From Candidatus Woesebacteria bacterium (GTDB lineage: Bacteria; Patescibacteriota; Microgenomatia; UBA1406; GWC2-37-13), in NCBI GenBank assembly GCA_020429045.1, contig JAGQLS010000004.1, positions 38,173 through 102,172 of the forward strand: a stretch of DNA of 64,000 nt. Reading direction: 5' to 3'. Numbering within the stretch: position 1 is the stretch's first letter; every line of letters starts with the position of its first letter. The translations under genes were made by a program, and so were the position numbers. The notes beneath the pieces are model-generated. The model saw only the letters and a list, made by a program, of their open reading frames with translations, was not told where the DNA came from and did not search any database. Shown piece by piece: positions 1-64,000 of this stretch.

Positions 1-2111
1 CCGGTCGCACCAGAGAGTGTATAGGTTGCATTTGCTCCTAAGTCGCCCACATCAAGGATGCCATAGTACGTATCCCCTGCCGACTCAAGAATCGATAGCT
101 GGGAATCGGCATTGGCAAGGACAATATCATACGCTCCCCCCTGACTCCAATCACTGGTTAGGTCGGAAAGGGCAATCGTAGGCGTTCCTCCTTCGGTACT
201 TGATGCACCCGAGATTCCATTGCCTGCTGTTATGGTTGCTACATAGTTACCCGTGGTGTCGGTAGAAAGAGCGACTGAATCAGATTGTATAGCTGTCGCA
301 CCAGTTCCATCTATTGCTATGTCCCCAGATAAAGCAACAGGGTTAAAATTGGTTCCATCTGCGACCAACACGTAACCTGAGGTATTGGTGTTTAAGAAGA
401 TATCATCTCCTGCAACTCGTAAATCTCCACTGGTATATATGTCTCCTCCTGAAACTTCTAGTTTGTATGATGGCGATGTGGTGCCTATACCAACAAAACC
501 TGTATCTTCATCCAAAAACAGCAATTCTTGGCTCGCGTCGTTGTATATACGCAAATCTCCTTCTGAAGCTGATAGCTCTACACTCGATCCCCCCTCATAC
601 GCTCCTTGCAGAGTCGAAGCTCCTCCTGAAATTGAAGACCAACTCAATGTGCCAGAACCATCGGTTGTCAATGCCTGACCGCTTGAACCATCAGCGCTTG
701 GCCAGGTGTATGTTATGTCATTAAAATTGGTTGTTCCGGCAACAGAAATATTACCTGAAAGATTCAAAGAAGCAAACCGAGAAGTACCAGATGCAGTAAT
801 GGCGCCAGAGGATATTGTCCCTAGATCAGTCAACGTCCCTCCGTCAAAGTCCCAATTGCCAGTAAATTGTCCGTCTGACAATGTATTAGTACCCAAATCA
901 ACAGTGCCGTCGTTTATATATAGCGTCCCATCGGTGAATTGATCTGCTGAGATGCTACTCCCCACAGCCAAACTATCGTTGATGTTAACATCATCGGTAA
1001 AATAAAATTTGGTATCTGAACCATTCCAATATAGTTTTTCATTATTATTTGCGCCAAACGTGAGGGCTATCTGCTGCGCGGTATTATTCGCGTCAATCGT
1101 AAACGCGTCACTATCTGTTTGACTTATGTTAGATTGGTCGATTTCTAGGGATGGAACGGTAATGGCATCTGCATAAATATGTGCAAATGGTTTATCGGAT
1201 GACCCAATGTCAAATTTCGATCCTGTCGTTGGTTCTACATTACCACTAAACACAATGCCTTCTTGAGATGCAAATGTCAAAGGCGATAGTGATGTAATCG
1301 TACCGTTGTCTAAAATAATTTTGTGCTCGTTTGTGCCAAAAATCGCTCTCTGAAGAATTGTGTTACCTTGCACCTGTAAGTTGTCACCGACAAAAATATC
1401 ATCATTTGCAATAACATCAAGAAGAAGAAATGAATTCCCTGGGGTTTTTGAAGAAGTAAGATCTACCAATGAAGGAGCTTGCGTAAGATAGCCTTGGGAT
1501 TTATTTATAAATAAATCTGCTTCTCCAAGAATATCTGTTTGAGTTTGTTCAACGTTTGGCGATGAACTATTTCGTAAAGCAGTTTGTGCCAAATTGTGAA
1601 ATGGTCCTGTTACTGGCTTGAATGACGCTGCATACCACTGTTCAAATCGTGCTTGATTGAAAATGAGATTTATCATTATTATGACTGTTACTACAAATGT
1701 TGCGATTGTTGCACCAACCCACACCTCAATTGGAGAAATGCGATTGTGAAAAAGTTGAAATGATGTAATAATGTTGGTCAACAAAGTGTCAGTTCGAGCC
1801 TCGTGGCTATTTGACGCGGACTGAATAACAGCCTTTTCATCACTGGGGAGATCATTTGTGATAAAAACTGGCGGTTTTTTATACATCCGCTTTTTGTTCT
1901 TGCTTGAATGTCTTGCTGACTTATTTGCGAGTTTAAAAATGGCTTCCTCCTGATATTTTCTCATCCCCTTGTTTGAAGTGCGAATGGACGGTAATTTCCC
2001 TGAATTATCCCAATTTCTCAAAGTATCAACAGAAACACCAAGAATCTTGGCAGCGCGGCCTATTGAAATGAGTTTTCCGGATGTATGTACAATTTCTTGT
2101 TTGTTGGCCAT
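1..2111 (-). CDS. MerR-type HTH / transmembrane / giant fibre surface protein (3' end outside window)
   Basis: The minus-strand frame is open from the ATG at 2111 to the left edge (about 703 codons visible, no stop), so the protein is larger and cut by the window. An in-frame TAA lies three codons upstream of the ATG, which fixes the start. Residues ~10-55 form a MerR/excisionase-type helix-turn-helix (SIGRAAKILGVSVDTLRNWD). A basic linker follows, then one membrane helix at ~125-150. The rest is low-complexity, Ser/Thr/Gly/Asp-rich beta-repeat sequence. Near residue ~550 it contains VGIGTTSPSYKLEVSGG, a phrase typical of phage tail-fibre, S74-peptidase and trimeric-adhesin-like fibres. I infer a cytoplasmic DNA-binding head and a long extracellular stalk. 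The unusual part is the DNA-binding domain fused to a surface fibre. Ligand and DNA target are unknown. Confidence 0.8.
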   Translation of the reverse strand, partial: MANKQEIVHTSGKLISIGRAAKILGVSVDTLRNWDNSGKLPSIRTSNKGMRKYQEEAIFKLANKSARHSSKNKKRMYKKPPVFITNDLPSDEKAVIQSASNSHEARTDTLLTNIITSFQLFHNRISPIEVWVGATIATFVVTVIIMINLIFNQARFEQWYAASFKPVTGPFHNLAQTALRNSSSPNVEQTQTDILGEADLFINKSQGYLTQAPSLVDLTSSKTPGNSFLLLDVIANDDIFVGDNLQVQGNTILQRAIFGTNEHKIILDNGTITSLSPLTFASQEGIVFSGNVEPTTGSKFDIGSSDKPFAHIYADAITVPSLEIDQSNISQTDSDAFTIDANNTAQQIALTFGANNNEKLYWNGSDTKFYFTDDVNINDSLAVGSSISADQFTDGTLYINDGTVDLGTNTLSDGQFTGNWDFDGGTLTDLGTISSGAITASGTSRFASLNLSGNISVAGTTNFNDITYTWPSADGSSGQALTTDGSGTLSWSSISGGASTLQGAYEGGSSVELSASEGDLRIYNDASQELLFLDEDTGFVGIGTTSPSYKLEVSGGDIYTSGDLRVAGDDIFLNTNTSGYVLVADGTNFNPVALSGDIAIDGTGATAIQSDSVALSTDTTGNYVATITAGNGISGASSTEGGTPTIALSDLTSDWSQGGAYDIVLANADSQLSILESAGDTYYGILDVGDLGANATYTLSGAT

Positions 2112-2681
2112 GGATGATTAATTTCTAGGAAATTGCTATATATTCAATCTGACAGATTTTAGGCTCTTTGTCAAGCAATATTTATATATTTGCCTAGATT
2201 TTTGTACAAAAAAAATATACAATAAATTCTGTATTCTATTTTCTTGTTCATTGATGGCTTTAGGACAATGTGTGTATTGCTGTCTTTTTTTAGACTTAAA
2301 AACATGCTGTAATTAATAGAAAGCCTCCATTATTATGAATTGTGGTGAGAAATTAGATATGAATCTGTCTCAAAATATATAGTTTTGCTGAACATTATGC
2401 TTTTACAATGAAATTTCTCTCTTAATTCCCTGTTGTTAAATTAAGGACTTACCTTTTTCAAGGCTCTATATTTCTTTTTTTCTTATGCTTAAGAATTTAA
2501 CAAAAGAAGGATAATGGGTATTGAAAGAAAAAAAATGAATATCCTATCAATCGAGGTGAAAAAATAGCATACATCGATTTGTTGGAGTCGTGTGCAATAT
2601 TGACAGTGCTAAGTTATTTTTAAGATGATGAAAGAGACGTATAGTAAGAAGAAGGGTGATAAAACGATGTTAAAAAAAGGG
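2112..2681. other. 570-bp AT-rich intergenic region
   Basis: No ORF of significance was seen. It is the region upstream of the minus-strand fibre gene. A TTGACA hexamer lies on the minus strand near 2172-2177, but no convincing -10 box lies at a 16-18 nt spacing, so the fibre promoter is not resolved. Several A- and T-tracts are present. No RNA gene was recognised. Confidence 0.5.
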
Positions 2682-4718
2682 CTACCGTGCTTCTGGAGAA
2701 GCCTCAACAGGCAATTCTATCCCTTCTGTTGTCTCCTGAGGTTGTGGGGAGGGTAACGTTAATTGAGATTCGGTAATTACACCATCACCACTATTTATTG
2801 CATCACTTGACTGTGTCGATTCTTCATCCATCTTCTTACTAAAAGTGTCTAGATCTTCTTGAGCCTTTTTAAAGTCGGATTGATTTTTTGTCGGATCAAG
2901 TATTTTGGTGACAATCTGCATTTGGGTTACGGCATCTTGATATTTGCCATTCATATAATATGACCATGCGAGATTGTATCTACCATTGGCCCAATCAGGC
3001 TTTAAGGAAACGGATTGTTCGAATAATGTTTGAGCCCCCTCATAATTATTCAACGAATAATAAAATGAGCCTAGATCAAATCGAATCGTCGGATTTCTTT
3101 GATCAAGGAGAATGGCTTGTTGATATGCTGCTTCTGCCCATCCTCGCGCCTCCTGTGAAATCGGAACTATCTGATTATATACTCGGGCCAAGTTAAGCCA
3201 ATTTGTCACATTACGTTGATTAAGAGCTACTGCAACTTTAGCTTCATCGATAGCCGCTTGAGCAGCTTGCGTAAGTGCATTCGTCTCATCTTTTGTTAAT
3301 TGTTCTTTATCTTGTTGGATAATATTTCTAACCACTGCGATATTTGTTTGTGAAAATCCTCTTCTAAATAAAGCATTTTGAGGATTTGTTTTAATTGCCT
3401 TTACCTGTAAATCATACATTTGTTGGACGTTATTATTAAGCGCAGCATATTGAGATTGCTGATAATAAAGTTCGGAAATATAATTCACTGTCGTGAAATA
3501 TAAAACGGAGATAAGGAAAAATCCAATAACGGCAGCCGCAATAATACGAACATATAGTAAATGCTCAAGGTTTAGCTCGTATTCTTCTGGTTCTTGAACC
3601 AATGCACTTTCTCCTATCACAAGGGCGATTATGCTAAATAAAAAGAATAATGAAATGAACGAGGCCGGAAACAATATGAATTCAAGGAAGATTAAAATAA
3701 AAGCCATCTTTGTGCTTCTTTCGACTTTTTTTGTCAGACTAAATGTCCTAAAAAGTAGCGAACAGAAGCCAAAACCACCGATCAAACCTGTTTCTGTAGC
3801 AAATTGTAGCAATCCTGAACGTGAATAATTAAATGCGGTTATTTGCCACAGTTTTCCGACATTATAGCTTGCTGGTTTCACTTGAGTAAATAAAGATGAA
3901 AAATTGCCTGTTCCTATACCGAAAAGGCCTGTCAAAGGATGTTTCAAGATTTCAACGAAAGCAAACCACGATATATTCCATGGTGGCAAAATAATAAATG
4001 CATTTTGGGAAATAATTGTATTAGCAAAAAAAACCAGTCTCATGACAAATCCTGCAACAATAAGGAAAAATAGACCCATGAATAGAAGTCGTTCGTTGGT
4101 TTTCTTCTGATGTTTTGTATAGAGATGCTGGTATACATATTGTCCCGAAGATATCAAAATAATGAACGTCAACAAAAGATATTCAAGATCTGTGCCGAGC
4201 GAGTTGAAGGAAGCATTGTTGACAAATGACAAATATGTAGGTACGGACAATCTTAGCTGTGACAGGACAAATAATACTATTGAAACTGCGGAGTAAAATG
4301 CTCCAGTAAATAGTAGTATTTTTCCTGTTTTGAAAGTATCTTTTGAACTACGGGCTATTATTGAAGATGTTAAAAAGAGATAGACAAAAAGCGAAAAAAC
4401 AACAATAGCTCCGGTTTGCGGTTCATACAGTGCTGATATTTTATTCGGCGCAACAAGGAGGATTGAGCCGGCATAGGCGAAAAGAATGATGAAAAAAGAC
4501 TTAATGGCTATATTGTTTCTTACTATAAATTTTGGTCTTAACAAAAGACTAATAAAACCGATAAGAGCTGCAACAAGGACGAATGCCTGAAAAAAATAGC
4601 TTTTAGTAATAACGACAAAATCTCTCGTTACAGGAAGAAAGAATGCAGATATCGCTATGATAAATAGTACTAATAAGGAAGAAATGTATCTGGAAAGAAA
4701 AGATTTTTCCATGTACAT
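2682..4718 (-). CDS. O-antigen ligase/polymerase-like membrane protein with C-terminal TPR repeats
   Basis: 678 aa (676 if the second ATG is used). About 11-12 hydrophobic segments fill residues 1-420. Between them is a periplasmic-loop motif (LFGIGTGNFSSLF, ~263-275) resembling the GxGxGNF region of the Wzy_C/O-antigen ligase family. The soluble C-terminal half (~430-610) holds tetratricopeptide-like units, e.g. around 'RFDLGSFYYSLNNYEGAQ' and 'GRYNLAWSYYMNGKYQDA', and ends in an acidic Ser/Pro-rich tail. Family members join or polymerise surface glycans, and membrane/TPR chimeras are also used for glycosylating proteins (PglL-like). The role here is inferred: assembly of a surface polysaccharide or glycoprotein. 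It has no operon partner on the same strand within 180 bp. Confidence 0.7.
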   Translation of the reverse strand: MYMEKSFLSRYISSLLVLFIIAISAFFLPVTRDFVVITKSYFFQAFVLVAALIGFISLLLRPKFIVRNNIAIKSFFIILFAYAGSILLVAPNKISALYEPQTGAIVVFSLFVYLFLTSSIIARSSKDTFKTGKILLFTGAFYSAVSIVLFVLSQLRLSVPTYLSFVNNASFNSLGTDLEYLLLTFIILISSGQYVYQHLYTKHQKKTNERLLFMGLFFLIVAGFVMRLVFFANTIISQNAFIILPPWNISWFAFVEILKHPLTGLFGIGTGNFSSLFTQVKPASYNVGKLWQITAFNYSRSGLLQFATETGLIGGFGFCSLLFRTFSLTKKVERSTKMAFILIFLEFILFPASFISLFFLFSIIALVIGESALVQEPEEYELNLEHLLYVRIIAAAVIGFFLISVLYFTTVNYISELYYQQSQYAALNNNVQQMYDLQVKAIKTNPQNALFRRGFSQTNIAVVRNIIQQDKEQLTKDETNALTQAAQAAIDEAKVAVALNQRNVTNWLNLARVYNQIVPISQEARGWAEAAYQQAILLDQRNPTIRFDLGSFYYSLNNYEGAQTLFEQSVSLKPDWANGRYNLAWSYYMNGKYQDAVTQMQIVTKILDPTKNQSDFKKAQEDLDTFSKKMDEESTQSSDAINSGDGVITESQLTLPSPQPQETTEGIELPVEASPEAR

Positions 4719-4900
4719 ACACTAAAATATTAAAAAAGAAAAGTCAATAGATTGATTATTCTAAGGCTTCTGATTGAGAAAATATTAAATTGCCCCATAT
4801 GGTGAAGTGTAAAGTATTCGTTGGATTAGCATTGTAATATATTTTTTGCTAATATTTTGTCAAGCTTAATTCTATACTGTTTGTTGCCTTAAACAGAAAA

Positions 4901-5422
4901 TCAATTACTTATTTCGTATTGTTTGGATTCGTTGTTTGATCCTATTTGAAAGGTAATGAATTTATTTTCGTATGAAAGAACCGCCTTTTTTGATATATTT
5001 TCGACTTCGCATGTTTCTCCAAGCTTGATAACGACTTCTCCACTGTAGTTAGGATTTGCTCCATTTGTTCCTATACATTTTTGTTGCAAAATGATACTTT
5101 TGGGATCTGATGAATTATATACACGTATTATCAGATCAATCTTTGTAGCGATTGGCGTGCCATCCTTATTTTTAATAAGCATTTTTATCATATTATTGTC
5201 GCTGCTGCTTGTTTGCCCTGTTTGATCTGAAGAAATGAAATATTGATTACTATTTCGCTCCAAGTCAATTTGAGAAATAAACATCAAAACAACCAAAAAT
5301 GAAATGATACAGCAAACAATCAATGTATAAAGAAGCTTTCTTTGCCATATAACCTCTGTAAAAAGACTTTTATAATACTCCGCAGTTTCATTTTTGTTTA
5401 TATCAATTTTCTTTGAGGCCAT
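4901..5422 (-). CDS. single-pass membrane protein of unknown function
   Basis: 173 aa from the chosen ATG. A longer frame opens at 5479, but a minus-strand TATAAT (5430-5435) lies 7 nt upstream of the 5422 start and makes the shorter form more likely. Residues ~30-55 are a transmembrane helix (LLYTLIVCCIISFLVVLMF). The ~115 residues after it are predicted extracellular and beta-rich, with two cysteines (QQKCIG, GETCEV) that could pair. I do not recognise the family. The reading frame, membrane anchor and promoter support a real gene. No partner is evident. Confidence 0.6.
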   Translation of the reverse strand: MASKKIDINKNETAEYYKSLFTEVIWQRKLLYTLIVCCIISFLVVLMFISQIDLERNSNQYFISSDQTGQTSSSDNNMIKMLIKNKDGTPIATKIDLIIRVYNSSDPKSIILQQKCIGTNGANPNYSGEVVIKLGETCEVENISKKAVLSYENKFITFQIGSNNESKQYEISN

Positions 5423-5560
5423 ATAGTACATTATAGAATATTTAGTACGAATACCTATACCTACTCTCTTACTATACACTTCGATTATTTATAAAAATAA
5501 ACATAAAGACAATGTAAGACGCTAGTTAAAAATTAGTAGTTAGATGACTTGTCACAAAAT

Positions 5561-5580
5561 TAAGGCTTAATAAAGCCTTA
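5561..5580. repeat. perfect 8-bp inverted repeat (hairpin)
   Basis: TAAGGCTT - AATA - AAGCCTTA forms a perfect 8-bp stem with a 4-nt loop, between two divergently transcribed genes. The half-sequence AAGGCT recurs in nearby AT-rich gaps (about 2461, 4764, 5649, 5718). It could be an operator or a weak terminator. There is no following T-tract. Confidence 0.45.
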
Positions 5581-5812
5581 TATCTACTTTTCTTTGGGCA
5601 TTTGCTTTGATTCTATTTTGTACATATTTTATTTTGCCTATTTTATAAGGCTTATTTACTTCATAATGAATCATAGTAATATTAAATTGACTTAAATAAT
5701 TATACCGTAATAATATTTAAGGCTCTCAATTAAAATAATTATTTGTATGTCTTTTTTCTATATCAACCATCATTTATTGAATATAGTATTTATAATTTTG
5801 TCTATGTTTCTG

Positions 5813-5841
5813 TTGACACTGATGGTTTTTTTTGCTAACGT
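5813..5841 (+). promoter_or_regulatory. candidate promoter of the PaaX-like gene
   Basis: A perfect TTGACA (5813-5818), a 17-nt spacer and a weak -10 TAACGT (5836-5841) lie 7 nt before the ATG at 5849. The geometry matches the other leaderless promoters in this window and favours the short protein. Confidence 0.4.
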
Positions 5842-5848
5842 TAAGAAT

Positions 5849-6583
5849 ATGGCAATAAAGGACACATACACCAAACTTCTTCTTGCTTTTCTTCTTATTT
5901 CAAAAAATTCTGACGTTACGTTTACTAAAGAGATCGCTTCTATCTTTAAAATCGTTTATAACCAGAAAACAAGGAAAACTCTTCAATCGTTGGAAAAACA
6001 TGAATATATTAAAAGTGTCGAAAATAAATCAGATACTTATAGATTTACAAAAGAAGGTAAGACCTATGCTTATTTGAAATTTCCTTTCTTTCGGTATTTA
6101 GAATCAGCTTGGGATAATAAATGGCGTATTATTTCTTACGAAATTCCTGAAAATAAACGGTATTTGCGCGATCGCCTCAGACGTGAAGTTGCTGGTTGGG
6201 GTCTTGGGCCATGGCATAGGTCATTTTGGCTCACTCCTCACCCTATTTTGAGTGAACTTAAACTCCTCGCAGAGGAAAAAAAAGTGAGTGAATATATTCA
6301 AGCATTTGAGGGAGAACATGCAATAGGTCAAAAAGAAACATTGCTTGAGAAAGTGTGGAATATTACTAAGCTTGAGAAGGAGTATAAAAAACTCTTCAAA
6401 ATTTGGCACGATATATTAGCAAAAGACATTCATAAACATCAAAAATTAAAAGAAATAATCGAAGCATATACTGGAGTGCTTAAAGTTGACCCTGGTCTGC
6501 CCAAGGAACTACTTAAAAATCAATGGATCGGATTTGAAGCCTACTCAATTTATAATGAAATAAAGAGTATTTTGCTTGTCTAA
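5849..6583 (+). CDS. PaaX-family-like transcriptional regulator
   Basis: 244 aa from ATG 5849. A longer frame from 5747 adds 34 residues that would form a membrane helix. N-terminal residues ~1-70 look like a winged helix (KLLLAFLLISKNSDVTFTKEIA...). The middle segment (WRIISYEIPENKRYLRDRLRREV...GWGLGPWHRSFWLTP) is the Cas2-like ferredoxin domain of PaaX regulators. The C-terminus carries the PaaX_C signature DPGLPKELLKNQWIGFEA. Classical PaaX represses phenylacetate genes, but many reduced bacteria carry PaaX-like proteins of unknown target. No catabolic operon is adjacent, so the target is unknown. It converges on the minus-strand gene below with a 4-bp overlap of the 3' ends. Confidence 0.7.
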   Translation: MAIKDTYTKLLLAFLLISKNSDVTFTKEIASIFKIVYNQKTRKTLQSLEKHEYIKSVENKSDTYRFTKEGKTYAYLKFPFFRYLESAWDNKWRIISYEIPENKRYLRDRLRREVAGWGLGPWHRSFWLTPHPILSELKLLAEEKKVSEYIQAFEGEHAIGQKETLLEKVWNITKLEKEYKKLFKIWHDILAKDIHKHQKLKEIIEAYTGVLKVDPGLPKELLKNQWIGFEAYSIYNEIKSILLV

Positions 6584-7170
6584 AGAATGTATTTATTGCC
6601 TGCTTCAAGAACTACGCACTGTTCTAACAGATTTTCTCCCGTTTGTTTTTTATTTTGCTCATATAATTCCTTTGAAATGAAACAGCGATCAATCTGATTG
6701 TGGTCAAAGTACGCCCGCAATAAAATTATGTTTACGTTTGCCTCATGAATAACGATGGCATTTGCATTATTTGACGATACGATAGTATGACGAAATGGTT
6801 TATTGTGATAGATTATCTGTTCGTCGCCAATAGTAAAACTCCCTTCAGAAATCATGGGGCCTATTGCATATCTTTTGGCCAATTCTGACCGAATATAATA
6901 ATTAACTGAATCAACGATATGTTCAACAGAACGATCATAAAACGGCATTGATTTCCCTAAACACTCAAGAATTTCTTCTAAATTGTCTCCGTGAATGAGT
7001 ATGGTTGTATTTTTATATTGAACCGCGATTGTTATTGTTTTCCCTTGCGTACACGTTAGTATCTGTCGTCTCGGAAAAAAACTATAAACCGCACTCACGA
7101 TGAGGATAATGAAGGAAAAAACTACAACCCAAAAGGCTACACGCTTTGAAATTACAGGATATTCAATCAT
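6580..7170 (-). CDS. membrane-anchored protein of unknown function, coupled to LysM/M23 peptidase
   Basis: 196 aa. Residues ~11-30 are a single transmembrane helix (FWVVVFSFIILIVSAVYSFF). The rest is predicted extracytoplasmic, with three to four cysteines (LTCTQG, ECLG, RCFIS, EQCVV). I do not recognise the family. The ATG lies 1 nt after the stop codon of the upstream peptidase gene (TGA-G-ATG), so the two are almost certainly translated together. A role in envelope or cell-wall maintenance is suggested by that coupling only. Confidence 0.6.
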   Translation of the reverse strand: MIEYPVISKRVAFWVVVFSFIILIVSAVYSFFPRRQILTCTQGKTITIAVQYKNTTILIHGDNLEEILECLGKSMPFYDRSVEHIVDSVNYYIRSELAKRYAIGPMISEGSFTIGDEQIIYHNKPFRHTIVSSNNANAIVIHEANVNIILLRAYFDHNQIDRCFISKELYEQNKKQTGENLLEQCVVLEAGNKYIL

Positions 7171-7171
7171 C

Positions 7172-8233
7172 TCACTGTAAGAAATTGAGTGGGTTCAATT
7201 GTACACCGCCAGAGCGGATTTCGAAATGAAGGTGCGTGCCAGTAGAACGACCTGTTGAACCCATGACTCCTATTCGTTGTCCTTGATTGACAGCTTGACC
7301 TGGAGAAACTTCTATAGCAGATAGATGCCCGTACAATGTTTCGTATCCATTTGCATGATTTATGATAATGTGACAACCATATCCCCAATTGTAACAGCCG
7401 GCAAAAGTGACCGTTCCGGTGTCTGACGCAAGAATTGGTGGAGCAGCGTGGTTGGCTATATCAAGGGCCATGTGGTACCACACTGGATATGTAGTTATTG
7501 TCCCTGATGTTGGCCAGATGAAATTTGACGTTCCTTTCACTCCTGCCTGTATTTGCGCAACAAACCGTGGAGCTGGCTGTAAGTCTTCTTTTTTCTTAAT
7601 AGTACCATCAGGTATATACAATGTTTGACCGGGTGTTAACTGGAACGTATCTGGGTCGGCAAAATCATTAAAAGGAAAGTTCACGATATTTTGAGGGTCG
7701 ACATTATATTGTTTTGCGATTGAATAAATATTGTCTCCTGAAACAACTTCGTGGACAACGCCTGTTATTGGTGGCACGTGCAATGTATCTCCTGGTTTTA
7801 TGGTGTCGTTTTTAAGATTATTTGCCCATTTGATAGTATCAATGCTAACGCTGAATTTTTCACTAATTGAACTGAGGGTGTCTCCCCCTTCAACGGTATA
7901 ATCAACAACCTTATCGCGCGGTTTTGAAGAAACCACCGTAGTAACAGAGTTTTCAAAAGGGTCGAACGTTAATGATTCTGATTCAAAAACTTTATCTTGC
8001 TGATTAGCATTTGAAAACGGATTATTCTCGGCGATGGCAGGTCCGGCAACCAAAACGGTAATAACGAGAATAAAAAAAGAAGTGTTGAGAAATGAACTTG
8101 AATATTTACCGCGTTTAACAACAAGCAGAGCAACAATAATGTCCTTTGTCCGTTCCACCAAACGAGCCGCATTCATGATGCGTTTGAAAATATATTCTTT
8201 CCCAAATTGGATAAATTTAGGGAGATCGTTCAT
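7172..8233 (-). CDS. LysM / M23 peptidoglycan endopeptidase
   Basis: 353 aa. A hydrophobic segment at ~50-68 ending AGPAIA suggests export or anchoring after a basic N-terminus; an alternative start lies at 8176. Two LysM peptidoglycan-binding modules follow: VVDYTVEGGDTLSSISEKF (~110) and VHEVVSGDNIYSIAKQYN (~160). The C-terminal M23 zinc-peptidase domain shows the expected ligands: H/D in HMALDIANH, then LYGHLS and GTHLHFEI. M23 enzymes cut peptide crosslinks of peptidoglycan, and LysM targets the protein to the wall. It is the first gene of a two-gene unit with the unknown membrane protein downstream. The enzyme call is solid; its in vivo role (division, wall turnover or pilus passage) is inferred. 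Confidence 0.9.
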   Translation of the reverse strand: MNDLPKFIQFGKEYIFKRIMNAARLVERTKDIIVALLVVKRGKYSSSFLNTSFFILVITVLVAGPAIAENNPFSNANQQDKVFESESLTFDPFENSVTTVVSSKPRDKVVDYTVEGGDTLSSISEKFSVSIDTIKWANNLKNDTIKPGDTLHVPPITGVVHEVVSGDNIYSIAKQYNVDPQNIVNFPFNDFADPDTFQLTPGQTLYIPDGTIKKKEDLQPAPRFVAQIQAGVKGTSNFIWPTSGTITTYPVWYHMALDIANHAAPPILASDTGTVTFAGCYNWGYGCHIIINHANGYETLYGHLSAIEVSPGQAVNQGQRIGVMGSTGRSTGTHLHFEIRSGGVQLNPLNFLQ

Positions 8234-8272
8234 ACCGGTTCCCTATTTTACAACAATATTGAACAAAAAAAA

Positions 8273-9547
8273 CTACACTGCTTTCGATATTCGTTGAAGA
8301 GCAGTCTGAAAAGCTGCCTGCTTTAAGGAAATCTTTTTTTGTTGAGCATAATCCCATACTCTATTGAATGCCTCAACCATGATGTCCTCAAGCTTACTAT
8401 TGACTTCGTCTTCTGACCACCAATATCCTTGTTTTCCCTGGACCCATTCGAGGTAAGAAACCGCTACGCCACCGGCATTTGCAAGAATATCGGGGACAAT
8501 TAACACGCCTTTTTTTGTAAGGTAGTCATGTGCTTCCTCGGTGACTGGTCCATTTGCCATTTCGATAATAATTTTTGCTTTGATATCTTTCATATTATCC
8601 TTATTAATTACGTTTTCTAAAGCTGCTGGAACAAGAATGTCAACGTCTTGTTTTAATAATTCCTCGTTAGTCTTTTGCGCTTTTTTTGAAACGTCACACA
8701 CGCCGCCGACGCAATAACAACCAGCTAGTTGTCCTTTTTCCAGTTTGCATTGATTGACCAAAGTGATGTCTAACGTCCTTGACGCATCTTTACCATGCAA
8801 GCTTAACGCGCCTTTTGAATCTGAAACCGCAACAACGCGATGACCAAGTTCAGATGCAAGCAATGCAAAATAATAACCGACGTTTCCAAATCCCTGCACT
8901 GCAATAGTCATTGCCTTTGTATCTTTTGAAAGCTTTTTGAGCAACTCCCGCATTACAAACACTCCTCCACGGCCGGTTGCTTCTGTTCTCCCCTTGCTTC
9001 CACCATTTTCAACTGGTTTGCCTGTAAGCGTCGCGGGCGAACTCTTTCCTACTATTTCTTCGTATGCGCTCAGCATCCATTTCATGATTTGAGGATTGGT
9101 GTTGACGTCAGGAGCAGGTACATCTACATCTTCGCCGATAACATGTGCGATTGAGCGCATGAAGGCCTTTGAGAGTCGTTCTAATTCTGTTTGAGACAAT
9201 TTTTTTGGATCGATAATGACGCCTCCTTTGCCGCCACCAAATGGAACACCAGCAACAGCTGTTTTCATGGTCATGAGTGTTGCAAGCGCCTCTACCTCTT
9301 CTCTACATACGTTCTGATGAAAGCGCAATCCTCCTTTGTATGGGCCGAGTGTGTTGTCGTGTTGAATGCGATATCCCTGAAGCACTTCTTTTTCTCCATT
9401 GTCGCGGGCAAAAGTAAAAGAAACTTCGTGTACATGATTTGGTTTTAAAATCTTTTGTGTAGTATATTCGTCCAGCTTAATTTCCTTTGCAGCTTTAATA
9501 ATAGTATTTTGTGCTGTTTCCAGCATCACGAGACCTTGATTTTTCAT
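8273..9547 (-). CDS. gdhA: glutamate dehydrogenase (Glu/Leu/Phe/Val family)
   Basis: 424 aa, the usual length of hexameric GDH. The dimerisation/catalytic domain contains LGPYKGGLRFHQ and the catalytic-lysine region VPFGGGKGGVIIDP (~103-116), followed by DVPAPDVNTNPQ. The Rossmann domain begins around AVQGFGNVGYYFA (~218), and the C-terminal part has PDILANAGGVAVSYLEW. It catalyses reversible oxidative deamination of glutamate to 2-oxoglutarate with NAD(P)H. A short Cys-containing insert (CYCVGGVCD, ~276-284) is unusual for the family. The gene starts 24 nt after trxB ends, so the two probably share a transcript. The ATG at codon 8 is an alternative start. Coenzyme preference cannot be read here. 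Confidence 0.93.
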   Translation of the reverse strand: MKNQGLVMLETAQNTIIKAAKEIKLDEYTTQKILKPNHVHEVSFTFARDNGEKEVLQGYRIQHDNTLGPYKGGLRFHQNVCREEVEALATLMTMKTAVAGVPFGGGKGGVIIDPKKLSQTELERLSKAFMRSIAHVIGEDVDVPAPDVNTNPQIMKWMLSAYEEIVGKSSPATLTGKPVENGGSKGRTEATGRGGVFVMRELLKKLSKDTKAMTIAVQGFGNVGYYFALLASELGHRVVAVSDSKGALSLHGKDASRTLDITLVNQCKLEKGQLAGCYCVGGVCDVSKKAQKTNEELLKQDVDILVPAALENVINKDNMKDIKAKIIIEMANGPVTEEAHDYLTKKGVLIVPDILANAGGVAVSYLEWVQGKQGYWWSEDEVNSKLEDIMVEAFNRVWDYAQQKKISLKQAAFQTALQRISKAV

Positions 9548-9571
9548 AAATAGAAATTTAAAAATTGATAA

Positions 9572-10546
9572 TTACTCCTCGAGCCATTTCTCTGCATCCA
9601 GTGACGCTGCAACTCCCATACCCGCTGCAGTCGATGCTTGACGATAGATATGATCAACACAATCGCCAGCTGCAAAAACTCCAGCAACTGAAGTCATAGT
9701 TTGATACTTGGAATTATATTTCTTAACGTCCGCCATTTTTACTTTTCCCGAGATTAAACGCACGGCAGCTTGTTGAGTGGTAATAATATATCCTTTTTCA
9801 TCAAGTTCTAGTGCTTTACTCACTACTTCCGTATCAGGTTTGTGACCAATTGCCACAAATAGTCCATCAACAGCAAGCGTATTGCTCTTTTCATAAGGAT
9901 TTTTTAATTGAATCGCTTTAACTTTTTGTTCTCCCAACACATCTGTGACTTCATTATTTAAAATGAGGGTAACCTTGCTATTTTTTCTTATTCGCTGTTC
10001 CATGATTTTTGAGGCTCTGAAGGTGTCTCTGCGATGAATAAGATACACTTTTTTAGCAAACTTCGTGAGTGTCTGCGTTTCTTCCATCGCTGTATCTCCT
10101 CCCCCTACCACAGCCACAATTTTATCTCTGAAAAAAAATCCATCGCATGTAGCGCACGCTGACACTCCTCTTCCTCTTAAACGTTGTTCAGATTCCAAGT
10201 CCAACCAAAGAGCTTTGGCTCCAGCCGTTATAATTACGGCTTCAGACTTATATTGAGTTTTGCTCGTAGATAGAGTGAATGGTCTTTTCGAGAAGTCAAC
10301 CGAGACAATATTATCATCGTAAATTATTGTACCAAATTCTTTAGCTTGCGAGCGCATTTTTTCAATAAGATCTGCCCCGAGAATACTTGTAAATCCCGGA
10401 AAATTTTCAACTTCTGAAGTAAGCATGAGTTGTCCACCAGGAGGAGATCCTGCAAACAAAATTGGTTCCAATGAAGCGCGAGCGTTATATATTGCGGCAG
10501 ATAAACCAGCAGGACCACCGCCAATAATTGCTATTTTATTAACCAT
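9572..10546 (-). CDS. trxB: thioredoxin reductase
   Basis: 324 aa from the ATG at 10546 (a TTG codon precedes it). The FAD-binding GGGPAGLSAAIYNARA motif is at the N-terminus, the redox-active CATC disulfide at ~137, the NAD(P)H-binding GGGDTAMEE after it, and the C-terminal FAD motif VFAAGDCVD near 290. Length and order match low-molecular-weight thioredoxin reductase, a cytosolic flavoenzyme that reduces thioredoxin with NADPH. No thioredoxin gene is in the window. It is first of a probable trxB-gdhA unit. Confidence 0.95.
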   Translation of the reverse strand: MVNKIAIIGGGPAGLSAAIYNARASLEPILFAGSPPGGQLMLTSEVENFPGFTSILGADLIEKMRSQAKEFGTIIYDDNIVSVDFSKRPFTLSTSKTQYKSEAVIITAGAKALWLDLESEQRLRGRGVSACATCDGFFFRDKIVAVVGGGDTAMEETQTLTKFAKKVYLIHRRDTFRASKIMEQRIRKNSKVTLILNNEVTDVLGEQKVKAIQLKNPYEKSNTLAVDGLFVAIGHKPDTEVVSKALELDEKGYIITTQQAAVRLISGKVKMADVKKYNSKYQTMTSVAGVFAAGDCVDHIYRQASTAAGMGVAASLDAEKWLEE

Positions 10547-10635
10547 CAACTAAAAAAATTCATAACATCCAATTAACAAATACATTATACACAGATTTCC
10601 TTTCTTTGTGTCAAGAGATATGATACCGTATGAAG

Positions 10636-10875
10636 TTAGAGTTTGATTACCTTTTGAAGCATTTGCACAAGATGATGATCGTTTGTACTCTTTTCATTTT
10701 GTAATCCGGCTTTTTCCACAATAAGTTGGTGTGTAGTACTATCAAGTGCTTTTTTGACCGATAATAATTGTTGAATGATCTCTGACACTTCTCTATCAGT
10801 ATGCAACATGGCCTGTATGCCTTTCAGTTGGCCAATAATACGATTGAGACGTGATTCTAGCGTAATACTAGCCAT
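10636..10875 (-). CDS. CsoR/FrmR-fold (DUF156) protein lacking metal-ligand cysteines
   Basis: 79 aa. The sequence follows the all-helical CsoR/FrmR family (RLNRIIGQLKGIQAML...REVSEIIQQLLSVKKALD). Family members are small homotetrameric repressors released from DNA by Cu(I), Ni/Co, formaldehyde or persulfide through a conserved cysteine after 'DR' and a His-Cys pair in helix 2. Here the first cysteine aligns with Val (DREV) and the second site reads EKAGLQ. There is no cysteine in the whole protein, so normal sensing is not possible; His-Leu-Val and a 'DHH' in the C-terminal tail are the only obvious soft ligands. It starts 7 nt after the rho stop codon and is likely co-transcribed with it. 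A CsoR-type palindrome lies at 14499-14523. Confidence 0.8.
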   Translation of the reverse strand: MASITLESRLNRIIGQLKGIQAMLHTDREVSEIIQQLLSVKKALDSTTHQLIVEKAGLQNEKSTNDHHLVQMLQKVIKL

Positions 10876-10882
10876 GTTATGA

Positions 10883-12202
10883 TTATCCTTTATGTAAGGT
10901 TTCTAAAAATTCCTTATTATTCTTTGTCTTTGGTAATTTATCTATCATTGCCATTAAACTCTCTTCTGGAGTTCGAAGTGAAAATATTCTTCTTAACGTT
11001 GTTATTTGTTTGTTTGTTTCTTCGTCGTGGAGCAATTCATCGTGACGGGTTCCCGACATAGTAAGGTTCACGGCAGGATAAATTCGCTTCTCAGCAAACT
11101 TTCTATCGAGATGGATTTCCATGTTGCCCGTTCCTTTAAGTTCTTCATAAATAAGATCGTCCATACGAGATTCCGTACCAACGAGCGCAGTTCCTATGAT
11201 AGTAAGACTTCCGCCTTCTTCACAATTTCGTGCCGCACCAAGGAATTTTTTTGCAGGGTACAATGCTTGTGGATCAAAACCACCGGAAAGCGTTCTTCCA
11301 GAGTTGCTTATAGACAAGTTAAACGCCCGTGCAAGACGTGTTATAGAGTCTAATAAAATAACAACATCTTTACCTTCTTCGACGAGACGCTTCGCTCGTT
11401 CGAGGGCAAGATTGGCAACACGCGTTTGCTGTCGTGGCGTTTCGTCAAAATGAGAAGCTGCGACTTCCCCTTTGATTGAACGCTTAATCTCTGTAACTTC
11501 TTCTGGACGCTCACCTATCAAAATAGCAATAAGATGTACGTCAGGATAATTTTCTGCCAATGCTTCGGCAATTTGTTTGAGAAACGTTGTCTTACCAGCC
11601 TTTGGCTGTGAAACAACCAAAGCTCTTTGACCAAAACCTATGGGCGAAACTAGATCGATAATGCGTGTTGATAAAATATCCTGCTTAGTCTCAAGTATTA
11701 TCTGTTTTTGCGGATGCAACGATGTGAGTTTATCAAATTGATTTCTTGTTCTACTTTCCTCTTCTGATATTTCTTTTCCATTAATTTTTTTGATGAGAAG
11801 CAAGCTATTAAATCGTTCCCCATCTTTTGGTTGTCTGACAGAACCGGTCACCTCGTCGCCCTTGCGTAGCCAAAATCTCCTGATTTGAGAGGTTGAAACA
11901 TAAATGTCGTCATTAGGGTTGACTGTGAAATCTTGTCTCAAAAATCCGTATCCACCGTGAGTGATATCCAATACTCCGCTAGCTTCATAGCTATCTTTTA
12001 AATCTTCTTTCAATTTGTCGCTGTAGCCCTCTGAAGACGTTTGTTTTTTGGGCTGAGGCTGGGCACTCCGACGATTTTTGCTTGATTCTCTTGGTTTTTC
12101 CGATTCAACCTGCTCTATCTCGATAGGTTTTTCCTCGTAGGTATCTAACATCGATGACACATCCAATGCGTCATCTTGATTGTGGAGATCGTTTGAAGAC
12201 AT
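10883..12202 (-). CDS. rho: transcription termination factor Rho
   Basis: 439 aa. A charged, probably disordered N-terminal extension (~1-75) precedes the Rho N-domain/cold-shock RNA-binding region (LDITHGGYGFLRQDFTVNPNDDIYVS, given in part) and the RecA-like ATPase. The ATPase has P-loop VSQPKAGKTTFLKQ, Walker B VVILLDSITRLARA and the GGFDPQALYPAKKFLGAARN Q/R-loop region. Rho is a hexameric RNA-dependent ATPase that terminates untranslated transcripts. A TATAAT on the minus strand at 12358-12363 is a possible promoter and would leave a ~150-nt leader, in keeping with the autoregulated leaders known for rho genes elsewhere. Confidence 0.95.
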   Translation of the reverse strand: MSSNDLHNQDDALDVSSMLDTYEEKPIEIEQVESEKPRESSKNRRSAQPQPKKQTSSEGYSDKLKEDLKDSYEASGVLDITHGGYGFLRQDFTVNPNDDIYVSTSQIRRFWLRKGDEVTGSVRQPKDGERFNSLLLIKKINGKEISEEESRTRNQFDKLTSLHPQKQIILETKQDILSTRIIDLVSPIGFGQRALVVSQPKAGKTTFLKQIAEALAENYPDVHLIAILIGERPEEVTEIKRSIKGEVAASHFDETPRQQTRVANLALERAKRLVEEGKDVVILLDSITRLARAFNLSISNSGRTLSGGFDPQALYPAKKFLGAARNCEEGGSLTIIGTALVGTESRMDDLIYEELKGTGNMEIHLDRKFAEKRIYPAVNLTMSGTRHDELLHDEETNKQITTLRRIFSLRTPEESLMAMIDKLPKTKNNKEFLETLHKG

Positions 12203-12614
12203 AAAAATATATAAAATTAATAAAAATGAGCAGAAGCTCTAAAATATGAAAATGTTTCTATAAAAGGCTAAAGTAATACATTTCACTTTACAACTTGCTC
12301 GTCGATATACAAACTCACAAATGGAATTAATACAAAAATGTAGTTGAGTAGATTACTATTATAACAGAAAAAAAGAAAAAATCCCCTGAAATGAAACTAT
12401 CTTTTTTTTGAATCTTTTATGCTTTTAGCAACGGGCTGATGTACTCTTTAATCTGTTAAGATTAAAAACGCTCCACCGTTTTCCTCTTTCAAGGATTACC
12501 CTTTCTGATTGTGTTCTAAAAAGATTTCAAAGTGATGTCTCATCAGAGGATTACTTAAACTATACTCAATACAAATATATTTTGTCAAGTACTATAAAAA
12601 TGGTACAATAAGAT
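12203..12614. other. 412-bp divergent intergenic region upstream of rho and the 12615 gene
   Basis: AT-rich, with no ORF of note. It contains a minus-strand TATAAT (12358-12363) that could drive rho and, at its right end, the plus-strand promoter described separately. The decamer AAGGATTACC occurs here (~12495) and again in the large gap at ~14388; this may be chance. Confidence 0.5.
12582..12609 (+). promoter_or_regulatory. promoter, leaderless type
   Basis: TTGTCA (12582-12587), 16-nt spacer, TACAAT (12604-12609). The ATG at 12615 follows after 5 nt, so transcription should begin at or next to the start codon. There is no Shine-Dalgarno sequence. Confidence 0.65.
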
Positions 12615-13127
12615 ATGAAAAAAAAGGGTCCAATGATATTGCTCTTAAGCCTCATTTCTCTTCTCATTTTCATTTTTGGTGTATATTATGGAAAATCGAT
12701 AGCAAAAGTTGATGCACTTGACGAAGAGTTCGTGAAGCGATTTCCCACCCCTACAGAGCAATCAAAAGGGTCCCTCTCATCTATTGGCTACGAAACATTC
12801 TTGTCGCCTGATTGTGGGGTACGATTTACCTATCCAGCCTATCTTGAAGTTGAGAAAAGTCCAACTAAAAGTGCCAACCTCAAATCGAGCAATGGCAATG
12901 AACATATTTCTATCGACTGTACAGATGAAACCCGTCAAAATTATCTCAAAATGCTTTCGTTAGGCTCTTTTAAAAGCGAATCTCTAACTATTGATGGAGA
13001 ATTAGTTGATGTCTACACAGACGACAAAAATGATCAGACTGTCTTTTTGATTCCTTCGCGCGAAACAAGTTTCGCTTTGACCCATTCGCTTTTTTCTTTG
13101 CTTAGGCATTCTCTTACTAATCTGTGA
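12615..13127 (+). CDS. small membrane-anchored extracytoplasmic protein, unknown
   Basis: 170 aa. Residues 1-28 are a basic signal anchor (KKKGPMILLLSLISLLIFIFG). The remainder, predicted outside, has the phrase FLSPDCGVRFTYPAYLEVE and two cysteines (PDCG, IDCT) that may form a disulfide. This resembles small PsbP-like beta-sandwich proteins often seen in CPR genomes, but I would not assign a family. It stops 4 nt before fmt and is probably co-transcribed with it. Confidence 0.65.
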   Translation: MKKKGPMILLLSLISLLIFIFGVYYGKSIAKVDALDEEFVKRFPTPTEQSKGSLSSIGYETFLSPDCGVRFTYPAYLEVEKSPTKSANLKSSNGNEHISIDCTDETRQNYLKMLSLGSFKSESLTIDGELVDVYTDDKNDQTVFLIPSRETSFALTHSLFSLLRHSLTNL

Positions 13128-13131
13128 TTGT

Positions 13132-14085
13132 ATGAATATTGCATATTTCGGTAGTCCTGAAATTTCAGCTTCATTACTCCAAAAATTGCTTGATAATGGA
13201 CTTCCTATTTCTTTTATTGTGACAAATCCTGATAGAAAAAAGGGCAAACGTCTATCCATAACAAAAACACCGATAAAACAATTAGCTATTGATCGGCAAA
13301 TAGATTTCTTTGACAAACCTCTCACACGACAAACAGAGTCACTATTGATAAAAAAATTACATGATCATAATATATCAATATGTATCGTTTTCGCCTATGG
13401 CTCTATTTTGTCTACAAAACTATTAACATCTGTCAATCGTGGTTTTATAAATGTTCATCCCTCTCTGCTGCCAAAATATCGTGGTCCAAGCCCGATTGTT
13501 TATCCTCTTATGCTAGGAGAAACAGAAACTGGCGTATCAATCATCGAAATTAATGAAAAAGTCGACGCAGGAGACATCCTTGCCCAAGAAGTAGTTCCTA
13601 TTTCAATAGATCAAAACAAACAGTCGCTGATTGAAGAATTGATTGTTGTAGCTTCACAATTAGTTACGGCTGTCATAAACAATTCCATTGAGTTTAATCG
13701 AGTAAAACAAAACAACGAAAAAGCGACGTACACAAAATTACTTAAAAAAAATGATGGGTTTGTCAAAGTTGATTTTATACAATCTGCTCTTGGATTGAAA
13801 CAAAAATCCGAATCCTTAATTCCACCCATTATTGCCTCCTATGCAAAACGTTTCCATATTACGTTGCCAACTTCTCTGATAGATGTGCTGTACAATCTTT
13901 ACCGCGGGCTTGATCCATGGCCAGGTATTTGGACCATAGTTGAGACTCCTAAGGGCATAAAAAGGCTCAAAATAACTTCAATGAGTCTGAGCGGAAATAA
14001 ACCCGTAATAAAAATTGTACAGCTAGAAGGAAAGAGACCTGTTGATTTTCCAACATTTAATAAAGCTTATAATATATTTATTTGA
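13132..14085 (+). CDS. fmt: methionyl-tRNA formyltransferase
   Basis: 317 aa, normal length. The N-terminal formyltransferase domain carries NVHPSLLPKYRGPSPIVYPL, whose Asn-His pair with the later Asp (VDAGDI) makes the catalytic set, preceded by the AYGSIL segment. The C-terminal domain (~205-317) is the OB-fold that binds initiator tRNA (GLDPWPGIW). It transfers a formyl group from 10-formyl-THF to Met-tRNAi. Its presence fits ordinary bacterial initiation, even though most genes here lack Shine-Dalgarno sequences. Confidence 0.95.
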   Translation: MNIAYFGSPEISASLLQKLLDNGLPISFIVTNPDRKKGKRLSITKTPIKQLAIDRQIDFFDKPLTRQTESLLIKKLHDHNISICIVFAYGSILSTKLLTSVNRGFINVHPSLLPKYRGPSPIVYPLMLGETETGVSIIEINEKVDAGDILAQEVVPISIDQNKQSLIEELIVVASQLVTAVINNSIEFNRVKQNNEKATYTKLLKKNDGFVKVDFIQSALGLKQKSESLIPPIIASYAKRFHITLPTSLIDVLYNLYRGLDPWPGIWTIVETPKGIKRLKITSMSLSGNKPVIKIVQLEGKRPVDFPTFNKAYNIFI

Positions 14086-14498
14086 TTTAGTTTAGCGCTT
14101 AGAAATAAAATAAATTGATATCTTTCTTATAGTAAATCCGTTATTTCATAAATATAGTAATTCAATGTATTGAAATCTATTTTGCCTTATTGTATCAATC
14201 TTTGTATAATCATATCCTATTAAATTAGTGACTATTGATTACATTTTCATCAGATTTTTTTTAAAAGATTTAAGAGATGCATCTATCTTTAAAAGGAAAC
14301 GTGCTTTCATAACAAGCTGAAATTATCAATAATGATCTTTTAGCCCTTCAAAAAAGGCTTATTCTTGCTTTCAAATTTTTATCAAAGGATTACCATGCGT
14401 GCTAATTCATGTATTTCTATGGCTATATAAAAAGAACCACTTGTATGTATTGGTTATGAAAATTTGTAACGACAATAATCGTTTAATAAGTTCTCGTA

Positions 14499-14523
14499 AC
14501 TTATACTCCTAGGGGGTATAAGT
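14499..14523. promoter_or_regulatory. CsoR/CstR-type operator palindrome
   Basis: Arms ACTTATACTCC and GGGGTATAAGT flank a central TAG and pair over 11 positions, with one G-T wobble. The core ATACtCC...GGGGTAT closely follows the operator form known for CsoR-family repressors (e.g. the B. subtilis copZA site with ATACCC...GGGGTAT). No obvious target gene lies beside it. Confidence 0.6.
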
Positions 14524-14542
14524 ATACATATTAACTCACAAT

Positions 14543-14551
14543 TTATCCACA
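14543..14551 (+). promoter_or_regulatory. perfect DnaA-box consensus
   Basis: TTATCCACA, identical to the E. coli R1/R4 box consensus. Only one perfect copy was found in the gap; a one-mismatch reverse copy (TGTGTATAC) lies near 14749. Suggestive but not sufficient for an origin call. Confidence 0.35.
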
Positions 14552-15325
14552 AAATATCCCTTCTTTGTATTTGCTTACTTATATTCGCTTTTATGACGTT
14601 TGATGACTAATGTAAAATCAGGACATCTATCCTCTACATTTTAAATCCGGAGTATATTGCATATTTTCGATATTTTTTTTCTTTTTAGGGCTTCATAAAA
14701 ATCAAAAAAGGGGTTATTATTTAGCTCAATTTTGCGATACACACAAGATGTGTATACGGTTTAAGATAAACAACAATTATTTTTAACATTCCAATATTCC
14801 TTTAGCACACAGAGCAAGTGTCTGCAAAAATACCATATTAGATAGAAGGATTATTACAAAGCCATTTGACATTATAAAAGTAAATGAATTCAAACTCTTG
14901 ATTATAATTTGTATTTTCTTTACAGCCTTCTATCTTTTATGGACCTCTGCACAATATTGATGCAACTTGAATATTTTTAACATAGAAAGAACATTTGACC
15001 GAAATGAAAAATATAAAAAAGATCACGCTACTCAACAAGAATTGCATCGATTCTTTTCCTTATTTGAATTATTTTGACTAATGCTATGGTTGATAAAAAT
15101 CGTATGCGAATATTATCAATTTTTATCATCTTTTTTAAAAAATAATAGGTCTTAAAATTTTTGTGATAACTATTGCATTTTTTTTATAAATTATTGTTAC
15201 ATCAATACAAATTTGTATTCAAATTCTTTGAACAAAAATCAAACTATAAGTATTAAAATCGATAGTATTTATAGCCCGTATTATGCTGTCTGTAAATATA
15301 ATCCTGACAAAAAAGATCGTGGTTC

Positions 15326-15355
15326 TTGTGCGCCGTTTTTTATTTATGGTACAAT
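15326..15355 (+). promoter_or_regulatory. promoter of dut-thyA, leaderless type
   Basis: TTGTGC (15326-15331), 18-nt spacer, TACAAT (15350-15355). The ATG at 15360 follows after 4 nt. This is the main argument for the short dut start rather than the longer frame from 15213. Confidence 0.6.
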
Positions 15356-15359
15356 CACA

Positions 15360-15806
15360 ATGTCCATGAAACTCCTGATAAAAAGAATCGATAAAAGTCT
15401 TCCCATACCATCCTATCAAACAAAGGGTGCTGTAGCTTTTGATCTTTACGCGCGAATAGATACTATTATCAAACCCTGGACGCCAACTATTGTACCGACG
15501 AACATTATCGTCAAGGTTCCTGAAGGATATTTTCTCATGTTGGCAAGCAGAAGCTCCACGCCACTCAAAAAACACGTTATTGTTGCCAATGGTATAGGTG
15601 TCATTGATGAAGATTACCATGGTGACAAGGATGAAATAGGCGTTCAATTACTCAATTTCTCTCAAGAAGATGTACGTATCAAAAAAGGAGACCGTATTGC
15701 ACAAGCCTTACTAGTAAGCATTGCGAAAGTACAAGACTTTGAAGAGGTTGATTCTATTTCGTGCAAGTCGCGTGGTGGATTTGGCTCAACAAAAGGACAT
15801 TCATAA
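15360..15806 (+). CDS. dut: dUTP diphosphatase
   Basis: 148 aa from ATG 15360; a second ATG is two codons on. The frame is open upstream to 15213, but that segment does not belong to the family and overlaps the promoter. All five trimeric dUTPase motifs are visible: GAVAFDLYA (1), [10 protein letters not shown] (2), [13 protein letters not shown] (3), [11 protein letters not shown] (4) and [10 protein letters not shown] (5). It hydrolyses dUTP to dUMP and PPi, feeding the thymidylate synthase encoded 14 nt downstream. Confidence 0.93.
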
Positions 15807-15820
15807 TTTTTATCGCATCC

Positions 15821-16780
15821 ATGAAAACCTCTGAACTCGGCTATTTAGAACTTCTTCGCGACGTGATAGATAATGGATCATTTAAACAAAATCGAACCGG
15901 TATTGCAACGTATAGTGTTTTCGGGCGACAAATCCGATTTGATCTAACAGAGGGTTTTCCTCTTTTAACGACAAAAAAAGTCTATTTGCGCAGTATTATC
16001 CACGAACTTCTCTGGTTTTTGAAGGGCGATACAAACATCCGTTACCTTATTGAGCGCAAGGTACACATTTGGGATGAATGGCCCTTTGCGGTCTATTTGC
16101 GCGAACACAATCTTGAAAAAAAATTCCCCCGCTATTCTAAAGCGTGGAAAGAAGAACTGAAAAATTTTATTGAGAAAATAAAAGATGATGAAGATTTTGC
16201 TAAGCAATGGGGAGAACTTGGACCAGTCTACGGAAAACAATGGATTCGCTGGGAAGGACCCAATGGTGAAAAAATTAATCAAATTGAAAACGTAATTAGT
16301 GCAATAAAAGCAGTCATTCGTAATCCTGAAGATTCGGTTTCCCGCAGGATCATTGTCAGCGGATGGAATGTTGCAAATATTCAAAATCTTGTGAAAGGTA
16401 AATCTGCTGCTCCCCCACTCTGTCATACGATGTTTCAATTTTACGTCCTGAATGGAATGTTGTCATGTCAACTGTACCAAAGAAGTGCTGACTTATTTCT
16501 TGGGGTACCGTTCAATATCGCTTCCTATTCACTTTTAACCCTTATGATTGCCCACGTCACTGGCCTTAGAGCAAAAGAGTTTATCCATGTGTTTGGCGAT
16601 GCTCACATTTACAAAAATCACCTTGATCAAGTCAAAGAACAACTTTCAAGAACACCAAGAAAATTACCGACAATAAACTTGAACCCGAACGTCAAGGATA
16701 TTTTTTCATTTTCCTATGAAGATTTTGAAATCCAAGACTATGACCCCCACCCTCCGATCAAAGCTCCAATAGCTGTATAA
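15821..16780 (+). CDS. thyA: thymidylate synthase (ThyA type)
   Basis: 319 aa from the ATG at 15821; an upstream extension to 15761 overlaps dut and is not family sequence. Visible motifs: the folate/dUMP region [24 protein letters not shown], given here in part, [14 protein letters not shown], the active-site cysteine in [13 protein letters not shown], and [20 protein letters not shown]. It methylates dUMP to dTMP using methylene-THF. No dihydrofolate reductase is nearby. It ends before a T-rich weak hairpin (16797-16820). Confidence 0.95.
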
Positions 16781-16796
16781 CAATCAAAACGTATTT

Positions 16797-16820
16797 TGTC
16801 ATTTTTTTTGACATTTTTTT
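16797..16820 (+). terminator. weak terminator-like element after thyA
   Basis: TGTCA and TGACA pair across a T7 loop and are followed by seven T. The stem is only 5 bp and AT-rich, so termination efficiency is doubtful. The TTGACA inside it could instead be a -35 element. Confidence 0.3.
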
Positions 16821-16874
16821 ATTAATGCGCATTTACTCTTTTAACTTTTTGCTTTTAACTTTATACTAAAATAT

Positions 16875-17993
16875 ATGGCACTTCCGATTGTTATATACGA
16901 TCCAACACAGCAGGATGAACATAGCAAAGTAAGAGGAGTTGGAAGATATGTACAACTTCTTAAGCTCTATTTCAATAACGCATGGCAATTTACAGGCGAC
17001 GTGCAACAAGCAGATAAAAAAAGCCTGTTTATTCAACCGTTTTTCAATCCTATTGGCCCTTCACAAAAAACGAAACCAAAAGGGGTAAAAAATATTGCGA
17101 TTATTCACGATCTTATACCGCTTACATATCCGCTCTATTTCCCCCTTGGACTTCGAGCGAAATGGTCGCTTTATTGGAATAAACAACACATCAAACGTTT
17201 TGACCTTGTGGTTACCGATTCTTTAGAAAGTAAAAAAGATATCGTCAGCTATTTCAAAATCGACGAACGTCGTGTTCATGTCGTATATCCTACGGTCCTT
17301 CCTATTTACTTACCGCATCTTGATACAATACAAGGCCATCGTCACCCGTTTCATAAACAAAACGATCAAACTGTGTTTGAATTTTCACCATTGAATATTG
17401 ATGCGTTTCTCCCGGAGAGCGTCAAACAACAGACTCAAGCGTTTATCGTCTATGTCGGAGACGCGACATGGAACAAAAATCTTCCCACTCTTGCACGAGC
17501 TATTAAAATGGCAAATGTACCTTGTGTATTTGTTGGGAACGTATTTAGCAAAATGCAAAAACTTGCTGCTGTCAAACCCCATCCTTGGCAGAAATCGCTT
17601 CTGGAATTTACCAAACTTGCTGAAAGTGATAAACGGTTCATCTTTCCAGGGTATGTTTCTGACGTGGAACTCATGGCTTTGTATAAATATGCTCGTGCAA
17701 ATATTCTCATTTCTCACAATGAAGGATTTGGATTTTCGTTTATTGAGGCAGGATATATGAGCACGCCTTCGATTCTTTCAAATATTCCGATATTTCACGA
17801 AACCGCCGGGAACGCAGCCCTTTTCGTCAATCAGCTTGACCCAAAGAATATTGCAAACGCCATTATTCAGTTATTTTATGACGCCGTAAGTCGGGAAAAA
17901 ATGAGCATTGAGGCGTTTGACCGAGCTCAACAATATAACCCCAACAATTTTATTAACAGATGGAATACAGTCATTAGTGCGTTAGGATCTTAA
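16875..17993 (+). CDS. glycosyltransferase family 4 (GT-B)
   Basis: 372 aa. Two Rossmann-like halves. The N-terminal half has NIAIIHDLIPLTYPLYFP and DLVVTDSLESKKDI. The C-terminal half has YVGDATWNKNLPTL, the FVGN region and the nucleotide-sugar-binding motif NEGFGFSFIEAGYMSTPSI with its E-x7-E pattern. Such enzymes transfer sugars from nucleotide donors to lipid or polysaccharide acceptors at the cytoplasmic membrane; donor and acceptor cannot be read. TATACT at 16862-16867 lies 7 nt before the ATG, so the message is likely leaderless. A tiny membrane gene follows 3 nt after the stop. Confidence 0.85.
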   Translation: MALPIVIYDPTQQDEHSKVRGVGRYVQLLKLYFNNAWQFTGDVQQADKKSLFIQPFFNPIGPSQKTKPKGVKNIAIIHDLIPLTYPLYFPLGLRAKWSLYWNKQHIKRFDLVVTDSLESKKDIVSYFKIDERRVHVVYPTVLPIYLPHLDTIQGHRHPFHKQNDQTVFEFSPLNIDAFLPESVKQQTQAFIVYVGDATWNKNLPTLARAIKMANVPCVFVGNVFSKMQKLAAVKPHPWQKSLLEFTKLAESDKRFIFPGYVSDVELMALYKYARANILISHNEGFGFSFIEAGYMSTPSILSNIPIFHETAGNAALFVNQLDPKNIANAIIQLFYDAVSREKMSIEAFDRAQQYNPNNFINRWNTVISALGS

Positions 17994-17996
17994 CAT

Positions 17997-18206
17997 ATGT
18001 CTCTTGGTATTTATATCTTCGCTGCTATCATGTATATCATGATTATTCATATCGTCATGGTCCAACGGAATGCTTTTCATCTTTTTGTCACTGTCACGCT
18101 TTTTATCCTCGGTGGCGCTATGGGAAGATACCTGGATAGCTATATCGTAGGATTTGTTTTTGCAGCCGTGATGAGCTTCATGTTTTGGACCCACTCAGAT
18201 ATGTAA
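17997..18206 (+). CDS. small membrane protein, unknown
   Basis: 69 aa, hydrophobic nearly throughout, with three likely membrane helices (~4-20, 27-45, 48-64) and a short polar end. It starts 3 nt after the glycosyltransferase stop codon and is surely co-transcribed with it. No family recognised. Confidence 0.55.
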   Translation: MSLGIYIFAAIMYIMIIHIVMVQRNAFHLFVTVTLFILGGAMGRYLDSYIVGFVFAAVMSFMFWTHSDM

Positions 18207-18227
18207 AGCCTCAAAGACTCATTAAAG

Positions 18228-19409
18228 TTATTCTTTCTGCTCTTTGACAAGCATAAACGCAATAGGAAAAACGATAATGAGCGTTATTAAACCCAGCGAT
18301 GTAAAAATAAATTTTGTTCCGATAGTATCTTGCACTTTTCCTCCAATGGAAACAAGAACAATAGAAACAATGCTAACCATCATGTTGAGTGTCGATATCG
18401 CTGTTGCACGATATTTCGATTGTATGTATTGATTGAGAATTCCGTCCAAAAGAGCAAACCGACCGCTCCCTGCTACCTGAGTAAAAACTGCCATAATCGG
18501 GGCAAACCAACCGTATGAAAGAAGTCCGGGTAAAAGTCCAATGACCATAATTACTGGTAATAAAATATATATTTGCTTTCGAGATAACGAAATATAGTGG
18601 GTAACAATAAATAATATGATTGCCGAACAAACGTAAACAATGCTCATACTATGACCTGCAGCGACTTCTCCAAAACCTGAATCATAGAGAAAGGGCAGAA
18701 TAAAATACGTGAGACACGACCAAGTTATACCCCCTACCAACAAATAATACAAACTCAGCGTACGTATGTATGGTGTTTTGGTTAGTTCTTTCAACCCTTG
18801 TTTAGTTTGGATTATATATGAAGACCAAGAAAATTTCTCAGAGTCAATGTGTGGCTCAACTGAAAAAAAATAGCATATTCCTACGACCATATGAGCAACT
18901 GCAACAGCAAAATACGGAAATCCAAAATATATCGTATATAAATACCCTCCAAAAAATGCAGCGATTGCTAACGCGCTTCGGATGAATAAACCATACCGCG
19001 CATAAAGCTTGGAAAAATGATTTTCTTGTTTTAGTTCTTTTAAAGTGTCAAACAGAAGCGCTGTGTCCGAACCAGAATTGAGAGCCTCACCAAGAGCTGG
19101 GATAATATAAAATGCTGCAAAGACTACTTTTGTCTGAGCAAATGGGAGGAGAAAATATCCGATACTGCTTACAACCCACGCGATAACAAGAGACGTACGC
19201 CTTCCAATAAGGTCTGCCAAAGCTCCGGTTGGAACTTCTAATAGTACAATAAATGCCGAACGCGCAGCATACAAAAGCCCCATTTCTGTAAAGGTCAGAA
19301 TGCGCGACTGGAATGCCACCCAAATCGAAATATGAAAGAGTAAATGAGCAAAAAAATTAGCAAAATAAAAAATCTTGAGATTGCGTTTGAGTTTAAGAGT
19401 AAATTGCAT
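18228..19409 (-). CDS. MFS transporter
   Basis: 393 aa with about 12 hydrophobic segments. The loop 2-3 signature is present as GALADLIGRRTSLVIAW (~62-78, the GxLaDrxGrr pattern). It is a proton-coupled or facilitative transporter of unknown substrate; drug/metabolite efflux members are the closest in style. A minus-strand TATAAT ends 7 nt before the ATG, again giving no room for a ribosome-binding site. Confidence 0.85.
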   Translation of the reverse strand: MQFTLKLKRNLKIFYFANFFAHLLFHISIWVAFQSRILTFTEMGLLYAARSAFIVLLEVPTGALADLIGRRTSLVIAWVVSSIGYFLLPFAQTKVVFAAFYIIPALGEALNSGSDTALLFDTLKELKQENHFSKLYARYGLFIRSALAIAAFFGGYLYTIYFGFPYFAVAVAHMVVGICYFFSVEPHIDSEKFSWSSYIIQTKQGLKELTKTPYIRTLSLYYLLVGGITWSCLTYFILPFLYDSGFGEVAAGHSMSIVYVCSAIILFIVTHYISLSRKQIYILLPVIMVIGLLPGLLSYGWFAPIMAVFTQVAGSGRFALLDGILNQYIQSKYRATAISTLNMMVSIVSIVLVSIGGKVQDTIGTKFIFTSLGLITLIIVFPIAFMLVKEQKE

Positions 19410-19465
19410 GATTTCAATTATATTAACAAAACGTACTCATTCATATATCCTGCCTCCCGTGAGTT

Positions 19466-20293
19466 TTAGATTGAAAAAAGAGTCTGCGCGTTTTTTGTTG
19501 TTGTGTTTTTTACAACATCAAGCGCTTTTTCTTTCACGTCCGCTACTTTTTCTGCTATGACAGGAATGTTCACGGGCGTGTTTGGATATTCTTTTCGTGA
19601 TCGCATTGGTTCTGGCAAAATAAACGGACTGTCGGTCTCAAGAACAAGCATCGAGAGCGGAACGGTTTTGATGAATGTTTGTTTTTCAAGATCATAGGTG
19701 ATATCACCGTCGATACCGATATACATATCGTGCTCTTTGGCAAATGAGAGTAGCGATTCGTTCACTTCACAACAATGAAAAACAGCGTGATGGCGAAGAT
19801 TATCATTCCACTCGGATGCTAAAATACGCAGCACATCGTCAACCGCTTCGCGATTGTGGATGATAAGCGCGCGGTGATATTGAATTGCGAGTTGTATTTG
19901 CTTTCTCATGAGTTCCTCTTGAAGGGCTATAAATGTTGGATCGACGGCATAGGATTCGTATTTGGTTTGCTTATAAACGTGCCGATCCATACCGATCTCC
20001 CCTACTGCAACAACAATCCTTTCATGAAGAAGCGATTCAATCTCCTGCAAAGTATTTTCAGCGGTAAGACCATCGTGCGTCATGATCTCAAACGCATGGT
20101 GAGGATGAACGCCCACAGCAGCATACGTACCATCATGAGAAGATGCTATTTCTACTGCTTTTTGCGAGGTGGAAACATCGGTTCCCGGAATAACCATGGT
20201 AGTGACGCCCGCATTTTGAGCGGACTCAATAACCTGATCAACAGTCTTTCTAAATCGCTTAAAATTGAGGTGGCAGTGAGTATCTATGTACAT
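19466..20293 (-). CDS. TatD-family metal-dependent hydrolase/DNase
   Basis: 275 aa from MYIDTHCHLN; an upstream extension to 20338 is not family sequence. Metal ligands are visible in THCHLN (start), GEIGMD (~92), the HNREA segment (~143), the HCCEVN segment and LVLETDSPF (~210). TatD proteins are 3'-5' exonucleases acting on DNA/RNA and are linked to repair and DNA turnover. The HxHxN variant seen here is normal for the family. Confidence 0.88.
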   Translation of the reverse strand: MYIDTHCHLNFKRFRKTVDQVIESAQNAGVTTMVIPGTDVSTSQKAVEIASSHDGTYAAVGVHPHHAFEIMTHDGLTAENTLQEIESLLHERIVVAVGEIGMDRHVYKQTKYESYAVDPTFIALQEELMRKQIQLAIQYHRALIIHNREAVDDVLRILASEWNDNLRHHAVFHCCEVNESLLSFAKEHDMYIGIDGDITYDLEKQTFIKTVPLSMLVLETDSPFILPEPMRSRKEYPNTPVNIPVIAEKVADVKEKALDVVKNTTTKNAQTLFSI

Positions 20294-20342
20294 ATTCTGT
20301 TTGATAATGAAGATATTATAATCAAACCTGCACCCCATCTAC

Positions 20343-20371
20343 TTGCCATTTTCGATCACGTGCTTTATAGT
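20343..20371 (+). promoter_or_regulatory. promoter of rpiB-like gene, leaderless type
   Basis: TTGCCA (20343-20348), 17-nt spacer, TATAGT (20366-20371). The ATG at 20378 follows after 6 nt, where transcription would start. The element lies upstream of, and divergent from, the tatD start. Confidence 0.65.
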
Positions 20372-20377
20372 TAAGAT

Positions 20378-20827
20378 ATGACTGTCTTTATTGGGGCAGA
20401 TCACAATGGATTCGCTCTCAAAAATACTCTGATTGACTATCTCCACGAGAAAAACATCCGTATTGAAGATTTGGGGAACTACGATTACGACCCCGAAGAC
20501 GATCACCCAGATTTCGCCCAAGCCGTTGGAAAGGCTGTACTACAAAACCCAGATGATTTTCGTGGCATCGTCATTTGTGGTTCCGGCATTGGCGTCTCGA
20601 TAGCTGCAAATCGGCTCAACGGGATTTACTGCGCGCTCGGATTCAATGAAGAACAGGTGAAACACGGAAGAGCAAACGATCACATAAACGTTCTTGCCCT
20701 TCCCGCAGAACATATAACTGATGAAGAAGCAAAGGGCATGGTCGATATATTTCTCCACACTGAAAAAAATCCCAAGGAAAAATATCTACGCAGAATCAAG
20801 AAAATTGACCAGATTCAACATCAATAA
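20378..20827 (+). CDS. rpiB: ribose-5-phosphate isomerase B / LacAB-type sugar-phosphate isomerase
   Basis: 149 aa, the usual RpiB length. The N-terminal GADHNGFALKN and the catalytic/anion-binding GIVICGSGIGVSIAANR (Cys plus the GSGIG loop) identify the family, and NDHINVLALP follows. It interconverts ribose-5-P and ribulose-5-P (or related sugars). The 3' end overlaps the convergent dprA by 32 bp. Together with the RPE-like gene at 36.1 kb it may serve the non-oxidative pentose phosphate route. Confidence 0.88.
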   Translation: MTVFIGADHNGFALKNTLIDYLHEKNIRIEDLGNYDYDPEDDHPDFAQAVGKAVLQNPDDFRGIVICGSGIGVSIAANRLNGIYCALGFNEEQVKHGRANDHINVLALPAEHITDEEAKGMVDIFLHTEKNPKEKYLRRIKKIDQIQHQ

Positions 20828-21902
20828 CATACGTGCCATCGTCATTCTTTGTGATAATTCCCTGCAATTCTAAATTAGAAAGCAATATCAAGATTTCGTG
20901 AATCGGCTGTTGTGTGGTGCGCGCAAGCTCATCTGGAGTGAATGCCTCTTGTGACAACAACCTAACGAGTGCATCTTCGGATGGAGATAGTTTTTTCATG
21001 GCAGCGGATTTTTGAGCTGACACGTGCATATCGTATTCGTCTAAGATATCCTGAACTGATGTGACGAGTTTTGCGCCCTGCTGAATGAGCAGATTGGGTG
21101 CTTGAGACAACTCGGAAGTGATAGGAGCCGGTACTGCAAATACATCTTTTCCCTGTTCTGCAGCATAACGAGCGGTAATCAACGATCCAGAATCTTTTGT
21201 CCCTTCCACAACCAATACCCCCTTCGATAACCCGGAGACAAGCCGATTGCGCGCAACAAACATTCCCTTTTTCGTTTGCATGTCCGGTGGGAATTCTGAC
21301 ATGACAAGGCCATCGTGTTGAATAATCTCGGCGTATAGTTTCCGATTGGCCCAAGGATACACAATATTTACCCCGCACCCGAGCACTGCTATTGTTCTGT
21401 TTCCTTGGTTTAAGGCCCCCCAGTGAGCGCTTGCATCTACCCCAAGCGCCATTCCCGAAACAATGACAAAATGCGCACTGCTGAGCTGACTTCCGAATTT
21501 TCGAGCCACTTGCGCGCCATAGTTGCTCGCCTTGCGCGTGCCGACAATTGCGAAAAAGGCGTCTTTATTAAAATCGTACGCGTCGAGATTTCCTTTGATG
21601 TACAAACAAATCGGCGTATCTGAAAGATCAAGTAACGCTTGCGGAAAAGATGGATGCGTTCGGTGCAAAATGGTAATACTATTGTTTCGATACAATTTGA
21701 GACAGCGTTCAGCGTCAAACTGCGAACGAAATGAAATAAATTTTTGCGTACGAGTCGATCCAAGCAACGGAATATATTCTTGCTCTCGAGCTTGATAGGC
21801 TTTTTCTGCTGAACCAAAATGAGATACTAATGAATCGAAAAAAAGTGGACCTATACCCGGCGCTTGAGAAAAACCAAGATAATAACTGATGTCATTACTC
21901 AT
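20796..21902 (-). CDS. dprA: DNA-processing protein DprA
   Basis: 368 aa from MSNDISYY; a frame nine codons longer exists. The N-terminal HhH/SAM-like part has APGIGPLFFDSL. The central Rossmann-like DprA domain has VGTRKASNYGA, SGMALGVDASAHWGAL, LGCGVNIVYPWANR, SEFPPDMQTKKGMFVARNR and GSLITARYAAEQGK. The C-terminal winged helix (~310-368) resembles the DprA wHTH that contacts RecA or DNA. DprA loads RecA onto incoming single-stranded DNA during natural transformation. With the type IV pilus genes at 56-63 kb it argues for DNA uptake, although no comEC is present in the window. Confidence 0.93.
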   Translation of the reverse strand: MSNDISYYLGFSQAPGIGPLFFDSLVSHFGSAEKAYQAREQEYIPLLGSTRTQKFISFRSQFDAERCLKLYRNNSITILHRTHPSFPQALLDLSDTPICLYIKGNLDAYDFNKDAFFAIVGTRKASNYGAQVARKFGSQLSSAHFVIVSGMALGVDASAHWGALNQGNRTIAVLGCGVNIVYPWANRKLYAEIIQHDGLVMSEFPPDMQTKKGMFVARNRLVSGLSKGVLVVEGTKDSGSLITARYAAEQGKDVFAVPAPITSELSQAPNLLIQQGAKLVTSVQDILDEYDMHVSAQKSAAMKKLSPSEDALVRLLSQEAFTPDELARTTQQPIHEILILLSNLELQGIITKNDDGTYVIDVESGQFS

Positions 21903-21947
21903 CACATAAGTGTAACAGTTTTGTGACAATGTGCAGAGACTATTTGA

Positions 21948-22763
21948 TTATGCAGTATGTAATTTTTTTGGCTGATGCAGTTGCGCGTGTTGCCAGACAA
22001 GTTCAAAAAGCTGTTTTTGAAACGTTGCTACTTTGTTGTTATGTATTTCCACGCCAAATACTTCTCCTTCGTGCCAATTGTAAATAGCAACTACGTCGTT
22101 GTAAATATCCATTTGATGGTTTATGTTTAATTTTTTTGGAGAAATATACCGCGATTCCCACTGTGGCCAATGATCATTTTTTTTCTGAGGGTATGTTTTT
22201 AGAGAACGTACATAGTCATCAGAAAAAATATCACGTCCGTGTAATTTCAATCTTTCACGCTCTTCTTTCCAGCGATGCATAAAATGTTCGCCGATAAACG
22301 GCTCCATCACCCGATATGTATAACCCAATATTATCTCTTCGGCCGCCAGCACATTCCAAATCATTTGCCGAATACCATTTTGACCACGATACATAATGAT
22401 CTGCGTTTCTGGCTGCTGCAAAGAAGATTGCAACAATGGATTACGTTGTATTTCTTGAAATAGTTCTTCTGCTTCTTGCATACGATGTTTTTGATGATCG
22501 ATAAGAAAACGGATGCGTGAAAATGGGGCAAGTTGCCATTTAACAACATACTCATCCACTACTTCGTCGACGAGTTGGTTGTCGCGGAGTTCTTCGATAA
22601 TACGATAAAGTGTGGAGCGCGGAATGGATGTTGCACGAGAAAGTTCCAAGATTGTTGACGTCCCGCGTGTATAGAGCTGGCTTAAAATATCAATTTTACG
22701 GTCCTCAAGATTGAGGAGTTTTAACAGGGTAATAAACGATGGATGTGTGGTCGTGTCTACCAT
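21948..22763 (-). CDS. TrmB-type transcriptional regulator
   Basis: 271 aa. The N-terminal winged helix (~15-75; ILELSRATSIPRSTLYRIIEELRDNQLV) is followed by a short coiled linker (~85-110) and a C-terminal PLD-like sensor domain (MYRGQNGIRQMIWNVLAAEEIILGYTYR, given in part, to FGVEIHNNKVATFQKQLFELVW). TrmB proteins sense sugars in archaea; related proteins are frequent in CPR bacteria with unknown ligands. A gene encoding a look-alike sensor domain without the HTH is transcribed divergently from 22875. A 7-bp inverted repeat sits between them and is a candidate operator. Confidence 0.78.
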   Translation of the reverse strand: MVDTTTHPSFITLLKLLNLEDRKIDILSQLYTRGTSTILELSRATSIPRSTLYRIIEELRDNQLVDEVVDEYVVKWQLAPFSRIRFLIDHQKHRMQEAEELFQEIQRNPLLQSSLQQPETQIIMYRGQNGIRQMIWNVLAAEEIILGYTYRVMEPFIGEHFMHRWKEERERLKLHGRDIFSDDYVRSLKTYPQKKNDHWPQWESRYISPKKLNINHQMDIYNDVVAIYNWHEGEVFGVEIHNNKVATFQKQLFELVWQHAQLHQPKKLHTA

Positions 22764-22822
22764 ATGGACAACAAATTTACAAATTTATATCTTCATAATA
22801 ACATAGTTGTGTTAAATGTTCA

Positions 22823-22849
22823 ATTATTGGACATACAATGCTCAATAAT
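22823..22849. promoter_or_regulatory. inverted repeat between divergent TrmB-type genes, candidate operator
   Basis: ATTATTG (22823-22829) and CAATAAT (22843-22849) are exact inverse copies, 13 nt apart. They overlap the likely -35/-10 region of the rightward gene (TTGGAC ... TAATAC). Confidence 0.4.
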
Positions 22850-22874
22850 AATACATGAAAGGGGGTGAAAAAAT

Positions 22875-23303
22875 ATGAAAAACACATCATCGATACCTAT
22901 GTATCTCGACAAAAAAGGGATTATGGAAGTGTACGAAGCTTCTCTTAAAAGTGACGCGGTAGATATTGTGTGTATGTCACATAACTATCAAGCAGTGCTT
23001 GGTGACTATTTTGATAATACCTACGCTCCTCGACTCTATGATAACTGTCGTCAAACAAGAGAAATTCTGCCTCAAAAAGACTTGAAGAATGCTTCCCCGG
23101 AAAGCGACAGGAAAAAACATCAAGTGCGCTATGTCACAACAAACGAGACGAGTGAAAGCGACATGATGATATTCGACAACAAAGTAGTGTTGATTTCTTT
23201 TTCTCATGAAAGTCCGTTTGCAATTGTCATCTCTGACAAGGAGATTGTGAATGGATTCAAAGTTCGCTTTGCAGCTCTGTGGAAAGCATGTGAAGTGGAA
23301 TGA
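22875..23303 (+). CDS. stand-alone TrmB-like sensor domain protein (no HTH)
   Basis: 142 aa. The sequence resembles the C-terminal effector domain of TrmB-like regulators (YEASLKSDAVDIVCMSHNYQ ... MMIFDNKVVLISFSHESPFAIVISD ... FKVRFAALWKACE, parts only) but has no DNA-binding helix. It is divergent from the full-length TrmB-type regulator, which suggests a partner or antagonist. It is the one gene here with a strong Shine-Dalgarno sequence (AAAGGGGGTG, 8 nt before the ATG), so its translation differs from the leaderless neighbours. Confidence 0.65.
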   Translation: MKNTSSIPMYLDKKGIMEVYEASLKSDAVDIVCMSHNYQAVLGDYFDNTYAPRLYDNCRQTREILPQKDLKNASPESDRKKHQVRYVTTNETSESDMMIFDNKVVLISFSHESPFAIVISDKEIVNGFKVRFAALWKACEVE

Positions 23304-23313
23304 ATTACATAAA

Positions 23314-23343
23314 GAACGGACGGATCACAGCATCCGTCCGTTC
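23314..23343. terminator. bidirectional hairpin between convergent genes
   Basis: GAACGGACGGAT and ATCCGTCCGTTC form a perfect 12-bp, GC-rich stem with a 6-nt loop (CACAGC), 11 nt past the plus-strand stop and 6 nt from the minus-strand stop. On the minus strand it is followed by TTTATG, so it best serves the antiporter gene. Confidence 0.75.
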
Positions 23344-23349
23344 TGGAAG

Positions 23350-25026
23350 TCATATGCTACGTTCGTGTAAATATGCAAGGTGCTTATTTTTTAAGTCAAG
23401 GTAATTATTTTTTACCAAACCGTGTTTCTCGATAATTTTGACTGCGTGCTGTGCACCTAAATAGTGCGGCATAATGACATACGTCGCTCCTACTTCGTAG
23501 AGCGTGCGCGCCTCTTGGGCATTGTGCGAAATAACTAAAATAATGGCTTTTCTATTCTTTGTTCGTATTTCCCGCACCAACATGGTATTGACTTCAAAGC
23601 TGGGAATGGTCGATATAACAAATTGCACATTTTTTAAATCGAGTTCGGACACAAATTCTGAATCTGCTGCATCGCCGTATATGTAAGGTTCGTGCTCATC
23701 TTCCAAGATATGAATAGATGAAGGATTGTAATCAACAACAATATATTCAAGACCAATTTTTTTCAATATTTGTAGAAAGTCCTGCCCAACACGCTGATAT
23801 CCAAACAGTATCGCCTGATATGATTGTTCTTCTGGGCGTTTCACCGGAGTTTTCATCAAATACAACGCTTCAAGTAATTTTTCTAGACGCGGGTACAGTT
23901 TGTCGGCGTGCAAAATAAGATAGGCTGAAACTGAGATGGTGATGATTCCAACCATAGTGATGATCGAAAGCACCGTTTGATCAAGGTGTCCAAGCTGAAA
24001 CCCAAGCGTTGCCAAAATAAGAGAAAATTCGCTAATCTGCGCAACCGTCAAGCCGGTGTAGAAACTCGTGCGTTTACTATAGCGCATAAGGTTCATTAGT
24101 ATAATCATAATGACCGGGTTGCCGATAATAACAAAAATCGAAAATACGAACGCTGGGAAAAGGATGCGCGAAAAATCGGTGAACATCATGTGCGAACCAA
24201 GGAGAATAAAAAAAGTAAGGACAAAAAAATCTCTTAACGGCCGCAAACGCGAAGATACTTCATAAGCGTATGGCGTTGTTGAAAGTGTCACTCCCCCCAC
24301 TAACGCCCCAATTTCTACCGAAAATCCGATAAAGTGGAATAGCGCTGCAAAACTAAACCCCCAGACGATAGAAAAAAGAAACAACAACTCCTGGGAGGAA
24401 GCAACAAATGACTCTATACGCGGCAGGAGAAATGAGGTAAGAAGTACGATGCCACCGATAAGAAACAGCGCCTTCAAAACAATTGTCGTAATGATGATAA
24501 AGAAGCTTCCTTCGACGTTTGGGCCGAAAGATGAAGCTACAAGTAAAATGATTGTTGCGATAACATCCTGCACAATCAGAAACCCAATCGCTATTTTTCC
24601 ATACAGTTTTTTGAGGTCTCCTTTGTCAGAAAGAAGCTTGAGGATGATGATGGTGCTGCTGAAGGTAAGCGCTATACCCACATATAAAGCAGCAATTTGA
24701 TCTAAACCTAAAAGCAGCGCGAGACCAAATCCGATCGCAGAAGTAAGCACAACCTGGGCAATCCCCGTGAATATTGAAACCTTCCCCACTTCTTTAATCA
24801 CTTTTGGACTTAAATTGATACCGATGATAAAAAGTAATATGGTGATACCAAAAGTAGAAAATAATTCTATTGTATCTATACTTTTGAGTATATTGAGGCC
24901 ATAGGGACCAACGAGAACGCCAGTCAAAATATAGCCTACAATGAGCGGTTGTTTAAAAAAACGCAATGCGATGGAAATAGTAAAGGCGATACCGAGGACA
25001 AGGGTGAGTTCTATAAAAATTTCCAT
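23350..25026 (-). CDS. CPA2-type cation/proton antiporter with TrkA-N domain (KefB-like)
   Basis: 558 aa. Residues 1-~380 contain about 12 membrane helices with the CPA2 phrase FFKQPLIVGYILTGVLVGP near the start and VGIALTFSSTIIILKLL in the core. A cytosolic RCK/TrkA-N nucleotide-binding domain follows at ~395-530 (AILFGYQRVGQDFLQIL, YIYGDAADSEFV). Such proteins exchange Na+ or K+ for H+ and are gated by NAD(H) or related ligands. Ion specificity cannot be decided. It ends at the strong hairpin to its left. Confidence 0.9.
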   Translation of the reverse strand: MEIFIELTLVLGIAFTISIALRFFKQPLIVGYILTGVLVGPYGLNILKSIDTIELFSTFGITILLFIIGINLSPKVIKEVGKVSIFTGIAQVVLTSAIGFGLALLLGLDQIAALYVGIALTFSSTIIILKLLSDKGDLKKLYGKIAIGFLIVQDVIATIILLVASSFGPNVEGSFFIIITTIVLKALFLIGGIVLLTSFLLPRIESFVASSQELLFLFSIVWGFSFAALFHFIGFSVEIGALVGGVTLSTTPYAYEVSSRLRPLRDFFVLTFFILLGSHMMFTDFSRILFPAFVFSIFVIIGNPVIMIILMNLMRYSKRTSFYTGLTVAQISEFSLILATLGFQLGHLDQTVLSIITMVGIITISVSAYLILHADKLYPRLEKLLEALYLMKTPVKRPEEQSYQAILFGYQRVGQDFLQILKKIGLEYIVVDYNPSSIHILEDEHEPYIYGDAADSEFVSELDLKNVQFVISTIPSFEVNTMLVREIRTKNRKAIILVISHNAQEARTLYEVGATYVIMPHYLGAQHAVKIIEKHGLVKNNYLDLKNKHLAYLHERSI

Positions 25027-25057
25027 TTAAGATTATACTGCGGAAAAAAAACGATTA

Positions 25058-26434
25058 TTAATAAAGAATTGTTGGGTAAGGCATTATCGATGATGATTGA
25101 AAAAACAGATAGATAATAAGAAGCGTTATGATACATGCAAAGAAAAACCAAAATAGAGTCATGGTCGCTGTTATCAAGCCCCAAGTCATACCCTTTTTCT
25201 TCCATATGACAACTGAAGGAGCGAAGATGATGAATGGGTATACTATGAACGAGAAACCCAAAATAAGAAAAATAACAAAGATAAACAAATTTCCGAGAGA
25301 TGATGCTGTGAAAAAGATCAGTACAGAAAATACAATTATTGTATATATTTCTGCACATGCTGCACTTACAAAAGCGGCAAGACTACTGATGAGGAAATTT
25401 TTTACGAGCGTGGCTTTTTTCTTTTGACTTTCCGTTGTATCGCCCTGCTTTTTCCGAAGTATCGAAAGCGCTGCAACAATAACAAGGACAGCAATACTTA
25501 CAATAACAAAAATCGTCATGCTTAGTTCTTTGCCATAAAGACGAAACGGAAAATCTGCATATGCCCCCGATACAGTAAATGATTCGTTGGCTTGCAGATT
25601 GGCGCTTGTTTTTGTTATTCTCCCTAGTCCGATACGCTGATAGTACGTATCAAACGATTGATTCGCAATTGACGGCATTACCGTTCCCTGTTCAACAACA
25701 GCAGAAAGCTCTTTTGGTTCTGCAAAAGTGTAATTTGTCTTTGCCCTGGCTCCTTTGAGAAGATAATCTTGCTCGGTTTCAATACCAACAGTGAGGTTTC
25801 GAATTATCTTATCTGATGTAAGCGTTTCGAAGTTGTATTCATATGCTCCGAATATGTTTCGCTTGGTAAATCCATTGGTTCTGAAATAGACAACGAAGCT
25901 GCCTGATTTTTCGGGAGCAATGGCTTGAGGTAAATCTATGAGCGTGTTGCCGTCAGGCTGTAATGAAACGTGCGCTTTTTTAAATGTAGTCTCTCCATAC
26001 CAAAAGTTATAATAATCGGGTTCTTGATATTGGAGACATGTTGGCGAACGCTCAACAACAGAGCCGGAAATAGACTCTGGAGATGGTGCATATCGGACAC
26101 ATTGAGGACTCCGGATGGCCTGGTATACGAGAAGATCTGTTGTTTGAATCTTGGGCAAGCGCAAGGTAACAGCTGATTGTGTCGCCGATTGCGTGTTGAT
26201 AAATGCTACGCGAAGGTTGACAACTGCTTCGCCATTGCCACGAAAATAAACAGTGTAGGCGTGATCCTGACTCATCACGGGAAACTGTTCATTGTCTACA
26301 GGCGGGATCGGCGGACCGATAATCGCAGCATCGTTCTTTTGCTGCGCCGATACCGTACCGGAAACAAAAAGAAATAGTATGCTCAATATACTCAACGATA
26401 AAATGATTCTTTTTTTCATATGTGTTTGGGTCAT
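25058..26434 (-). CDS. secreted/membrane protein with large extracytoplasmic domain and C-terminal helices, unknown
   Basis: 458 aa. The ATG at 26434 is chosen because TTGACA-18-TATAGT (26439-26468) ends 4 nt before it. A signal peptide (~7-30, ending TVSAQ) is followed by ~270 residues of predicted beta-rich extracytoplasmic sequence, with a proline/polar start (PPIPPVDNEQFPV) and a pair of cysteines (SPQCVRY, SPTCLQY). Four or more membrane helices occupy ~300-458. The overall shape recalls DUF2207-like proteins, but I cannot assign a family. The gene lies directly after the phosphatase-kinase fusion gene, whose stop codon overlaps its -35 box. Confidence 0.65.
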   Translation of the reverse strand: MTQTHMKKRIILSLSILSILFLFVSGTVSAQQKNDAAIIGPPIPPVDNEQFPVMSQDHAYTVYFRGNGEAVVNLRVAFINTQSATQSAVTLRLPKIQTTDLLVYQAIRSPQCVRYAPSPESISGSVVERSPTCLQYQEPDYYNFWYGETTFKKAHVSLQPDGNTLIDLPQAIAPEKSGSFVVYFRTNGFTKRNIFGAYEYNFETLTSDKIIRNLTVGIETEQDYLLKGARAKTNYTFAEPKELSAVVEQGTVMPSIANQSFDTYYQRIGLGRITKTSANLQANESFTVSGAYADFPFRLYGKELSMTIFVIVSIAVLVIVAALSILRKKQGDTTESQKKKATLVKNFLISSLAAFVSAACAEIYTIIVFSVLIFFTASSLGNLFIFVIFLILGFSFIVYPFIIFAPSVVIWKKKGMTWGLITATMTLFWFFFACIITLLIIYLFFQSSSIMPYPTILY

Positions 26435-26438
26435 GTAA

Positions 26439-26468
26439 ACTATACTGAAACCGAGATGCATCTGTCAA
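26439..26468 (-). promoter_or_regulatory. promoter overlapping the upstream stop codon
   Basis: On the minus strand TTGACA (26468-26463), 18-nt spacer, TATAGT (26444-26439), then 4 nt to the ATG at 26434. The TGA stop of the upstream gene lies within TTGACA. Confidence 0.65.
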
Positions 26469-28051
26469 TCTTGTCCAATTCTCTCGCGTAGGAGTGTAAC
26501 GATTATGCGCTTTGATTCTTCACCGCGCGTTTTGTGTATCGCCGAGTCCGTGTATTCGAACATATCCCGTACCGTCCATGCGTGAAACAAGAGTCGGTAC
26601 TGCTCCATTCGCACATATTCTTTTGTTGAGTGTTTTTGTTTCAATATGTCCTGCCACTGCTTAGAAAGGTTTGCGTCCGCTCTATCGAGCCAGCCTCCAT
26701 AGTAAGCAAAATCCCACAAAGGATCGCCAAGCCGCGCCCATTCAAAATCAATCACCCGTTCGAGTGCACAGCCTTTTTTTGTTTCTTTAACAATGATGTT
26801 TCCTGGAGCAAAATCGCCGTGGATAGGAGTGTAGGCATATTGTCCGTGAATTGCATACCGCCTGAGCTTCTTCAACTCTTCCTGGAGAAACGTCACAAGT
26901 CTATCGTCACTGAGCCATTCAGTAAGAAAATGAATAGTGAGATTAATGTTAAGGTGCATAAAATGTTTCCATGATTGGAACACGCTGTCGCCTGGTGGTT
27001 TCCAGAATTGTTTGACTTCCTCAATCGGTAAATCGTGAATCTGATCTGCAAACGTATGTATATTTTTCAGCAATGACCCTTGCTCGTGTGTATGATGAGC
27101 GAAACAGACTTCCTGATCTACACCCGTGGAGAAATCCTGGACGATGATAGGATCGTGGAAAAATAATCCGGTTTGGTCTGCATATACAATACGCGGTGAT
27201 GGCAAATGTTTTGACTGTAAATATGTATGCAGGGAAAGCTGGCGCTGCACTTCTGTATTACTTTTTTCGATCATGTGTTTGAAAAGATAGGTTTCGTTAC
27301 CAAAGTTCAGCTGATACACGTTGTTTTTTGATGCTGTTACGTGCTTTTTGGTTTTTGAATGACGAGAAGAATGAAATATGGCCTGAGCATAAAATTCGGT
27401 TGCTTCCTGTTTTGGATCGATTTTATCAAACGCGGTTTGTTCTTTTGTCCATTGCACGATATTTTTCTTAAGCTTAATGCGTATGACTGCGGCGTTGGGC
27501 ACAATATGTTTGTGAAGAAATTGCAAATAGGCCTTTTCGTTTTCTGCTGGGTTGCCAAATTGTAAACAATAACGAAATGCCCCGATCACAGCCTGATGGG
27601 TAACCAACACAATGGTCTTGCTGTCTGACTGATGCGCAAGGAAATCTTTTGAAGCTTCCCAAATGCGTTGACCAAGCGAGGCCATGCTTTCTCCCCCGCC
27701 AGGATATGCAGAGCGATAGTCTTCTCGTTTTTTTCGCCAGGACGATGGAATCTGGTCGATGACTTCCCACCAGTATTTTCCTTCAAACATACCGTGGTCA
27801 AGTTCGCTGAGCCAATCGGCTTTATGAAAGGAACCACCAAGCAAAGAATGTACTATGCGCGCAGATTCTTGAGCCCGTTTCACCGGGCTGTAATAGATTG
27901 CATCAACGGGTTGATCTTTAAGCTCCCATGCAGATCGTATGATCTGCACTTTTCCTTTTTGCGTCAGACCATCGGGATCTGATCGACCAGAAATGTAGCC
28001 CTGTTTTGTATTGCCGATACTTTCGCCATGGCGCACGATAAATATATTCAT
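26465..28051 (-). CDS. histidine-phosphatase / APH-type kinase fusion protein
   Basis: 528 aa in one open frame. Residues 1-~205 are a histidine phosphatase (phosphoglycerate mutase superfamily): catalytic VRHGES, YYSPVKRAQESA, LDHGMFEGK and the second catalytic histidine in VLVTHQAVIGAF. Residues ~235-528 are an aminoglycoside-phosphotransferase/choline-kinase fold: HGDFAPGNII (Brenner motif) and VIDFEWARLGDPLWDFA, where DFE replaces the usual DFG-like element. One half removes and the other adds a phosphate, so a bifunctional salvage or regulatory enzyme is possible. The substrate is unknown. The promoter at 28058-28086 places the ATG 6 nt after the -10 box. Confidence 0.85.
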   Translation of the reverse strand: MNIFIVRHGESIGNTKQGYISGRSDPDGLTQKGKVQIIRSAWELKDQPVDAIYYSPVKRAQESARIVHSLLGGSFHKADWLSELDHGMFEGKYWWEVIDQIPSSWRKKREDYRSAYPGGGESMASLGQRIWEASKDFLAHQSDSKTIVLVTHQAVIGAFRYCLQFGNPAENEKAYLQFLHKHIVPNAAVIRIKLKKNIVQWTKEQTAFDKIDPKQEATEFYAQAIFHSSRHSKTKKHVTASKNNVYQLNFGNETYLFKHMIEKSNTEVQRQLSLHTYLQSKHLPSPRIVYADQTGLFFHDPIIVQDFSTGVDQEVCFAHHTHEQGSLLKNIHTFADQIHDLPIEEVKQFWKPPGDSVFQSWKHFMHLNINLTIHFLTEWLSDDRLVTFLQEELKKLRRYAIHGQYAYTPIHGDFAPGNIIVKETKKGCALERVIDFEWARLGDPLWDFAYYGGWLDRADANLSKQWQDILKQKHSTKEYVRMEQYRLLFHAWTVRDMFEYTDSAIHKTRGEESKRIIVTLLRERIGQD

Positions 28052-28057
28052 GTGTGC

Positions 28058-28086
28058 AGTATCTCAATGTTTTGCGCTATTTTCAA
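28058..28086 (-). promoter_or_regulatory. promoter of the phosphatase-kinase fusion gene
   Basis: On the minus strand TTGAAA (28086-28081), 17-nt spacer, GATACT (28063-28058), then 6 nt to the ATG at 28051. It is divergent from the enolase promoter (TATACT 28162-28167). Confidence 0.6.
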
Positions 28087-28177
28087 CGGCTTATGGTCCG
28101 CTTTTTTAGATTTTGTGATTACGGTGTATGAACATTTCTTTATTTGCTTGTGGAAATACGGTATACTTATTTTTACT

Positions 28178-29470
28178 ATGAACATTTCAAACATCGACGC
28201 GATCGAAATCGTTGATTCGCGTGGTAACCCAACTGTCCGTGCTTTCGTTACATTGAGCGATGGCTCAGTTCATTCTGCTTCTGTTCCGTCTGGTGCATCG
28301 ACTGGTGCACACGAAGCGCTCGAACTGCGAGATCAGGATCCAAAACGCTTTCATGGAAAAGGCGTCCAAAAGGCTGTCGAAAATATCAAAAAACATATCG
28401 CAAAAGAACTTGTTGGAAACGATGTGAACGATCCAAAAAAGCTTGACGAAGTGATGCTCGCGCTTGACGGCACCGAAAACAAATCAAAACTGGGAGCGAA
28501 CGCGATTTTGGGCGTTTCAATGGCAGTACACAGAGCTGCCGCCCACGTACAGCATCTATCGCTTTGGCAATTTTTACAGACGTACTACTTCAAAGGTACA
28601 GGCCAAAATCCATCGTTTCCCCGCATTATGGTGAATGTCGTAAACGGCGGTAAACACGCGGGGTGGACCTTTGACATCCAAGAATTTATGATCGTTCCTC
28701 GATCTGATTCTCCTTCAGAAGCGGTTAGGCTCGCAGCGGAAACATTTGCTCAAATGAAGACATATCTCAAAAAACACAAGCTCTCGACACTTGTTGGAGA
28801 TGAAGGTGGTCTTTCTCCAGCGCTCAAATCGAACGAGGAAGTGTACGAACTTATTATCGCGTCGGCAAAAACATGTGGATACGAAAACACCAAAGACTAC
28901 GATCTTGCACTCGATGCCGCAGCCTCTGAATTTTTTCATGAAAACACGTATCTCATGCACGGACTCCCCCAACAGTTTGTTGAAGCGCAAAAAATAAAAG
29001 ATGAAGATGATGAATATCGACTTTCTGCGAAAATGCTCAATGAGTATTATCAAATGCTTCATCAGCATTTCTCCATTTATTCATTTGAGGATCCATTTGC
29101 GGAAGACGATTGGAATGGGTTTGCAATGATTACCAAAGCGCTCGGCGACCGATGTCTGATCGTTGGCGACGACAATTATGTCACAAATACCAAACGAATC
29201 CAAAAAGGTATCGATCAACAAACAACAAATGCCGTGCTTATTAAACTCAATCAGATTGGATCAGTTGCAGAGACGATAGACGCGATTCAAATGACGCACA
29301 AGGCCGGGTGGAAAACCGTCATTTCACACCGATCTGGTGAAACTTCAGATGCCTTTATCGCTGACCTTGCATGTGCATCTGGCGCTGGATTTATCAAAAC
29401 AGGCTCAATGTCGCGCAGCGAACGCTTGGTCAAATACAACCGCTTGATCGAAATCGAAAACGGCATGTAA
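28178..29470 (+). CDS. eno: enolase
   Basis: 430 aa from MNISNIDAIEIVDSRGNPT; a frame 50 codons longer exists but is not family sequence. TATACT at 28162-28167 lies 10 nt before this ATG. Typical motifs: SVPSGASTGAHEALELRD, the acid/base region GDEGGLSP, metal ligands around SFEDPFAEDDW and VGDDNYVTN, the catalytic lysine in LIKLNQIGSVAET, and SHRSGETSDAFIADLA. It converts 2-phosphoglycerate to phosphoenolpyruvate, the step after gpmA, which is encoded 2.3 kb downstream. Confidence 0.96.
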   Translation: MNISNIDAIEIVDSRGNPTVRAFVTLSDGSVHSASVPSGASTGAHEALELRDQDPKRFHGKGVQKAVENIKKHIAKELVGNDVNDPKKLDEVMLALDGTENKSKLGANAILGVSMAVHRAAAHVQHLSLWQFLQTYYFKGTGQNPSFPRIMVNVVNGGKHAGWTFDIQEFMIVPRSDSPSEAVRLAAETFAQMKTYLKKHKLSTLVGDEGGLSPALKSNEEVYELIIASAKTCGYENTKDYDLALDAAASEFFHENTYLMHGLPQQFVEAQKIKDEDDEYRLSAKMLNEYYQMLHQHFSIYSFEDPFAEDDWNGFAMITKALGDRCLIVGDDNYVTNTKRIQKGIDQQTTNAVLIKLNQIGSVAETIDAIQMTHKAGWKTVISHRSGETSDAFIADLACASGAGFIKTGSMSRSERLVKYNRLIEIENGM

Positions 29471-29568
29471 CTCTTTCTGCAACATATTGTGTAGGAGAAT
29501 GTGTCTAGAACATATCTGCTGTGCGAAAATGTAGACTTTTTAACAGAGAAACTCTATACTGTGTTCAT

Positions 29569-30240
29569 ATGAAAAAATTCTTCCTTTTTCTGGTACTTTT
29601 TATCTTTGCAACCAACAGGGTGTGGGCTCAAGAAACAACGTTGTTGCTATTCGACTCATCGACTATAAAAACAAGTGTAGGGAATGAATTTTCTCTTACG
29701 ATACAAATGTATTCATTTAATAACAAACTGCCTATACGATCAGCGGACATATGGATTGCCTACGATCCTAGCATTGTGCAGCCCGTTGTTGAGAACGGCG
29801 TCGTAAGTGTAGGATCGGGCGACTTATTCAACGAAATCGGTGGAAAAATCATCAATAATAAACTGTACCTGTTTGGACTCAATGCTGCTTCCCCGAAGAG
29901 TGAAACAATAGGTGCGTTCGGCACAATCAGGTTCAAGGCCCTACAACAAGGCAAAACATCGTTGCGGTTTGTCTGTGAACCCGGGATACAACAAACAACA
30001 CAAATCATCGGACAAAACGACGGATTGAAAAACATCATTAACTGTGCTGGAACAAAAAGTCATACAGCCGATATCGTCATCTCTGGTACAGATGTTTTGG
30101 GAGCGACTGATTCTTTGCACAATAGTATGAGCACCATTTTGATGAGCAGCCTTTTGCTTTTTGTGGGCACTGCAACGGTCGTACTGGTTAAACGTTTCGA
30201 TTTATTCAACCGCGATAATGCAAGTCAAGACATTACTTAA
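29569..30240 (+). CDS. cohesin-domain surface protein with C-terminal membrane anchor
   Basis: 223 aa from MKKFFLFLVLF; TATACT (29555-29560) is 8 nt upstream. An N-terminal signal peptide (cleavage expected after VWA) is followed by a cohesin-like beta-sandwich, ~25-165: FDSSTIKTSVGNEFSLTI, RSADIWIAYDPSIVQPVV, GTIRFKALQQGKTSLRF. A C-terminal membrane helix (~190-210) and a basic tail follow. Cohesins bind dockerins in multiprotein surface complexes. Here the cohesin would be displayed at the cell surface and could dock the dockerin proteins of the 38-46 kb cluster. The 3' end overlaps the next gene by 23 bp. Confidence 0.75.
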   Translation: MKKFFLFLVLFIFATNRVWAQETTLLLFDSSTIKTSVGNEFSLTIQMYSFNNKLPIRSADIWIAYDPSIVQPVVENGVVSVGSGDLFNEIGGKIINNKLYLFGLNAASPKSETIGAFGTIRFKALQQGKTSLRFVCEPGIQQTTQIIGQNDGLKNIINCAGTKSHTADIVISGTDVLGATDSLHNSMSTILMSSLLLFVGTATVVLVKRFDLFNRDNASQDIT

Positions 30241-31702
30241 TAAATCTCTTACCAAAAAACAGCGAACAATCCTTGTCGGATTATCGATTGTGCCGCTTGT
30301 GGGAATTTTGCTCTATCTTTCGCTGAACGTGTTACAAACCTCGACGAGCGCAAACCAGGACCAGCCACAAAATATTACGAGCTCTGTAATTGGTACAACG
30401 GCGCAGATAACATGGACAACCCAAGATCAAACCGTGGCTATTGTCGAATATGGCACGAGCCAAGATCCTACTTCTTTTCAAGATTTTGCCATCTCAGAGG
30501 TACCCTCCAGCGAACACTCCGTCGACATTCCAAACCTCGAGCCCAACACGACCTACTATTATCGTATGAAAATAAATGACACATACTATGACAACGACGG
30601 ACTGTTTTGGTCTTTCACCACCGAAAGCTCACAGGACAGCACGACATCTGACGAGACGATAACGGGCGACACATCGCTTACCCCGACAGCAGAAACTACT
30701 CCCGCTACAACTCCTTCTGCAACGCCTGCTGTGGTCTTCTCTCCCTCACCTACGCTAAATCCGCAAGAAACGCCCACTGCCTCAGACTCAGCAACGCCAA
30801 CGCCTGTGAATATTTGCGATCAGAATGATTGTACTGCGATCAAAAATGCGCTTGGCAACCCGTGCGATACTCAAGACTATATCCAATGTCTCAACAAAGA
30901 CTTGGTCTCTGTAACACCTACGACTGAGACAACGACAACCCCAACTCCTACTGTCGACTACATCTCTGCCACTACCAAACTCATGTGCGATCTCGATTAT
31001 GTTCAGCCAAACACATGCACTTCGTGGGGATGGCCGGCTATGTCTACTATCAACAAAACCTGTTCGGATACGTTCACTGAGTATTTTGTTCAGTGTAAAT
31101 CCAGTAGCTTCGAGTCGAATGATGCAGCAACATGGTTTTGTAACGAACGTATGTCATCCAACGAACTCAGCCTGCCCTGTGGAGACGCTCCTTCTCCATT
31201 CCCGGGGCAAGCGGTCTTTTGTAGAGTACGAGCAGAAAACGAGACCGGCGGCGAGGCGAACGCCACTGGTTGGACAACATACAACACAACCTGTGCAAAT
31301 TTAAATACCAATATTTCTGCGTGCCTTCCGTCGTTCTTGCAGGCAAACACATGTCGGTCGTTTTTGTGGGACTTGGTACCAACAAAAAATCCTACCTGTT
31401 CGCAAGCATTTTCCCATTATTTTTTACAATGTACAAACAATAATGATTTTACTGGCGCAACAGGCACGTGGTTTTGTAATACAACGACAACAGATAATTA
31501 TCTCGATCTCCCTTGTCAAAATGCCCCGACACCTGCAGATGGCGGTGATATTTATTGTCGTGTACGCGCCGAAGATGCCTATGGTACGGACAATCATTCG
31601 ACCGACTGGGTAACGGTCAATGCTACTTGCCCGACTTCGACCCCGACACCCACGTATTCTCCAACGCCGACTCCTACCAATACGCCTTCTCCAACGCCAT
31701 AA
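30218..31702 (+). CDS. anchored Fn3 protein with two copies of an 8-cysteine domain
   Basis: 494 aa from MQVKTLLNKSL, overlapping the cohesin gene. A membrane anchor at ~20-38 is followed by an Fn3-like domain (~48-135; AQITWTTQDQTVAIVEYG, NTTYYYRMKIN) and a Thr/Pro/Ser linker. Two tandem ~105-residue repeats occupy ~245-475, each with eight cysteines in the same order: C..NTC..C..QC..WFC..LPC..(F/Y)CRVRAE..C. The chain ends in a Thr/Pro tail without a further domain. The repeat is not one I recognise. Role: likely a surface binding protein working with the adjacent cohesin. Confidence 0.75.
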   Translation: MQVKTLLNKSLTKKQRTILVGLSIVPLVGILLYLSLNVLQTSTSANQDQPQNITSSVIGTTAQITWTTQDQTVAIVEYGTSQDPTSFQDFAISEVPSSEHSVDIPNLEPNTTYYYRMKINDTYYDNDGLFWSFTTESSQDSTTSDETITGDTSLTPTAETTPATTPSATPAVVFSPSPTLNPQETPTASDSATPTPVNICDQNDCTAIKNALGNPCDTQDYIQCLNKDLVSVTPTTETTTTPTPTVDYISATTKLMCDLDYVQPNTCTSWGWPAMSTINKTCSDTFTEYFVQCKSSSFESNDAATWFCNERMSSNELSLPCGDAPSPFPGQAVFCRVRAENETGGEANATGWTTYNTTCANLNTNISACLPSFLQANTCRSFLWDLVPTKNPTCSQAFSHYFLQCTNNNDFTGATGTWFCNTTTTDNYLDLPCQNAPTPADGGDIYCRVRAEDAYGTDNHSTDWVTVNATCPTSTPTPTYSPTPTPTNTPSPTP

Positions 31703-31768
31703 CTCATAAGAATTGTTTTACAACCATTTGTATGATAGGATAATAACACTATCATTTTTAACATTTTT

Positions 31769-32401
31769 ATGGCTTACCTTATTCTCGTCCGTCATGGACA
31801 ATCAACTTGGAATTTAAAAGGCACCTGGACTGGTTGGAATGATGTCGACATTACTAAACAAGGCGAAGAAGAAGCAAAAGAAGCCGCACGAATTATTAAA
31901 AAACTAACCATCCGTATCGATAAGACCTATCAATCAGATCTCAAACGTGCTCAACAAACGCTTGATATTCTCAAACGTGAACTTGGGATAGAATCTATTC
32001 CGACCGTGACAAATGCAGCGATCAAAGAACGTGACTACGGTGTATATGCAGGAAAAAATAAGTGGGAGATTAAAAAAGAAGTAGGAGACGAAACATTCCT
32101 AAAAATCCGCAGAAGTTGGGATTATCCTATTCCTGAAGGTGAGAACCTCAAACAAGTCTGGGAACGCGTTGCCCCATACTATGACACGGTCATCCTCCCC
32201 GACCTTGAGAAGGGACTCAATGTTCTGGTTTCTGCACATGGCAATAGTTTACGCGCGCTCGTCAAACACTTAGACAATGTCTCGCCGGAGGAAGTAACTG
32301 GCCTCAATATCGGCACCGGTGAGGTATATGTCTATCAAATAGATACAGACGGTACGATTATGAAGAAGGATATTTACAAAGTAAACACTCAGGACCAATG
32401 A
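31769..32401 (+). CDS. gpmA: 2,3-bisphosphoglycerate-dependent phosphoglycerate mutase
   Basis: 210 aa. LVRHGQSTWNLKGTWTGWNDVDIT carries the phosphorylated histidine (given in part: RHGQSTWN), with QSDLKRAQQTL, ERDYGVYAGKN and the second histidine in VSAHGNSLRALVKHL. GpmA interconverts 3- and 2-phosphoglycerate, one step before enolase. A probable promoter TTTACA-16-GATAAT lies upstream, with a short leader. The last 4 bp overlap the next start (ATGA), indicating translational coupling. Confidence 0.93.
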   Translation: MAYLILVRHGQSTWNLKGTWTGWNDVDITKQGEEEAKEAARIIKKLTIRIDKTYQSDLKRAQQTLDILKRELGIESIPTVTNAAIKERDYGVYAGKNKWEIKKEVGDETFLKIRRSWDYPIPEGENLKQVWERVAPYYDTVILPDLEKGLNVLVSAHGNSLRALVKHLDNVSPEEVTGLNIGTGEVYVYQIDTDGTIMKKDIYKVNTQDQ

Positions 32402-32673
32402 ATATAAAAGCGCTTGTTGTCATGATGCTTGTTGCCGTTGCGGTCGTTGCGATAGTATTGTGGTCGAAAAATAATACATATACGCCCCCATCCCCCATTG
32501 TTGTTTCACCAACACAAGTAAATTCAGGGCAGAAACAAACCTATGTTTGCCCGGGAAAAGAATGGGTTGATTGTATGCCTGGTCCCGGGAAAGGCGCTCG
32601 ACCAGAATGTGAGCCTGAATATTTAGATTGGGCAACAGAAAATTGCCCAGGATTTAATGGAGCCGCGTATTAA
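32398..32673 (+). CDS. small anchored protein with C-terminal Cys-rich 'GAAY' domain
   Basis: 91 aa, overlapping gpmA by ATGA. The N-terminal helix (~4-22) acts as anchor or signal, followed by a Pro-rich linker and a C-terminal segment CPGKEWVDCMPGPG...CEPEYLDWATENCPGFNGAAY (partial). The same end, with the same cysteine order and the terminal GAAY, is found in the dockerin protein at 39523. Function unknown; a small disulfide-bonded surface domain is likely. Confidence 0.65.
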   Translation: MNIKALVVMMLVAVAVVAIVLWSKNNTYTPPSPIVVSPTQVNSGQKQTYVCPGKEWVDCMPGPGKGARPECEPEYLDWATENCPGFNGAAY

Positions 32674-34099
32674 CGGACAATCATTTGTTCTCGAGAAGGA
32701 CCCACAGAAACAAAACTAATTGGCAATCCTATTAGTTCTTGTATTCTTAATACATATGCTTGGGCGTCTTGAGGAAGATCTTCAAAGACTCTTATTCCTT
32801 GGGTATCGCTCTCCCACCCTGGCATCTTTTCATAAATGGGTCTAGCTTTATCCAAAAACCTTGGTTTAATAGTTGGAATTTCATTAACCCCATATTTTCT
32901 ACCATCTACCTCATAACCAACCGCTATCTTTACTTCGGGTAGTTTATCCATTACATCAAGCTTTGTCAGGGCAATCGAGGTTGCTCCAGCAACTCTTGCT
33001 CCATATCTAACAGCTACTGCGTCAAACCACCCAACCCTTCTTAATCTTCCCGTAGTAGTTCCTCTTTCTGCCCATGGCGTGTTGAGTGCTAGTAGTTCAT
33101 CTCTTTCGGGTCCTTCAAACAATTCTGTAGGCATTGTTCCACCTCCAACACGAGCGGTATAAGCTCGTGATGCTGCAAAATAATTTGCAATGTTATAAAT
33201 CCCTGTTGCTGTTGAAAATCCGGCTCTCGTTGGGTGACTAGAAGTTACGAAAGGATAAGTTCCTTGATTAAGATCAAGTAGAGCACCTTGTGCCCCCTCT
33301 CCTAAAATCATTGATCCGGAATCATAAGCACCCAAAATTACTGGTAAAATTTCTTGTATATATGGTCCGAGTTCATCTTTAGCGGCAAGAATATATTCAA
33401 GAAGATCTTCATAATTAAGAGAACTGTTGCTTAGTGCGTCATTCGCAAGAGTTCTTAATGCCACCGGAGTTAACTCATCAAACGATTCTCGATTCAATTG
33501 AGGAACTTCATCGCCCGACATCATCTGAACCAATCTTGATTGATATACAAACTCTTTAAACAATTTTTCTCTTAGTTGTTCTTCTGGAAGTAATAAATGA
33601 AGCATTTGAAGACCTTCTCGAGATGTTCGATCTGCATACACAGGACCTATGCCTTTACCTGTAGTCCCTATGCTTTCTCCTCCTCGAGCGGTTTCGCGTA
33701 AATTATCTCTTAATTGATGCCAAGGCATATGATATGAATATCTGGAGAAATAAGAAAATTTTCTGGATTTACAGTAATCCCATTCCTGCGCAAAAAATTA
33801 ATTTCTGCAATAAGTGTTTGTGGATTTACTACGACATTGTCAGCAAGGAGACTTCGTGCGTGAAAAATACTTGAAGGCATTAGGTGCATTTTGAAAGTAG
33901 TTCCTTCATGAACGACCGTATGTCCAGCGTTGTCACCGCCTGACCATCGAAGTCCTAGCTTAGCATTGGGAGATAAATAATGAACAACTTTTCCTTTGCC
34001 GTTGTCACCCCAGACCGCATCGCCGACTAAATGTACCCCACGCATTTCTACACTCATAGAAGTTAATCGCATTATAATTCCGCGATTACTATAAATCAA
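32670..34099 (-). pseudogene. purA: adenylosuccinate synthetase, interrupted by a frameshift near 33728
   Basis: Two overlapping minus-strand frames give one enzyme. Frame A (34099-33710) holds the N-terminal part: GDAVWGDNGKGK (P-loop with catalytic Asp), SGGDNAGHTV (catalytic His), up to NFLISPDIHI. Frame B (33728-32670) continues directly with PWHQLRDNLRE...IGTTGKGIGPVYADR and runs to the normal C-terminus (FVSVGPSREQMIV). The junction reads ATC-AT-ATG: removing two bases (an apparent duplicated AT) restores the frame. PurA makes adenylosuccinate from IMP, Asp and GTP. It may be a real decay, a sequencing/assembly error or, less likely, programmed slippage. The likely start is ATG 34072. 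Glu after the P-loop Asp is Asn here. It converges on the GAAY gene, with stop codons overlapping. Confidence 0.85.
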
Positions 34100-34132
34100 T
34101 AATAAACTGTAAATCGAAAAAGCTATATAGAT

Positions 34133-35464
34133 TTAAATTCCACCATATACTTTTTTCAAAACCTCTATCCCTTCCCAAAACATATCTTCATCAAAATTTT
34201 CATTTGGTGCGTGGATGTTGTCGTCGGGCAAGGTAAAACCGGTTAAAATAATTGGCTTGTGAAACAATCGTTGCAATATTTCGGCAGCAGGGATTGTTCC
34301 CCCACTGCGGTTAAACAATGTCTTTGTGCCAAAGTGCTCGCCCATAATCTGTGCTGTCTTCTGGACATACGCATTGTCAAGCGAGGTATAAAATGGATCG
34401 TCAGTGGCATGCACTTTAATATCATACTTCACACCTTTGGGCATATGAGTCTTTATGAATGTAGTCAGAAGATCGTGGATTTCTTTGGCGGTCTGGTATT
34501 CGACTAATCGTGAGGAGAATTTAACTGTTGCGCTTTTTGGAATAATTGTTTTTGCTCCGTCTCCGGTATACCCAGAATTCATACCATTAACGTCTAGAGA
34601 TGGTAAAATTTTTGCGCTCAAATAGGCAGCAATTGGTTTTTGACTCATGACTCCATAACTTTTCATTTCTTTCATAAGGTCATTATTTGACGTTTGTATC
34701 TTTTTGAGAAGAACCAACTCATTTTTGTCAATTTTTCTGACATTTTTATAATATCCCGGTATAGTAATCTTTCCTGTCGATATATTTTTCATCTTGGAAA
34801 GCAAATCGGCAATCACTTGCGCAGGATTAAAGATGCTGTTTCCATACACCCCTGAATGTAAATCACGCTCACCTATTGAAACAGTAAGCTCGAGATACAC
34901 TAATCCGCGCAATGCGTAAAATATCTGAGGTTTAGCTTTTGCGCGCATACCAACATCCGTGATATACCACACGTCTGCACCTGAAAATAGTGCGCGGTGT
35001 TTCTTCAAAAGCGGTTCGAAGACAACGCTACCACTTTCTTCTTCTCCTTCAAGCAAAAATACGATATTATTCGTGAGCTTCCCTGCGTCAAGAAGTTCTT
35101 TGGCAGCATACATATTTTGAATAACATGACCTTTGTTGTCAGCTATACCACGCCCATATAACTTCCCTCCTTTTCGCGTTATCGAAAATGGGGGCGTGCG
35201 CCATTCTTCGATAGGATCGGCGGGCTGGACATCGTAATGTCCATAGATGCCTATAGTTTTGGCATGTTTATCGACTGTAAGGCGCCCAACAATAAGTGGC
35301 GGATTGTTCTGTTGCCGAAGACAGTAAACCGTGCAACCAAATTTTTTTAATTTCTCAGTCAAAAAAACAACTACCTGTTCTATTTCTTTCTGACGATCGC
35401 CTGTCGAATACGATGGGATACTAATAAACTTACCAAGGTCGTCGAGAATTGTTTGATTTCTCAT
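34133..35464 (-). CDS. M20 family metallopeptidase (dipeptidase-like)
   Basis: 443 aa from MRNQTILDD, with a minus-strand TATAAT 6 nt upstream. Zinc ligands and catalytic residues appear in GIYGHYDVQPAD (~85), GRGIADNKGHV, LLEGEEESGS (~147) and IHAPNENF near the C-terminus, with the lid/dimerisation domain at ~190-310. The order matches the CNDP/ArgE-DapE branch. It should hydrolyse dipeptides or acyl-amino acids in the cytosol. No biosynthetic neighbours specify a DapE or ArgE role. Confidence 0.88.
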   Translation of the reverse strand: MRNQTILDDLGKFISIPSYSTGDRQKEIEQVVVFLTEKLKKFGCTVYCLRQQNNPPLIVGRLTVDKHAKTIGIYGHYDVQPADPIEEWRTPPFSITRKGGKLYGRGIADNKGHVIQNMYAAKELLDAGKLTNNIVFLLEGEEESGSVVFEPLLKKHRALFSGADVWYITDVGMRAKAKPQIFYALRGLVYLELTVSIGERDLHSGVYGNSIFNPAQVIADLLSKMKNISTGKITIPGYYKNVRKIDKNELVLLKKIQTSNNDLMKEMKSYGVMSQKPIAAYLSAKILPSLDVNGMNSGYTGDGAKTIIPKSATVKFSSRLVEYQTAKEIHDLLTTFIKTHMPKGVKYDIKVHATDDPFYTSLDNAYVQKTAQIMGEHFGTKTLFNRSGGTIPAAEILQRLFHKPIILTGFTLPDDNIHAPNENFDEDMFWEGIEVLKKVYGGI

Positions 35465-35564
35465 ATAGCGATTATATATCACAAAAATGCTTTAAGGGAG
35501 CCTTTTTTATGCTACGCTCAATACTGTGATGTGATGGTAGGAATATTGGTTTAGCAGAATATAA

Positions 35565-35990
35565 TTACAATGATTGGAAAGGAACTGCCTTGGGGTCTAT
35601 ATTCTGGGCCTGATGGAGATGGAACTGCGCCTGTTCGCTATTGCCATCTGCCGCATAGAGTTCAGCGAGAATCAAATGTACATCTCGTGAAGAAGGATTC
35701 AGCTTCAACACATTTTCATACTCTGCGATCGTTTGTTCACGTTGAAAATCAAACGCATAGATCTCCTTGATATTTTGTTCAAATCTATCGAATGTCTGGG
35801 GGAGAATATTTTCTACAAAAAATGGAATACGCCGAGCTCTTCTGAAATATTCAACTACCGCCTGTTGGTCGCCGTTGACAAAGGAATAATAGTATCCAGG
35901 CATATATTGAGAAAAAATGATATTCAAAACAACGAATAGGAGTAACAACCCAATGCCAATAACTGAAAGCGCAGCGTGAAACGATTTCAT
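35565..35990 (-). CDS. small anchored TPR-like protein
   Basis: 141 aa from MKSFHAALSV; TATAAT is 6 nt upstream on the minus strand. One membrane helix (~7-28) is followed by an extracytoplasmic helical region with one or two TPR-like units (TIAEYENVLKLNPSSRDVHLILAELYAADG, in part). Probably a protein-protein interaction module at the membrane. The partner is unknown. Confidence 0.6.
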   Translation of the reverse strand: MKSFHAALSVIGIGLLLLFVVLNIIFSQYMPGYYYSFVNGDQQAVVEYFRRARRIPFFVENILPQTFDRFEQNIKEIYAFDFQREQTIAEYENVLKLNPSSRDVHLILAELYAADGNSEQAQFHLHQAQNIDPKAVPFQSL

Positions 35991-36077
35991 GGTTCTATTA
36001 TATATACATTCTTTATGAGTTTCATCCGCCCACGTGATAACCATTGAATGACGATTATTTTTCGGTATACTATGCTC

Positions 36078-36746
36078 ATGCAGGCTATACCTACGCTCCT
36101 CACTACTTCAAAAGAAGAATTCGAAACACAGATACTTCTTTTTCAAACATATTTTAGCCGGATCCAGATCGATGTTGCCGATGGCCAGTTGGTATCCAAC
36201 ACGACAACATCGATTGAAGACATCAAAACTTTGATAGCATCTGGGACGATTGCGCTTTCAAAAGAATTGGTGCTCGACTTTCACCTTATGGTGGCGGATT
36301 TTCACGGTGCCCTGAGTCATATCGCGTCGTTAAAGGAGTTCGGAGTAAACATCAATTGTGTGCTAGTTAATGCTTCTCTAAAGCCTCAAATAAAAGAGCT
36401 AGAAAATACATATGGCTTTTCGATCGGTTTGGATATATTCCCACAAACAGAAGTAAAAGAGCTTGCGCAACAATACGATTTGAATGAGGTGCCAGCTGTA
36501 CAGGTGATGACGGTGAATCCGGGCTTTCAGGGCTCCCCTTTTCTCCCCGGGATGTTAAAAAAAATTATCGAGCTGAGGAAATATGGGTATGAAAAAGAAA
36601 TCCTTATCGACGGCGGCGTGAATGAAAATACGCTGCCTACGATTCTGCAACAAACAGAGCTCCCCGATGTACTCTGTATCGGGAGCTATCTCACCAAAGC
36701 AGGAGATGAATTAACAAAAAGAGTCGAAAATTTGCGAAAACTTTAG
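36078..36746 (+). CDS. ribulose-phosphate 3-epimerase-like TIM-barrel protein
   Basis: 222 aa from ATG 36078. TTGAAT-16-TATACT (ending 36071) places the transcription start at this codon; the upstream ATGs at 36048 and 36072 are unlikely. RPE hallmarks: IQIDVADGQLVSN, LDFHLMVADF, VMTVNPGFQGSPF and LIDGGVNENT. In RPE the first motif is HxDVMDG, whose His and Asp bind the metal; here the His is Gln. The other ligands (Asp, HLM His, DGG Asp) are kept. It may therefore be a weak or altered epimerase, or act on another pentulose/hexulose phosphate. Confidence 0.75.
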   Translation: MQAIPTLLTTSKEEFETQILLFQTYFSRIQIDVADGQLVSNTTTSIEDIKTLIASGTIALSKELVLDFHLMVADFHGALSHIASLKEFGVNINCVLVNASLKPQIKELENTYGFSIGLDIFPQTEVKELAQQYDLNEVPAVQVMTVNPGFQGSPFLPGMLKKIIELRKYGYEKEILIDGGVNENTLPTILQQTELPDVLCIGSYLTKAGDELTKRVENLRKL

Positions 36747-36766
36747 ATAATAAAGATAGAATGATC

Positions 36767-37945
36767 TTAATATATTCGATAGTACAGCTCTTTTAATTCG
36801 TTCAGTGAATTTGTTTGGATAGCTTCTCTTATCTTCCTGGTTAAGTCTGCATAAAACCAAATGTTGTGCATCGTCGCATACATCGGAGCGCGTGGATCCT
36901 TCTCAAGAAACCATTGCCACAACTGACGATACGTAACTTTCTCTCGACAGCTTATACACTGGCACGTACTATCCAAAACGTCGTTGAGGTGCTTATACTT
37001 TCGAATCGAAATTTTACCTTTGTCGTGCGTGTATAAAACGCGATGACGAGCTTCGCGGGTTGGTATGACACAATCAAAAAGATCCACTCCCCGCTCAACA
37101 CCCTCGAATATATCGCGCACCTGACCAATGCCTAAAAAATGTCGCGGCTTTTCCTCGGGCAAAAGCGGAATCACCCAGTCAAGAACAGCATACATATCTT
37201 CCTTAAAGCTTCCTAGGCTTCCTCCGATTCCAAAACCCGAAACGTTCTGCTTTGCCAGAAAACGAGCTGATTCTTTGCGCAAATCTTCGTATTCCCCGCC
37301 TTGGATGATGCCAAATAAGTTTTGTTTGTTAGAAAATGGTTGGTGAGATTTTATACACCGCATAAGCCATCGATGGGTGCGCTCCATGGCTGCCCGAGTG
37401 TATTTTTTTGAATTGTAGGGAGAACTGCACTCGTCAAATGCAAACATGATGTCGGCGCCGATTGCATGTTGAATTTCCATCGAGCGCTCGGGAGTAAGTT
37501 GAATCTTTTTGTTATCAAATGCAAAAGCCACACCATCCTCGGTGATAGAAAGTGGTGAAGAATCATCGACGTGCGCACTACTAAATTTTTCTCGACCTAC
37601 TTTGCCAATGTTGTGTTTTTTTCCAAATCCCAGAGAAAAAACTTGGAATCCACCGCTGTCTGAAGCGATAATTTTATCTTCACAACCCATGAACTCGTGT
37701 ACGTCTCCTGATCTTTCTATACGCTGTAACAAAGTCCCGGCTTGAGTTGTCATCAAATGGAACGTGTTCACGATAAGATACTGTACCGGCAATTGCGACC
37801 AATATTCCTGCGGGATTGACTTAAACTGAGCTTTGGTCGCGACGATGGCAAGCTCAGGGGTTTCGATTGATCGAGAGCTATTTTTTAACATCCCATAGCG
37901 CGCTCGAGAGCCTCTGTCCGTGTGCTGGATAGTAAATGAAAACAT
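36767..37945 (-). CDS. tgt: queuine/archaeosine-type tRNA-guanine transglycosylase
   Basis: 392 aa from MFSFTIQHTD; the frame is open 47 codons upstream, but that part is not conserved. Motifs: VNTFHLM, the nucleophile region SDSGGFQVFSLG, FAFDECSSP, GIIQGGEYEDLR, GFGIGGSLG, FLGIGQVRDIFEGVERGVDLFDCV (in part) and the zinc site CQCISC with a following His. Tgt exchanges guanine-34 for preQ1 in GUN-anticodon tRNAs. No queuosine pathway genes are adjacent, so it may rely on salvage. Confidence 0.93.
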   Translation of the reverse strand: MFSFTIQHTDRGSRARYGMLKNSSRSIETPELAIVATKAQFKSIPQEYWSQLPVQYLIVNTFHLMTTQAGTLLQRIERSGDVHEFMGCEDKIIASDSGGFQVFSLGFGKKHNIGKVGREKFSSAHVDDSSPLSITEDGVAFAFDNKKIQLTPERSMEIQHAIGADIMFAFDECSSPYNSKKYTRAAMERTHRWLMRCIKSHQPFSNKQNLFGIIQGGEYEDLRKESARFLAKQNVSGFGIGGSLGSFKEDMYAVLDWVIPLLPEEKPRHFLGIGQVRDIFEGVERGVDLFDCVIPTREARHRVLYTHDKGKISIRKYKHLNDVLDSTCQCISCREKVTYRQLWQWFLEKDPRAPMYATMHNIWFYADLTRKIREAIQTNSLNELKELYYRIY

Positions 37946-37981
37946 GACAAGATCTATAGTATAGCAATAAACAACGATTGA

Positions 37982-38010
37982 TTGATAGCACGGGGTATTT
38001 TTGCTACTAT
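37982..38010 (+). promoter_or_regulatory. promoter of the dockerin/propeller gene, leaderless type
   Basis: TTGATA (37982-37987), 17-nt spacer, TACTAT (38005-38010), then 5 nt to ATG 38016. It lies inside the 5' extension frame of tgt, supporting the shorter tgt start. Confidence 0.6.
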
Positions 38011-38015
38011 GGAGT

Positions 38016-39452
38016 ATGCCTATGCCGTGGAAAAAAATTCTTTCTTCTATCTCTGTCTCCTTGTTTACCTTTGCTCTTTTTTTCATTCAAATGAATCAAC
38101 CGGTGATGCAAAGTGAAAAAAATGTTCTGGGTGTGCAGGCTCAAGAAGGGTGTGCCTTGAAGTCGAAAGGAGATGCCAACTGCGATGGTCAGATATCGAA
38201 TATCGATTTTGAAATATGGCGTCAGGAATTTTTAAAGATTGTCAATACGACTAATGCCAATTTCAATTTTGAAGATGATGACATCGTTTCTCTGCTTGAT
38301 TATGAAATTTGGCGAGAACAGTATCTTGCTTCACCAATATACGATTGTGGGGAAAATTGTGCTCCCTTGACCATTGAAGGAGATGAGGAAGCCACATTGC
38401 CCGGTGGAAGACCAAGCTTTTTCCGAGGCTTTGCAGACCCTTCAATGCGCAAAGATCCACTATCTGATCGGTTGTGGCTTGGCTATTCGTGGCCCAACAT
38501 CCATGTTGTAAATAACAGTACGTTGATCCCGGGGATTGATACACACCTGGCCTATAGCGACGATAATGGCGCCCATTGGCAATTTTCTGGCACTCTATTC
38601 CCATCATATCCTGATACCAATCCTTTGACTGGTGCAACAGGATACACCGTAAATGAAGTGGTAAATCTTCTTCCTGTTGAAAAAAATGGACAGGCAACAT
38701 GGTACGCTGTCCACCTGACATATTTTATCCCGCAAGAAGGGGGTCTGCTTGAAAGACCGATTCAAAGTTTCAGAATGGAAATTACACGGGCCGCTTCTCC
38801 GCCAGAACTTGCCGATAGCCCTGCTGCAACGCTCGGTGCGCAGAAAACAGCGCAAGAATGGGGTGTGGATATATATTTATCGGATCTTTCCCCGGAAGTT
38901 GCAGACTGTAAATTATGGAATGAGCCAGCATTGTATTATGAAAACGACACGCTCTATACTTTAATGCGCTGTTTGCGATTTACTCAACAGGGCAAACCGG
39001 ATACAAAACATAGTAACCAAGTAGTCTTTGCAACCGATGCACAGGGTGATATTAAAAGTTGGAACTGGCGATATGTTGGCTCATTTGCAGGTGAACAAGC
39101 TGCCACAGAACTCGGCGGAGAAGGACTGACGCAGCTTGATATTGTTAAAAGTAAACACGGCGATCTGCTTGCAATTATGACCCCAGACACTTGGAGTACA
39201 GACTTAAATGAGTTTATCCATTACGGTTGCCGTGTGGTAAAACTTGACTCTATCGATCCTCCTGTTCTGTCGAGAAATCAACAGGGGCAGCTGGATCTTG
39301 TTGCAAATATTCTTGCAACCGACCTTGACGAGATTGGTCCCGCTGCCTGTACCTATGATCCAAATTCCGTAAACGGAATCATTATGACCAGAAGAATGAA
39401 AAATGCACAAGGGTTATCAGCAAGTCTCCATCAAACCTATATCAAACCGTAA
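38016..39452 (+). CDS. secreted protein with N-terminal dockerin and sialidase-like beta-propeller
   Basis: 478 aa. A signal peptide/anchor (~5-25) is followed by a dockerin at ~45-105 with two calcium loops: GDANCDGQISNIDFEIWRQE and FNFEDDDIVSLLDYEIWREQY. The remaining ~370 residues are beta-rich and look like a five- or six-bladed propeller with an Asp-box-like element (AYSDDNGAHW) and several paired cysteines; sialidase/exo-glycosidase-like folds are the best comparison, but catalysis is unproven. It is the first gene of the dockerin/cohesin cluster. Its dockerin matches those at 39523 and 40067 (the IWR type). Confidence 0.75.
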   Translation: MPMPWKKILSSISVSLFTFALFFIQMNQPVMQSEKNVLGVQAQEGCALKSKGDANCDGQISNIDFEIWRQEFLKIVNTTNANFNFEDDDIVSLLDYEIWREQYLASPIYDCGENCAPLTIEGDEEATLPGGRPSFFRGFADPSMRKDPLSDRLWLGYSWPNIHVVNNSTLIPGIDTHLAYSDDNGAHWQFSGTLFPSYPDTNPLTGATGYTVNEVVNLLPVEKNGQATWYAVHLTYFIPQEGGLLERPIQSFRMEITRAASPPELADSPAATLGAQKTAQEWGVDIYLSDLSPEVADCKLWNEPALYYENDTLYTLMRCLRFTQQGKPDTKHSNQVVFATDAQGDIKSWNWRYVGSFAGEQAATELGGEGLTQLDIVKSKHGDLLAIMTPDTWSTDLNEFIHYGCRVVKLDSIDPPVLSRNQQGQLDLVANILATDLDEIGPAACTYDPNSVNGIIMTRRMKNAQGLSASLHQTYIKP

Positions 39453-39484
39453 TTGAAATGGCTTCCTTGAATTGCATATCTATC

Positions 39485-39513
39485 TTGATCAGCGTGATAA
39501 TTCTTGATACTAT
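39485..39513 (+). promoter_or_regulatory. promoter of the 39523 dockerin gene
   Basis: TTGATC (39485-39490), 17-nt spacer, TACTAT (39508-39513), then 9 nt to the ATG. The cluster genes thus have individual promoters rather than one operon promoter. Confidence 0.55.
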
Positions 39514-39522
39514 GAATGATAT

Positions 39523-40050
39523 ATGTCTCATCATAAAATCCTCATGATCGTCTCTCTTATCGCGATACCTCTTTCGACATTTCTTTTTATTAAATATTTG
39601 CAAAGTGCGCACCCTCCCCTCGCCCGGGCGCAAGTACTTGGAGAATCTGATGCAAATGTATGTGCCGGCAAGGATCAAGGCGATGCCGATTGCGATGGCG
39701 ATGTTGACGCGCTTGACTACACTATCTGGCGATCTGAATTTTTGGATCAATCGGTTCAAGAAAAACGCGCTGATTTTAATGGCGATGCTGTGGTTGATGA
39801 ATTTGATTTTGAAACATGGCGCAGCACGTTTGCCAATCAACCAAGCGTGCCAACAATTGACCCAACAACATTTCCGGCTCTTAGCCCAACACTTTCTCCT
39901 CCTTCCTCGACAACGTTTGATAAAACACTGTGTCCGCCAAATGGTATTGTCGACTGTACAATCCCACAACCCGGCATAGCGCTTTGTACTGAAGGATTTA
40001 TTAAATGGGCACAAGATAACTGTGACAATTTCATCGGAGCAGCGTATTGA
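39523..40050 (+). CDS. secreted dockerin protein with C-terminal 'GAAY' domain
   Basis: 175 aa. An anchor/signal (~7-26) is followed by a dockerin at ~45-105 (CAGKDQGDADCDGDVDALD and DFNGDAVVDEFDFETWRS), a Pro/Ser/Thr linker and a C-terminal cysteine domain LCPPNGIVDCTIPQPG...CTEGFIKWAQDNCDNFIGAAY (partial) ending at the stop. The last part matches the small protein at 32398. It is probably an adaptor: the dockerin binds a cohesin, the GAAY end binds something else. Confidence 0.75.
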   Translation: MSHHKILMIVSLIAIPLSTFLFIKYLQSAHPPLARAQVLGESDANVCAGKDQGDADCDGDVDALDYTIWRSEFLDQSVQEKRADFNGDAVVDEFDFETWRSTFANQPSVPTIDPTTFPALSPTLSPPSSTTFDKTLCPPNGIVDCTIPQPGIALCTEGFIKWAQDNCDNFIGAAY

Positions 40051-40066
40051 TTGTATAAATAATAAC

Positions 40067-41521
40067 ATGGAAAAATCGACACCTATCATACGAATGGCTA
40101 TAATAGCGCTTGTCGGCGTAGGTCTAACTGTGGGGTTGGCATATTTTTTCTATTCCAACAGCCAACGCAGTGGCGCTTCGAGTTCAAGTACTAATGTTTC
40201 TTTTAATGTGAATCATATTTCTTCTCAAGCAGGTAGAGATATCAATATCCTTTTGTTTACCGATACGTCGCAAGATGCGCACGTCTCGATAGGCACGGGT
40301 CAAATAAGTTTCCCGCAGGAGCTCGTGACGTTTAAATCGTTGGTGGGCGGAGGGTGCGGCGGCATCATAAACGGCAATTTGCAGCTTGGCGAGCTTAATA
40401 ATACAGTGCAAGCAAAAGTGCTTGGGGGAAATACGCTGCTTTTCACTCGACACAAAATTGCATCAGATAATGAGCTTCCACAAGGGCGGGTCTGTGTTGG
40501 TACTTTGACATTTACCGTGAAACCGGATGTGCAAGGGAAAGGAACAATTGCGTTGACCAATCGACCAAAATGGCTTATCCTCGGACCTCAAGGGCAACTC
40601 GAAGTGAATTTCGACACAAATTACAATAGCGTTCAAGTTGAGATTCAAAACGATACTTCGCTGACTGGTACGCCTGTGCCGCAACCTTCGACATCGACTC
40701 CTACTCCTTCTTCTTCAACGAGCGTCACGCCAATACCGCCATCCGTTACCCCTACTATTCCCGCTGATCACTATCGTGTTTTTGTGACAAGTCAAACCTA
40801 TGATGGAAACTTGGGTGGACTTGAAGGAGCAGATGAAAAATGTCAAACACTTGCAAATAATGCAGGGCTTGGAACGCCGAACACTTCTTTCAAAGCATGG
40901 CTGAGCGATAATACACATGATGCTATAGACAGGATAGGAGTCAATGTGTCAAAACCATACACATTGGTTGATGGAACACTGGTTGCCAGTGATATACAGG
41001 ATTTGGTGACAGATAATGGCGATGAGAACTATTTACATAATACAATAAATATTGATGAAAACGGTACGACGATTACTGATATTGGTTATGCCTTTACCGG
41101 ATCCTCAGAAAATGGAACGCTATACGGACCCAACAGAACCTGTGATGATTGGCTGTCAAACAATAATGAAAATATGGGGCGCGCCGGATTAGCACCCAAA
41201 ACAAAAGCTTCTTGGACCAGTTTTTTTAGTCAAAAATGTTACATAACTCAGCATCTCTACTGTTTCGAAACAGACACTCCAGTCTCTACACCCACGCCAA
41301 CGAGTATAAATCCGAGCCCGACCGAAACACCAACTCCTGGAGACGAGTGCCCACGCAAGAGCGAAGGAGACGCCAATTGCGACGGACAGATAACGCTCCT
41401 CGACTTTGACCGCTGGCGCCAAGAATATTTGGGCGAACTCAACACAACAACTGCTGATTTTAACGCTAGTAGCGATGTCACGCTCATAGATTATGAAATT
41501 TGGCGATCGCACAGAGAATAA
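40067..41521 (+). CDS. anchored cohesin - DUF1554 - dockerin protein
   Basis: 484 aa from MEKSTPIIRMA; TATAAA lies just upstream. A membrane helix (~8-27) is followed by the juxtamembrane YFFYSNSQRSGAS, a cohesin-like domain (~38-185), a Pro/Thr linker, a DUF1554 lectin-like domain (~230-405: VFVTSQTYDGNLGGLEGADEKC ... HLYCFE, in part), a second Thr/Pro linker and a C-terminal IWR-type dockerin (KSEGDANCDGQITLLDFDRW; LIDYEIWRSH). A cohesin and a dockerin on one chain would allow head-to-tail assembly. DUF1554 is known from Leptospira surface proteins and related to C-type-lectin/endostatin folds. Confidence 0.8.
   Translation: MEKSTPIIRMAIIALVGVGLTVGLAYFFYSNSQRSGASSSSTNVSFNVNHISSQAGRDINILLFTDTSQDAHVSIGTGQISFPQELVTFKSLVGGGCGGIINGNLQLGELNNTVQAKVLGGNTLLFTRHKIASDNELPQGRVCVGTLTFTVKPDVQGKGTIALTNRPKWLILGPQGQLEVNFDTNYNSVQVEIQNDTSLTGTPVPQPSTSTPTPSSSTSVTPIPPSVTPTIPADHYRVFVTSQTYDGNLGGLEGADEKCQTLANNAGLGTPNTSFKAWLSDNTHDAIDRIGVNVSKPYTLVDGTLVASDIQDLVTDNGDENYLHNTINIDENGTTITDIGYAFTGSSENGTLYGPNRTCDDWLSNNNENMGRAGLAPKTKASWTSFFSQKCYITQHLYCFETDTPVSTPTPTSINPSPTETPTPGDECPRKSEGDANCDGQITLLDFDRWRQEYLGELNTTTADFNASSDVTLIDYEIWRSHRE
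40799..40873 (+). repeat. 75-bp exact repeat, copy 1
   Basis: Identical over 75 bp to 42204-42278. It encodes the start of the DUF1554 domain in two neighbouring paralogues, while the flanking codons differ. Recent duplication or gene conversion is the simplest explanation. Confidence 0.85.
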
Positions 41522-41546
41522 TATTCGTTATACTTAAATTCATCCC

Positions 41547-43835
41547 ATGAAGATACAAGACATTTTGCAAAACAATGCTACTCTCAGAAGAGCAGTACTT
41601 GCTCTTGTTGCTGTCGTCACGATGGGCTTGATCGTAGTGTTTTTTTATCAATATAGTCAGCGCTCAAGCGCCAGCAATCCTCCCGTCTATATCCAATTTT
41701 TGCATGCTGAAGATCTTGTAATCGCCCCGGGCGGCAATGAAGCAAACGTTTCTGTGTACCTCAATTCTGGCACGGAGAAAGTTTCTGCTGGGCACATCAT
41801 TATGAATTATCCGAGCGACCTTGTTTCATTTTCTCACATATCGCTTGCTGACTGTGATACTCTTGGAGGACAAAATACCAATGTTTTTGTGAATGATAAT
41901 GAAACGGGTAGACTCGAATTTGATGTACTTTTTTCCCGCAGCAACGACCAACTCCCGAGCGGTCAATTTTGTTTTGCCAACGTTTTCTTTGCTTCAGGCG
42001 ACATTCAGAGTTCAGATAATCTTTCCTTTGCCCCGGCAACAGATAGTGCTTGGGATATTGTCGGACCAGGTCCAGACTTGCAAGGGATACAGTTTGAGCC
42101 AAACCTCGGCATTCCTTCTGAGCGGACAATTGTAATAAGCGATAGTCAGCCAACGATCACGCCACCTACAGATCACTATCGTGTCTTTGTAAGTAGTGAA
42201 ACATATGATGGAAACTTGGGTGGACTTGAAGGAGCAGATGAAAAATGTCAAACACTTGCAAATAATGCAGGGCTTGGATCTGGTGATCGGAAGTTTCGTG
42301 CATGGCTCAGTGATAGTACGCATGATGCAATAGACAGAATTGGAGTCAATGTTTCAAAACCATATAAGCTCGCGGATGGAACATTGGTTGCAAACGATAT
42401 ACAGGATTTGGTGACAGATAATGGCGATGGAAATTATTTACGTTTTAGTATTTCGAGAAATGAAGATGGGCAAAACCAGAGCGGTGCATATGTTGCAACC
42501 GGAACAAAAAAAGATGGTACGTTGTATGACCCATACATCACATGTGTTGATTGGACCTCTAATAATAACACTGACATAGAATCAACGGGAGGAACTGATT
42601 ATCAGGGTGTTCACTGGACAATGAGAAGCACTTTCTTGTGTTCCCACTCCAATCATCTCTATTGTTTTGAAACAGATAAACAAGCCGTCATTACTCCCTC
42701 GCCTACGACACCGACGCCAACGAGTATAAATCCGAGTCCGACCCAAACTCCCATCCCTACCCCCACTGGTGGAGGTTGTACCCCGGGTCAACCGGAAATA
42801 AACCTCATCAATCCAGAAGATAATGCGTATGAAAATGGAAATATCGTCTACCTTACCATAGGACAAATAAAATATAAAACATGTAATGAAACTCGGTCTA
42901 GAGATATATCTTTTCGAAATAATACAACAGGTGATGAATTTGGAAGATTATGTTGGTTTACACCGAGCGGAGATGAAGATGAAGCAACTTGTGCTATTGA
43001 CCAAAACGATTTAATACTAGGCGACACATATCAATGGAAAGCAAAAGCTATAAATGAATCGCTTTCAACTGAAACTGAAACAAGAACGTTTATATACGAT
43101 AACCCTCCTATTTCGCCAACAAACACGCCAACCAAAACACCAACGCCAACCAAAACACCAACGCCAACCACGACAAAAACTCCCACACCGACAAAAACCA
43201 AAACACCAACGCCAACACGCACTCCTACTCCGACAAATACGGGCCCTTCGCCCACCAAAACTCCTACCAATACACCTCCTCCCGGACCAAACGATATAAA
43301 CATCACCTTTGCGTTGAAGCTACAAGGAGTCACGGGTATACCCAGGACGACAACCACGCTCCCCATCAAAGTCGCTATTGGTCAAGACAGCAACACCATT
43401 GACAGCAGGACTATAACATTTACTGTTGGAGAAGAAGGTGTGTGGACCGCAACCAGCTCGTACAACAACCTCGCTACAGGAAGCACCTACTCAGTACTTT
43501 TCAAAGGTCCCTATCATTTGCAGAAAAAAGTGTGCGATAGCAACCCATCTGAATCTTCCCCAGGGGCATATTCATGTTCGTTTGGCGCCATCACGCTTGC
43601 GGCTGGAGACAACTCTATAAACGCCAGCGGTGTCACTATGTTCGTAGGCGATCTGCCAGCACAAGACGGTGTGGTTGACTCACGCGATATCGTCCTGGTT
43701 AGAAACAACTTTGGGAGCACAGCGGCAGATGTACTTGCCCAAGCCGATCTCAACTTCGATGGTATTGTTGACACACAAGACTATTCACTCATCTTGAATG
43801 CACTTTCCTTCAAATACGATCAAGGACTAAACTAA
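41547..43835 (+). CDS. anchored cohesin - DUF1554 - Fn3-like - X/dockerin protein
   Basis: 762 aa. TATACT (41529-41534) precedes the ATG by 12 nt. Order: anchor (~13-33) with FFYQYSQRSSAS, a cohesin-like domain (~40-190), DUF1554 (~205-375; DHYRVFVSSETYDGNLGG), a Thr/Pro linker, an Fn3-like domain (~410-520), a long TPT/KTPTPT linker (~522-590), a beta-sandwich 'X' module (~592-700; LKLQGVTGIP, GVWTATSSY, YHLQKKVCD) and a terminal dockerin (~700-762; DLPAQDGVVDSRDIVLVRNN, LNFDGIVDTQDY). This dockerin differs from the IWR type. It is the largest scaffold-like protein of the cluster. Confidence 0.8.
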   Translation: MKIQDILQNNATLRRAVLALVAVVTMGLIVVFFYQYSQRSSASNPPVYIQFLHAEDLVIAPGGNEANVSVYLNSGTEKVSAGHIIMNYPSDLVSFSHISLADCDTLGGQNTNVFVNDNETGRLEFDVLFSRSNDQLPSGQFCFANVFFASGDIQSSDNLSFAPATDSAWDIVGPGPDLQGIQFEPNLGIPSERTIVISDSQPTITPPTDHYRVFVSSETYDGNLGGLEGADEKCQTLANNAGLGSGDRKFRAWLSDSTHDAIDRIGVNVSKPYKLADGTLVANDIQDLVTDNGDGNYLRFSISRNEDGQNQSGAYVATGTKKDGTLYDPYITCVDWTSNNNTDIESTGGTDYQGVHWTMRSTFLCSHSNHLYCFETDKQAVITPSPTTPTPTSINPSPTQTPIPTPTGGGCTPGQPEINLINPEDNAYENGNIVYLTIGQIKYKTCNETRSRDISFRNNTTGDEFGRLCWFTPSGDEDEATCAIDQNDLILGDTYQWKAKAINESLSTETETRTFIYDNPPISPTNTPTKTPTPTKTPTPTTTKTPTPTKTKTPTPTRTPTPTNTGPSPTKTPTNTPPPGPNDINITFALKLQGVTGIPRTTTTLPIKVAIGQDSNTIDSRTITFTVGEEGVWTATSSYNNLATGSTYSVLFKGPYHLQKKVCDSNPSESSPGAYSCSFGAITLAAGDNSINASGVTMFVGDLPAQDGVVDSRDIVLVRNNFGSTAADVLAQADLNFDGIVDTQDYSLILNALSFKYDQGLN
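42204..42278 (+). repeat. 75-bp exact repeat, copy 2
   Basis: Exact copy of 40799-40873, within the DUF1554 coding part of the 41547 gene. Further shared stretches around GATATACAGGATTTGGTGAC occur downstream in both genes. Confidence 0.85.
43117..43250 (+). repeat. tandem repeat coding a Thr/Pro/Lys linker
   Basis: Degenerate copies of a 12-18 nt unit (ACACCAACGCCAACCAAA-like) encode repeated KTPTPT. This is a normal extended linker between modules, prone to length change. Confidence 0.75.
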
Positions 43836-43893
43836 GCGCGTTCTACACGATTACTTCCTAAAATGCTACAAAACGTTGTACAATAAAATTATC

Positions 43894-45741
43894 ATGGGCT
43901 CGTATGTGAATATGAAAAAAATACTTCGTGCAGGATTGCTTAACAAACTTTTCTCTATTCTCCTTATCTTGGTCGTTATTGGAATTATTGGCTATTTTTT
44001 TTACCAAAACAGTGTTCGCTCTCGAGCCGATAATCCTACAGTTGGCGTACAGATCGAGCCCGCAGAAGGAATAGATTTCACAACAAATGGGCCCGAAAAG
44101 GAAACCTATATATATCTTAACTCTGGAGAAAATAAAATTTCAGGGGCTACTATCATTTTACAATACCCCAACACGCTCGTTGACTATAGCGATATTTCTC
44201 TTGAGAATTGTGACGAAATGAATGGAGAAAATACAAACACGTTTCTTAACACTAACGAAAACGGTAGGCTCGTTTTTACGGTACTATTTCAACGGCCAGA
44301 AGAAGAGTTGCCATCTGGTTCGCTATTTTGTTTAGCAAAACTGTTTTTCAAACCAGGGGCAAACCTTGGCTCTGACCTCATTAAACTTGCTCCGGAAGAT
44401 GACCCTGAGTGGGAAATTGTAGGCCCTGGTCCAGATGGATCTGCAATTCAATTCACGCCTCAACGACAGTTTCCTAACTTCATCTCAATGCGTATCAACA
44501 AACCAATCGAATACAAACATCGTGTTTTTGTTTCCAGCACCAAACATAAAGGTAATTTTGGTTCACTCATACAAGCGAATAATTATTGTCAGAATTTAGC
44601 TAATAATGCAGGACTGGAAGGAACATATAAAGCCTGGCTCAGCACTGGACAAAAAAATGCCGTGGACAATATCAGGCCATCAATCGATACAGGATATATT
44701 ACAAAAGACAGCGGTGGAACAAAACATACAATCGCAGAAAATCTTTCTGATTTAATCGATGGTGATCTAAAAGATCGCATACAATACGACGAAAATGGCG
44801 ACATAGTGATAGACGGTGTATGGACCGGCACCAACCAAGACGGAACATGGTCTGGAAATGATTGTAATAATTGGAAGGGTGCTTTCATTTCTGACCAAGC
44901 CATGTCTGGAAAATCGAATTATTCGTCTCGCATATGGACAGAATATCAAAATCAGATTTGTGACCAAAGTTTCCACGTGTATTGTTTCAATACCGAATTT
45001 TCTCCAGACATAACAATAACACCAACACAGTCTCCTACCCCAACAGCTGGACAACCACCACCAACTAAAACGCCTACACCGACAAACGCTGGCCCAACGC
45101 CTACAAAGACGCCGGGTCCTACGAAAACTCCAACGCCTTCTGGACCGACAATCTCTCCACAGCCGACACAACAGATTACTCCCCCACAAGATGAACACGT
45201 TGCGGTGACCTACAAACTGCACTTGCAGGGCATAAGCAAAACGCCCAAACGAACATCCGAAGTAGCAGTCCAAATCACGCTCCTTGACGATCAAAATAAC
45301 ACGATTGAAACACGAACAGAAAATTTCATCTTCCAAGACAATGGTGTGTGGACAGCAAGTGTGGACTATACGTCACTCGATCTTGCAGGTCAGACTGTTT
45401 CTATATTATTAAAGCCTGGATTCCATTTGCAACGACACATTTGTGATAATACACCCAGAGAAAACCTTCCCGGTTCATATCAATGTTCTACCCCTGCCAT
45501 TATCTTAAATGCAGGGGGGAATACAATCGATACTTCGGGTGTCGAAATGCTTGCCGGTGATTTGCCCCCGCAAGACGGACTCATTAATTCACAAGACTTG
45601 GTGTATGTACGAAATAATTTGGGGAGCACGAGCCCAGAGGTGATTGCCAAAGCGGATGTCAACTTTGATGGTATTGTCGATGCGCAAGACTATGGTTTGA
45701 TTCTCTACGCGCTGGGTTTCAAATTTGATGAAGGATTTTAA
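43894..45741 (+). CDS. anchored cohesin - DUF1554 - X/dockerin protein
   Basis: 615 aa from MGSYVNMKK; TACAAT (43879-43884) lies 9 nt upstream, and the TTG-initiated longer frame overlaps it. Order: anchor (~14-34) with YFFYQNSVRSRAD, a cohesin-like domain (~42-190), DUF1554 (~205-370; HRVFVSSTKHKGNFGSL to HVYCFN), a Thr/Pro linker (~375-435), an X module (~440-555; YKLHLQGISKTP, GVWTASVDY, FHLQRHICD) and a terminal dockerin (DLPPQDGLINSQDLVYVRNN, VNFDGIVDAQDYGLIL). The X-dockerin end matches the 41547 protein closely, defining the second dockerin type. Confidence 0.8.
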   Translation: MGSYVNMKKILRAGLLNKLFSILLILVVIGIIGYFFYQNSVRSRADNPTVGVQIEPAEGIDFTTNGPEKETYIYLNSGENKISGATIILQYPNTLVDYSDISLENCDEMNGENTNTFLNTNENGRLVFTVLFQRPEEELPSGSLFCLAKLFFKPGANLGSDLIKLAPEDDPEWEIVGPGPDGSAIQFTPQRQFPNFISMRINKPIEYKHRVFVSSTKHKGNFGSLIQANNYCQNLANNAGLEGTYKAWLSTGQKNAVDNIRPSIDTGYITKDSGGTKHTIAENLSDLIDGDLKDRIQYDENGDIVIDGVWTGTNQDGTWSGNDCNNWKGAFISDQAMSGKSNYSSRIWTEYQNQICDQSFHVYCFNTEFSPDITITPTQSPTPTAGQPPPTKTPTPTNAGPTPTKTPGPTKTPTPSGPTISPQPTQQITPPQDEHVAVTYKLHLQGISKTPKRTSEVAVQITLLDDQNNTIETRTENFIFQDNGVWTASVDYTSLDLAGQTVSILLKPGFHLQRHICDNTPRENLPGSYQCSTPAIILNAGGNTIDTSGVEMLAGDLPPQDGLINSQDLVYVRNNLGSTSPEVIAKADVNFDGIVDAQDYGLILYALGFKFDEGF

Positions 45742-45779
45742 GAAATCTGGGTAGATAATGAAACGCGCTACGTAAAAAT

Positions 45780-47582
45780 CTACAATTTTGTAAAGGTGAT
45801 TTCTTGAGGCGAAAGCCTAAATAGCCCTTCGTCTTTTCTTCTTTGATCAAGATAATGCGCAGTAAATCCTACACTTCTCCCCAACACGAACAACGCGTTG
45901 AAAAATTCAATATCAATAAGCTCTTGAAGATCTTTCGGAGAATACTGTTCTTCCTGCTCGAGAAGATCAAGTAAAACCCCGGCAATCGCACCGTCAACGT
46001 TAAGGATGAGATTCCCCTTTTTCTCGGTAGTAATTTTCTCGACTGCCAAAGCAAAATCAATAAAACGATGATGCGATAATATGGTTGCATAGGCAATGAT
46101 CGGTTTCACGCGCGGGTCAGGATTATCGCTTCTATATTTTCTATGACCTATGCCTGCTATGCGTTTACCCTGCCTGGCCAGCGACTCAACATACTCATCG
46201 GGCGTAGTATCAGTGATCGTGCCCGTGAGCCAGTGTTGTGCCGCTTGGTTGAGTGCACCACCAAAACGTGGACCAATGGTTAAAAGCCCACTTGAGAGGG
46301 ATGAAACAAGGTCTTTGCCCGCTCGTGCTGCTACCATGGTATTCACCGCGCCAGAAACATAAGGTCCATGATCGACAACTAATTTAAGGACAAATTCTGT
46401 GAAGTTCCCTAATGGTTTTGAAGTGATTCGTTTTCCCAAAAGCATCGACATAACAATGTTTCCGTATGAATACGATTGAGCTTGTTTGAGGAGTTCCGAT
46501 CCTACGATTTCAACCGAGCCTCCGACATCGCGCGACACAGAATTTACAAAAAGCGACGCCTTTCTACCTTCTATAACCTTCAGTCTCGATTCTGATTCTG
46601 TATTTTTTTTTGATGAGGATTTTCTTGTAATCATTGTTTCTACTAATTGCGTAAATGTGCTGAATGATGTCGTGGCGTGTACTCCTACAGCTTTCAAAGC
46701 TTTTGTCTTGGCAAGAGCCGTCTCCTCTCCGCGGGCGGCCATTGCTTTTGCATGGCCAAACTGCGGCGGTGTTGCAAACATTTCAGCTACTGTTCCTCCA
46801 ATATAGCAAATAATCGGTTTTGTGATGTCTCCTTTTTTTATGTGCTCAATGAGTTCGTATTCATCATACCCTCCCAGTTCGCCAAAATAGACTATGTGTT
46901 TGGTCTCTTTATCTTTCTCTGCTGCCAAAAAACCATCAAGAGGGGAAAATGCAGGGAATCTATCGCCACCAAATGAGACAGCAAAAGAAAGGTGTATGCC
47001 CACGTTTGCAAGCGAACGAATGAGTTCGTTTGTCATACCCCCAGACGACGAGAAAACAGCCGTCTCTCCTTTTTCAAACAACTGAGAAGCAACCAACTGT
47101 CGAGCCTGCACACCGGCTATAGCCCCCAGTTTAAGCCGTTGAGGGACGAGTATACCTATTGAGGCCGGACCAATAATGGTACTGTTGTTTTCTTGCGAAA
47201 GGTTGATGAGTTGCTGTGCGTGAGCTTCCGGTACGTTTTCTGCAAAAATAACGCTAACCAGCAGATTGGGCAAACGATCGATCGCCTCTTGAGTAGAAGC
47301 AAGCACCCGGCGGGCAGAACGGGTATTGATGATAAAGTTTGTGTTTTTTGATATATCACCAGGTAACTTTGAAAGCTGATTAAAAACAGGAATAAGCACC
47401 TCGTCTTTTCCAAAGAATAATTTAACATATTTGGTGCCTGTAGAGATGATGGCTTTAAGACTCGGTTCTGTATAGCCTGCAAGAAATTCAAAATCGAGCA
47501 TGGACTGCATAATCCCCTTGTGAGAACCGATTGCAATGGCATCGTGTTTGCGGGTGGTGCGTAGTGTTTGGATATCTAACAT
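45780..47582 (-). CDS. aclA: ATP-citrate lyase, alpha/citrate-synthase-domain subunit
   Basis: 600 aa, matching the ~600-residue large subunit of two-subunit ATP-citrate lyases. Residues ~1-320 are succinyl-CoA-synthetase-alpha-like, with the phosphohistidine loop QFGHAKAMAARGEETALAK (His ~277; GHAGA in most homologues). Residues ~345-600 are the citrate-synthase-like lyase domain: VVDHGPYVSGA (His ~405), LLTIGPRFGGAL, GIGHRKYRSDNPDPRVK (His ~480), NLILNVDGAIAGVLLDLL. With AclB it cleaves citrate with ATP and CoA into acetyl-CoA and oxaloacetate. The gene begins 7 nt after aclB. No other TCA gene is visible in the window. Confidence 0.9.
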   Translation of the reverse strand: MLDIQTLRTTRKHDAIAIGSHKGIMQSMLDFEFLAGYTEPSLKAIISTGTKYVKLFFGKDEVLIPVFNQLSKLPGDISKNTNFIINTRSARRVLASTQEAIDRLPNLLVSVIFAENVPEAHAQQLINLSQENNSTIIGPASIGILVPQRLKLGAIAGVQARQLVASQLFEKGETAVFSSSGGMTNELIRSLANVGIHLSFAVSFGGDRFPAFSPLDGFLAAEKDKETKHIVYFGELGGYDEYELIEHIKKGDITKPIICYIGGTVAEMFATPPQFGHAKAMAARGEETALAKTKALKAVGVHATTSFSTFTQLVETMITRKSSSKKNTESESRLKVIEGRKASLFVNSVSRDVGGSVEIVGSELLKQAQSYSYGNIVMSMLLGKRITSKPLGNFTEFVLKLVVDHGPYVSGAVNTMVAARAGKDLVSSLSSGLLTIGPRFGGALNQAAQHWLTGTITDTTPDEYVESLARQGKRIAGIGHRKYRSDNPDPRVKPIIAYATILSHHRFIDFALAVEKITTEKKGNLILNVDGAIAGVLLDLLEQEEQYSPKDLQELIDIEFFNALFVLGRSVGFTAHYLDQRRKDEGLFRLSPQEITFTKL

Positions 47583-47589
47583 GAATAAA

Positions 47590-48792
47590 TTATGATTGAT
47601 TGATAACGCGCTTGACTATTTCATTAAGCGGGATCTCTGGACCCGAAACTACGCCCAACATGTCATTTTTACTAAGCCATTCTTTCATGATGGATAATCC
47701 TTCTGCTTCGTGCGGTCCACCTCGCCTTACAAACACGCGTGTTTGGTGTTTCTTCATTTGAGTTTTTTGCTCTTCAAACGCCTTAGCTATGCCTCTGAAT
47801 GTTGTTCGCACATCGGTGAAATTTGCAACTCCACCGCCGATGAGTATGCGAATCTTTTTTTGATTACTTTTGAATGCAAGGTTCAAAAGTTGTTTTGTGT
47901 ATAAATACGTTTCTTCTTCGTTTGGGTTGCCCGAATACTCTCCATAATTGCCGAGCTCTTTGCCATGGCCAAGGTTATAAAATTCGTCGGCAATAGTCAA
48001 ACTTGCGCCGCCGCCGCTCAAAAGCAGCCATATCGTACCCCTAGGGTTGAGAAGTGTTAAAGAAAGTGCCGCCTGACTTTGGTCATTTAACTGTTGAACT
48101 ACCTGTTCTTCTTCTGAAGATTGCGTGTGTGAAGCAATGTCTTCATTTGACCATGCGTTGCGCGCGAAAAATCGGGCTGTGCTATCGACCTCGATGGCAA
48201 GATCTAGTATGTGTAATTTTCCATCAATGAGAACAAAAGGATTAACTTCTAAGAATGAACAATAATAATCGGTAAAGAAATCATGGAGATGCCTAATAAT
48301 TTCTTCTTGAATGCCCAATGCTGCAGCGATAGTATGAAGTTCTTTGTCATACAACGATTTGTCTTTTGAACGATTCGTGACGATGGGGAGAATTGATTCC
48401 TGCATCGTGTTTGCCTTGTCTTCGACGTGTATGCCACCGTGTCGTGAATAAAGAATGCGAAAGCCCGTTCGAATTCTTTCGATAGAAAGATACCGTTCCT
48501 GTTCAGGGTTATAGATTATTTGAGGCTCTACAATAATCCGACCATATCCTTTCTCATGAAACTTTTTATATATTCCTGCTATATTTTTTGCTTCGACCTG
48601 CAATACAACAAGACCCTTTTTCATCCGTCCCTTCACGCCTTGATCTACTTTAACCACATACTTTTTATCTGCAGATAGTCTTTTTGCAAATGGTATGGAT
48701 GCATCGTCAAAACTATAGCCTTCGTATTGTATCTTTAACGAAGTAAATAATAATTTTTTTGCTTTGTATTCGGTTAGTTTAACGCGCGCCAT
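47590..48792 (-). CDS. aclB: ATP-citrate lyase, beta (ATP-grasp) subunit
   Basis: 400 aa, the usual small-subunit size. The N-terminal ATP-grasp half has KKYVVKVDQGVKGRMKKGLV and the metal-binding SFLEVNPFVLIDGK. The C-terminal SCS-beta-like half has LLLSGGGASLTIAD, ELGNYGEYSGNPNEEETY, ILIGGGVANFTDVRTTFRGI and VFVRRGGPHEAEGL, which align well with the ACLY N-terminal region. It phosphorylates the AclA histidine and forms citryl-phosphate. The start is well defined (MARVKLTEYKAKKLL). It is the first gene of an aclB-aclA pair. Confidence 0.9.
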   Translation of the reverse strand: MARVKLTEYKAKKLLFTSLKIQYEGYSFDDASIPFAKRLSADKKYVVKVDQGVKGRMKKGLVVLQVEAKNIAGIYKKFHEKGYGRIIVEPQIIYNPEQERYLSIERIRTGFRILYSRHGGIHVEDKANTMQESILPIVTNRSKDKSLYDKELHTIAAALGIQEEIIRHLHDFFTDYYCSFLEVNPFVLIDGKLHILDLAIEVDSTARFFARNAWSNEDIASHTQSSEEEQVVQQLNDQSQAALSLTLLNPRGTIWLLLSGGGASLTIADEFYNLGHGKELGNYGEYSGNPNEEETYLYTKQLLNLAFKSNQKKIRILIGGGVANFTDVRTTFRGIAKAFEEQKTQMKKHQTRVFVRRGGPHEAEGLSIMKEWLSKNDMLGVVSGPEIPLNEIVKRVINQS

Positions 48793-48826
48793 AGTGGTTG
48801 AGTCGACAAATCAATCCTAATCATTC

Positions 48827-50521
48827 TTACATTATACTAATCAAATACCACAATGTTGGATGCGCAATAAAGGTTGTTACGTCAGAAAATGTAAATTTCC
48901 CGTCACTATCAAAGTCAAACGGCAACAGCGGGGCGAAAGTGATTGTGTTTTCGTCTTTTTGAAAGGTAGTATATAATTGCCTGGGCAAATAGTAGGGTGC
49001 CAGAATTACTATGCGGTATTGTTCATCCAAAGCTATATTCTCTATTGAGTCTATCGTGCCTACCCCATTTTTAAGCTGTAAAGCGTCACTTGAAAAAACC
49101 AGTTGTTCGTATTTATCAAATACTTGTATTTCGATGTTTTCGTTTTCAAACTTCAATTTTGGAAATAGCCATGCATTAAATGTGAGTGACGGCAGGGGAA
49201 CGATATCAACATTCCAATTGCCGCTGCGAACTACTTCTTTATCATTTTTAACAAGGGAAAACGAAATATCCTGTAGTTGTTCTGTTACGCCTGTTGAAAA
49301 ATATACATCAAATATACGTTTTTGGCTTGGTTCAGTATATATAAATGAAGACGACAAATATTGATTTTTGTTGACATTATTCATACGCAAAAAATATCCT
49401 TCCTCGTCTGACCAAATTGCCTGACCCGTGTTTGTAAGATCAATCTGAAAATGATAGGTTGATTTAGCAGTGATTTCGTGAGGAAGGTCAAAAGTAAACG
49501 TACCGGTATCTATTATTTGAGGCTCACCAACAGTCTTTTTCAATGATTGTACTTTGACATATTCTGGGTGCACTCCCCCATTGCCTTGTGTAATCCATGA
49601 GAAGCCCAAAAATGGCTCGGATTGGTAATTTAATACGAATGGGGTTACTGCAACAATCCGATCGTCGGGTAACCACACTAAATCAAATGCGGTGCGTAAA
49701 TAATCTGCAGCACGTTCTCTTCCTACTTTGTCTCCACGCCACCCGGTTTCTGTAATAAATACCGGTAATTTCTTTGTTATTCCAAGGCTTTGCAAAAGAC
49801 TAAGCTCCCATTCATAGGTGCGAATGGTCCCCCGACCGCTGGCCAACGGGGAGCCGACAAATCCTGGGTTTGGATACGAATGTGAAGCGAGCCCATCAAT
49901 GTTTGCATTAACATTATCAACGCCGATTTCTGTAACAATTTTCCGCATATATACCGCTTCGTCTTCGAAATGTGGAAGATCTGACGGGGCAGAAGCATCG
50001 AGCCCTGCAAACATTATGAAATAGTCTGGATTTGATTGTTTGAATGCTTGGGCAAACGCAAGAGCAACATGAGCGTAATCTGTCGCATCGACTTCGCCGC
50101 CCCATTCCGTTGCATGGTTTGGCTCGTTAAAAAGGACGATATATCGATCTTTTATAACCCAATTGAGACTGTTTAAGAAAGTAAGCCAACTATCTATATC
50201 TTCTTCTTTTGGTCGTTTCCAATTTTCCCCTTCACCGTGTGTAGCTAAACGGATTATAGGAATAAGGTGTTCTCTCCTCAGTTGGTCAAACACCTCCTGC
50301 CATTTTTTGGCATTGAGGTCATTATCTTGCATAACCAGGGTCACGTAGCCCCATTTCCCCCCATTTGAATTGACCAACTCTGAGGCTCGTTTTATGTCTT
50401 CCTCCGAAGGCTGTGCGAGGTGAATGCCGAATTTATTATTGAGATTCTGCGCAAAAGTCCGGGAAGGATTGAATAAAATTATGAACCCGATGATACAAAA
50501 AAGAGTAATGTTCCGTAACAT
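48827..50521 (-). CDS. secreted glycoside-hydrolase-like TIM-barrel protein with terminal half-dockerin
   Basis: 564 aa. A signal peptide (~1-24, ending TFAQ) is followed by a clan-A-like (beta/alpha)8 barrel at ~28-330 with two candidate catalytic glutamates, in YIVLFNEPNH (E ~133) and VFITETGWRG (E ~258). Beta-sandwich sequence follows (~340-530). The C-terminal end has a single calcium-loop motif (DFDSDGKFTFSDVTTF), resembling half a dockerin. It is likely an extracellular glycosidase or glycan-binding protein. The exact GH family is not assigned, and the half-dockerin might tie it to the cohesins of the nearby cluster. Confidence 0.7.
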   Translation of the reverse strand: MLRNITLFCIIGFIILFNPSRTFAQNLNNKFGIHLAQPSEEDIKRASELVNSNGGKWGYVTLVMQDNDLNAKKWQEVFDQLRREHLIPIIRLATHGEGENWKRPKEEDIDSWLTFLNSLNWVIKDRYIVLFNEPNHATEWGGEVDATDYAHVALAFAQAFKQSNPDYFIMFAGLDASAPSDLPHFEDEAVYMRKIVTEIGVDNVNANIDGLASHSYPNPGFVGSPLASGRGTIRTYEWELSLLQSLGITKKLPVFITETGWRGDKVGRERAADYLRTAFDLVWLPDDRIVAVTPFVLNYQSEPFLGFSWITQGNGGVHPEYVKVQSLKKTVGEPQIIDTGTFTFDLPHEITAKSTYHFQIDLTNTGQAIWSDEEGYFLRMNNVNKNQYLSSSFIYTEPSQKRIFDVYFSTGVTEQLQDISFSLVKNDKEVVRSGNWNVDIVPLPSLTFNAWLFPKLKFENENIEIQVFDKYEQLVFSSDALQLKNGVGTIDSIENIALDEQYRIVILAPYYLPRQLYTTFQKDENTITFAPLLPFDFDSDGKFTFSDVTTFIAHPTLWYLISIM

Positions 50522-50547
50522 AGCTATATATAAGGATAATTAATTAC

Positions 50548-50575
50548 TTGTATTATTATATCTTACATATATAAT
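50548..50575 (+). promoter_or_regulatory. promoter of the aminotransferase gene, leaderless type
   Basis: TTGTAT (50548-50553), 16-nt spacer, TATAAT (50570-50575), then 6 nt to ATG 50582. Confidence 0.6.
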
Positions 50576-50581
50576 GTATGT

Positions 50582-51778
50582 ATGGGTATCTCCCTGCGAG
50601 CACAAAACTTGCCTGTTTCTTCCATCCGAAAGCTGATTCCCTTTGCTGATAAAGCCAAAGCGCAAGGCGCGCACGTGTATCATCTCAACATCGGACAACC
50701 CGATGTAAAATCTCCTGAAATCATGCTGGAGCCACTCAAAGATCTTGATATGAACCCCGTGCCCTATGCCCCATCGCTTGGTACAAAAGAAATGCGGGAA
50801 ACCATGGCGAATTATTATCACAATTTGGGATACGAAAATGTTTCGTACGAATCCATTGCGATTGCAACCGGCGCATCGGAAGCTATTGTGATGACATTAT
50901 TTTCGCTGTGTGATGTCGATGATGAAGTTATGGTGTTTGAACCATTCTATAGCGGCTATAGCGTGCTCGCGCAAATGTGTGGGGTAAAACTTGTGCCTAT
51001 CGAGACGCGCATTGAAAATGGATTCCATATACCCCAACGTGAAGTAATTGAAAAAGCTATCACTAAAAAAACAAAAGCAATGCTCTTTTCTAACCCCTGC
51101 AATCCAACCGGTGCGGTATATAAAAAAGAAGCAATCGACATGCTCGCCGACATTGCAAAAAAACACGATATCGTACTCATCTCGGACGAAGTCTATCGCG
51201 AGTATATTTTTGTGGACCGACCCCACGCATCACTTCTCCCTTATCTTTCTTCTATACCCAAGCACATCGTTGTCATAGATAGTTTGTCCAAACGGTACAG
51301 TATGTGTGGTCTACGCTTGGGTAGCGTCCTCACCCAAAACAAAGAACTGTTCCAGAGCATCAATAAAATCGCAACTGGCCGATTGTCTGCTGGCATTATC
51401 GACCAATTTGTTGGTGCACAAGCCGTCAACGTGCCGGAACAGTATTTTAAAGAGGTACAAGCAGAATACAAAAAACGTCGTGATGTATTGTTTGAAGGAT
51501 TAAAACAAATAGATGGCGTGGAGGTTTCTCAACCAGAGGGAGCATTTTACAGTATGGTTAAACTCCCTGTGGAAAACGCAGAACAATTTTGCGTTTGGAT
51601 GCTTGAAGAATTCCGGGATAACAATGAAACCGTCATGTTTGCCCCTGGCGAAGGCTTTTATGCAACCAAGGGCAAAGGCGTCGATGAAGTACGGATGGCC
51701 TACGTAATCAACTGTGACGATCTCAAGCGATCGGTAGAACTCCTGAGCAAAGCGCTCACACAATATACTTCAGGGTGA
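50582..51778 (+). CDS. class I/II pyridoxal-phosphate aminotransferase (aspartate aminotransferase-like)
   Basis: 398 aa. Fold-type I motifs: HLNIGQPDVKSP, YAPSLGTKEMRE, ATGASEAIVMT, SNPCNPTGAVY (the substrate/PLP Asn), LISDEVYREY, the PLP lysine in DSLSKRYSMCGLRLG (~237) and the C-terminal arginine region around EVRMAYVIN. It transfers amino groups between amino acids and 2-oxo acids, with glutamate as the probable partner for the gdhA product. Substrate specificity is not determined. Its 3' end overlaps the convergent gene by 9 bp. Confidence 0.88.
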   Translation: MGISLRAQNLPVSSIRKLIPFADKAKAQGAHVYHLNIGQPDVKSPEIMLEPLKDLDMNPVPYAPSLGTKEMRETMANYYHNLGYENVSYESIAIATGASEAIVMTLFSLCDVDDEVMVFEPFYSGYSVLAQMCGVKLVPIETRIENGFHIPQREVIEKAITKKTKAMLFSNPCNPTGAVYKKEAIDMLADIAKKHDIVLISDEVYREYIFVDRPHASLLPYLSSIPKHIVVIDSLSKRYSMCGLRLGSVLTQNKELFQSINKIATGRLSAGIIDQFVGAQAVNVPEQYFKEVQAEYKKRRDVLFEGLKQIDGVEVSQPEGAFYSMVKLPVENAEQFCVWMLEEFRDNNETVMFAPGEGFYATKGKGVDEVRMAYVINCDDLKRSVELLSKALTQYTSG

Positions 51779-52546
51779 GGAAATCGATAGTTGTCCGTCT
51801 CCTTGTTGTTGAGCCTGTTTTTGTAATTGTCGTACGTATTCCGGGAGTTTTGAACTGCCAGCAGATTGGCTCAAAGAAATAATATCTAGGAGGATATTCG
51901 TGTCAGGCTGGGCATCTTCACTTGATGTCGGAATGGCAATAGTATCTTCAGTATCGTACGTTAACGTGAGGTCTGTTGCAATGCCATCCTGGTCGCGCTC
52001 AAGTCTGCGCAATTGCTTTGTCTGTTGGTCAAAATACATATATTCTTTGATATCTCCCCGCCCTACTTCGAACTTGTCGCAATAAGAAGAGTCGCAATTC
52101 GTTTTCCCTCGCTGCTTGTAAACGACATCTGGCGTATTATATGCGCTATGGAATGAGTCAAAGGTATCTTTAGGATAATAACCAAGGGTTTTTTTGTATT
52201 CCAAAAAGCGCAAGAGTGGCTGTTTAAGCCATATTCCCTGCACCGGGTGGAAAAGATAGGCCTGATTGCCGTCAATGACAATATGGTATAGTTCTTGAGA
52301 CTCTCGTGTTGCAGCAAACTCTTGTTTGTTGTTGACGATAGAAAAGTCTAGTTGAAAGTTGCCTTGTTGTTCTCGGTCAACGCTTCTTGTGTATGTCCCC
52401 GCGACCGTGGAAAAATTTTGGCTCATGAGATATGGACAAACTGAACGTTCGGAAGCCTTGCAAGAAGGTGTAAGAAAAAAATGCCATATCAAAAGAAGAA
52501 ACAATATCCCTGCGGAAAGGATGAGAACGATCTTTTTCTTTGACAT
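51770..52546 (-). CDS. anchored extracytoplasmic protein, unknown
   Basis: 258 aa. A signal anchor (~5-25) is followed by a beta-rich domain with FQLDFSIVNNKQEFA and HIVIDGNQAYLFHPVQGIWLK, somewhat like LolA/outer-membrane lipoprotein carrier or sigma-E-regulatory folds, but I do not assign it. Two cysteine pairs are present (PSCKA/SVCPY; NCDSSYCDKF). A minus-strand TATACT lies 6 nt upstream of the ATG, so it has its own leaderless promoter. Confidence 0.55.
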   Translation of the reverse strand: MSKKKIVLILSAGILFLLLIWHFFLTPSCKASERSVCPYLMSQNFSTVAGTYTRSVDREQQGNFQLDFSIVNNKQEFAATRESQELYHIVIDGNQAYLFHPVQGIWLKQPLLRFLEYKKTLGYYPKDTFDSFHSAYNTPDVVYKQRGKTNCDSSYCDKFEVGRGDIKEYMYFDQQTKQLRRLERDQDGIATDLTLTYDTEDTIAIPTSSEDAQPDTNILLDIISLSQSAGSSKLPEYVRQLQKQAQQQGDGQLSISSP

Positions 52547-52588
52547 AATTACAGTATACGCAAAAAGGGAAAGTATCTGTATATTTTA

Positions 52589-53176
52589 TTAATATTCCAT
52601 AACTCCAGACAAAACGTAACCAGGAATAGTTTCTAACCCGTTCTCGTGAGCTAACATAAGCCTTGTTGCGCCATCAAATAATCGTACCTTGCTGGTCTCA
52701 TAAGAAAAAGCATTGATTGATAAAAATTCATCTAAAGTCAAATTTGTTCCTACAATAATTGGGGGTAATCTCTGAAAAGCTACGTCAATACCAAGCTCAT
52801 TAATTGCAGCTCTTAGTACGTATTGACGAACCTTACTCCCACTTGATCCAGTGTTCGAGAAACTATCCGTTCTGATTGGAACTCTATCAATCCTGCCATT
52901 CACGTCAAAAGCCCTTTGGAATAAATATGAAGGGTTAGAATCGGTCCGATTAGCTCTGACCAAGTGCATTTTTTTTGCTTTAGAGAATAAATCAATTCCG
53001 GCCGCTTCTGCGTTTTCGTAGAATCGTATCATTTGTCGCACCTGTTCGTCTCCGGTTATGCATTCTAACCATTCTGTGGCAAGGGGGAGTTCGTGGGCTA
53101 GTTTTTTTCCTTCTTTAAGAAGAAAATGCTTCAATGGGAGGTTAATAAGTCTATCTAAAATAGGTTGTGAATCCAT
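52589..53176 (-). CDS. protein of unknown function downstream of tRNA-Pro
   Basis: 195 aa from ATG 53176 (a TTG three codons earlier is less likely). Soluble, no signal peptide. Features: an N-terminal helical part and VRANRTDSNPSYLFQRAFDV, GSSGSKVRQYVLRAAINEL, and a C-terminal INAFSYETSKVRLFDGATR. Not recognised. It starts 20 nt after the 3' end of tRNA-Pro on the same strand with no promoter seen between, so it probably shares the tRNA transcript. Confidence 0.5.
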   Translation of the reverse strand: MDSQPILDRLINLPLKHFLLKEGKKLAHELPLATEWLECITGDEQVRQMIRFYENAEAAGIDLFSKAKKMHLVRANRTDSNPSYLFQRAFDVNGRIDRVPIRTDSFSNTGSSGSKVRQYVLRAAINELGIDVAFQRLPPIIVGTNLTLDEFLSINAFSYETSKVRLFDGATRLMLAHENGLETIPGYVLSGVMEY

Positions 53177-53196
53177 TTGAAACAAAAAAATTAATG

Positions 53197-53270
53197 TCGG
53201 AGTGACTGGACTCGAACCAGCGACCTCCCGGCCCCCAGCCGGACGTTCTAGCCATCTGAACTACACTCCG
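53197..53270 (-). tRNA. tRNA-Pro (GGG)
   Basis: 74 nt, cloverleaf complete: acceptor CGGAGTG/CACTCCG with A73, D-arm TAGTTCAGATGGCTAGA, anticodon loop CTGGGGG giving GGG, T-arm GGTTCGAGTCC. CCA is not encoded. A TATAAT on the minus strand (53296-53291) lies 20 nt upstream of the 5' end. Confidence 0.95.
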
Positions 53271-53358
53271 TTCTTGTATATACAGAGACTATTATACTTT
53301 ACTTAAACTTCTTTCTGTAGATCACATTTTAGGTATATAATGCAATGAAACAATATAT

Positions 53359-54546
53359 ATGAAGAAAAAAACTATCCTCCTTATCGCTGTTCTCCTCTTT
53401 TACGTACAATTTATCGTTTCCTTCTTAGCCCCAAGAATACTTGTGCCCACACATGGCGCCATGTCGTACGAAGACTTTTTATTAAACATTAACCTCCCAC
53501 GAGCTGTTGAAAGGTTCGCTTATTTTGATGGGTTACACTATCTAAAAATAGCCGCCGAAGGGTACGCGACAAATAGCCGAGCATTCTTCCCCTTGTACCC
53601 ATTACTTATCCACTTCGTTTCTGGGATCACTCCTCTTGATTCTGTTTCTGCCGGCTTTCTCATATCATTTTTCAGTTGCATAGGTTTTATATATCTGTTT
53701 GGTGTTTTATTGAAGGAAGTCGGCATTGAACAAAAAAAAATCGTTTGGGCACTTTTGTTTTTGTGTCTGTTTCCAACTGCATTCTTTTTCAGAGTACTTT
53801 ATACAGAGAGTTTATTTATGTTTCTCATGTTTGCCACATTTTTATGCATATATAAAAGAAAATATGGTTTAGGATTTGTGTTGGGCACTTTTGTCGGATT
53901 GGCCAAACTCGTAGGATTTTTTCTTGTTGTGCCGCTATTTTTTTTCACGATCAATTGGGATTTTGCTAAAAGTTTCAAAAATAATTTTCACGACACGATA
54001 AAAAAAATCGTTTCTAAACCGTTAACCAGCATGAGCATTCTTGGACCAATTGCTGGATTTGCCTTGTACGCTGGCTATTTGTATCAAACCACCGGTGATC
54101 CGATCAAGTTTTTTACTGAACAGCCCGACTTTGGGGCAAATAGATCAACGCACATCATTTTGCTCCCACAAGTCATATATCGCTATATAAAAATCTTTAT
54201 TACTGCTCAATTGAACTTTCAATATGCAATTGCGCTTTTTGAATTTGTGATGTTCTTTTTAGCTATGATTTGTCTTGTTGTTGATCTCAAAACTATATAT
54301 AAAACAAAGGTAAAAAATCAAAGCATACGGCTGGGTTTCAATCTCTTCGGATGGATTTGCCTACTGCTGCCGACACTTACTGGGACACTTTCATCAGTGC
54401 CGCGCTACATTTTGCCCATCTTCTCGATGTTTATTGTTTTGGGCAGCATACGATCAACCAAAGTGAAAATTGTCGTTGCTGTGATTTTTTTCTTGGCGCA
54501 AATTGTTTTCTCGATATTTTTTTTCTCTGGATATTTCGTCAGCTAA
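53359..54546 (+). CDS. PIG-V-like GT-C mannosyltransferase
   Basis: 395 aa with about nine to ten membrane helices. The first lumenal loop has FDGLHYLKIAAEGY, with the acidic residue pattern of PIG-V/GT-C enzymes, followed by AFFPLYPLLIHF and FPTAFFFRVLYTESLFMFL. These enzymes transfer mannose from polyprenyl-phosphate donors to a membrane acceptor on the outer face. A TATAAT (53336-53341) lies 17 nt before the ATG. Next to a PIG-L-type deacetylase, it hints at synthesis of a glycolipid or surface glycan, by inference only. Confidence 0.75.
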   Translation: MKKKTILLIAVLLFYVQFIVSFLAPRILVPTHGAMSYEDFLLNINLPRAVERFAYFDGLHYLKIAAEGYATNSRAFFPLYPLLIHFVSGITPLDSVSAGFLISFFSCIGFIYLFGVLLKEVGIEQKKIVWALLFLCLFPTAFFFRVLYTESLFMFLMFATFLCIYKRKYGLGFVLGTFVGLAKLVGFFLVVPLFFFTINWDFAKSFKNNFHDTIKKIVSKPLTSMSILGPIAGFALYAGYLYQTTGDPIKFFTEQPDFGANRSTHIILLPQVIYRYIKIFITAQLNFQYAIALFEFVMFFLAMICLVVDLKTIYKTKVKNQSIRLGFNLFGWICLLLPTLTGTLSSVPRYILPIFSMFIVLGSIRSTKVKIVVAVIFFLAQIVFSIFFFSGYFVS

Positions 54547-54616
54547 ATATCGAAGAATTGTCTCATCATGGTAAAGAAGGCAAATTTTCGAAAAATACTA
54601 TATAATGAGCTTGTCT

Positions 54617-54690
54617 GGGCTCGTAGTTTAGCTGGCTTGAACATCTCGCTGGCAGCGAGAAGGTCGGGGGTTCGAGTCCCCCCGAGTCCA
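54617..54690 (+). tRNA. tRNA-Ala (GGC)
   Basis: 74 nt: acceptor GGGCTCG/CGAGTCC with one G-T pair and A73, anticodon stem TCTCG/CGAGA with loop CTGGCAG giving GGC, T-arm GGGGGTTCGAGTCCCCC. CCA is not encoded. TATAAT (54601-54606) lies 10 nt upstream. The PIG-L start codon is 3 nt after A73. Confidence 0.95.
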
Positions 54691-54693
54691 CAT

Positions 54694-55485
54694 ATGATCA
54701 TATCAACTATCATTGGCTTCATCGCTATGTGTATTCTTGTATATGCCTTAGCTGTGCTCACGGTCAATGATTTTTCAATTTTATCAGGATCTATTGATCG
54801 ATACAAACATATCCTAGTTCTATTCCCCCACCCCGACGACGAAGTGTTTTCGTGCGGTGGCACCATAAAACAAGCCGTCAAAAAAGGAATACGCGTTACT
54901 GTTGCAACGATGACAAAAGGAGAAAAAGGTACACCAGACGGCCACGAAGAACTAAGCCTTAAGACTACACGCGCACAAGAATTACAAAAAGCCCTCAGCT
55001 ATCTTGGCGTGACCGATTTCATCTTGAATGATTTTGGCGATGGCGAACTTGAACATAAAAGAACAGAAATAACAGCCTATGTTGCGAACCTCATCAAGCA
55101 ACTCAAGCCCGATCTCGTCATTACCTACGACACGTCTGGTTTTTATGGCCACCCTGACCACATCGTACTCGCAGAAGTAGTAACGAAGCTTGTCAAAACA
55201 TCGTTTCCAGATGTAACGCTCTGGTATACGACCGCGCCACAAAAGTCTCTTGATAAAATTTCACTTCCCGTGCATATGGCACAAGATCCAGCGTTTCACA
55301 AACGGAGAACCCTCCCGACGCACAAAATTGTTGTTGCACGTGGTATTTATAGCAAGGTGCGGGCCATGTTCGCTCACCAAAGCCAAATGCCTGGATTTAA
55401 AAAATCGTTTCCCGCTTATCTCCCCCTTTGGCTCAGTTTTTCATGTATGATTGTCGAATATTTTCATCAATATCAAAGAAAGTAG
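54694..55485 (+). CDS. PIG-L/LmbE family deacetylase with N-terminal membrane helix
   Basis: 263 aa from ATG 54694; the longer frame from 54568 runs through the tRNA and is not real. A membrane helix (~2-25) is followed by the zinc-binding PHPDDEVFSCGGTIKQA and, later, GHPDHIVLAEV, the PIG-L signatures. Members remove acetyl groups from GlcNAc-containing lipids or conjugates. Only 3 nt separate the start from the tRNA-Ala end, so the mRNA 5' end is probably made by tRNA 3' processing. Confidence 0.85.
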   Translation: MIISTIIGFIAMCILVYALAVLTVNDFSILSGSIDRYKHILVLFPHPDDEVFSCGGTIKQAVKKGIRVTVATMTKGEKGTPDGHEELSLKTTRAQELQKALSYLGVTDFILNDFGDGELEHKRTEITAYVANLIKQLKPDLVITYDTSGFYGHPDHIVLAEVVTKLVKTSFPDVTLWYTTAPQKSLDKISLPVHMAQDPAFHKRRTLPTHKIVVARGIYSKVRAMFAHQSQMPGFKKSFPAYLPLWLSFSCMIVEYFHQYQRK

Positions 55486-55517
55486 AAATGTTTTATTAAA
55501 GAACTTATAATAAACGA

Positions 55518-55916
55518 ATGGTCAACATTGACGATTTTACCTCGTTGTATTTTCAAACCTCACAAGAGCAACTGTCCGAAATGCTTGAAACACTGAAGAC
55601 TTTGCAAAAAAAAGAGTATAACGAACAAGCGATTAAAACCATGCGTCGTCTCGCCCATACCATAAAAGGGAAAAGCTTGATGATGGGCTTTACTACGTTT
55701 GGCACGCTTTTCAAATCTATCGAGGAACTGTTTAGAACGTGCCAAGAGTACCATCAAAGCATTAAAGCTGCGCTTCTTGATGAACTTCGCGATGTTTTGA
55801 TAACGATGCAAAGACAACTTACTGCAAAAGAAAAGCATACAGAAGAACCAAACGATCTTGAATCTGCGCAAAAAACCGTGTATACACTTTTACAAACCAT
55901 CACTACCAAAGACTAA
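55518..55916 (+). CDS. Hpt (histidine phosphotransfer) domain protein
   Basis: 132 aa, all helical. The phosphoacceptor helix reads RRLAHTIKGKSLMMGF (His ~47), matching the AHxLKG pattern of Hpt domains and the CheA P1 domain. It has no kinase domain. TATAAT (55506-55511) lies 6 nt before the ATG. A CheY-like receiver follows 7 nt after the stop, and the pilus operon 430 bp later, so it probably relays phosphate to the receiver and the pilus motor. Confidence 0.8.
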   Translation: MVNIDDFTSLYFQTSQEQLSEMLETLKTLQKKEYNEQAIKTMRRLAHTIKGKSLMMGFTTFGTLFKSIEELFRTCQEYHQSIKAALLDELRDVLITMQRQLTAKEKHTEEPNDLESAQKTVYTLLQTITTKD

Positions 55917-55923
55917 TAAATAT

Positions 55924-56280
55924 ATGAAAATCCTTATTGCGGAAGATGATACTTTTTTTCAAAAATTTTATAGTGTACAGCTGGCGGAAAAAGGCTATCA
56001 AATAGATGTTGCCAAAGACGGTGTCGAAGCCATAGAAAAACTCAAATCGTTTCAACCCGACGTCATGTTGCTAGATATTATCATGCCAAACAAAGATGGG
56101 TTTGATGTGCTTGAAGCAATGGCCGATGACCCAAGCATTAAAACTTCTGTTGTCGTCTTTTCTACACTGGGCCAAGAAGAAGATGTCAAACGCGCTATGA
56201 ATCTTGGTGCAAAAGGATATGTGAACAAAAGTTTTTTCGATCTTGACGGCCTTCTCAAAAAACTAAACGAACTTTCCTAA
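55924..56280 (+). CDS. CheY-like response regulator receiver
   Basis: 118 aa from MKILIAEDD; the upstream frame to 55858 overlaps hpt. A single receiver domain: acidic pair EDD (~8-10), phosphoacceptor Asp in MLLDIIMP (~53), a Thr/Ser switch in VFSTLG and the conserved Lys in VNKSF. There is no output domain. Paired with Hpt and upstream of pilB-pilC, it may control pilus extension or retraction. No histidine kinase is visible in the window. Confidence 0.9.
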   Translation: MKILIAEDDTFFQKFYSVQLAEKGYQIDVAKDGVEAIEKLKSFQPDVMLLDIIMPNKDGFDVLEAMADDPSIKTSVVVFSTLGQEEDVKRAMNLGAKGYVNKSFFDLDGLLKKLNELS

Positions 56281-56306
56281 CTTTTTTTGCTGCAAGATAT
56301 CTTCTC

Positions 56307-56335
56307 TTTACGCATCAGGAGATTTTCTCTATACT
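56307..56335 (+). promoter_or_regulatory. promoter of the pilus operon
   Basis: TTTACG (56307-56312), 17-nt spacer, TATACT (56330-56335), then 8 nt to the pilB ATG. No other promoter is obvious in the following operon of tightly packed genes. Confidence 0.65.
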
Positions 56336-56343
56336 GAAATTAT

Positions 56344-58026
56344 ATGCCTATTTCTGACGATCAACTCATAGACATTCTCACCAAAATCAAAGTTCTCGAC
56401 GAAAAAAAAATAGCCACAACAAAAGACTACATGGCTCACAACGAAATTGGGCTCCAAGAGGCTTTGCTAGAACAAGATTTAATTGAGGATGAGCAACTAG
56501 GTATCGCTATTGCAAATTTTTTGAAAGTTCCCTTTGTTAATTTAAGCAAAATTTCTATTCCTCCCGATGTTTCTCATATCGTTCCAGAACGTGTTGCTCG
56601 CAAACATAGCGCGCTTGCTTTTGCCCGAGACGATAAAGGCATCAAACTCGCCATGGCCGACCCCACAGACAAAATCTTGATTGAATCAATCGCACACAAA
56701 ACACAAATGCCTGTCACCGTGCATTTTGCAACTCAACGCGACATCCAAAACGCATTTCATCTATACAAAAAGAATCCTCAAATCGCTTTCAAAGAACTAT
56801 TGTCCAACGCTGGAATTGACGATATCGAAAAAGCAAAAAACATACCCGTTGCAAAAATTGTCGACATGATCCTGACGACAGCTTACTACGACAATGTCTC
56901 CGATGTACATATCGAACCACAAGAAGAAGGATCGGTGGTCCGCTATCGCCTCGACGGTATGCTCAAAGAAGTCCTCACCTACCCCAAACTCCTTCACGAT
57001 CGTATTTTGACCCGTCTCAAAGTGATGGCGCGACTCAGGACTGACGAACACCTCGCCCCTCAAGACGGTAAAATCAGAATCTCTGTTGACGATGGAAATC
57101 TTGATTTGCGCCTTTCTATCATTCCAATTGTCGAAGGTGAAAAAGCGGTATTGCGACTTTTGGCTTCACGTAATAGAAGCATCACGCTTTCAGATCTTGG
57201 TATGAGTGAAGAAGATCTCAAAAAAGTCACCCATTCGTACAATAAATCATTTGGAATGATTCTTTCAACTGGACCAACAGGGTCAGGAAAATCAACTTCA
57301 ATCTATTCCATTCTAAAGGTTCTTAATGTGCGTACGAAAAACATCACCACAATTGAAGATCCGGTTGAGTATCGGCTGAAAGGGGTGAACCAGATTCAGG
57401 TTAACACAAAAGCCAACTTAACGTTTGCAAGCGGACTGCGATCAATCTTGCGTCAAGATCCTAACATTATTCTCGTTGGCGAAATCCGTGACAAAGAAAC
57501 CGCAAATATTGCGGTCAATGCCGCCCTCACTGGGCACTTGGTTGTTTCCACACTCCACACCAACGATGCCGCAACTGCGCTCCCCCGCTTGATAGATATG
57601 GACATCGAACCCTTTTTAGTTTCTTCAACGGTCAATATCATTATTGCTCAACGTCTCGTCCGTAAAATTTGCGAAATGTGTAAAACTTCTTATGAAATAA
57701 CTATCGAAGAAATCAAAAAGAATTTTTCTCCAGATATTATTAAAAAATATTTTGATAAAAAGAAAACCGTACGTGCCTACAAAGGTACAGGATGTAACAT
57801 CTGTCATCACACTGGTTATCGAGGGAGAATCGGTATCTTTGAGGTATTGGAAACAAGTAAGGAAATTCGTAAATTAATATTGCAAAAAAATGATTCGGAT
57901 GTCATCGTTACTCAAGCACAAAAAGAGGGAATGACGCTCATGCTGGAAGATGGAATAAGAAAAGTGATTGATGGAGTGACTTCATTTGAGGAAATTCTCC
58001 GCGTAACAAAGACCGAATCAGTATAA
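56344..58026 (+). CDS. pilB: type IV pilus assembly ATPase PilB (GspE family)
   Basis: 560 aa. An MshEN-type N-terminal domain (~1-150) is followed by the N2 domain and the RecA-like motor: Walker A STGPTGSGKST (~308-318), Asp box TTIEDPVEYRL, Walker B PNIILVGEIRD, His box TGHLVVSTLHTND. The zinc-binding CxxC pairs (CEMCKTS, CNICHHTG) near ~455-485 are typical of PilB and not PilT. It is the hexameric cytoplasmic motor for pilus extension. First gene of the operon. Confidence 0.95.
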   Translation: MPISDDQLIDILTKIKVLDEKKIATTKDYMAHNEIGLQEALLEQDLIEDEQLGIAIANFLKVPFVNLSKISIPPDVSHIVPERVARKHSALAFARDDKGIKLAMADPTDKILIESIAHKTQMPVTVHFATQRDIQNAFHLYKKNPQIAFKELLSNAGIDDIEKAKNIPVAKIVDMILTTAYYDNVSDVHIEPQEEGSVVRYRLDGMLKEVLTYPKLLHDRILTRLKVMARLRTDEHLAPQDGKIRISVDDGNLDLRLSIIPIVEGEKAVLRLLASRNRSITLSDLGMSEEDLKKVTHSYNKSFGMILSTGPTGSGKSTSIYSILKVLNVRTKNITTIEDPVEYRLKGVNQIQVNTKANLTFASGLRSILRQDPNIILVGEIRDKETANIAVNAALTGHLVVSTLHTNDAATALPRLIDMDIEPFLVSSTVNIIIAQRLVRKICEMCKTSYEITIEEIKKNFSPDIIKKYFDKKKTVRAYKGTGCNICHHTGYRGRIGIFEVLETSKEIRKLILQKNDSDVIVTQAQKEGMTLMLEDGIRKVIDGVTSFEEILRVTKTESV

Positions 58027-58033
58027 CAACGGT

Positions 58034-59092
58034 ATGAAAAACAAAGTATATTCAATGCGCTTGTCACAAAAAGACAAAATTGCTTTTATCGGCAACATAT
58101 CGACCATGCTTTCTGCTGGTATTTCTCTTATTGAGACCGTCGACTCGCTTCTTGAAGATGCAAAGGGAAATCAAAAAAAATTACTTGAAGAAATTAAAAG
58201 GGGGCTTGTCCAAGGTAAACAACTTTCTCAGACATTTACAAAATTTCCCGAAACGTTTGATGAGGTTTCAATAAATATCATTAAAGCCGCTGAAAGCGCT
58301 GGCACGCTGGATGTAACGCTCCTTGATATTAAAAATCATCTGCAAAAAGAGCTTGAGTTTATCGACAAAGTAAAAGGCGCACTTACCTACCCCATCCTCA
58401 TTTTCTTCGTATTTATCGGTGTTTCGCTTATGATTTTGCTTTTTGTCATGCCAAAAATGGCAACTGTTTTCACCCGCATGAAAGTCACGCTCCCCATCCA
58501 AACAAAAATTCTCGTCTCTCTTTCTAATTTGCTCATTCAACACCCCTTAGAAGTTATCGCAACAATTGCAGTCGGACTAACGTTTTTTATCATTGTTTAC
58601 CAAAAAAAAAGGTCGTGGCTTTTGTCAGTACTATTTTCCCTACCACTCATATCTGGATTAATTAAACAAATCGATCTGGCGCGTTTCACAAGGAGCATGT
58701 CGCTTCTTTTATCATCAGGATTAACTATCACTCAGGCATTGGAACTTTCTACAAATGTTGTGTTCCGCAACGACATGAAAAAACTTATACGCTATTCGCA
58801 AACCGTTGTTCTTTCTGGAAGACCCATGTCGCAAGGATTGCGCAGAGGTAAAAATCTTATTCCCGCAATTACCATCAAAATTATTGAGGCAGGCGAAAAA
58901 ACAGGATCGCTTGATAAGGCTTTACAAGATGTTTCGGTTTATCTTGATTATCAAGTAGATCAAAATCTCAATAAAGTTACAACCATGCTTGAACCGATCA
59001 TGCTCATTTTTGTCGGAGCTGTCATCGGCACCATGATGCTCTCTATCATTACTCCGATCTATGGTTTGATAGGACAGGTTGGGGCAAGATGA
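58034..59092 (+). CDS. pilC: type IV pilus inner-membrane platform protein PilC (GspF family)
   Basis: 352 aa. Two GspF domains (DKIAFIGNISTMLSAGISLIE, given in part, ~12; LARFTRSMSLLLSSGLTITQAL ~215) and three membrane helices (~120-140, 173-195, 325-345) in the usual order, with the EAGEKTGSLDKAL signature. It sits in the cytoplasmic membrane, turned by PilB, and moves pilins in and out of the fibre. It starts 7 nt after pilB. Confidence 0.93.
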   Translation: MKNKVYSMRLSQKDKIAFIGNISTMLSAGISLIETVDSLLEDAKGNQKKLLEEIKRGLVQGKQLSQTFTKFPETFDEVSINIIKAAESAGTLDVTLLDIKNHLQKELEFIDKVKGALTYPILIFFVFIGVSLMILLFVMPKMATVFTRMKVTLPIQTKILVSLSNLLIQHPLEVIATIAVGLTFFIIVYQKKRSWLLSVLFSLPLISGLIKQIDLARFTRSMSLLLSSGLTITQALELSTNVVFRNDMKKLIRYSQTVVLSGRPMSQGLRRGKNLIPAITIKIIEAGEKTGSLDKALQDVSVYLDYQVDQNLNKVTTMLEPIMLIFVGAVIGTMMLSIITPIYGLIGQVGAR

Positions 59093-59117
59093 AGATTGCT
59101 CTATTTCAGTTTTTTGT

Positions 59118-59651
59118 ATGCAACTATTTCACGTGAAAAGCAAACAAACGCGCAGATGTCCTCTTGTAAAGGCGAGAGACAATGGTGGGTTTACTTTGAT
59201 CGAGCTTGCTGTTGCGCTTGCTATCATGGCAATCCTTGCCGTAACAATCAGCACCAACCTCGTTGGGTATCAAACAAAATCTCAAATTGATGCGATTGTG
59301 CTGCAACTCAATTCTGATATCAAGCAACAGCAAATCAAAGCTATGACAGGCATAACCGAAGCTGCGAGTAGTCCGGGAGCGTTTGGTGTTTATTTCGAAC
59401 CACAACAATACACGCTGTTTGAAGGGTCAACGTACAACACGAACGATCCAAATAATTTTATTGTCCCTTTAGAATCGGGCTTTACCTTAAGTAATGTTCA
59501 GTTTGCAGACAATAGTTTGGTTTTCTCGCCCGGAAGTGGAGAGATTGCAAACTATGTTTCCGGACAGGATAGTATACAAATTTCGGGCGGCGCCGGTGAT
59601 ATCGCGACGATCTCGCTTAATGAATTTGGAGTATTTACTAACATTCAATAA
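59118..59651 (+). CDS. type IV prepilin / pseudopilin
   Basis: 177 aa from ATG 59118 (the longer frame starts at a TTG inside pilC). The class III leader ends at GG-FTLIELAVALAIMAILAV, with cleavage before Phe and the conserved Glu5. A globular beta-rich head follows. It is probably a GspH/FimT-like minor pilin, although a major-pilin role cannot be excluded. Confidence 0.9.
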   Translation: MQLFHVKSKQTRRCPLVKARDNGGFTLIELAVALAIMAILAVTISTNLVGYQTKSQIDAIVLQLNSDIKQQQIKAMTGITEAASSPGAFGVYFEPQQYTLFEGSTYNTNDPNNFIVPLESGFTLSNVQFADNSLVFSPGSGEIANYVSGQDSIQISGGAGDIATISLNEFGVFTNIQ

Positions 59652-59652
59652 C

Positions 59653-61563
59653 ATGATGCAACAAACGAACCGTGGACAAACGCTTATCGAGCTTCTGCTT
59701 GCTATCGCACTCATGGCAGCAATCATGCCTGCTTTAGCAACTGCGCTTATTACTTCTCGTGAAGCCAAACCTCAGAACGAGCGAAGAACGCAAGCGTATC
59801 AACTTATGCGTGAAGAAGTTGAAGCAATCAAAATTATTAAAGATGCAGGATGGTCCGGGGTTCAAACTAACGGAATATATCATCCAGAAATCGCCGGTTC
59901 AACGTGGGCATTAGTTGCTGGAGATGAAACTATCAATGGCGTAACGCGTAATATCGTCATTAGTGATGTTTATAGAGATCAAAATCAGGTCATCACACAA
60001 ACCGAAGGTACACTTGATCCATCAACAAAGCTGATAACGCTCAACCTAAGCTGGACTCAACCAATTGCGAATAACATTTCTTCATCACTCTATATCACGC
60101 GTTTTAATGACAATGCCGTGTATATCCAAACGACAGAAAACGATTTTTCAACTGGCACGCTAGATAACGTTGCAATAACAAACACTAATGATGGCGAAAT
60201 TGTTTTGGGAGCTGGAGGTAGCGGTAACTGGTGTGACCCTCAATCGTTTATCGTTGATGAACTCGATTTACCGGGTAACGGAGATGCTAAAGATGTACAG
60301 GTGGTGGCAGGATACGCAATAACCGGTACGCATCAATCTTCTGGAGGAAACTATCTTGGCATGAACATTTCCAACGGAAATCCCCCAGAAGCTTCTGTTG
60401 CATTTTCGCTTCCAGGATACAAAACAAATGACGTGTTTTACGCAGACGGTTATGCATATTTCGCAACAGAAAATATTAACCGTGATGTAGTTATTGTTGA
60501 CACTACAACAGGACAAGAAGTGGGTTATTACGACGATCCAAATTTGTTGGGTACCGCCCAAGGGGTGTTTGTCAAAGGAAATATTGGCTACGTCACGATC
60601 GGTTTCAGACTTCATACATTTGACTTATCTTCAAAAAACGGTTCAAGACCTCAACTTGATTCTGCTTTTTTAGGGTTTTTTTCGACGGGGTATCGACTCT
60701 ATGTCGTTGACGATTACGCATATGTCGCCGTTGATTTTGGAAGTCAAGAATTAGGTATCTATCATATTAACCCCAATGGGTATATTAATAAAACCGGTTA
60801 TGCAAATGTCAATGGCGCAAGTGGTCGTGAAGTATACGTAAACGAATCAGCAACGCGCGCCTATCTTGCAACAACAAGCGACAGTAATAAGGATGAATTC
60901 TTTATTATTGACATATCGAATAAAAACGGTAGTAGACCGGTTATAAGCAGCTATAACGCTAACGGCATGAATCCAACCGGTGTTACTCTGGCAACATTCA
61001 ACAAAGCAATCCTTGTAGGAAATGGTGGTGAAGAATATCAAGTTATTGACATCGCAGACAAACAAAACCCAATCAGATGCGGGGGGCTTGATGTTAACGA
61101 AGGTATTTGGGGTGTTTCTGCCGTACTTGAACAAGACGGTGAAGCATATTCATATATAGTTACCCAAGACAACGATGCTGAATTCAAAATAATTGTTGGC
61201 GGTCCCGGAGGCAATTACGCTTCTTCGGGAACATATGAATCCACTCCTTTTGATGCGCAGTTTACTACAGCTTTCAATAGGTTGATCCCAACAGCAAACA
61301 CTCCCACAAATACCTCTGCGGAATACCAAATCGCCATTGCGGATGCCATAAATGACAATTGCAACGATTCGTTATACGAATTTGTCGGACCAGATGGAAC
61401 CAATCAAACTTTTTATACCATGAATAGTCACTTACTCCTTGATGACTCAGGATCGGGATACGAAAACCCCGGCAGATGTATGAAATACCGTGTGTATCTC
61501 GCAACATCAGACTCAAGCTCAACGCCAATTTTTGAAGAAATACAAATTAATTACGCACCATGA
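59653..61563 (+). CDS. prepilin-like protein carrying a beta-propeller (LVIVD-type repeats)
   Basis: 636 aa from ATG 59653, 1 nt after the previous stop; the frame from 59494 is spurious. The prepilin signature RG-QTLIELLLAIALMAAIMPA (with Glu5) starts a ~200-residue pilin-like part. Residues ~245-540 are repeated beta segments (FYADGYAYFATENINRDVVIVD, YVVDDYAYVAVDFGSQELGIY, YLATTSDSNKDEFFIIDIS; pieces only) of an LVIVD/YVTN-like propeller. A C-terminal beta domain follows. The size is far beyond a normal pseudopilin, so I infer a tip adhesin. It overlaps the next gene by 4 bp (ATGA). Confidence 0.85.
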   Translation: MMQQTNRGQTLIELLLAIALMAAIMPALATALITSREAKPQNERRTQAYQLMREEVEAIKIIKDAGWSGVQTNGIYHPEIAGSTWALVAGDETINGVTRNIVISDVYRDQNQVITQTEGTLDPSTKLITLNLSWTQPIANNISSSLYITRFNDNAVYIQTTENDFSTGTLDNVAITNTNDGEIVLGAGGSGNWCDPQSFIVDELDLPGNGDAKDVQVVAGYAITGTHQSSGGNYLGMNISNGNPPEASVAFSLPGYKTNDVFYADGYAYFATENINRDVVIVDTTTGQEVGYYDDPNLLGTAQGVFVKGNIGYVTIGFRLHTFDLSSKNGSRPQLDSAFLGFFSTGYRLYVVDDYAYVAVDFGSQELGIYHINPNGYINKTGYANVNGASGREVYVNESATRAYLATTSDSNKDEFFIIDISNKNGSRPVISSYNANGMNPTGVTLATFNKAILVGNGGEEYQVIDIADKQNPIRCGGLDVNEGIWGVSAVLEQDGEAYSYIVTQDNDAEFKIIVGGPGGNYASSGTYESTPFDAQFTTAFNRLIPTANTPTNTSAEYQIAIADAINDNCNDSLYEFVGPDGTNQTFYTMNSHLLLDDSGSGYENPGRCMKYRVYLATSDSSSTPIFEEIQINYAP

Positions 61564-62051
61564 AAAAAATAAAACGAAGCAGCGGCTTTACATTGATAGA
61601 GCTCGTACTGTTTATGGGTCTCTTTTCTATCCTTCTTATTATTATCGCTAATGTATTTACTGCCCTTGCTGACAAACAATTAGAAATTCAAGAAATAACA
61701 TATGTTGAATCAGATGCGCGTTACATTCTAGAACGGTTACGTTATGACATCCACCGTGCCGATGCTATCATCAACCCTATTGTCCTCGGCGATAGCGATA
61801 CCATACTCATTATTTCCATTGATGGAACAAATTACACGTATGCAGAAAACGGTGGCCAACTAGAACTAACCGTCGGAAGTTCATCATTTAATCTAAATTC
61901 TCCAACAACCGTTATATCCCTTCTCTCATTTCAACACCTTGGAAATGTAGGAGGACGGGGAGCAATTCGCGTACAGTACACCGTTCAAAGCACCGTACAA
62001 TCTCGATCTGGAGGCGAAATCCAACAAGTTAATACCACGATATCTTTATGA
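61560..62051 (+). CDS. type IV prepilin / pseudopilin
   Basis: 163 aa. A short basic leader ends SSG-FTLIELVLFMGLFSILLIII with Glu5. The head has ARYILERLRYDIHRADAI, typical of GspJ/PilW-like minor pilins. It overlaps both neighbours by 4 bp (ATGA), so translation is coupled. Confidence 0.88.
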   Translation: MKKIKRSSGFTLIELVLFMGLFSILLIIIANVFTALADKQLEIQEITYVESDARYILERLRYDIHRADAIINPIVLGDSDTILIISIDGTNYTYAENGGQLELTVGSSSFNLNSPTTVISLLSFQHLGNVGGRGAIRVQYTVQSTVQSRSGGEIQQVNTTISL

Positions 62052-62431
62052 ATACTAATTGTATTAACGCTAGGCAACACGGTTCCTCAATTATTACCAT
62101 ACTTGTATTTATGGTAGTTATCTCGACTGTTGTTACTACATCGGTTGCTATTGCGCTCAATAACGCGCGAGCAACCAACATAGCAACTCAAGGTTTACAA
62201 GCCGAAATGGTCGCACAAAGCGGCGCCGAAAATGCTCTTTTACGTCTTCTAAGGGATCCAAATTATACTGGGGAAATTCTTTCTATGGACGATGGAACCG
62301 CAACGATCTCGGTTGTTAGTAACACTATTACATCTGTAGGGAAAACTACTACAGCAGAACACACGACGCAGGTTGATTTCACGTATAATGATAATATCTT
62401 GACTGTTACCAGTTGGTCAGATGTGTTTTAA
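62048..62431 (+). CDS. PilX/GspK-like minor pilin
   Basis: 127 aa. HGSSIITILVFMVVISTVVTT is a prepilin-like helix, but the usual Glu5 is missing (Ser-Ile-Ile-Thr), as in GspK/PilX-type pilins that cap the complex. The following ALNNARATNIATQGLQAE is a continuing helix and the rest a small beta head. It overlaps the previous gene by 4 bp. Confidence 0.75.
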   Translation: MNTNCINARQHGSSIITILVFMVVISTVVTTSVAIALNNARATNIATQGLQAEMVAQSGAENALLRLLRDPNYTGEILSMDDGTATISVVSNTITSVGKTTTAEHTTQVDFTYNDNILTVTSWSDVF

Positions 62432-62434
62432 CGT

Positions 62435-63592
62435 ATGAGAATGATTGTATATTTCGATCGCAGCCGGTTATATTTTTACGGAGGAAACGTCGCTGCTCCT
62501 CTTGCATTGGATTTTTCTCCTGAGTCTATACGCGACAGCGAAATCATCAACGAAGAAAAAATGTTTGCAGAAATAGATGCATTCATTAAAGATAAAAAAA
62601 TTTCTGCACAAACAGGCATTGTTGTTTTTTCGCCCTCAAGTTGTTTCGTGCAAGTTGCCCCAGCAAGCGAACAAAAACAAGCGCCAAACGAAACTCAGTC
62701 GCAATCGGAAATGAAAAAAGCAAGCTCCGATAGTCAGATGAGTAGCACCGCTGAGATTTCGACCGAATTTGTGCCCTTTGACAAAATCGCAAAAGTCGAA
62801 ATAGTTAAAGATAAGAAACGCTACTTAGTTGCAACAAACCTCGAACTTGTAACTACTTTGAAGCAAAGTTTGATAAAAAGGGGTTTTGTAATAGAAACTG
62901 TTTCACCAGCATTCGTCCTTTATGGGAATCAAGCGGTTGCAACCAATCAGACCACACTGCAAACCATGCTGAAATATTACAATACGTTTAAACAAACTTC
63001 ATTCATGCCAGAACAACAGCAAGAACACTTCGATCCCAACGAACTCAACGGCGAGACGTATGATTTTGAAGATGAAAATAGCACATCTTCGAATATGCGA
63101 CTCTATCTCATGATTGGGTTCATGGTTATTCTCGGAGCAATTTTGGCTTTTCTCTTATACAATCGTCAACGCACAGCAAAAGAACTTGAACAACAACCAG
63201 CGCCTACACTTGCACCCGCAGTACAAAAAAAGAGTGTGACAGGCCCAACAGGCGTAGATACCGATACTCCCACTGCTTCTACATCTGCAAGCCCGTCCCA
63301 ATCTGCTATAGATGTAAAGGGAATCAGCGTAAGGATATTGAATGGTTCGGGTATTGCTGGACAAGCCGGAGAAGTAGAAGCACTTCTCAAAGAAAATGGC
63401 TTTGAAACAATATCAACCGGCAATGCTACGGTTCAAACACAGACAACGCAAATTGTCTTCAAGCCAGAGATCAGCAATGATGTGAGAAGTCTTGTTGTAG
63501 ACTCGCTCAAAGATTTACTGGGCACAGCTTCGACTTCACAAAACGCCGAGATCGATGTAGATATACTCATAACGACAAGCGTCGGGAATTGA
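62435..63592 (+). CDS. pilus-operon membrane protein with LytR_C domain
   Basis: 385 aa. A cytoplasmic N-terminal half (~1-205) has a RNase-H/PilM-like feel (VYFDRSRLYFYGGNVA, IVVFSPSSCFVQVAP) but no clear ATP motifs. One membrane helix (~228-246) and a Pro/Ser/Thr linker follow. The C-terminal LytR_C domain (~295-380) has ISVRILNGSGIAGQAGEVEA and LLKENGFETISTGNA. LytR_C is found beside cell-wall ligases and binds wall or periplasmic partners. Position at the end of the pil operon, 3 nt after the minor pilin, suggests a PilMN-like alignment role, anchoring the pilus to the wall. Confidence 0.75.
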   Translation: MRMIVYFDRSRLYFYGGNVAAPLALDFSPESIRDSEIINEEKMFAEIDAFIKDKKISAQTGIVVFSPSSCFVQVAPASEQKQAPNETQSQSEMKKASSDSQMSSTAEISTEFVPFDKIAKVEIVKDKKRYLVATNLELVTTLKQSLIKRGFVIETVSPAFVLYGNQAVATNQTTLQTMLKYYNTFKQTSFMPEQQQEHFDPNELNGETYDFEDENSTSSNMRLYLMIGFMVILGAILAFLLYNRQRTAKELEQQPAPTLAPAVQKKSVTGPTGVDTDTPTASTSASPSQSAIDVKGISVRILNGSGIAGQAGEVEALLKENGFETISTGNATVQTQTTQIVFKPEISNDVRSLVVDSLKDLLGTASTSQNAEIDVDILITTSVGN

Positions 63593-63599
63593 AGACATC

Positions 63600-64000
63600 T
63601 CAAATTCCTAATAGTTGGCGCAATGGGCTGCTTCGGGCTGCTTCTTTTTCTTTTTTAAACTGAGCGGCTTGCTCAAATTTTACAAATGCTGCACGGCATA
63701 CCATATTGATATAAGCTTCTTCTTGAGTAGTGAACGGATTATTATGATCCCAAAAATGGCCTTCTTTTTGACCGGTACTTTTTTTGAACCACCATTCTGC
63801 CATTCGATTTGCCCAAAATTCATCAGTGAAATTTCGTACTCCCATTCTGTCGGGCGTGATAGCTATTTTCTCATTCAAAAATCTACGTGCGTATGTATCT
63901 TTCTGAATCATTGCGACTAAATCTATTCCGTCGGCAGATGAATTATTTAATAGTGCATTGAGTTCTCTGTGGAATGATTTTTTACTTATTTTGTAAACAA
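63600..64000 (-). CDS. protein of unknown function (5' end outside window)
   Basis: The minus-strand frame is open from the right edge to a stop at 63600, about 133 codons visible. The ATG at 63911 is internal to an open frame that continues upstream (…GIDLVAMIQKDTYARRFL), so the true start is probably beyond 64000. The visible part is soluble, with NFTDEFWANRMAEWWFKKS and a helical lysine/arginine-rich C-terminus. Not recognised. It converges on the pilus operon with 7 nt between stop codons. Confidence 0.55.
   Translation of the reverse strand, partial: VYKISKKSFHRELNALLNNSSADGIDLVAMIQKDTYARRFLNEKIAITPDRMGVRNFTDEFWANRMAEWWFKKSTGQKEGHFWDHNNPFTTQEEAYINMVCRAAFVKFEQAAQFKKEKEAARSSPLRQLLGI

Follow-up and report, generated by a model that had tools for sequence, protein, structure and literature searches.

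Genes A to E, five consecutive open reading frames on the plus strand of the window (the whole stretch of 64,000 nucleotides that was analysed), probably encode the dockerin side of a two-level surface cohesin-dockerin system that is conserved in the Roizmanbacteria family. It draws on the identities and predicted folds of the domains, the order of the genes, the LPxTG motifs, the sortases and the distribution among genomes. At the first level, the exported adhesin or scaffold proteins D and E would plug their C-terminal X-module-dockerin dyads (XDocs) into single cohesins anchored at the cell surface, where these sockets would be fixed by a sortase. At the second level, C, D and E would use their internal cohesins to receive the symmetric 'WR'-type dockerins that A, B and C carry, with the DUF1554 domains facing outward and binding a polymer, a host cell or some other surface. 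For this clamp we infer an adhesive function, a surface location, calcium dependence, binding and the partners named here. A more tentative, though serious, possibility is that the clamp, consisting of a pair of sortase-anchored type-II-like cohesins and the XDoc, is constant throughout the family, whereas its heads (DUF1554, LamG-like, peptidase or beta-helix) are swapped from species to species to match the cell or surface to which each attaches.

Little appears to be known of how Microgenomates fasten themselves to surfaces or to other cells. The docking parts of cellulosomes may serve surface attachment rather than cellulose digestion in this ultra-small uncultured bacterium, and if this is true, the family possesses a cohesin-dockerin system that is mainly used for attaching cells and not for digesting fibres. 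The XDoc dyad of cellulosomes is found here beyond the cellulose degraders in which it was characterised. A constant clamp beside variable heads makes up a defined set of parts that is testable with recombinant proteins, and if the clamp binds, protein assembly would gain a further orthogonal pair of cohesin and dockerin.

The dockerin gene cluster

The genome containing the window is a single MAG of 1.19 Mb in 58 contigs, 95% complete. The five genes of the cluster and the domains of their products are as follows.

38001..39452, plus strand: gene A (ATG 38016), N-terminal export segment, then a symmetric 'WR'-type dockerin (about 38166-38327) and a C-terminal region of ~370 residues with a single Asp-box-like motif (SDDNGAHW)
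39523..40050, plus strand: gene B, export segment, symmetric 'WR'-type dockerin (about 39679-39813), linker and a short Cys-containing tail
40022..41521, plus strand: gene C (ATG 40067), putative anchor segment, cohesin-like domain (40166-40696), DUF1554 (40793-41194), Pro/Thr linker and a C-terminal 'WR'-type dockerin (41363-41515) without X module
41547..43835, plus strand: gene D, putative anchor segment (41592-41648), cohesin-like domain (41661-42173), DUF1554 (42198-42575), a further uncharacterised region, Pro/Thr linker and X-module-dockerin dyad (43302-43832)
43876..45741, plus strand: gene E, putative anchor segment (43948-44004), cohesin-like domain (44014-44511), DUF1554 (44539-44919), Pro/Thr linker and X-module-dockerin dyad (45205-45738)

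An earlier note on this DNA had described five consecutive plus-strand genes for exported proteins, and these are present, each with a dockerin match and an N-terminal hydrophobic segment in line with predicted export. The dockerin domains proposed there are real: Dockerin_1 (PF00404) scored above its Pfam cut-off of 22.9 bits in B (29.6 bits), D (27.6 bits) and E (30.2 bits), and the matches of C (17.0 bits) and A (13.9 bits), which fell below it, were recovered with a profile made from the dockerins of the family (A 1.4e-14, C 6.1e-10, D 4.4e-22, E 3.3e-21; these scores cover four proteins, B being masked by an overlapping ORF). The second calcium loops in the dockerins of A and C appear degenerate by eye. 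A search of the whole genome found exactly five dockerins, all of them in A to E, so that their clustering is far from chance. A surface complex, as had been suggested, would be the most economical reading of the cluster.

The order anchor, cohesin, DUF1554, linker, dockerin that the same note had given for three of the proteins holds in C, D and E, but the X module of D and E had been overlooked, as had the family-wide gene row, the orthologous sockets on another contig of the genome and the probable anchoring by sortases described below. The 'propeller' assigned to A is unproven, as its C-terminal region holds only the one Asp-box-like motif and gave neither a Pfam nor a PDB match. An enzyme could also reside in this region. 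The 'Cys-rich end' of B is a Cys-containing tail of ~45 residues.

Pfam Cohesin (PF00963) did not match C, D or E. Their N-terminal domains were nevertheless aligned to a family cohesin profile by HHalign (probability 84.7, E 6.7e-6), and when a profile of 18 such N-terminal domains was searched against the PDB, the significant matches were cohesins, among them 5lxv_A (the ScaC cohesin, 2.4e-5) and 4uyp_A (0.00099). An AlphaFold2 model of the N-terminal domain of E (pLDDT 85.6) gave only cohesins among the best-ranked Foldseek matches listed, and VIA-align scored it against cohesins with Z up to 15.9 across 138 residues, a predicted structural match of the kind that the earlier note had anticipated for its beta domains. 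Since the HHalign comparison, the PDB profile search and the fold comparison agree, the N-terminal domain of C, D and E is, by profile and predicted fold, a member of the cohesin family that the Pfam model misses.

The C-termini of D and E (the last 177 and 178 residues, respectively) are, judged by their modelled fold, type II cellulosomal-like XDocs, matched along the full dyad. In cellulosomes, the XDoc joins a scaffold to the anchoring cohesin at the cell surface. As with the cohesin, the modelled XDoc was taken from protein E (AlphaFold2, pLDDT 86.7). In VIA-align it matched 4u3s_B and 4wi0_B with Z 12.9 (143 residues aligned to 4u3s_B, rmsd 3.0), the CipA dyads with Z 12.3-12.6 and 5k39_B with Z 11.6, and Z falls to 6.2 for the closest unrelated fold. 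Foldseek alone gave no dockerin among the best 50 matches listed for this model. Profile searches with the XDoc matched dockerins and the dyads 2b59, 4u3s and 5k39, which supports the dockerin half. D matched the family XDoc profile with E 4.9e-74, its own sequence being included in that profile.

The DUF1554 modules (PF07588) named in the earlier note scored above the curated cut-off of 27.5 bits in C (31.3 bits) and E (29.7 bits) and slightly below it in D (27.0 bits). DUF1554 is an endostatin/C-type-lectin-like domain with binding roles in surface proteins of Leptospira. It is rare, occurring in the genome of the window and two others among 380, and matches in plasmids cover no more than 26-33%, with an identity of about 30-35%. 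It would be a lineage-specific binding head. The starts of the DUF1554 modules of C and D, as read from the sequences, are near-identical, whereas the cohesin-like domains beside them are far more diverged, suggesting that the head was probably copied from gene to gene. In relatives, the heads of XDoc proteins look by eye LamG-like, M4-peptidase-like, beta-helix-like or Cys-rich.

Anchored cohesins and the conserved gene row

Fifty family loci with an XDoc were retrieved. In 46 of these the gene of the XDoc protein is followed, on a single strand, by an N-anchored cohesin (~200 residues, N-terminal anchor) and a C-anchored cohesin (~215 residues, signal segment and C-terminal transmembrane segment), and a fibronectin-III membrane protein comes next in nearly all rows where the contig extends. 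A conserved cluster in related CPR genomes, as the earlier note had envisaged, therefore exists as a fixed row of XDoc and two cohesins; we found no description of this row in the open-licence literature. All 49 C-anchored cohesins examined carry LPx[TSA]G followed by a transmembrane segment at the C-terminus. Furthermore, sortases are encoded in all 72 family genomes, with four in the genome of the window.

In the genome of the window, the same row was identified on another contig, C5 (L072:11934-14403). Here it lacks the XDoc gene, which means that the XDoc genes of this genome sit apart, in the A to E cluster. The genes concerned, together with further genes of the window, are:

Contig C5, L072:12639-13298: C-anchored cohesin with an LPESG tail
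Window, 29521..30240, plus strand: stand-alone cohesin (likely ATG 29569; domain about 29653-29991)
Window, 30161..31702, plus strand: membrane protein with a fibronectin-III domain and Cys-containing repeats, adjoining the 29569 cohesin
Window, 48827..50521, minus strand: glycosidase-like protein with one EF-like loop at the C-terminus

The C5 cohesin combines a single cohesin domain, an LPxTG-type motif and a transmembrane segment with the presence of sortases in the genome, the features of ScaE-like anchoring. The candidate sockets for D and E would be this LPESG-tailed protein, the N-anchored cohesin of C5 and perhaps the cohesin at 29569. The latter, pointed out in the earlier note as a cell-surface cohesin, proved real (29.7 bits with Pfam Cohesin); it has a signal segment and a C-terminal transmembrane segment and falls in the C-terminally anchored clade, and an LPxTG motif is absent from it. 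Genes resembling 30161 also come after the two cohesins on contig C5 and in the loci of relatives. The glycosidase-like protein at 48827, which had been thought to join the complex by a 'half-dockerin', has only one such loop, degenerate in its orthologs, and hence no dockerin. Its gene, which 65 of the 72 family genomes possess, lies outside the dockerin system.

Of 26 XDoc proteins or related scaffolds, 25 have the motif [KR]x[KRSGLA]A or [ST]xA no more than ~20 residues after their hydrophobic segment, and the Ala of this motif is the sole invariant column of an alignment whose sequences had been trimmed at the motif, favouring its alignment. Should the Ala motif be a processing site, which is conceivable, retention at the cell would depend on the XDoc clamp. 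The N-terminal hydrophobic stretch may also be an uncleaved anchor in C, D and E, and the socket would then perhaps not be needed for staying on the cell.

The relatives with names belong to Candidatus Roizmanbacteria, Microgenomates. The XDoc profile has matches in 58 of 72 family genomes (38 of the 44 of good quality). In a phylum-wide sample of 380 genomes it matched two, both of them family members. Of the 57 XDoc genomes that were tabulated, 48 have a Pfam cohesin gene no more than 3 kb away from the XDoc. A contig with an XDoc assigned to 'Melioribacter roseus' (L116) probably reflects binning contamination rather than transfer. In the phylum sample, cohesins occur in 104 and dockerins in 120 of the 380 genomes; counted over the 378 other genomes of the phylum, they are found together in 56 (odds ratio 4.2, p 4.5e-9, a statistic that ignores kinship).

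Partners and competing explanations

A tree of the cohesin domains resolved three classes, N-anchored, C-anchored and internal. The C-anchored cohesins have a mean identity of 46%, against 16% for the internal cohesins, the fastest-evolving class, and the dockerin of the XDoc has 57% against ~30% for other dockerins, a figure that takes in three XDoc dockerins. Searched against the PDB at E 0.001, the profile of the LPxTG-tailed cohesins matched only 3l8q_A and 4u3s_A, which are type II cohesins. 4u3s_A, for which the best matching stretch is short, is the cohesin partner of 4u3s_B, the best match of the D and E XDoc. From the conservation classes and the type II matches we infer that the XDoc would pair with the anchored cohesins, and the internal cohesins with the 'WR'-type dockerins found in A, B and C. 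Correlated evolution between the LPxTG-tailed cohesin and the XDoc dockerin gave a partial r of 0.64 at 11 loci, falling to 0.16 (p 0.09) at 32 loci and 0.07 at 46, where the pair of XDoc and socket was not singled out; as the first value was not reproduced with more loci, this analysis is not used as evidence. Against the clamp it also counts that plugs and sockets lie on separate contigs in this genome, that the first calcium loop of the D and E dockerins bears an insertion, that C, D and E may have an anchor of their own and that DUF1554 is rare in relatives.

The XDoc and the cohesin-like domains might instead act as stalks and calcium-stabilised caps within single membrane proteins and not pair with each other. 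Non-cellulosomal cohesins and dockerins are widespread, with cohesins but no dockerin in 46 and dockerins but no cohesin in 62 of the 378 other phylum genomes, and the proteins have a hydrophobic N-terminal segment of their own. This explanation is nevertheless unlikely considering that XDoc and two cohesin genes are fixed neighbours in 46 of 50 loci, that all dockerins of the genome lie in one cluster, that the complete dyad resembles type II XDocs and that cohesins and dockerins co-occur significantly across the phylum. Less probable still are polymers or rings, in which the cohesin of C, D or E would hold the dockerin of a neighbouring copy. Head-to-tail assembly had been raised in the earlier note because a cohesin-like domain and a dockerin occur together on one chain, as they do in C, D and E. 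The XDoc chains of relatives are frequently without an internal cohesin, and at two loci (L078 and L079) the XDoc is found on chains with an N-terminal M4-type peptidase or unrelated repeats, which shows that polymerisation is not the conserved role. The low identity of the internal cohesins (16%) beside that of the XDoc dockerin (57%) also argues against a partnership, so that we regard this explanation as very improbable. Chain C could still pair with itself.

A minimal polysaccharide-degrading cellulosome, with dockerin-bearing enzymes collected on a scaffold, likewise seems quite doubtful. It would agree with expressed cohesin and dockerin genes of Microgenomates that were interpreted as a cellulosome in a passage of one report (PMC9123182), and with dockerins of relatives that by eye are carried by apparent enzymes, M4-like peptidase and beta-helix-like. 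The description 'cellulosome-like' in the earlier note does not fit this genome, since its five dockerin proteins bear no recognised glycoside hydrolase or carbohydrate-binding module. Models of glycoside hydrolases, lyases and esterases had no match in them, and the genome encodes no multi-cohesin scaffoldin with a carbohydrate-binding module, the maximum being one cohesin per chain. The constant clamp with its changing head, as in ScaE-CttA, and the lack of a recognised hydrolase on the dockerin proteins lead us to favour adhesion or display over digestion for the two-level system.

Relation to known systems

It has been shown that in Ruminococcus flavefaciens the XDoc protein CttA, which fastens the cell to its substrate, is held by the sortase-anchored cohesin of ScaE (PMC5301203, PMC4266597). 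The clamp proposed here would act as ScaE-CttA and ScaE-ScaB do. Shared with both are a single cohesin with a C-terminal LPxTG-type sortase motif, a partner with a C-terminal XDoc and an N-terminal binding head, and clustered genes. The head is DUF1554 here, and others in relatives, whereas R. flavefaciens has cellulose-binding modules; an extra, N-terminally anchored cohesin is present, no cellulases were found, and the sequence similarity is remote, the R. flavefaciens XDoc being absent among the fold matches listed. The likeness along the whole dyad (Z 12.3-12.9) is to CipA/SdbA and ScaA/ScaB of Clostridium thermocellum and Acetivibrio cellulolyticus (2b59, 3kcp, 4u3s, 4wi0), and the PDB matches of the LPxTG-tailed cohesin profile are type II cohesins as well. 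Identity to these systems is only 14-20%, and their multi-cohesin scaffoldin is absent here.

The endostatin-like proteins LenA, LenB and LenF of Leptospira (NCBIfam NF047482, NF047483) have DUF1554 in common with C (1.2e-5). The match is weak though significant; it reaches 24.8 bits against cut-offs of 300 bits, and both architecture and bacteria differ, so that the fold family alone is common to them.

Within the same supergroup, expressed cohesin and dockerin genes of Candidatus Shapirobacterales (Microgenomates) were termed a cellulosome in one sentence (PMC9123182). The domain kinds are the same as here, and the passage concerned makes no mention of gene order, an XDoc dyad, anchoring or family-wide conservation. 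An essential dockerin protein has furthermore been reported from a Saccharibacterium (PMC10633639).

Fibronectin-III membrane protein beside the cohesin pair

The C-anchored, LPxTG-tailed cohesin of the Roizmanbacteria gene row is followed by a fibronectin-III membrane protein in nearly all loci from relatives (L074-L091, L144-L175). The distances of this membrane protein show their strongest correlation with the C-anchored cohesin (partial r 0.48), and it may constitute a third component alongside the cohesin pair.

Dockerins and DUF1554 on other proteins

An M4-type metallopeptidase with propeptide and visible HExxH motif is fused to the X-module-dockerin dyad (XDoc) at L078:8208-10631 and L089:5874-8273, a possible surface-docked protease. 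Another dockerin protein (L075:10846-12273) has an N-terminal start resembling a Hint (self-processing) domain. DUF1554, the proposed binding head, was also observed in a second genome of the order, where it is carried by a pilin-like protein whose gene adjoins those for type IV pilus assembly (L073:7473-8873). A Roizmanbacteria-type XDoc was located on a contig labelled Melioribacter roseus (L116), which is probably misbinned.

Window genes outside the dockerin cluster

26465-28051, minus strand: histidine phosphatase domain fused to an APH-type phosphotransferase domain, from domain content
45780-48792, minus strand: candidate two-subunit ATP-citrate lyase, two genes side by side, from domain content
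48827-50521, minus strand: glycosidase-like protein, C-terminal end a single EF-like loop preceded by an X-module-like stretch

The glycosidase-like protein was without match in searches against Pfam and PDB; it is found in 65 of the 72 family genomes. Judged by their domains (citrate synthase/CoA-ligase in one, ATP-grasp with a citrate-binding domain in the other), the paired genes appear to encode the two subunits of an ATP-citrate lyase, an enzyme not expected in a genome of so small a size.
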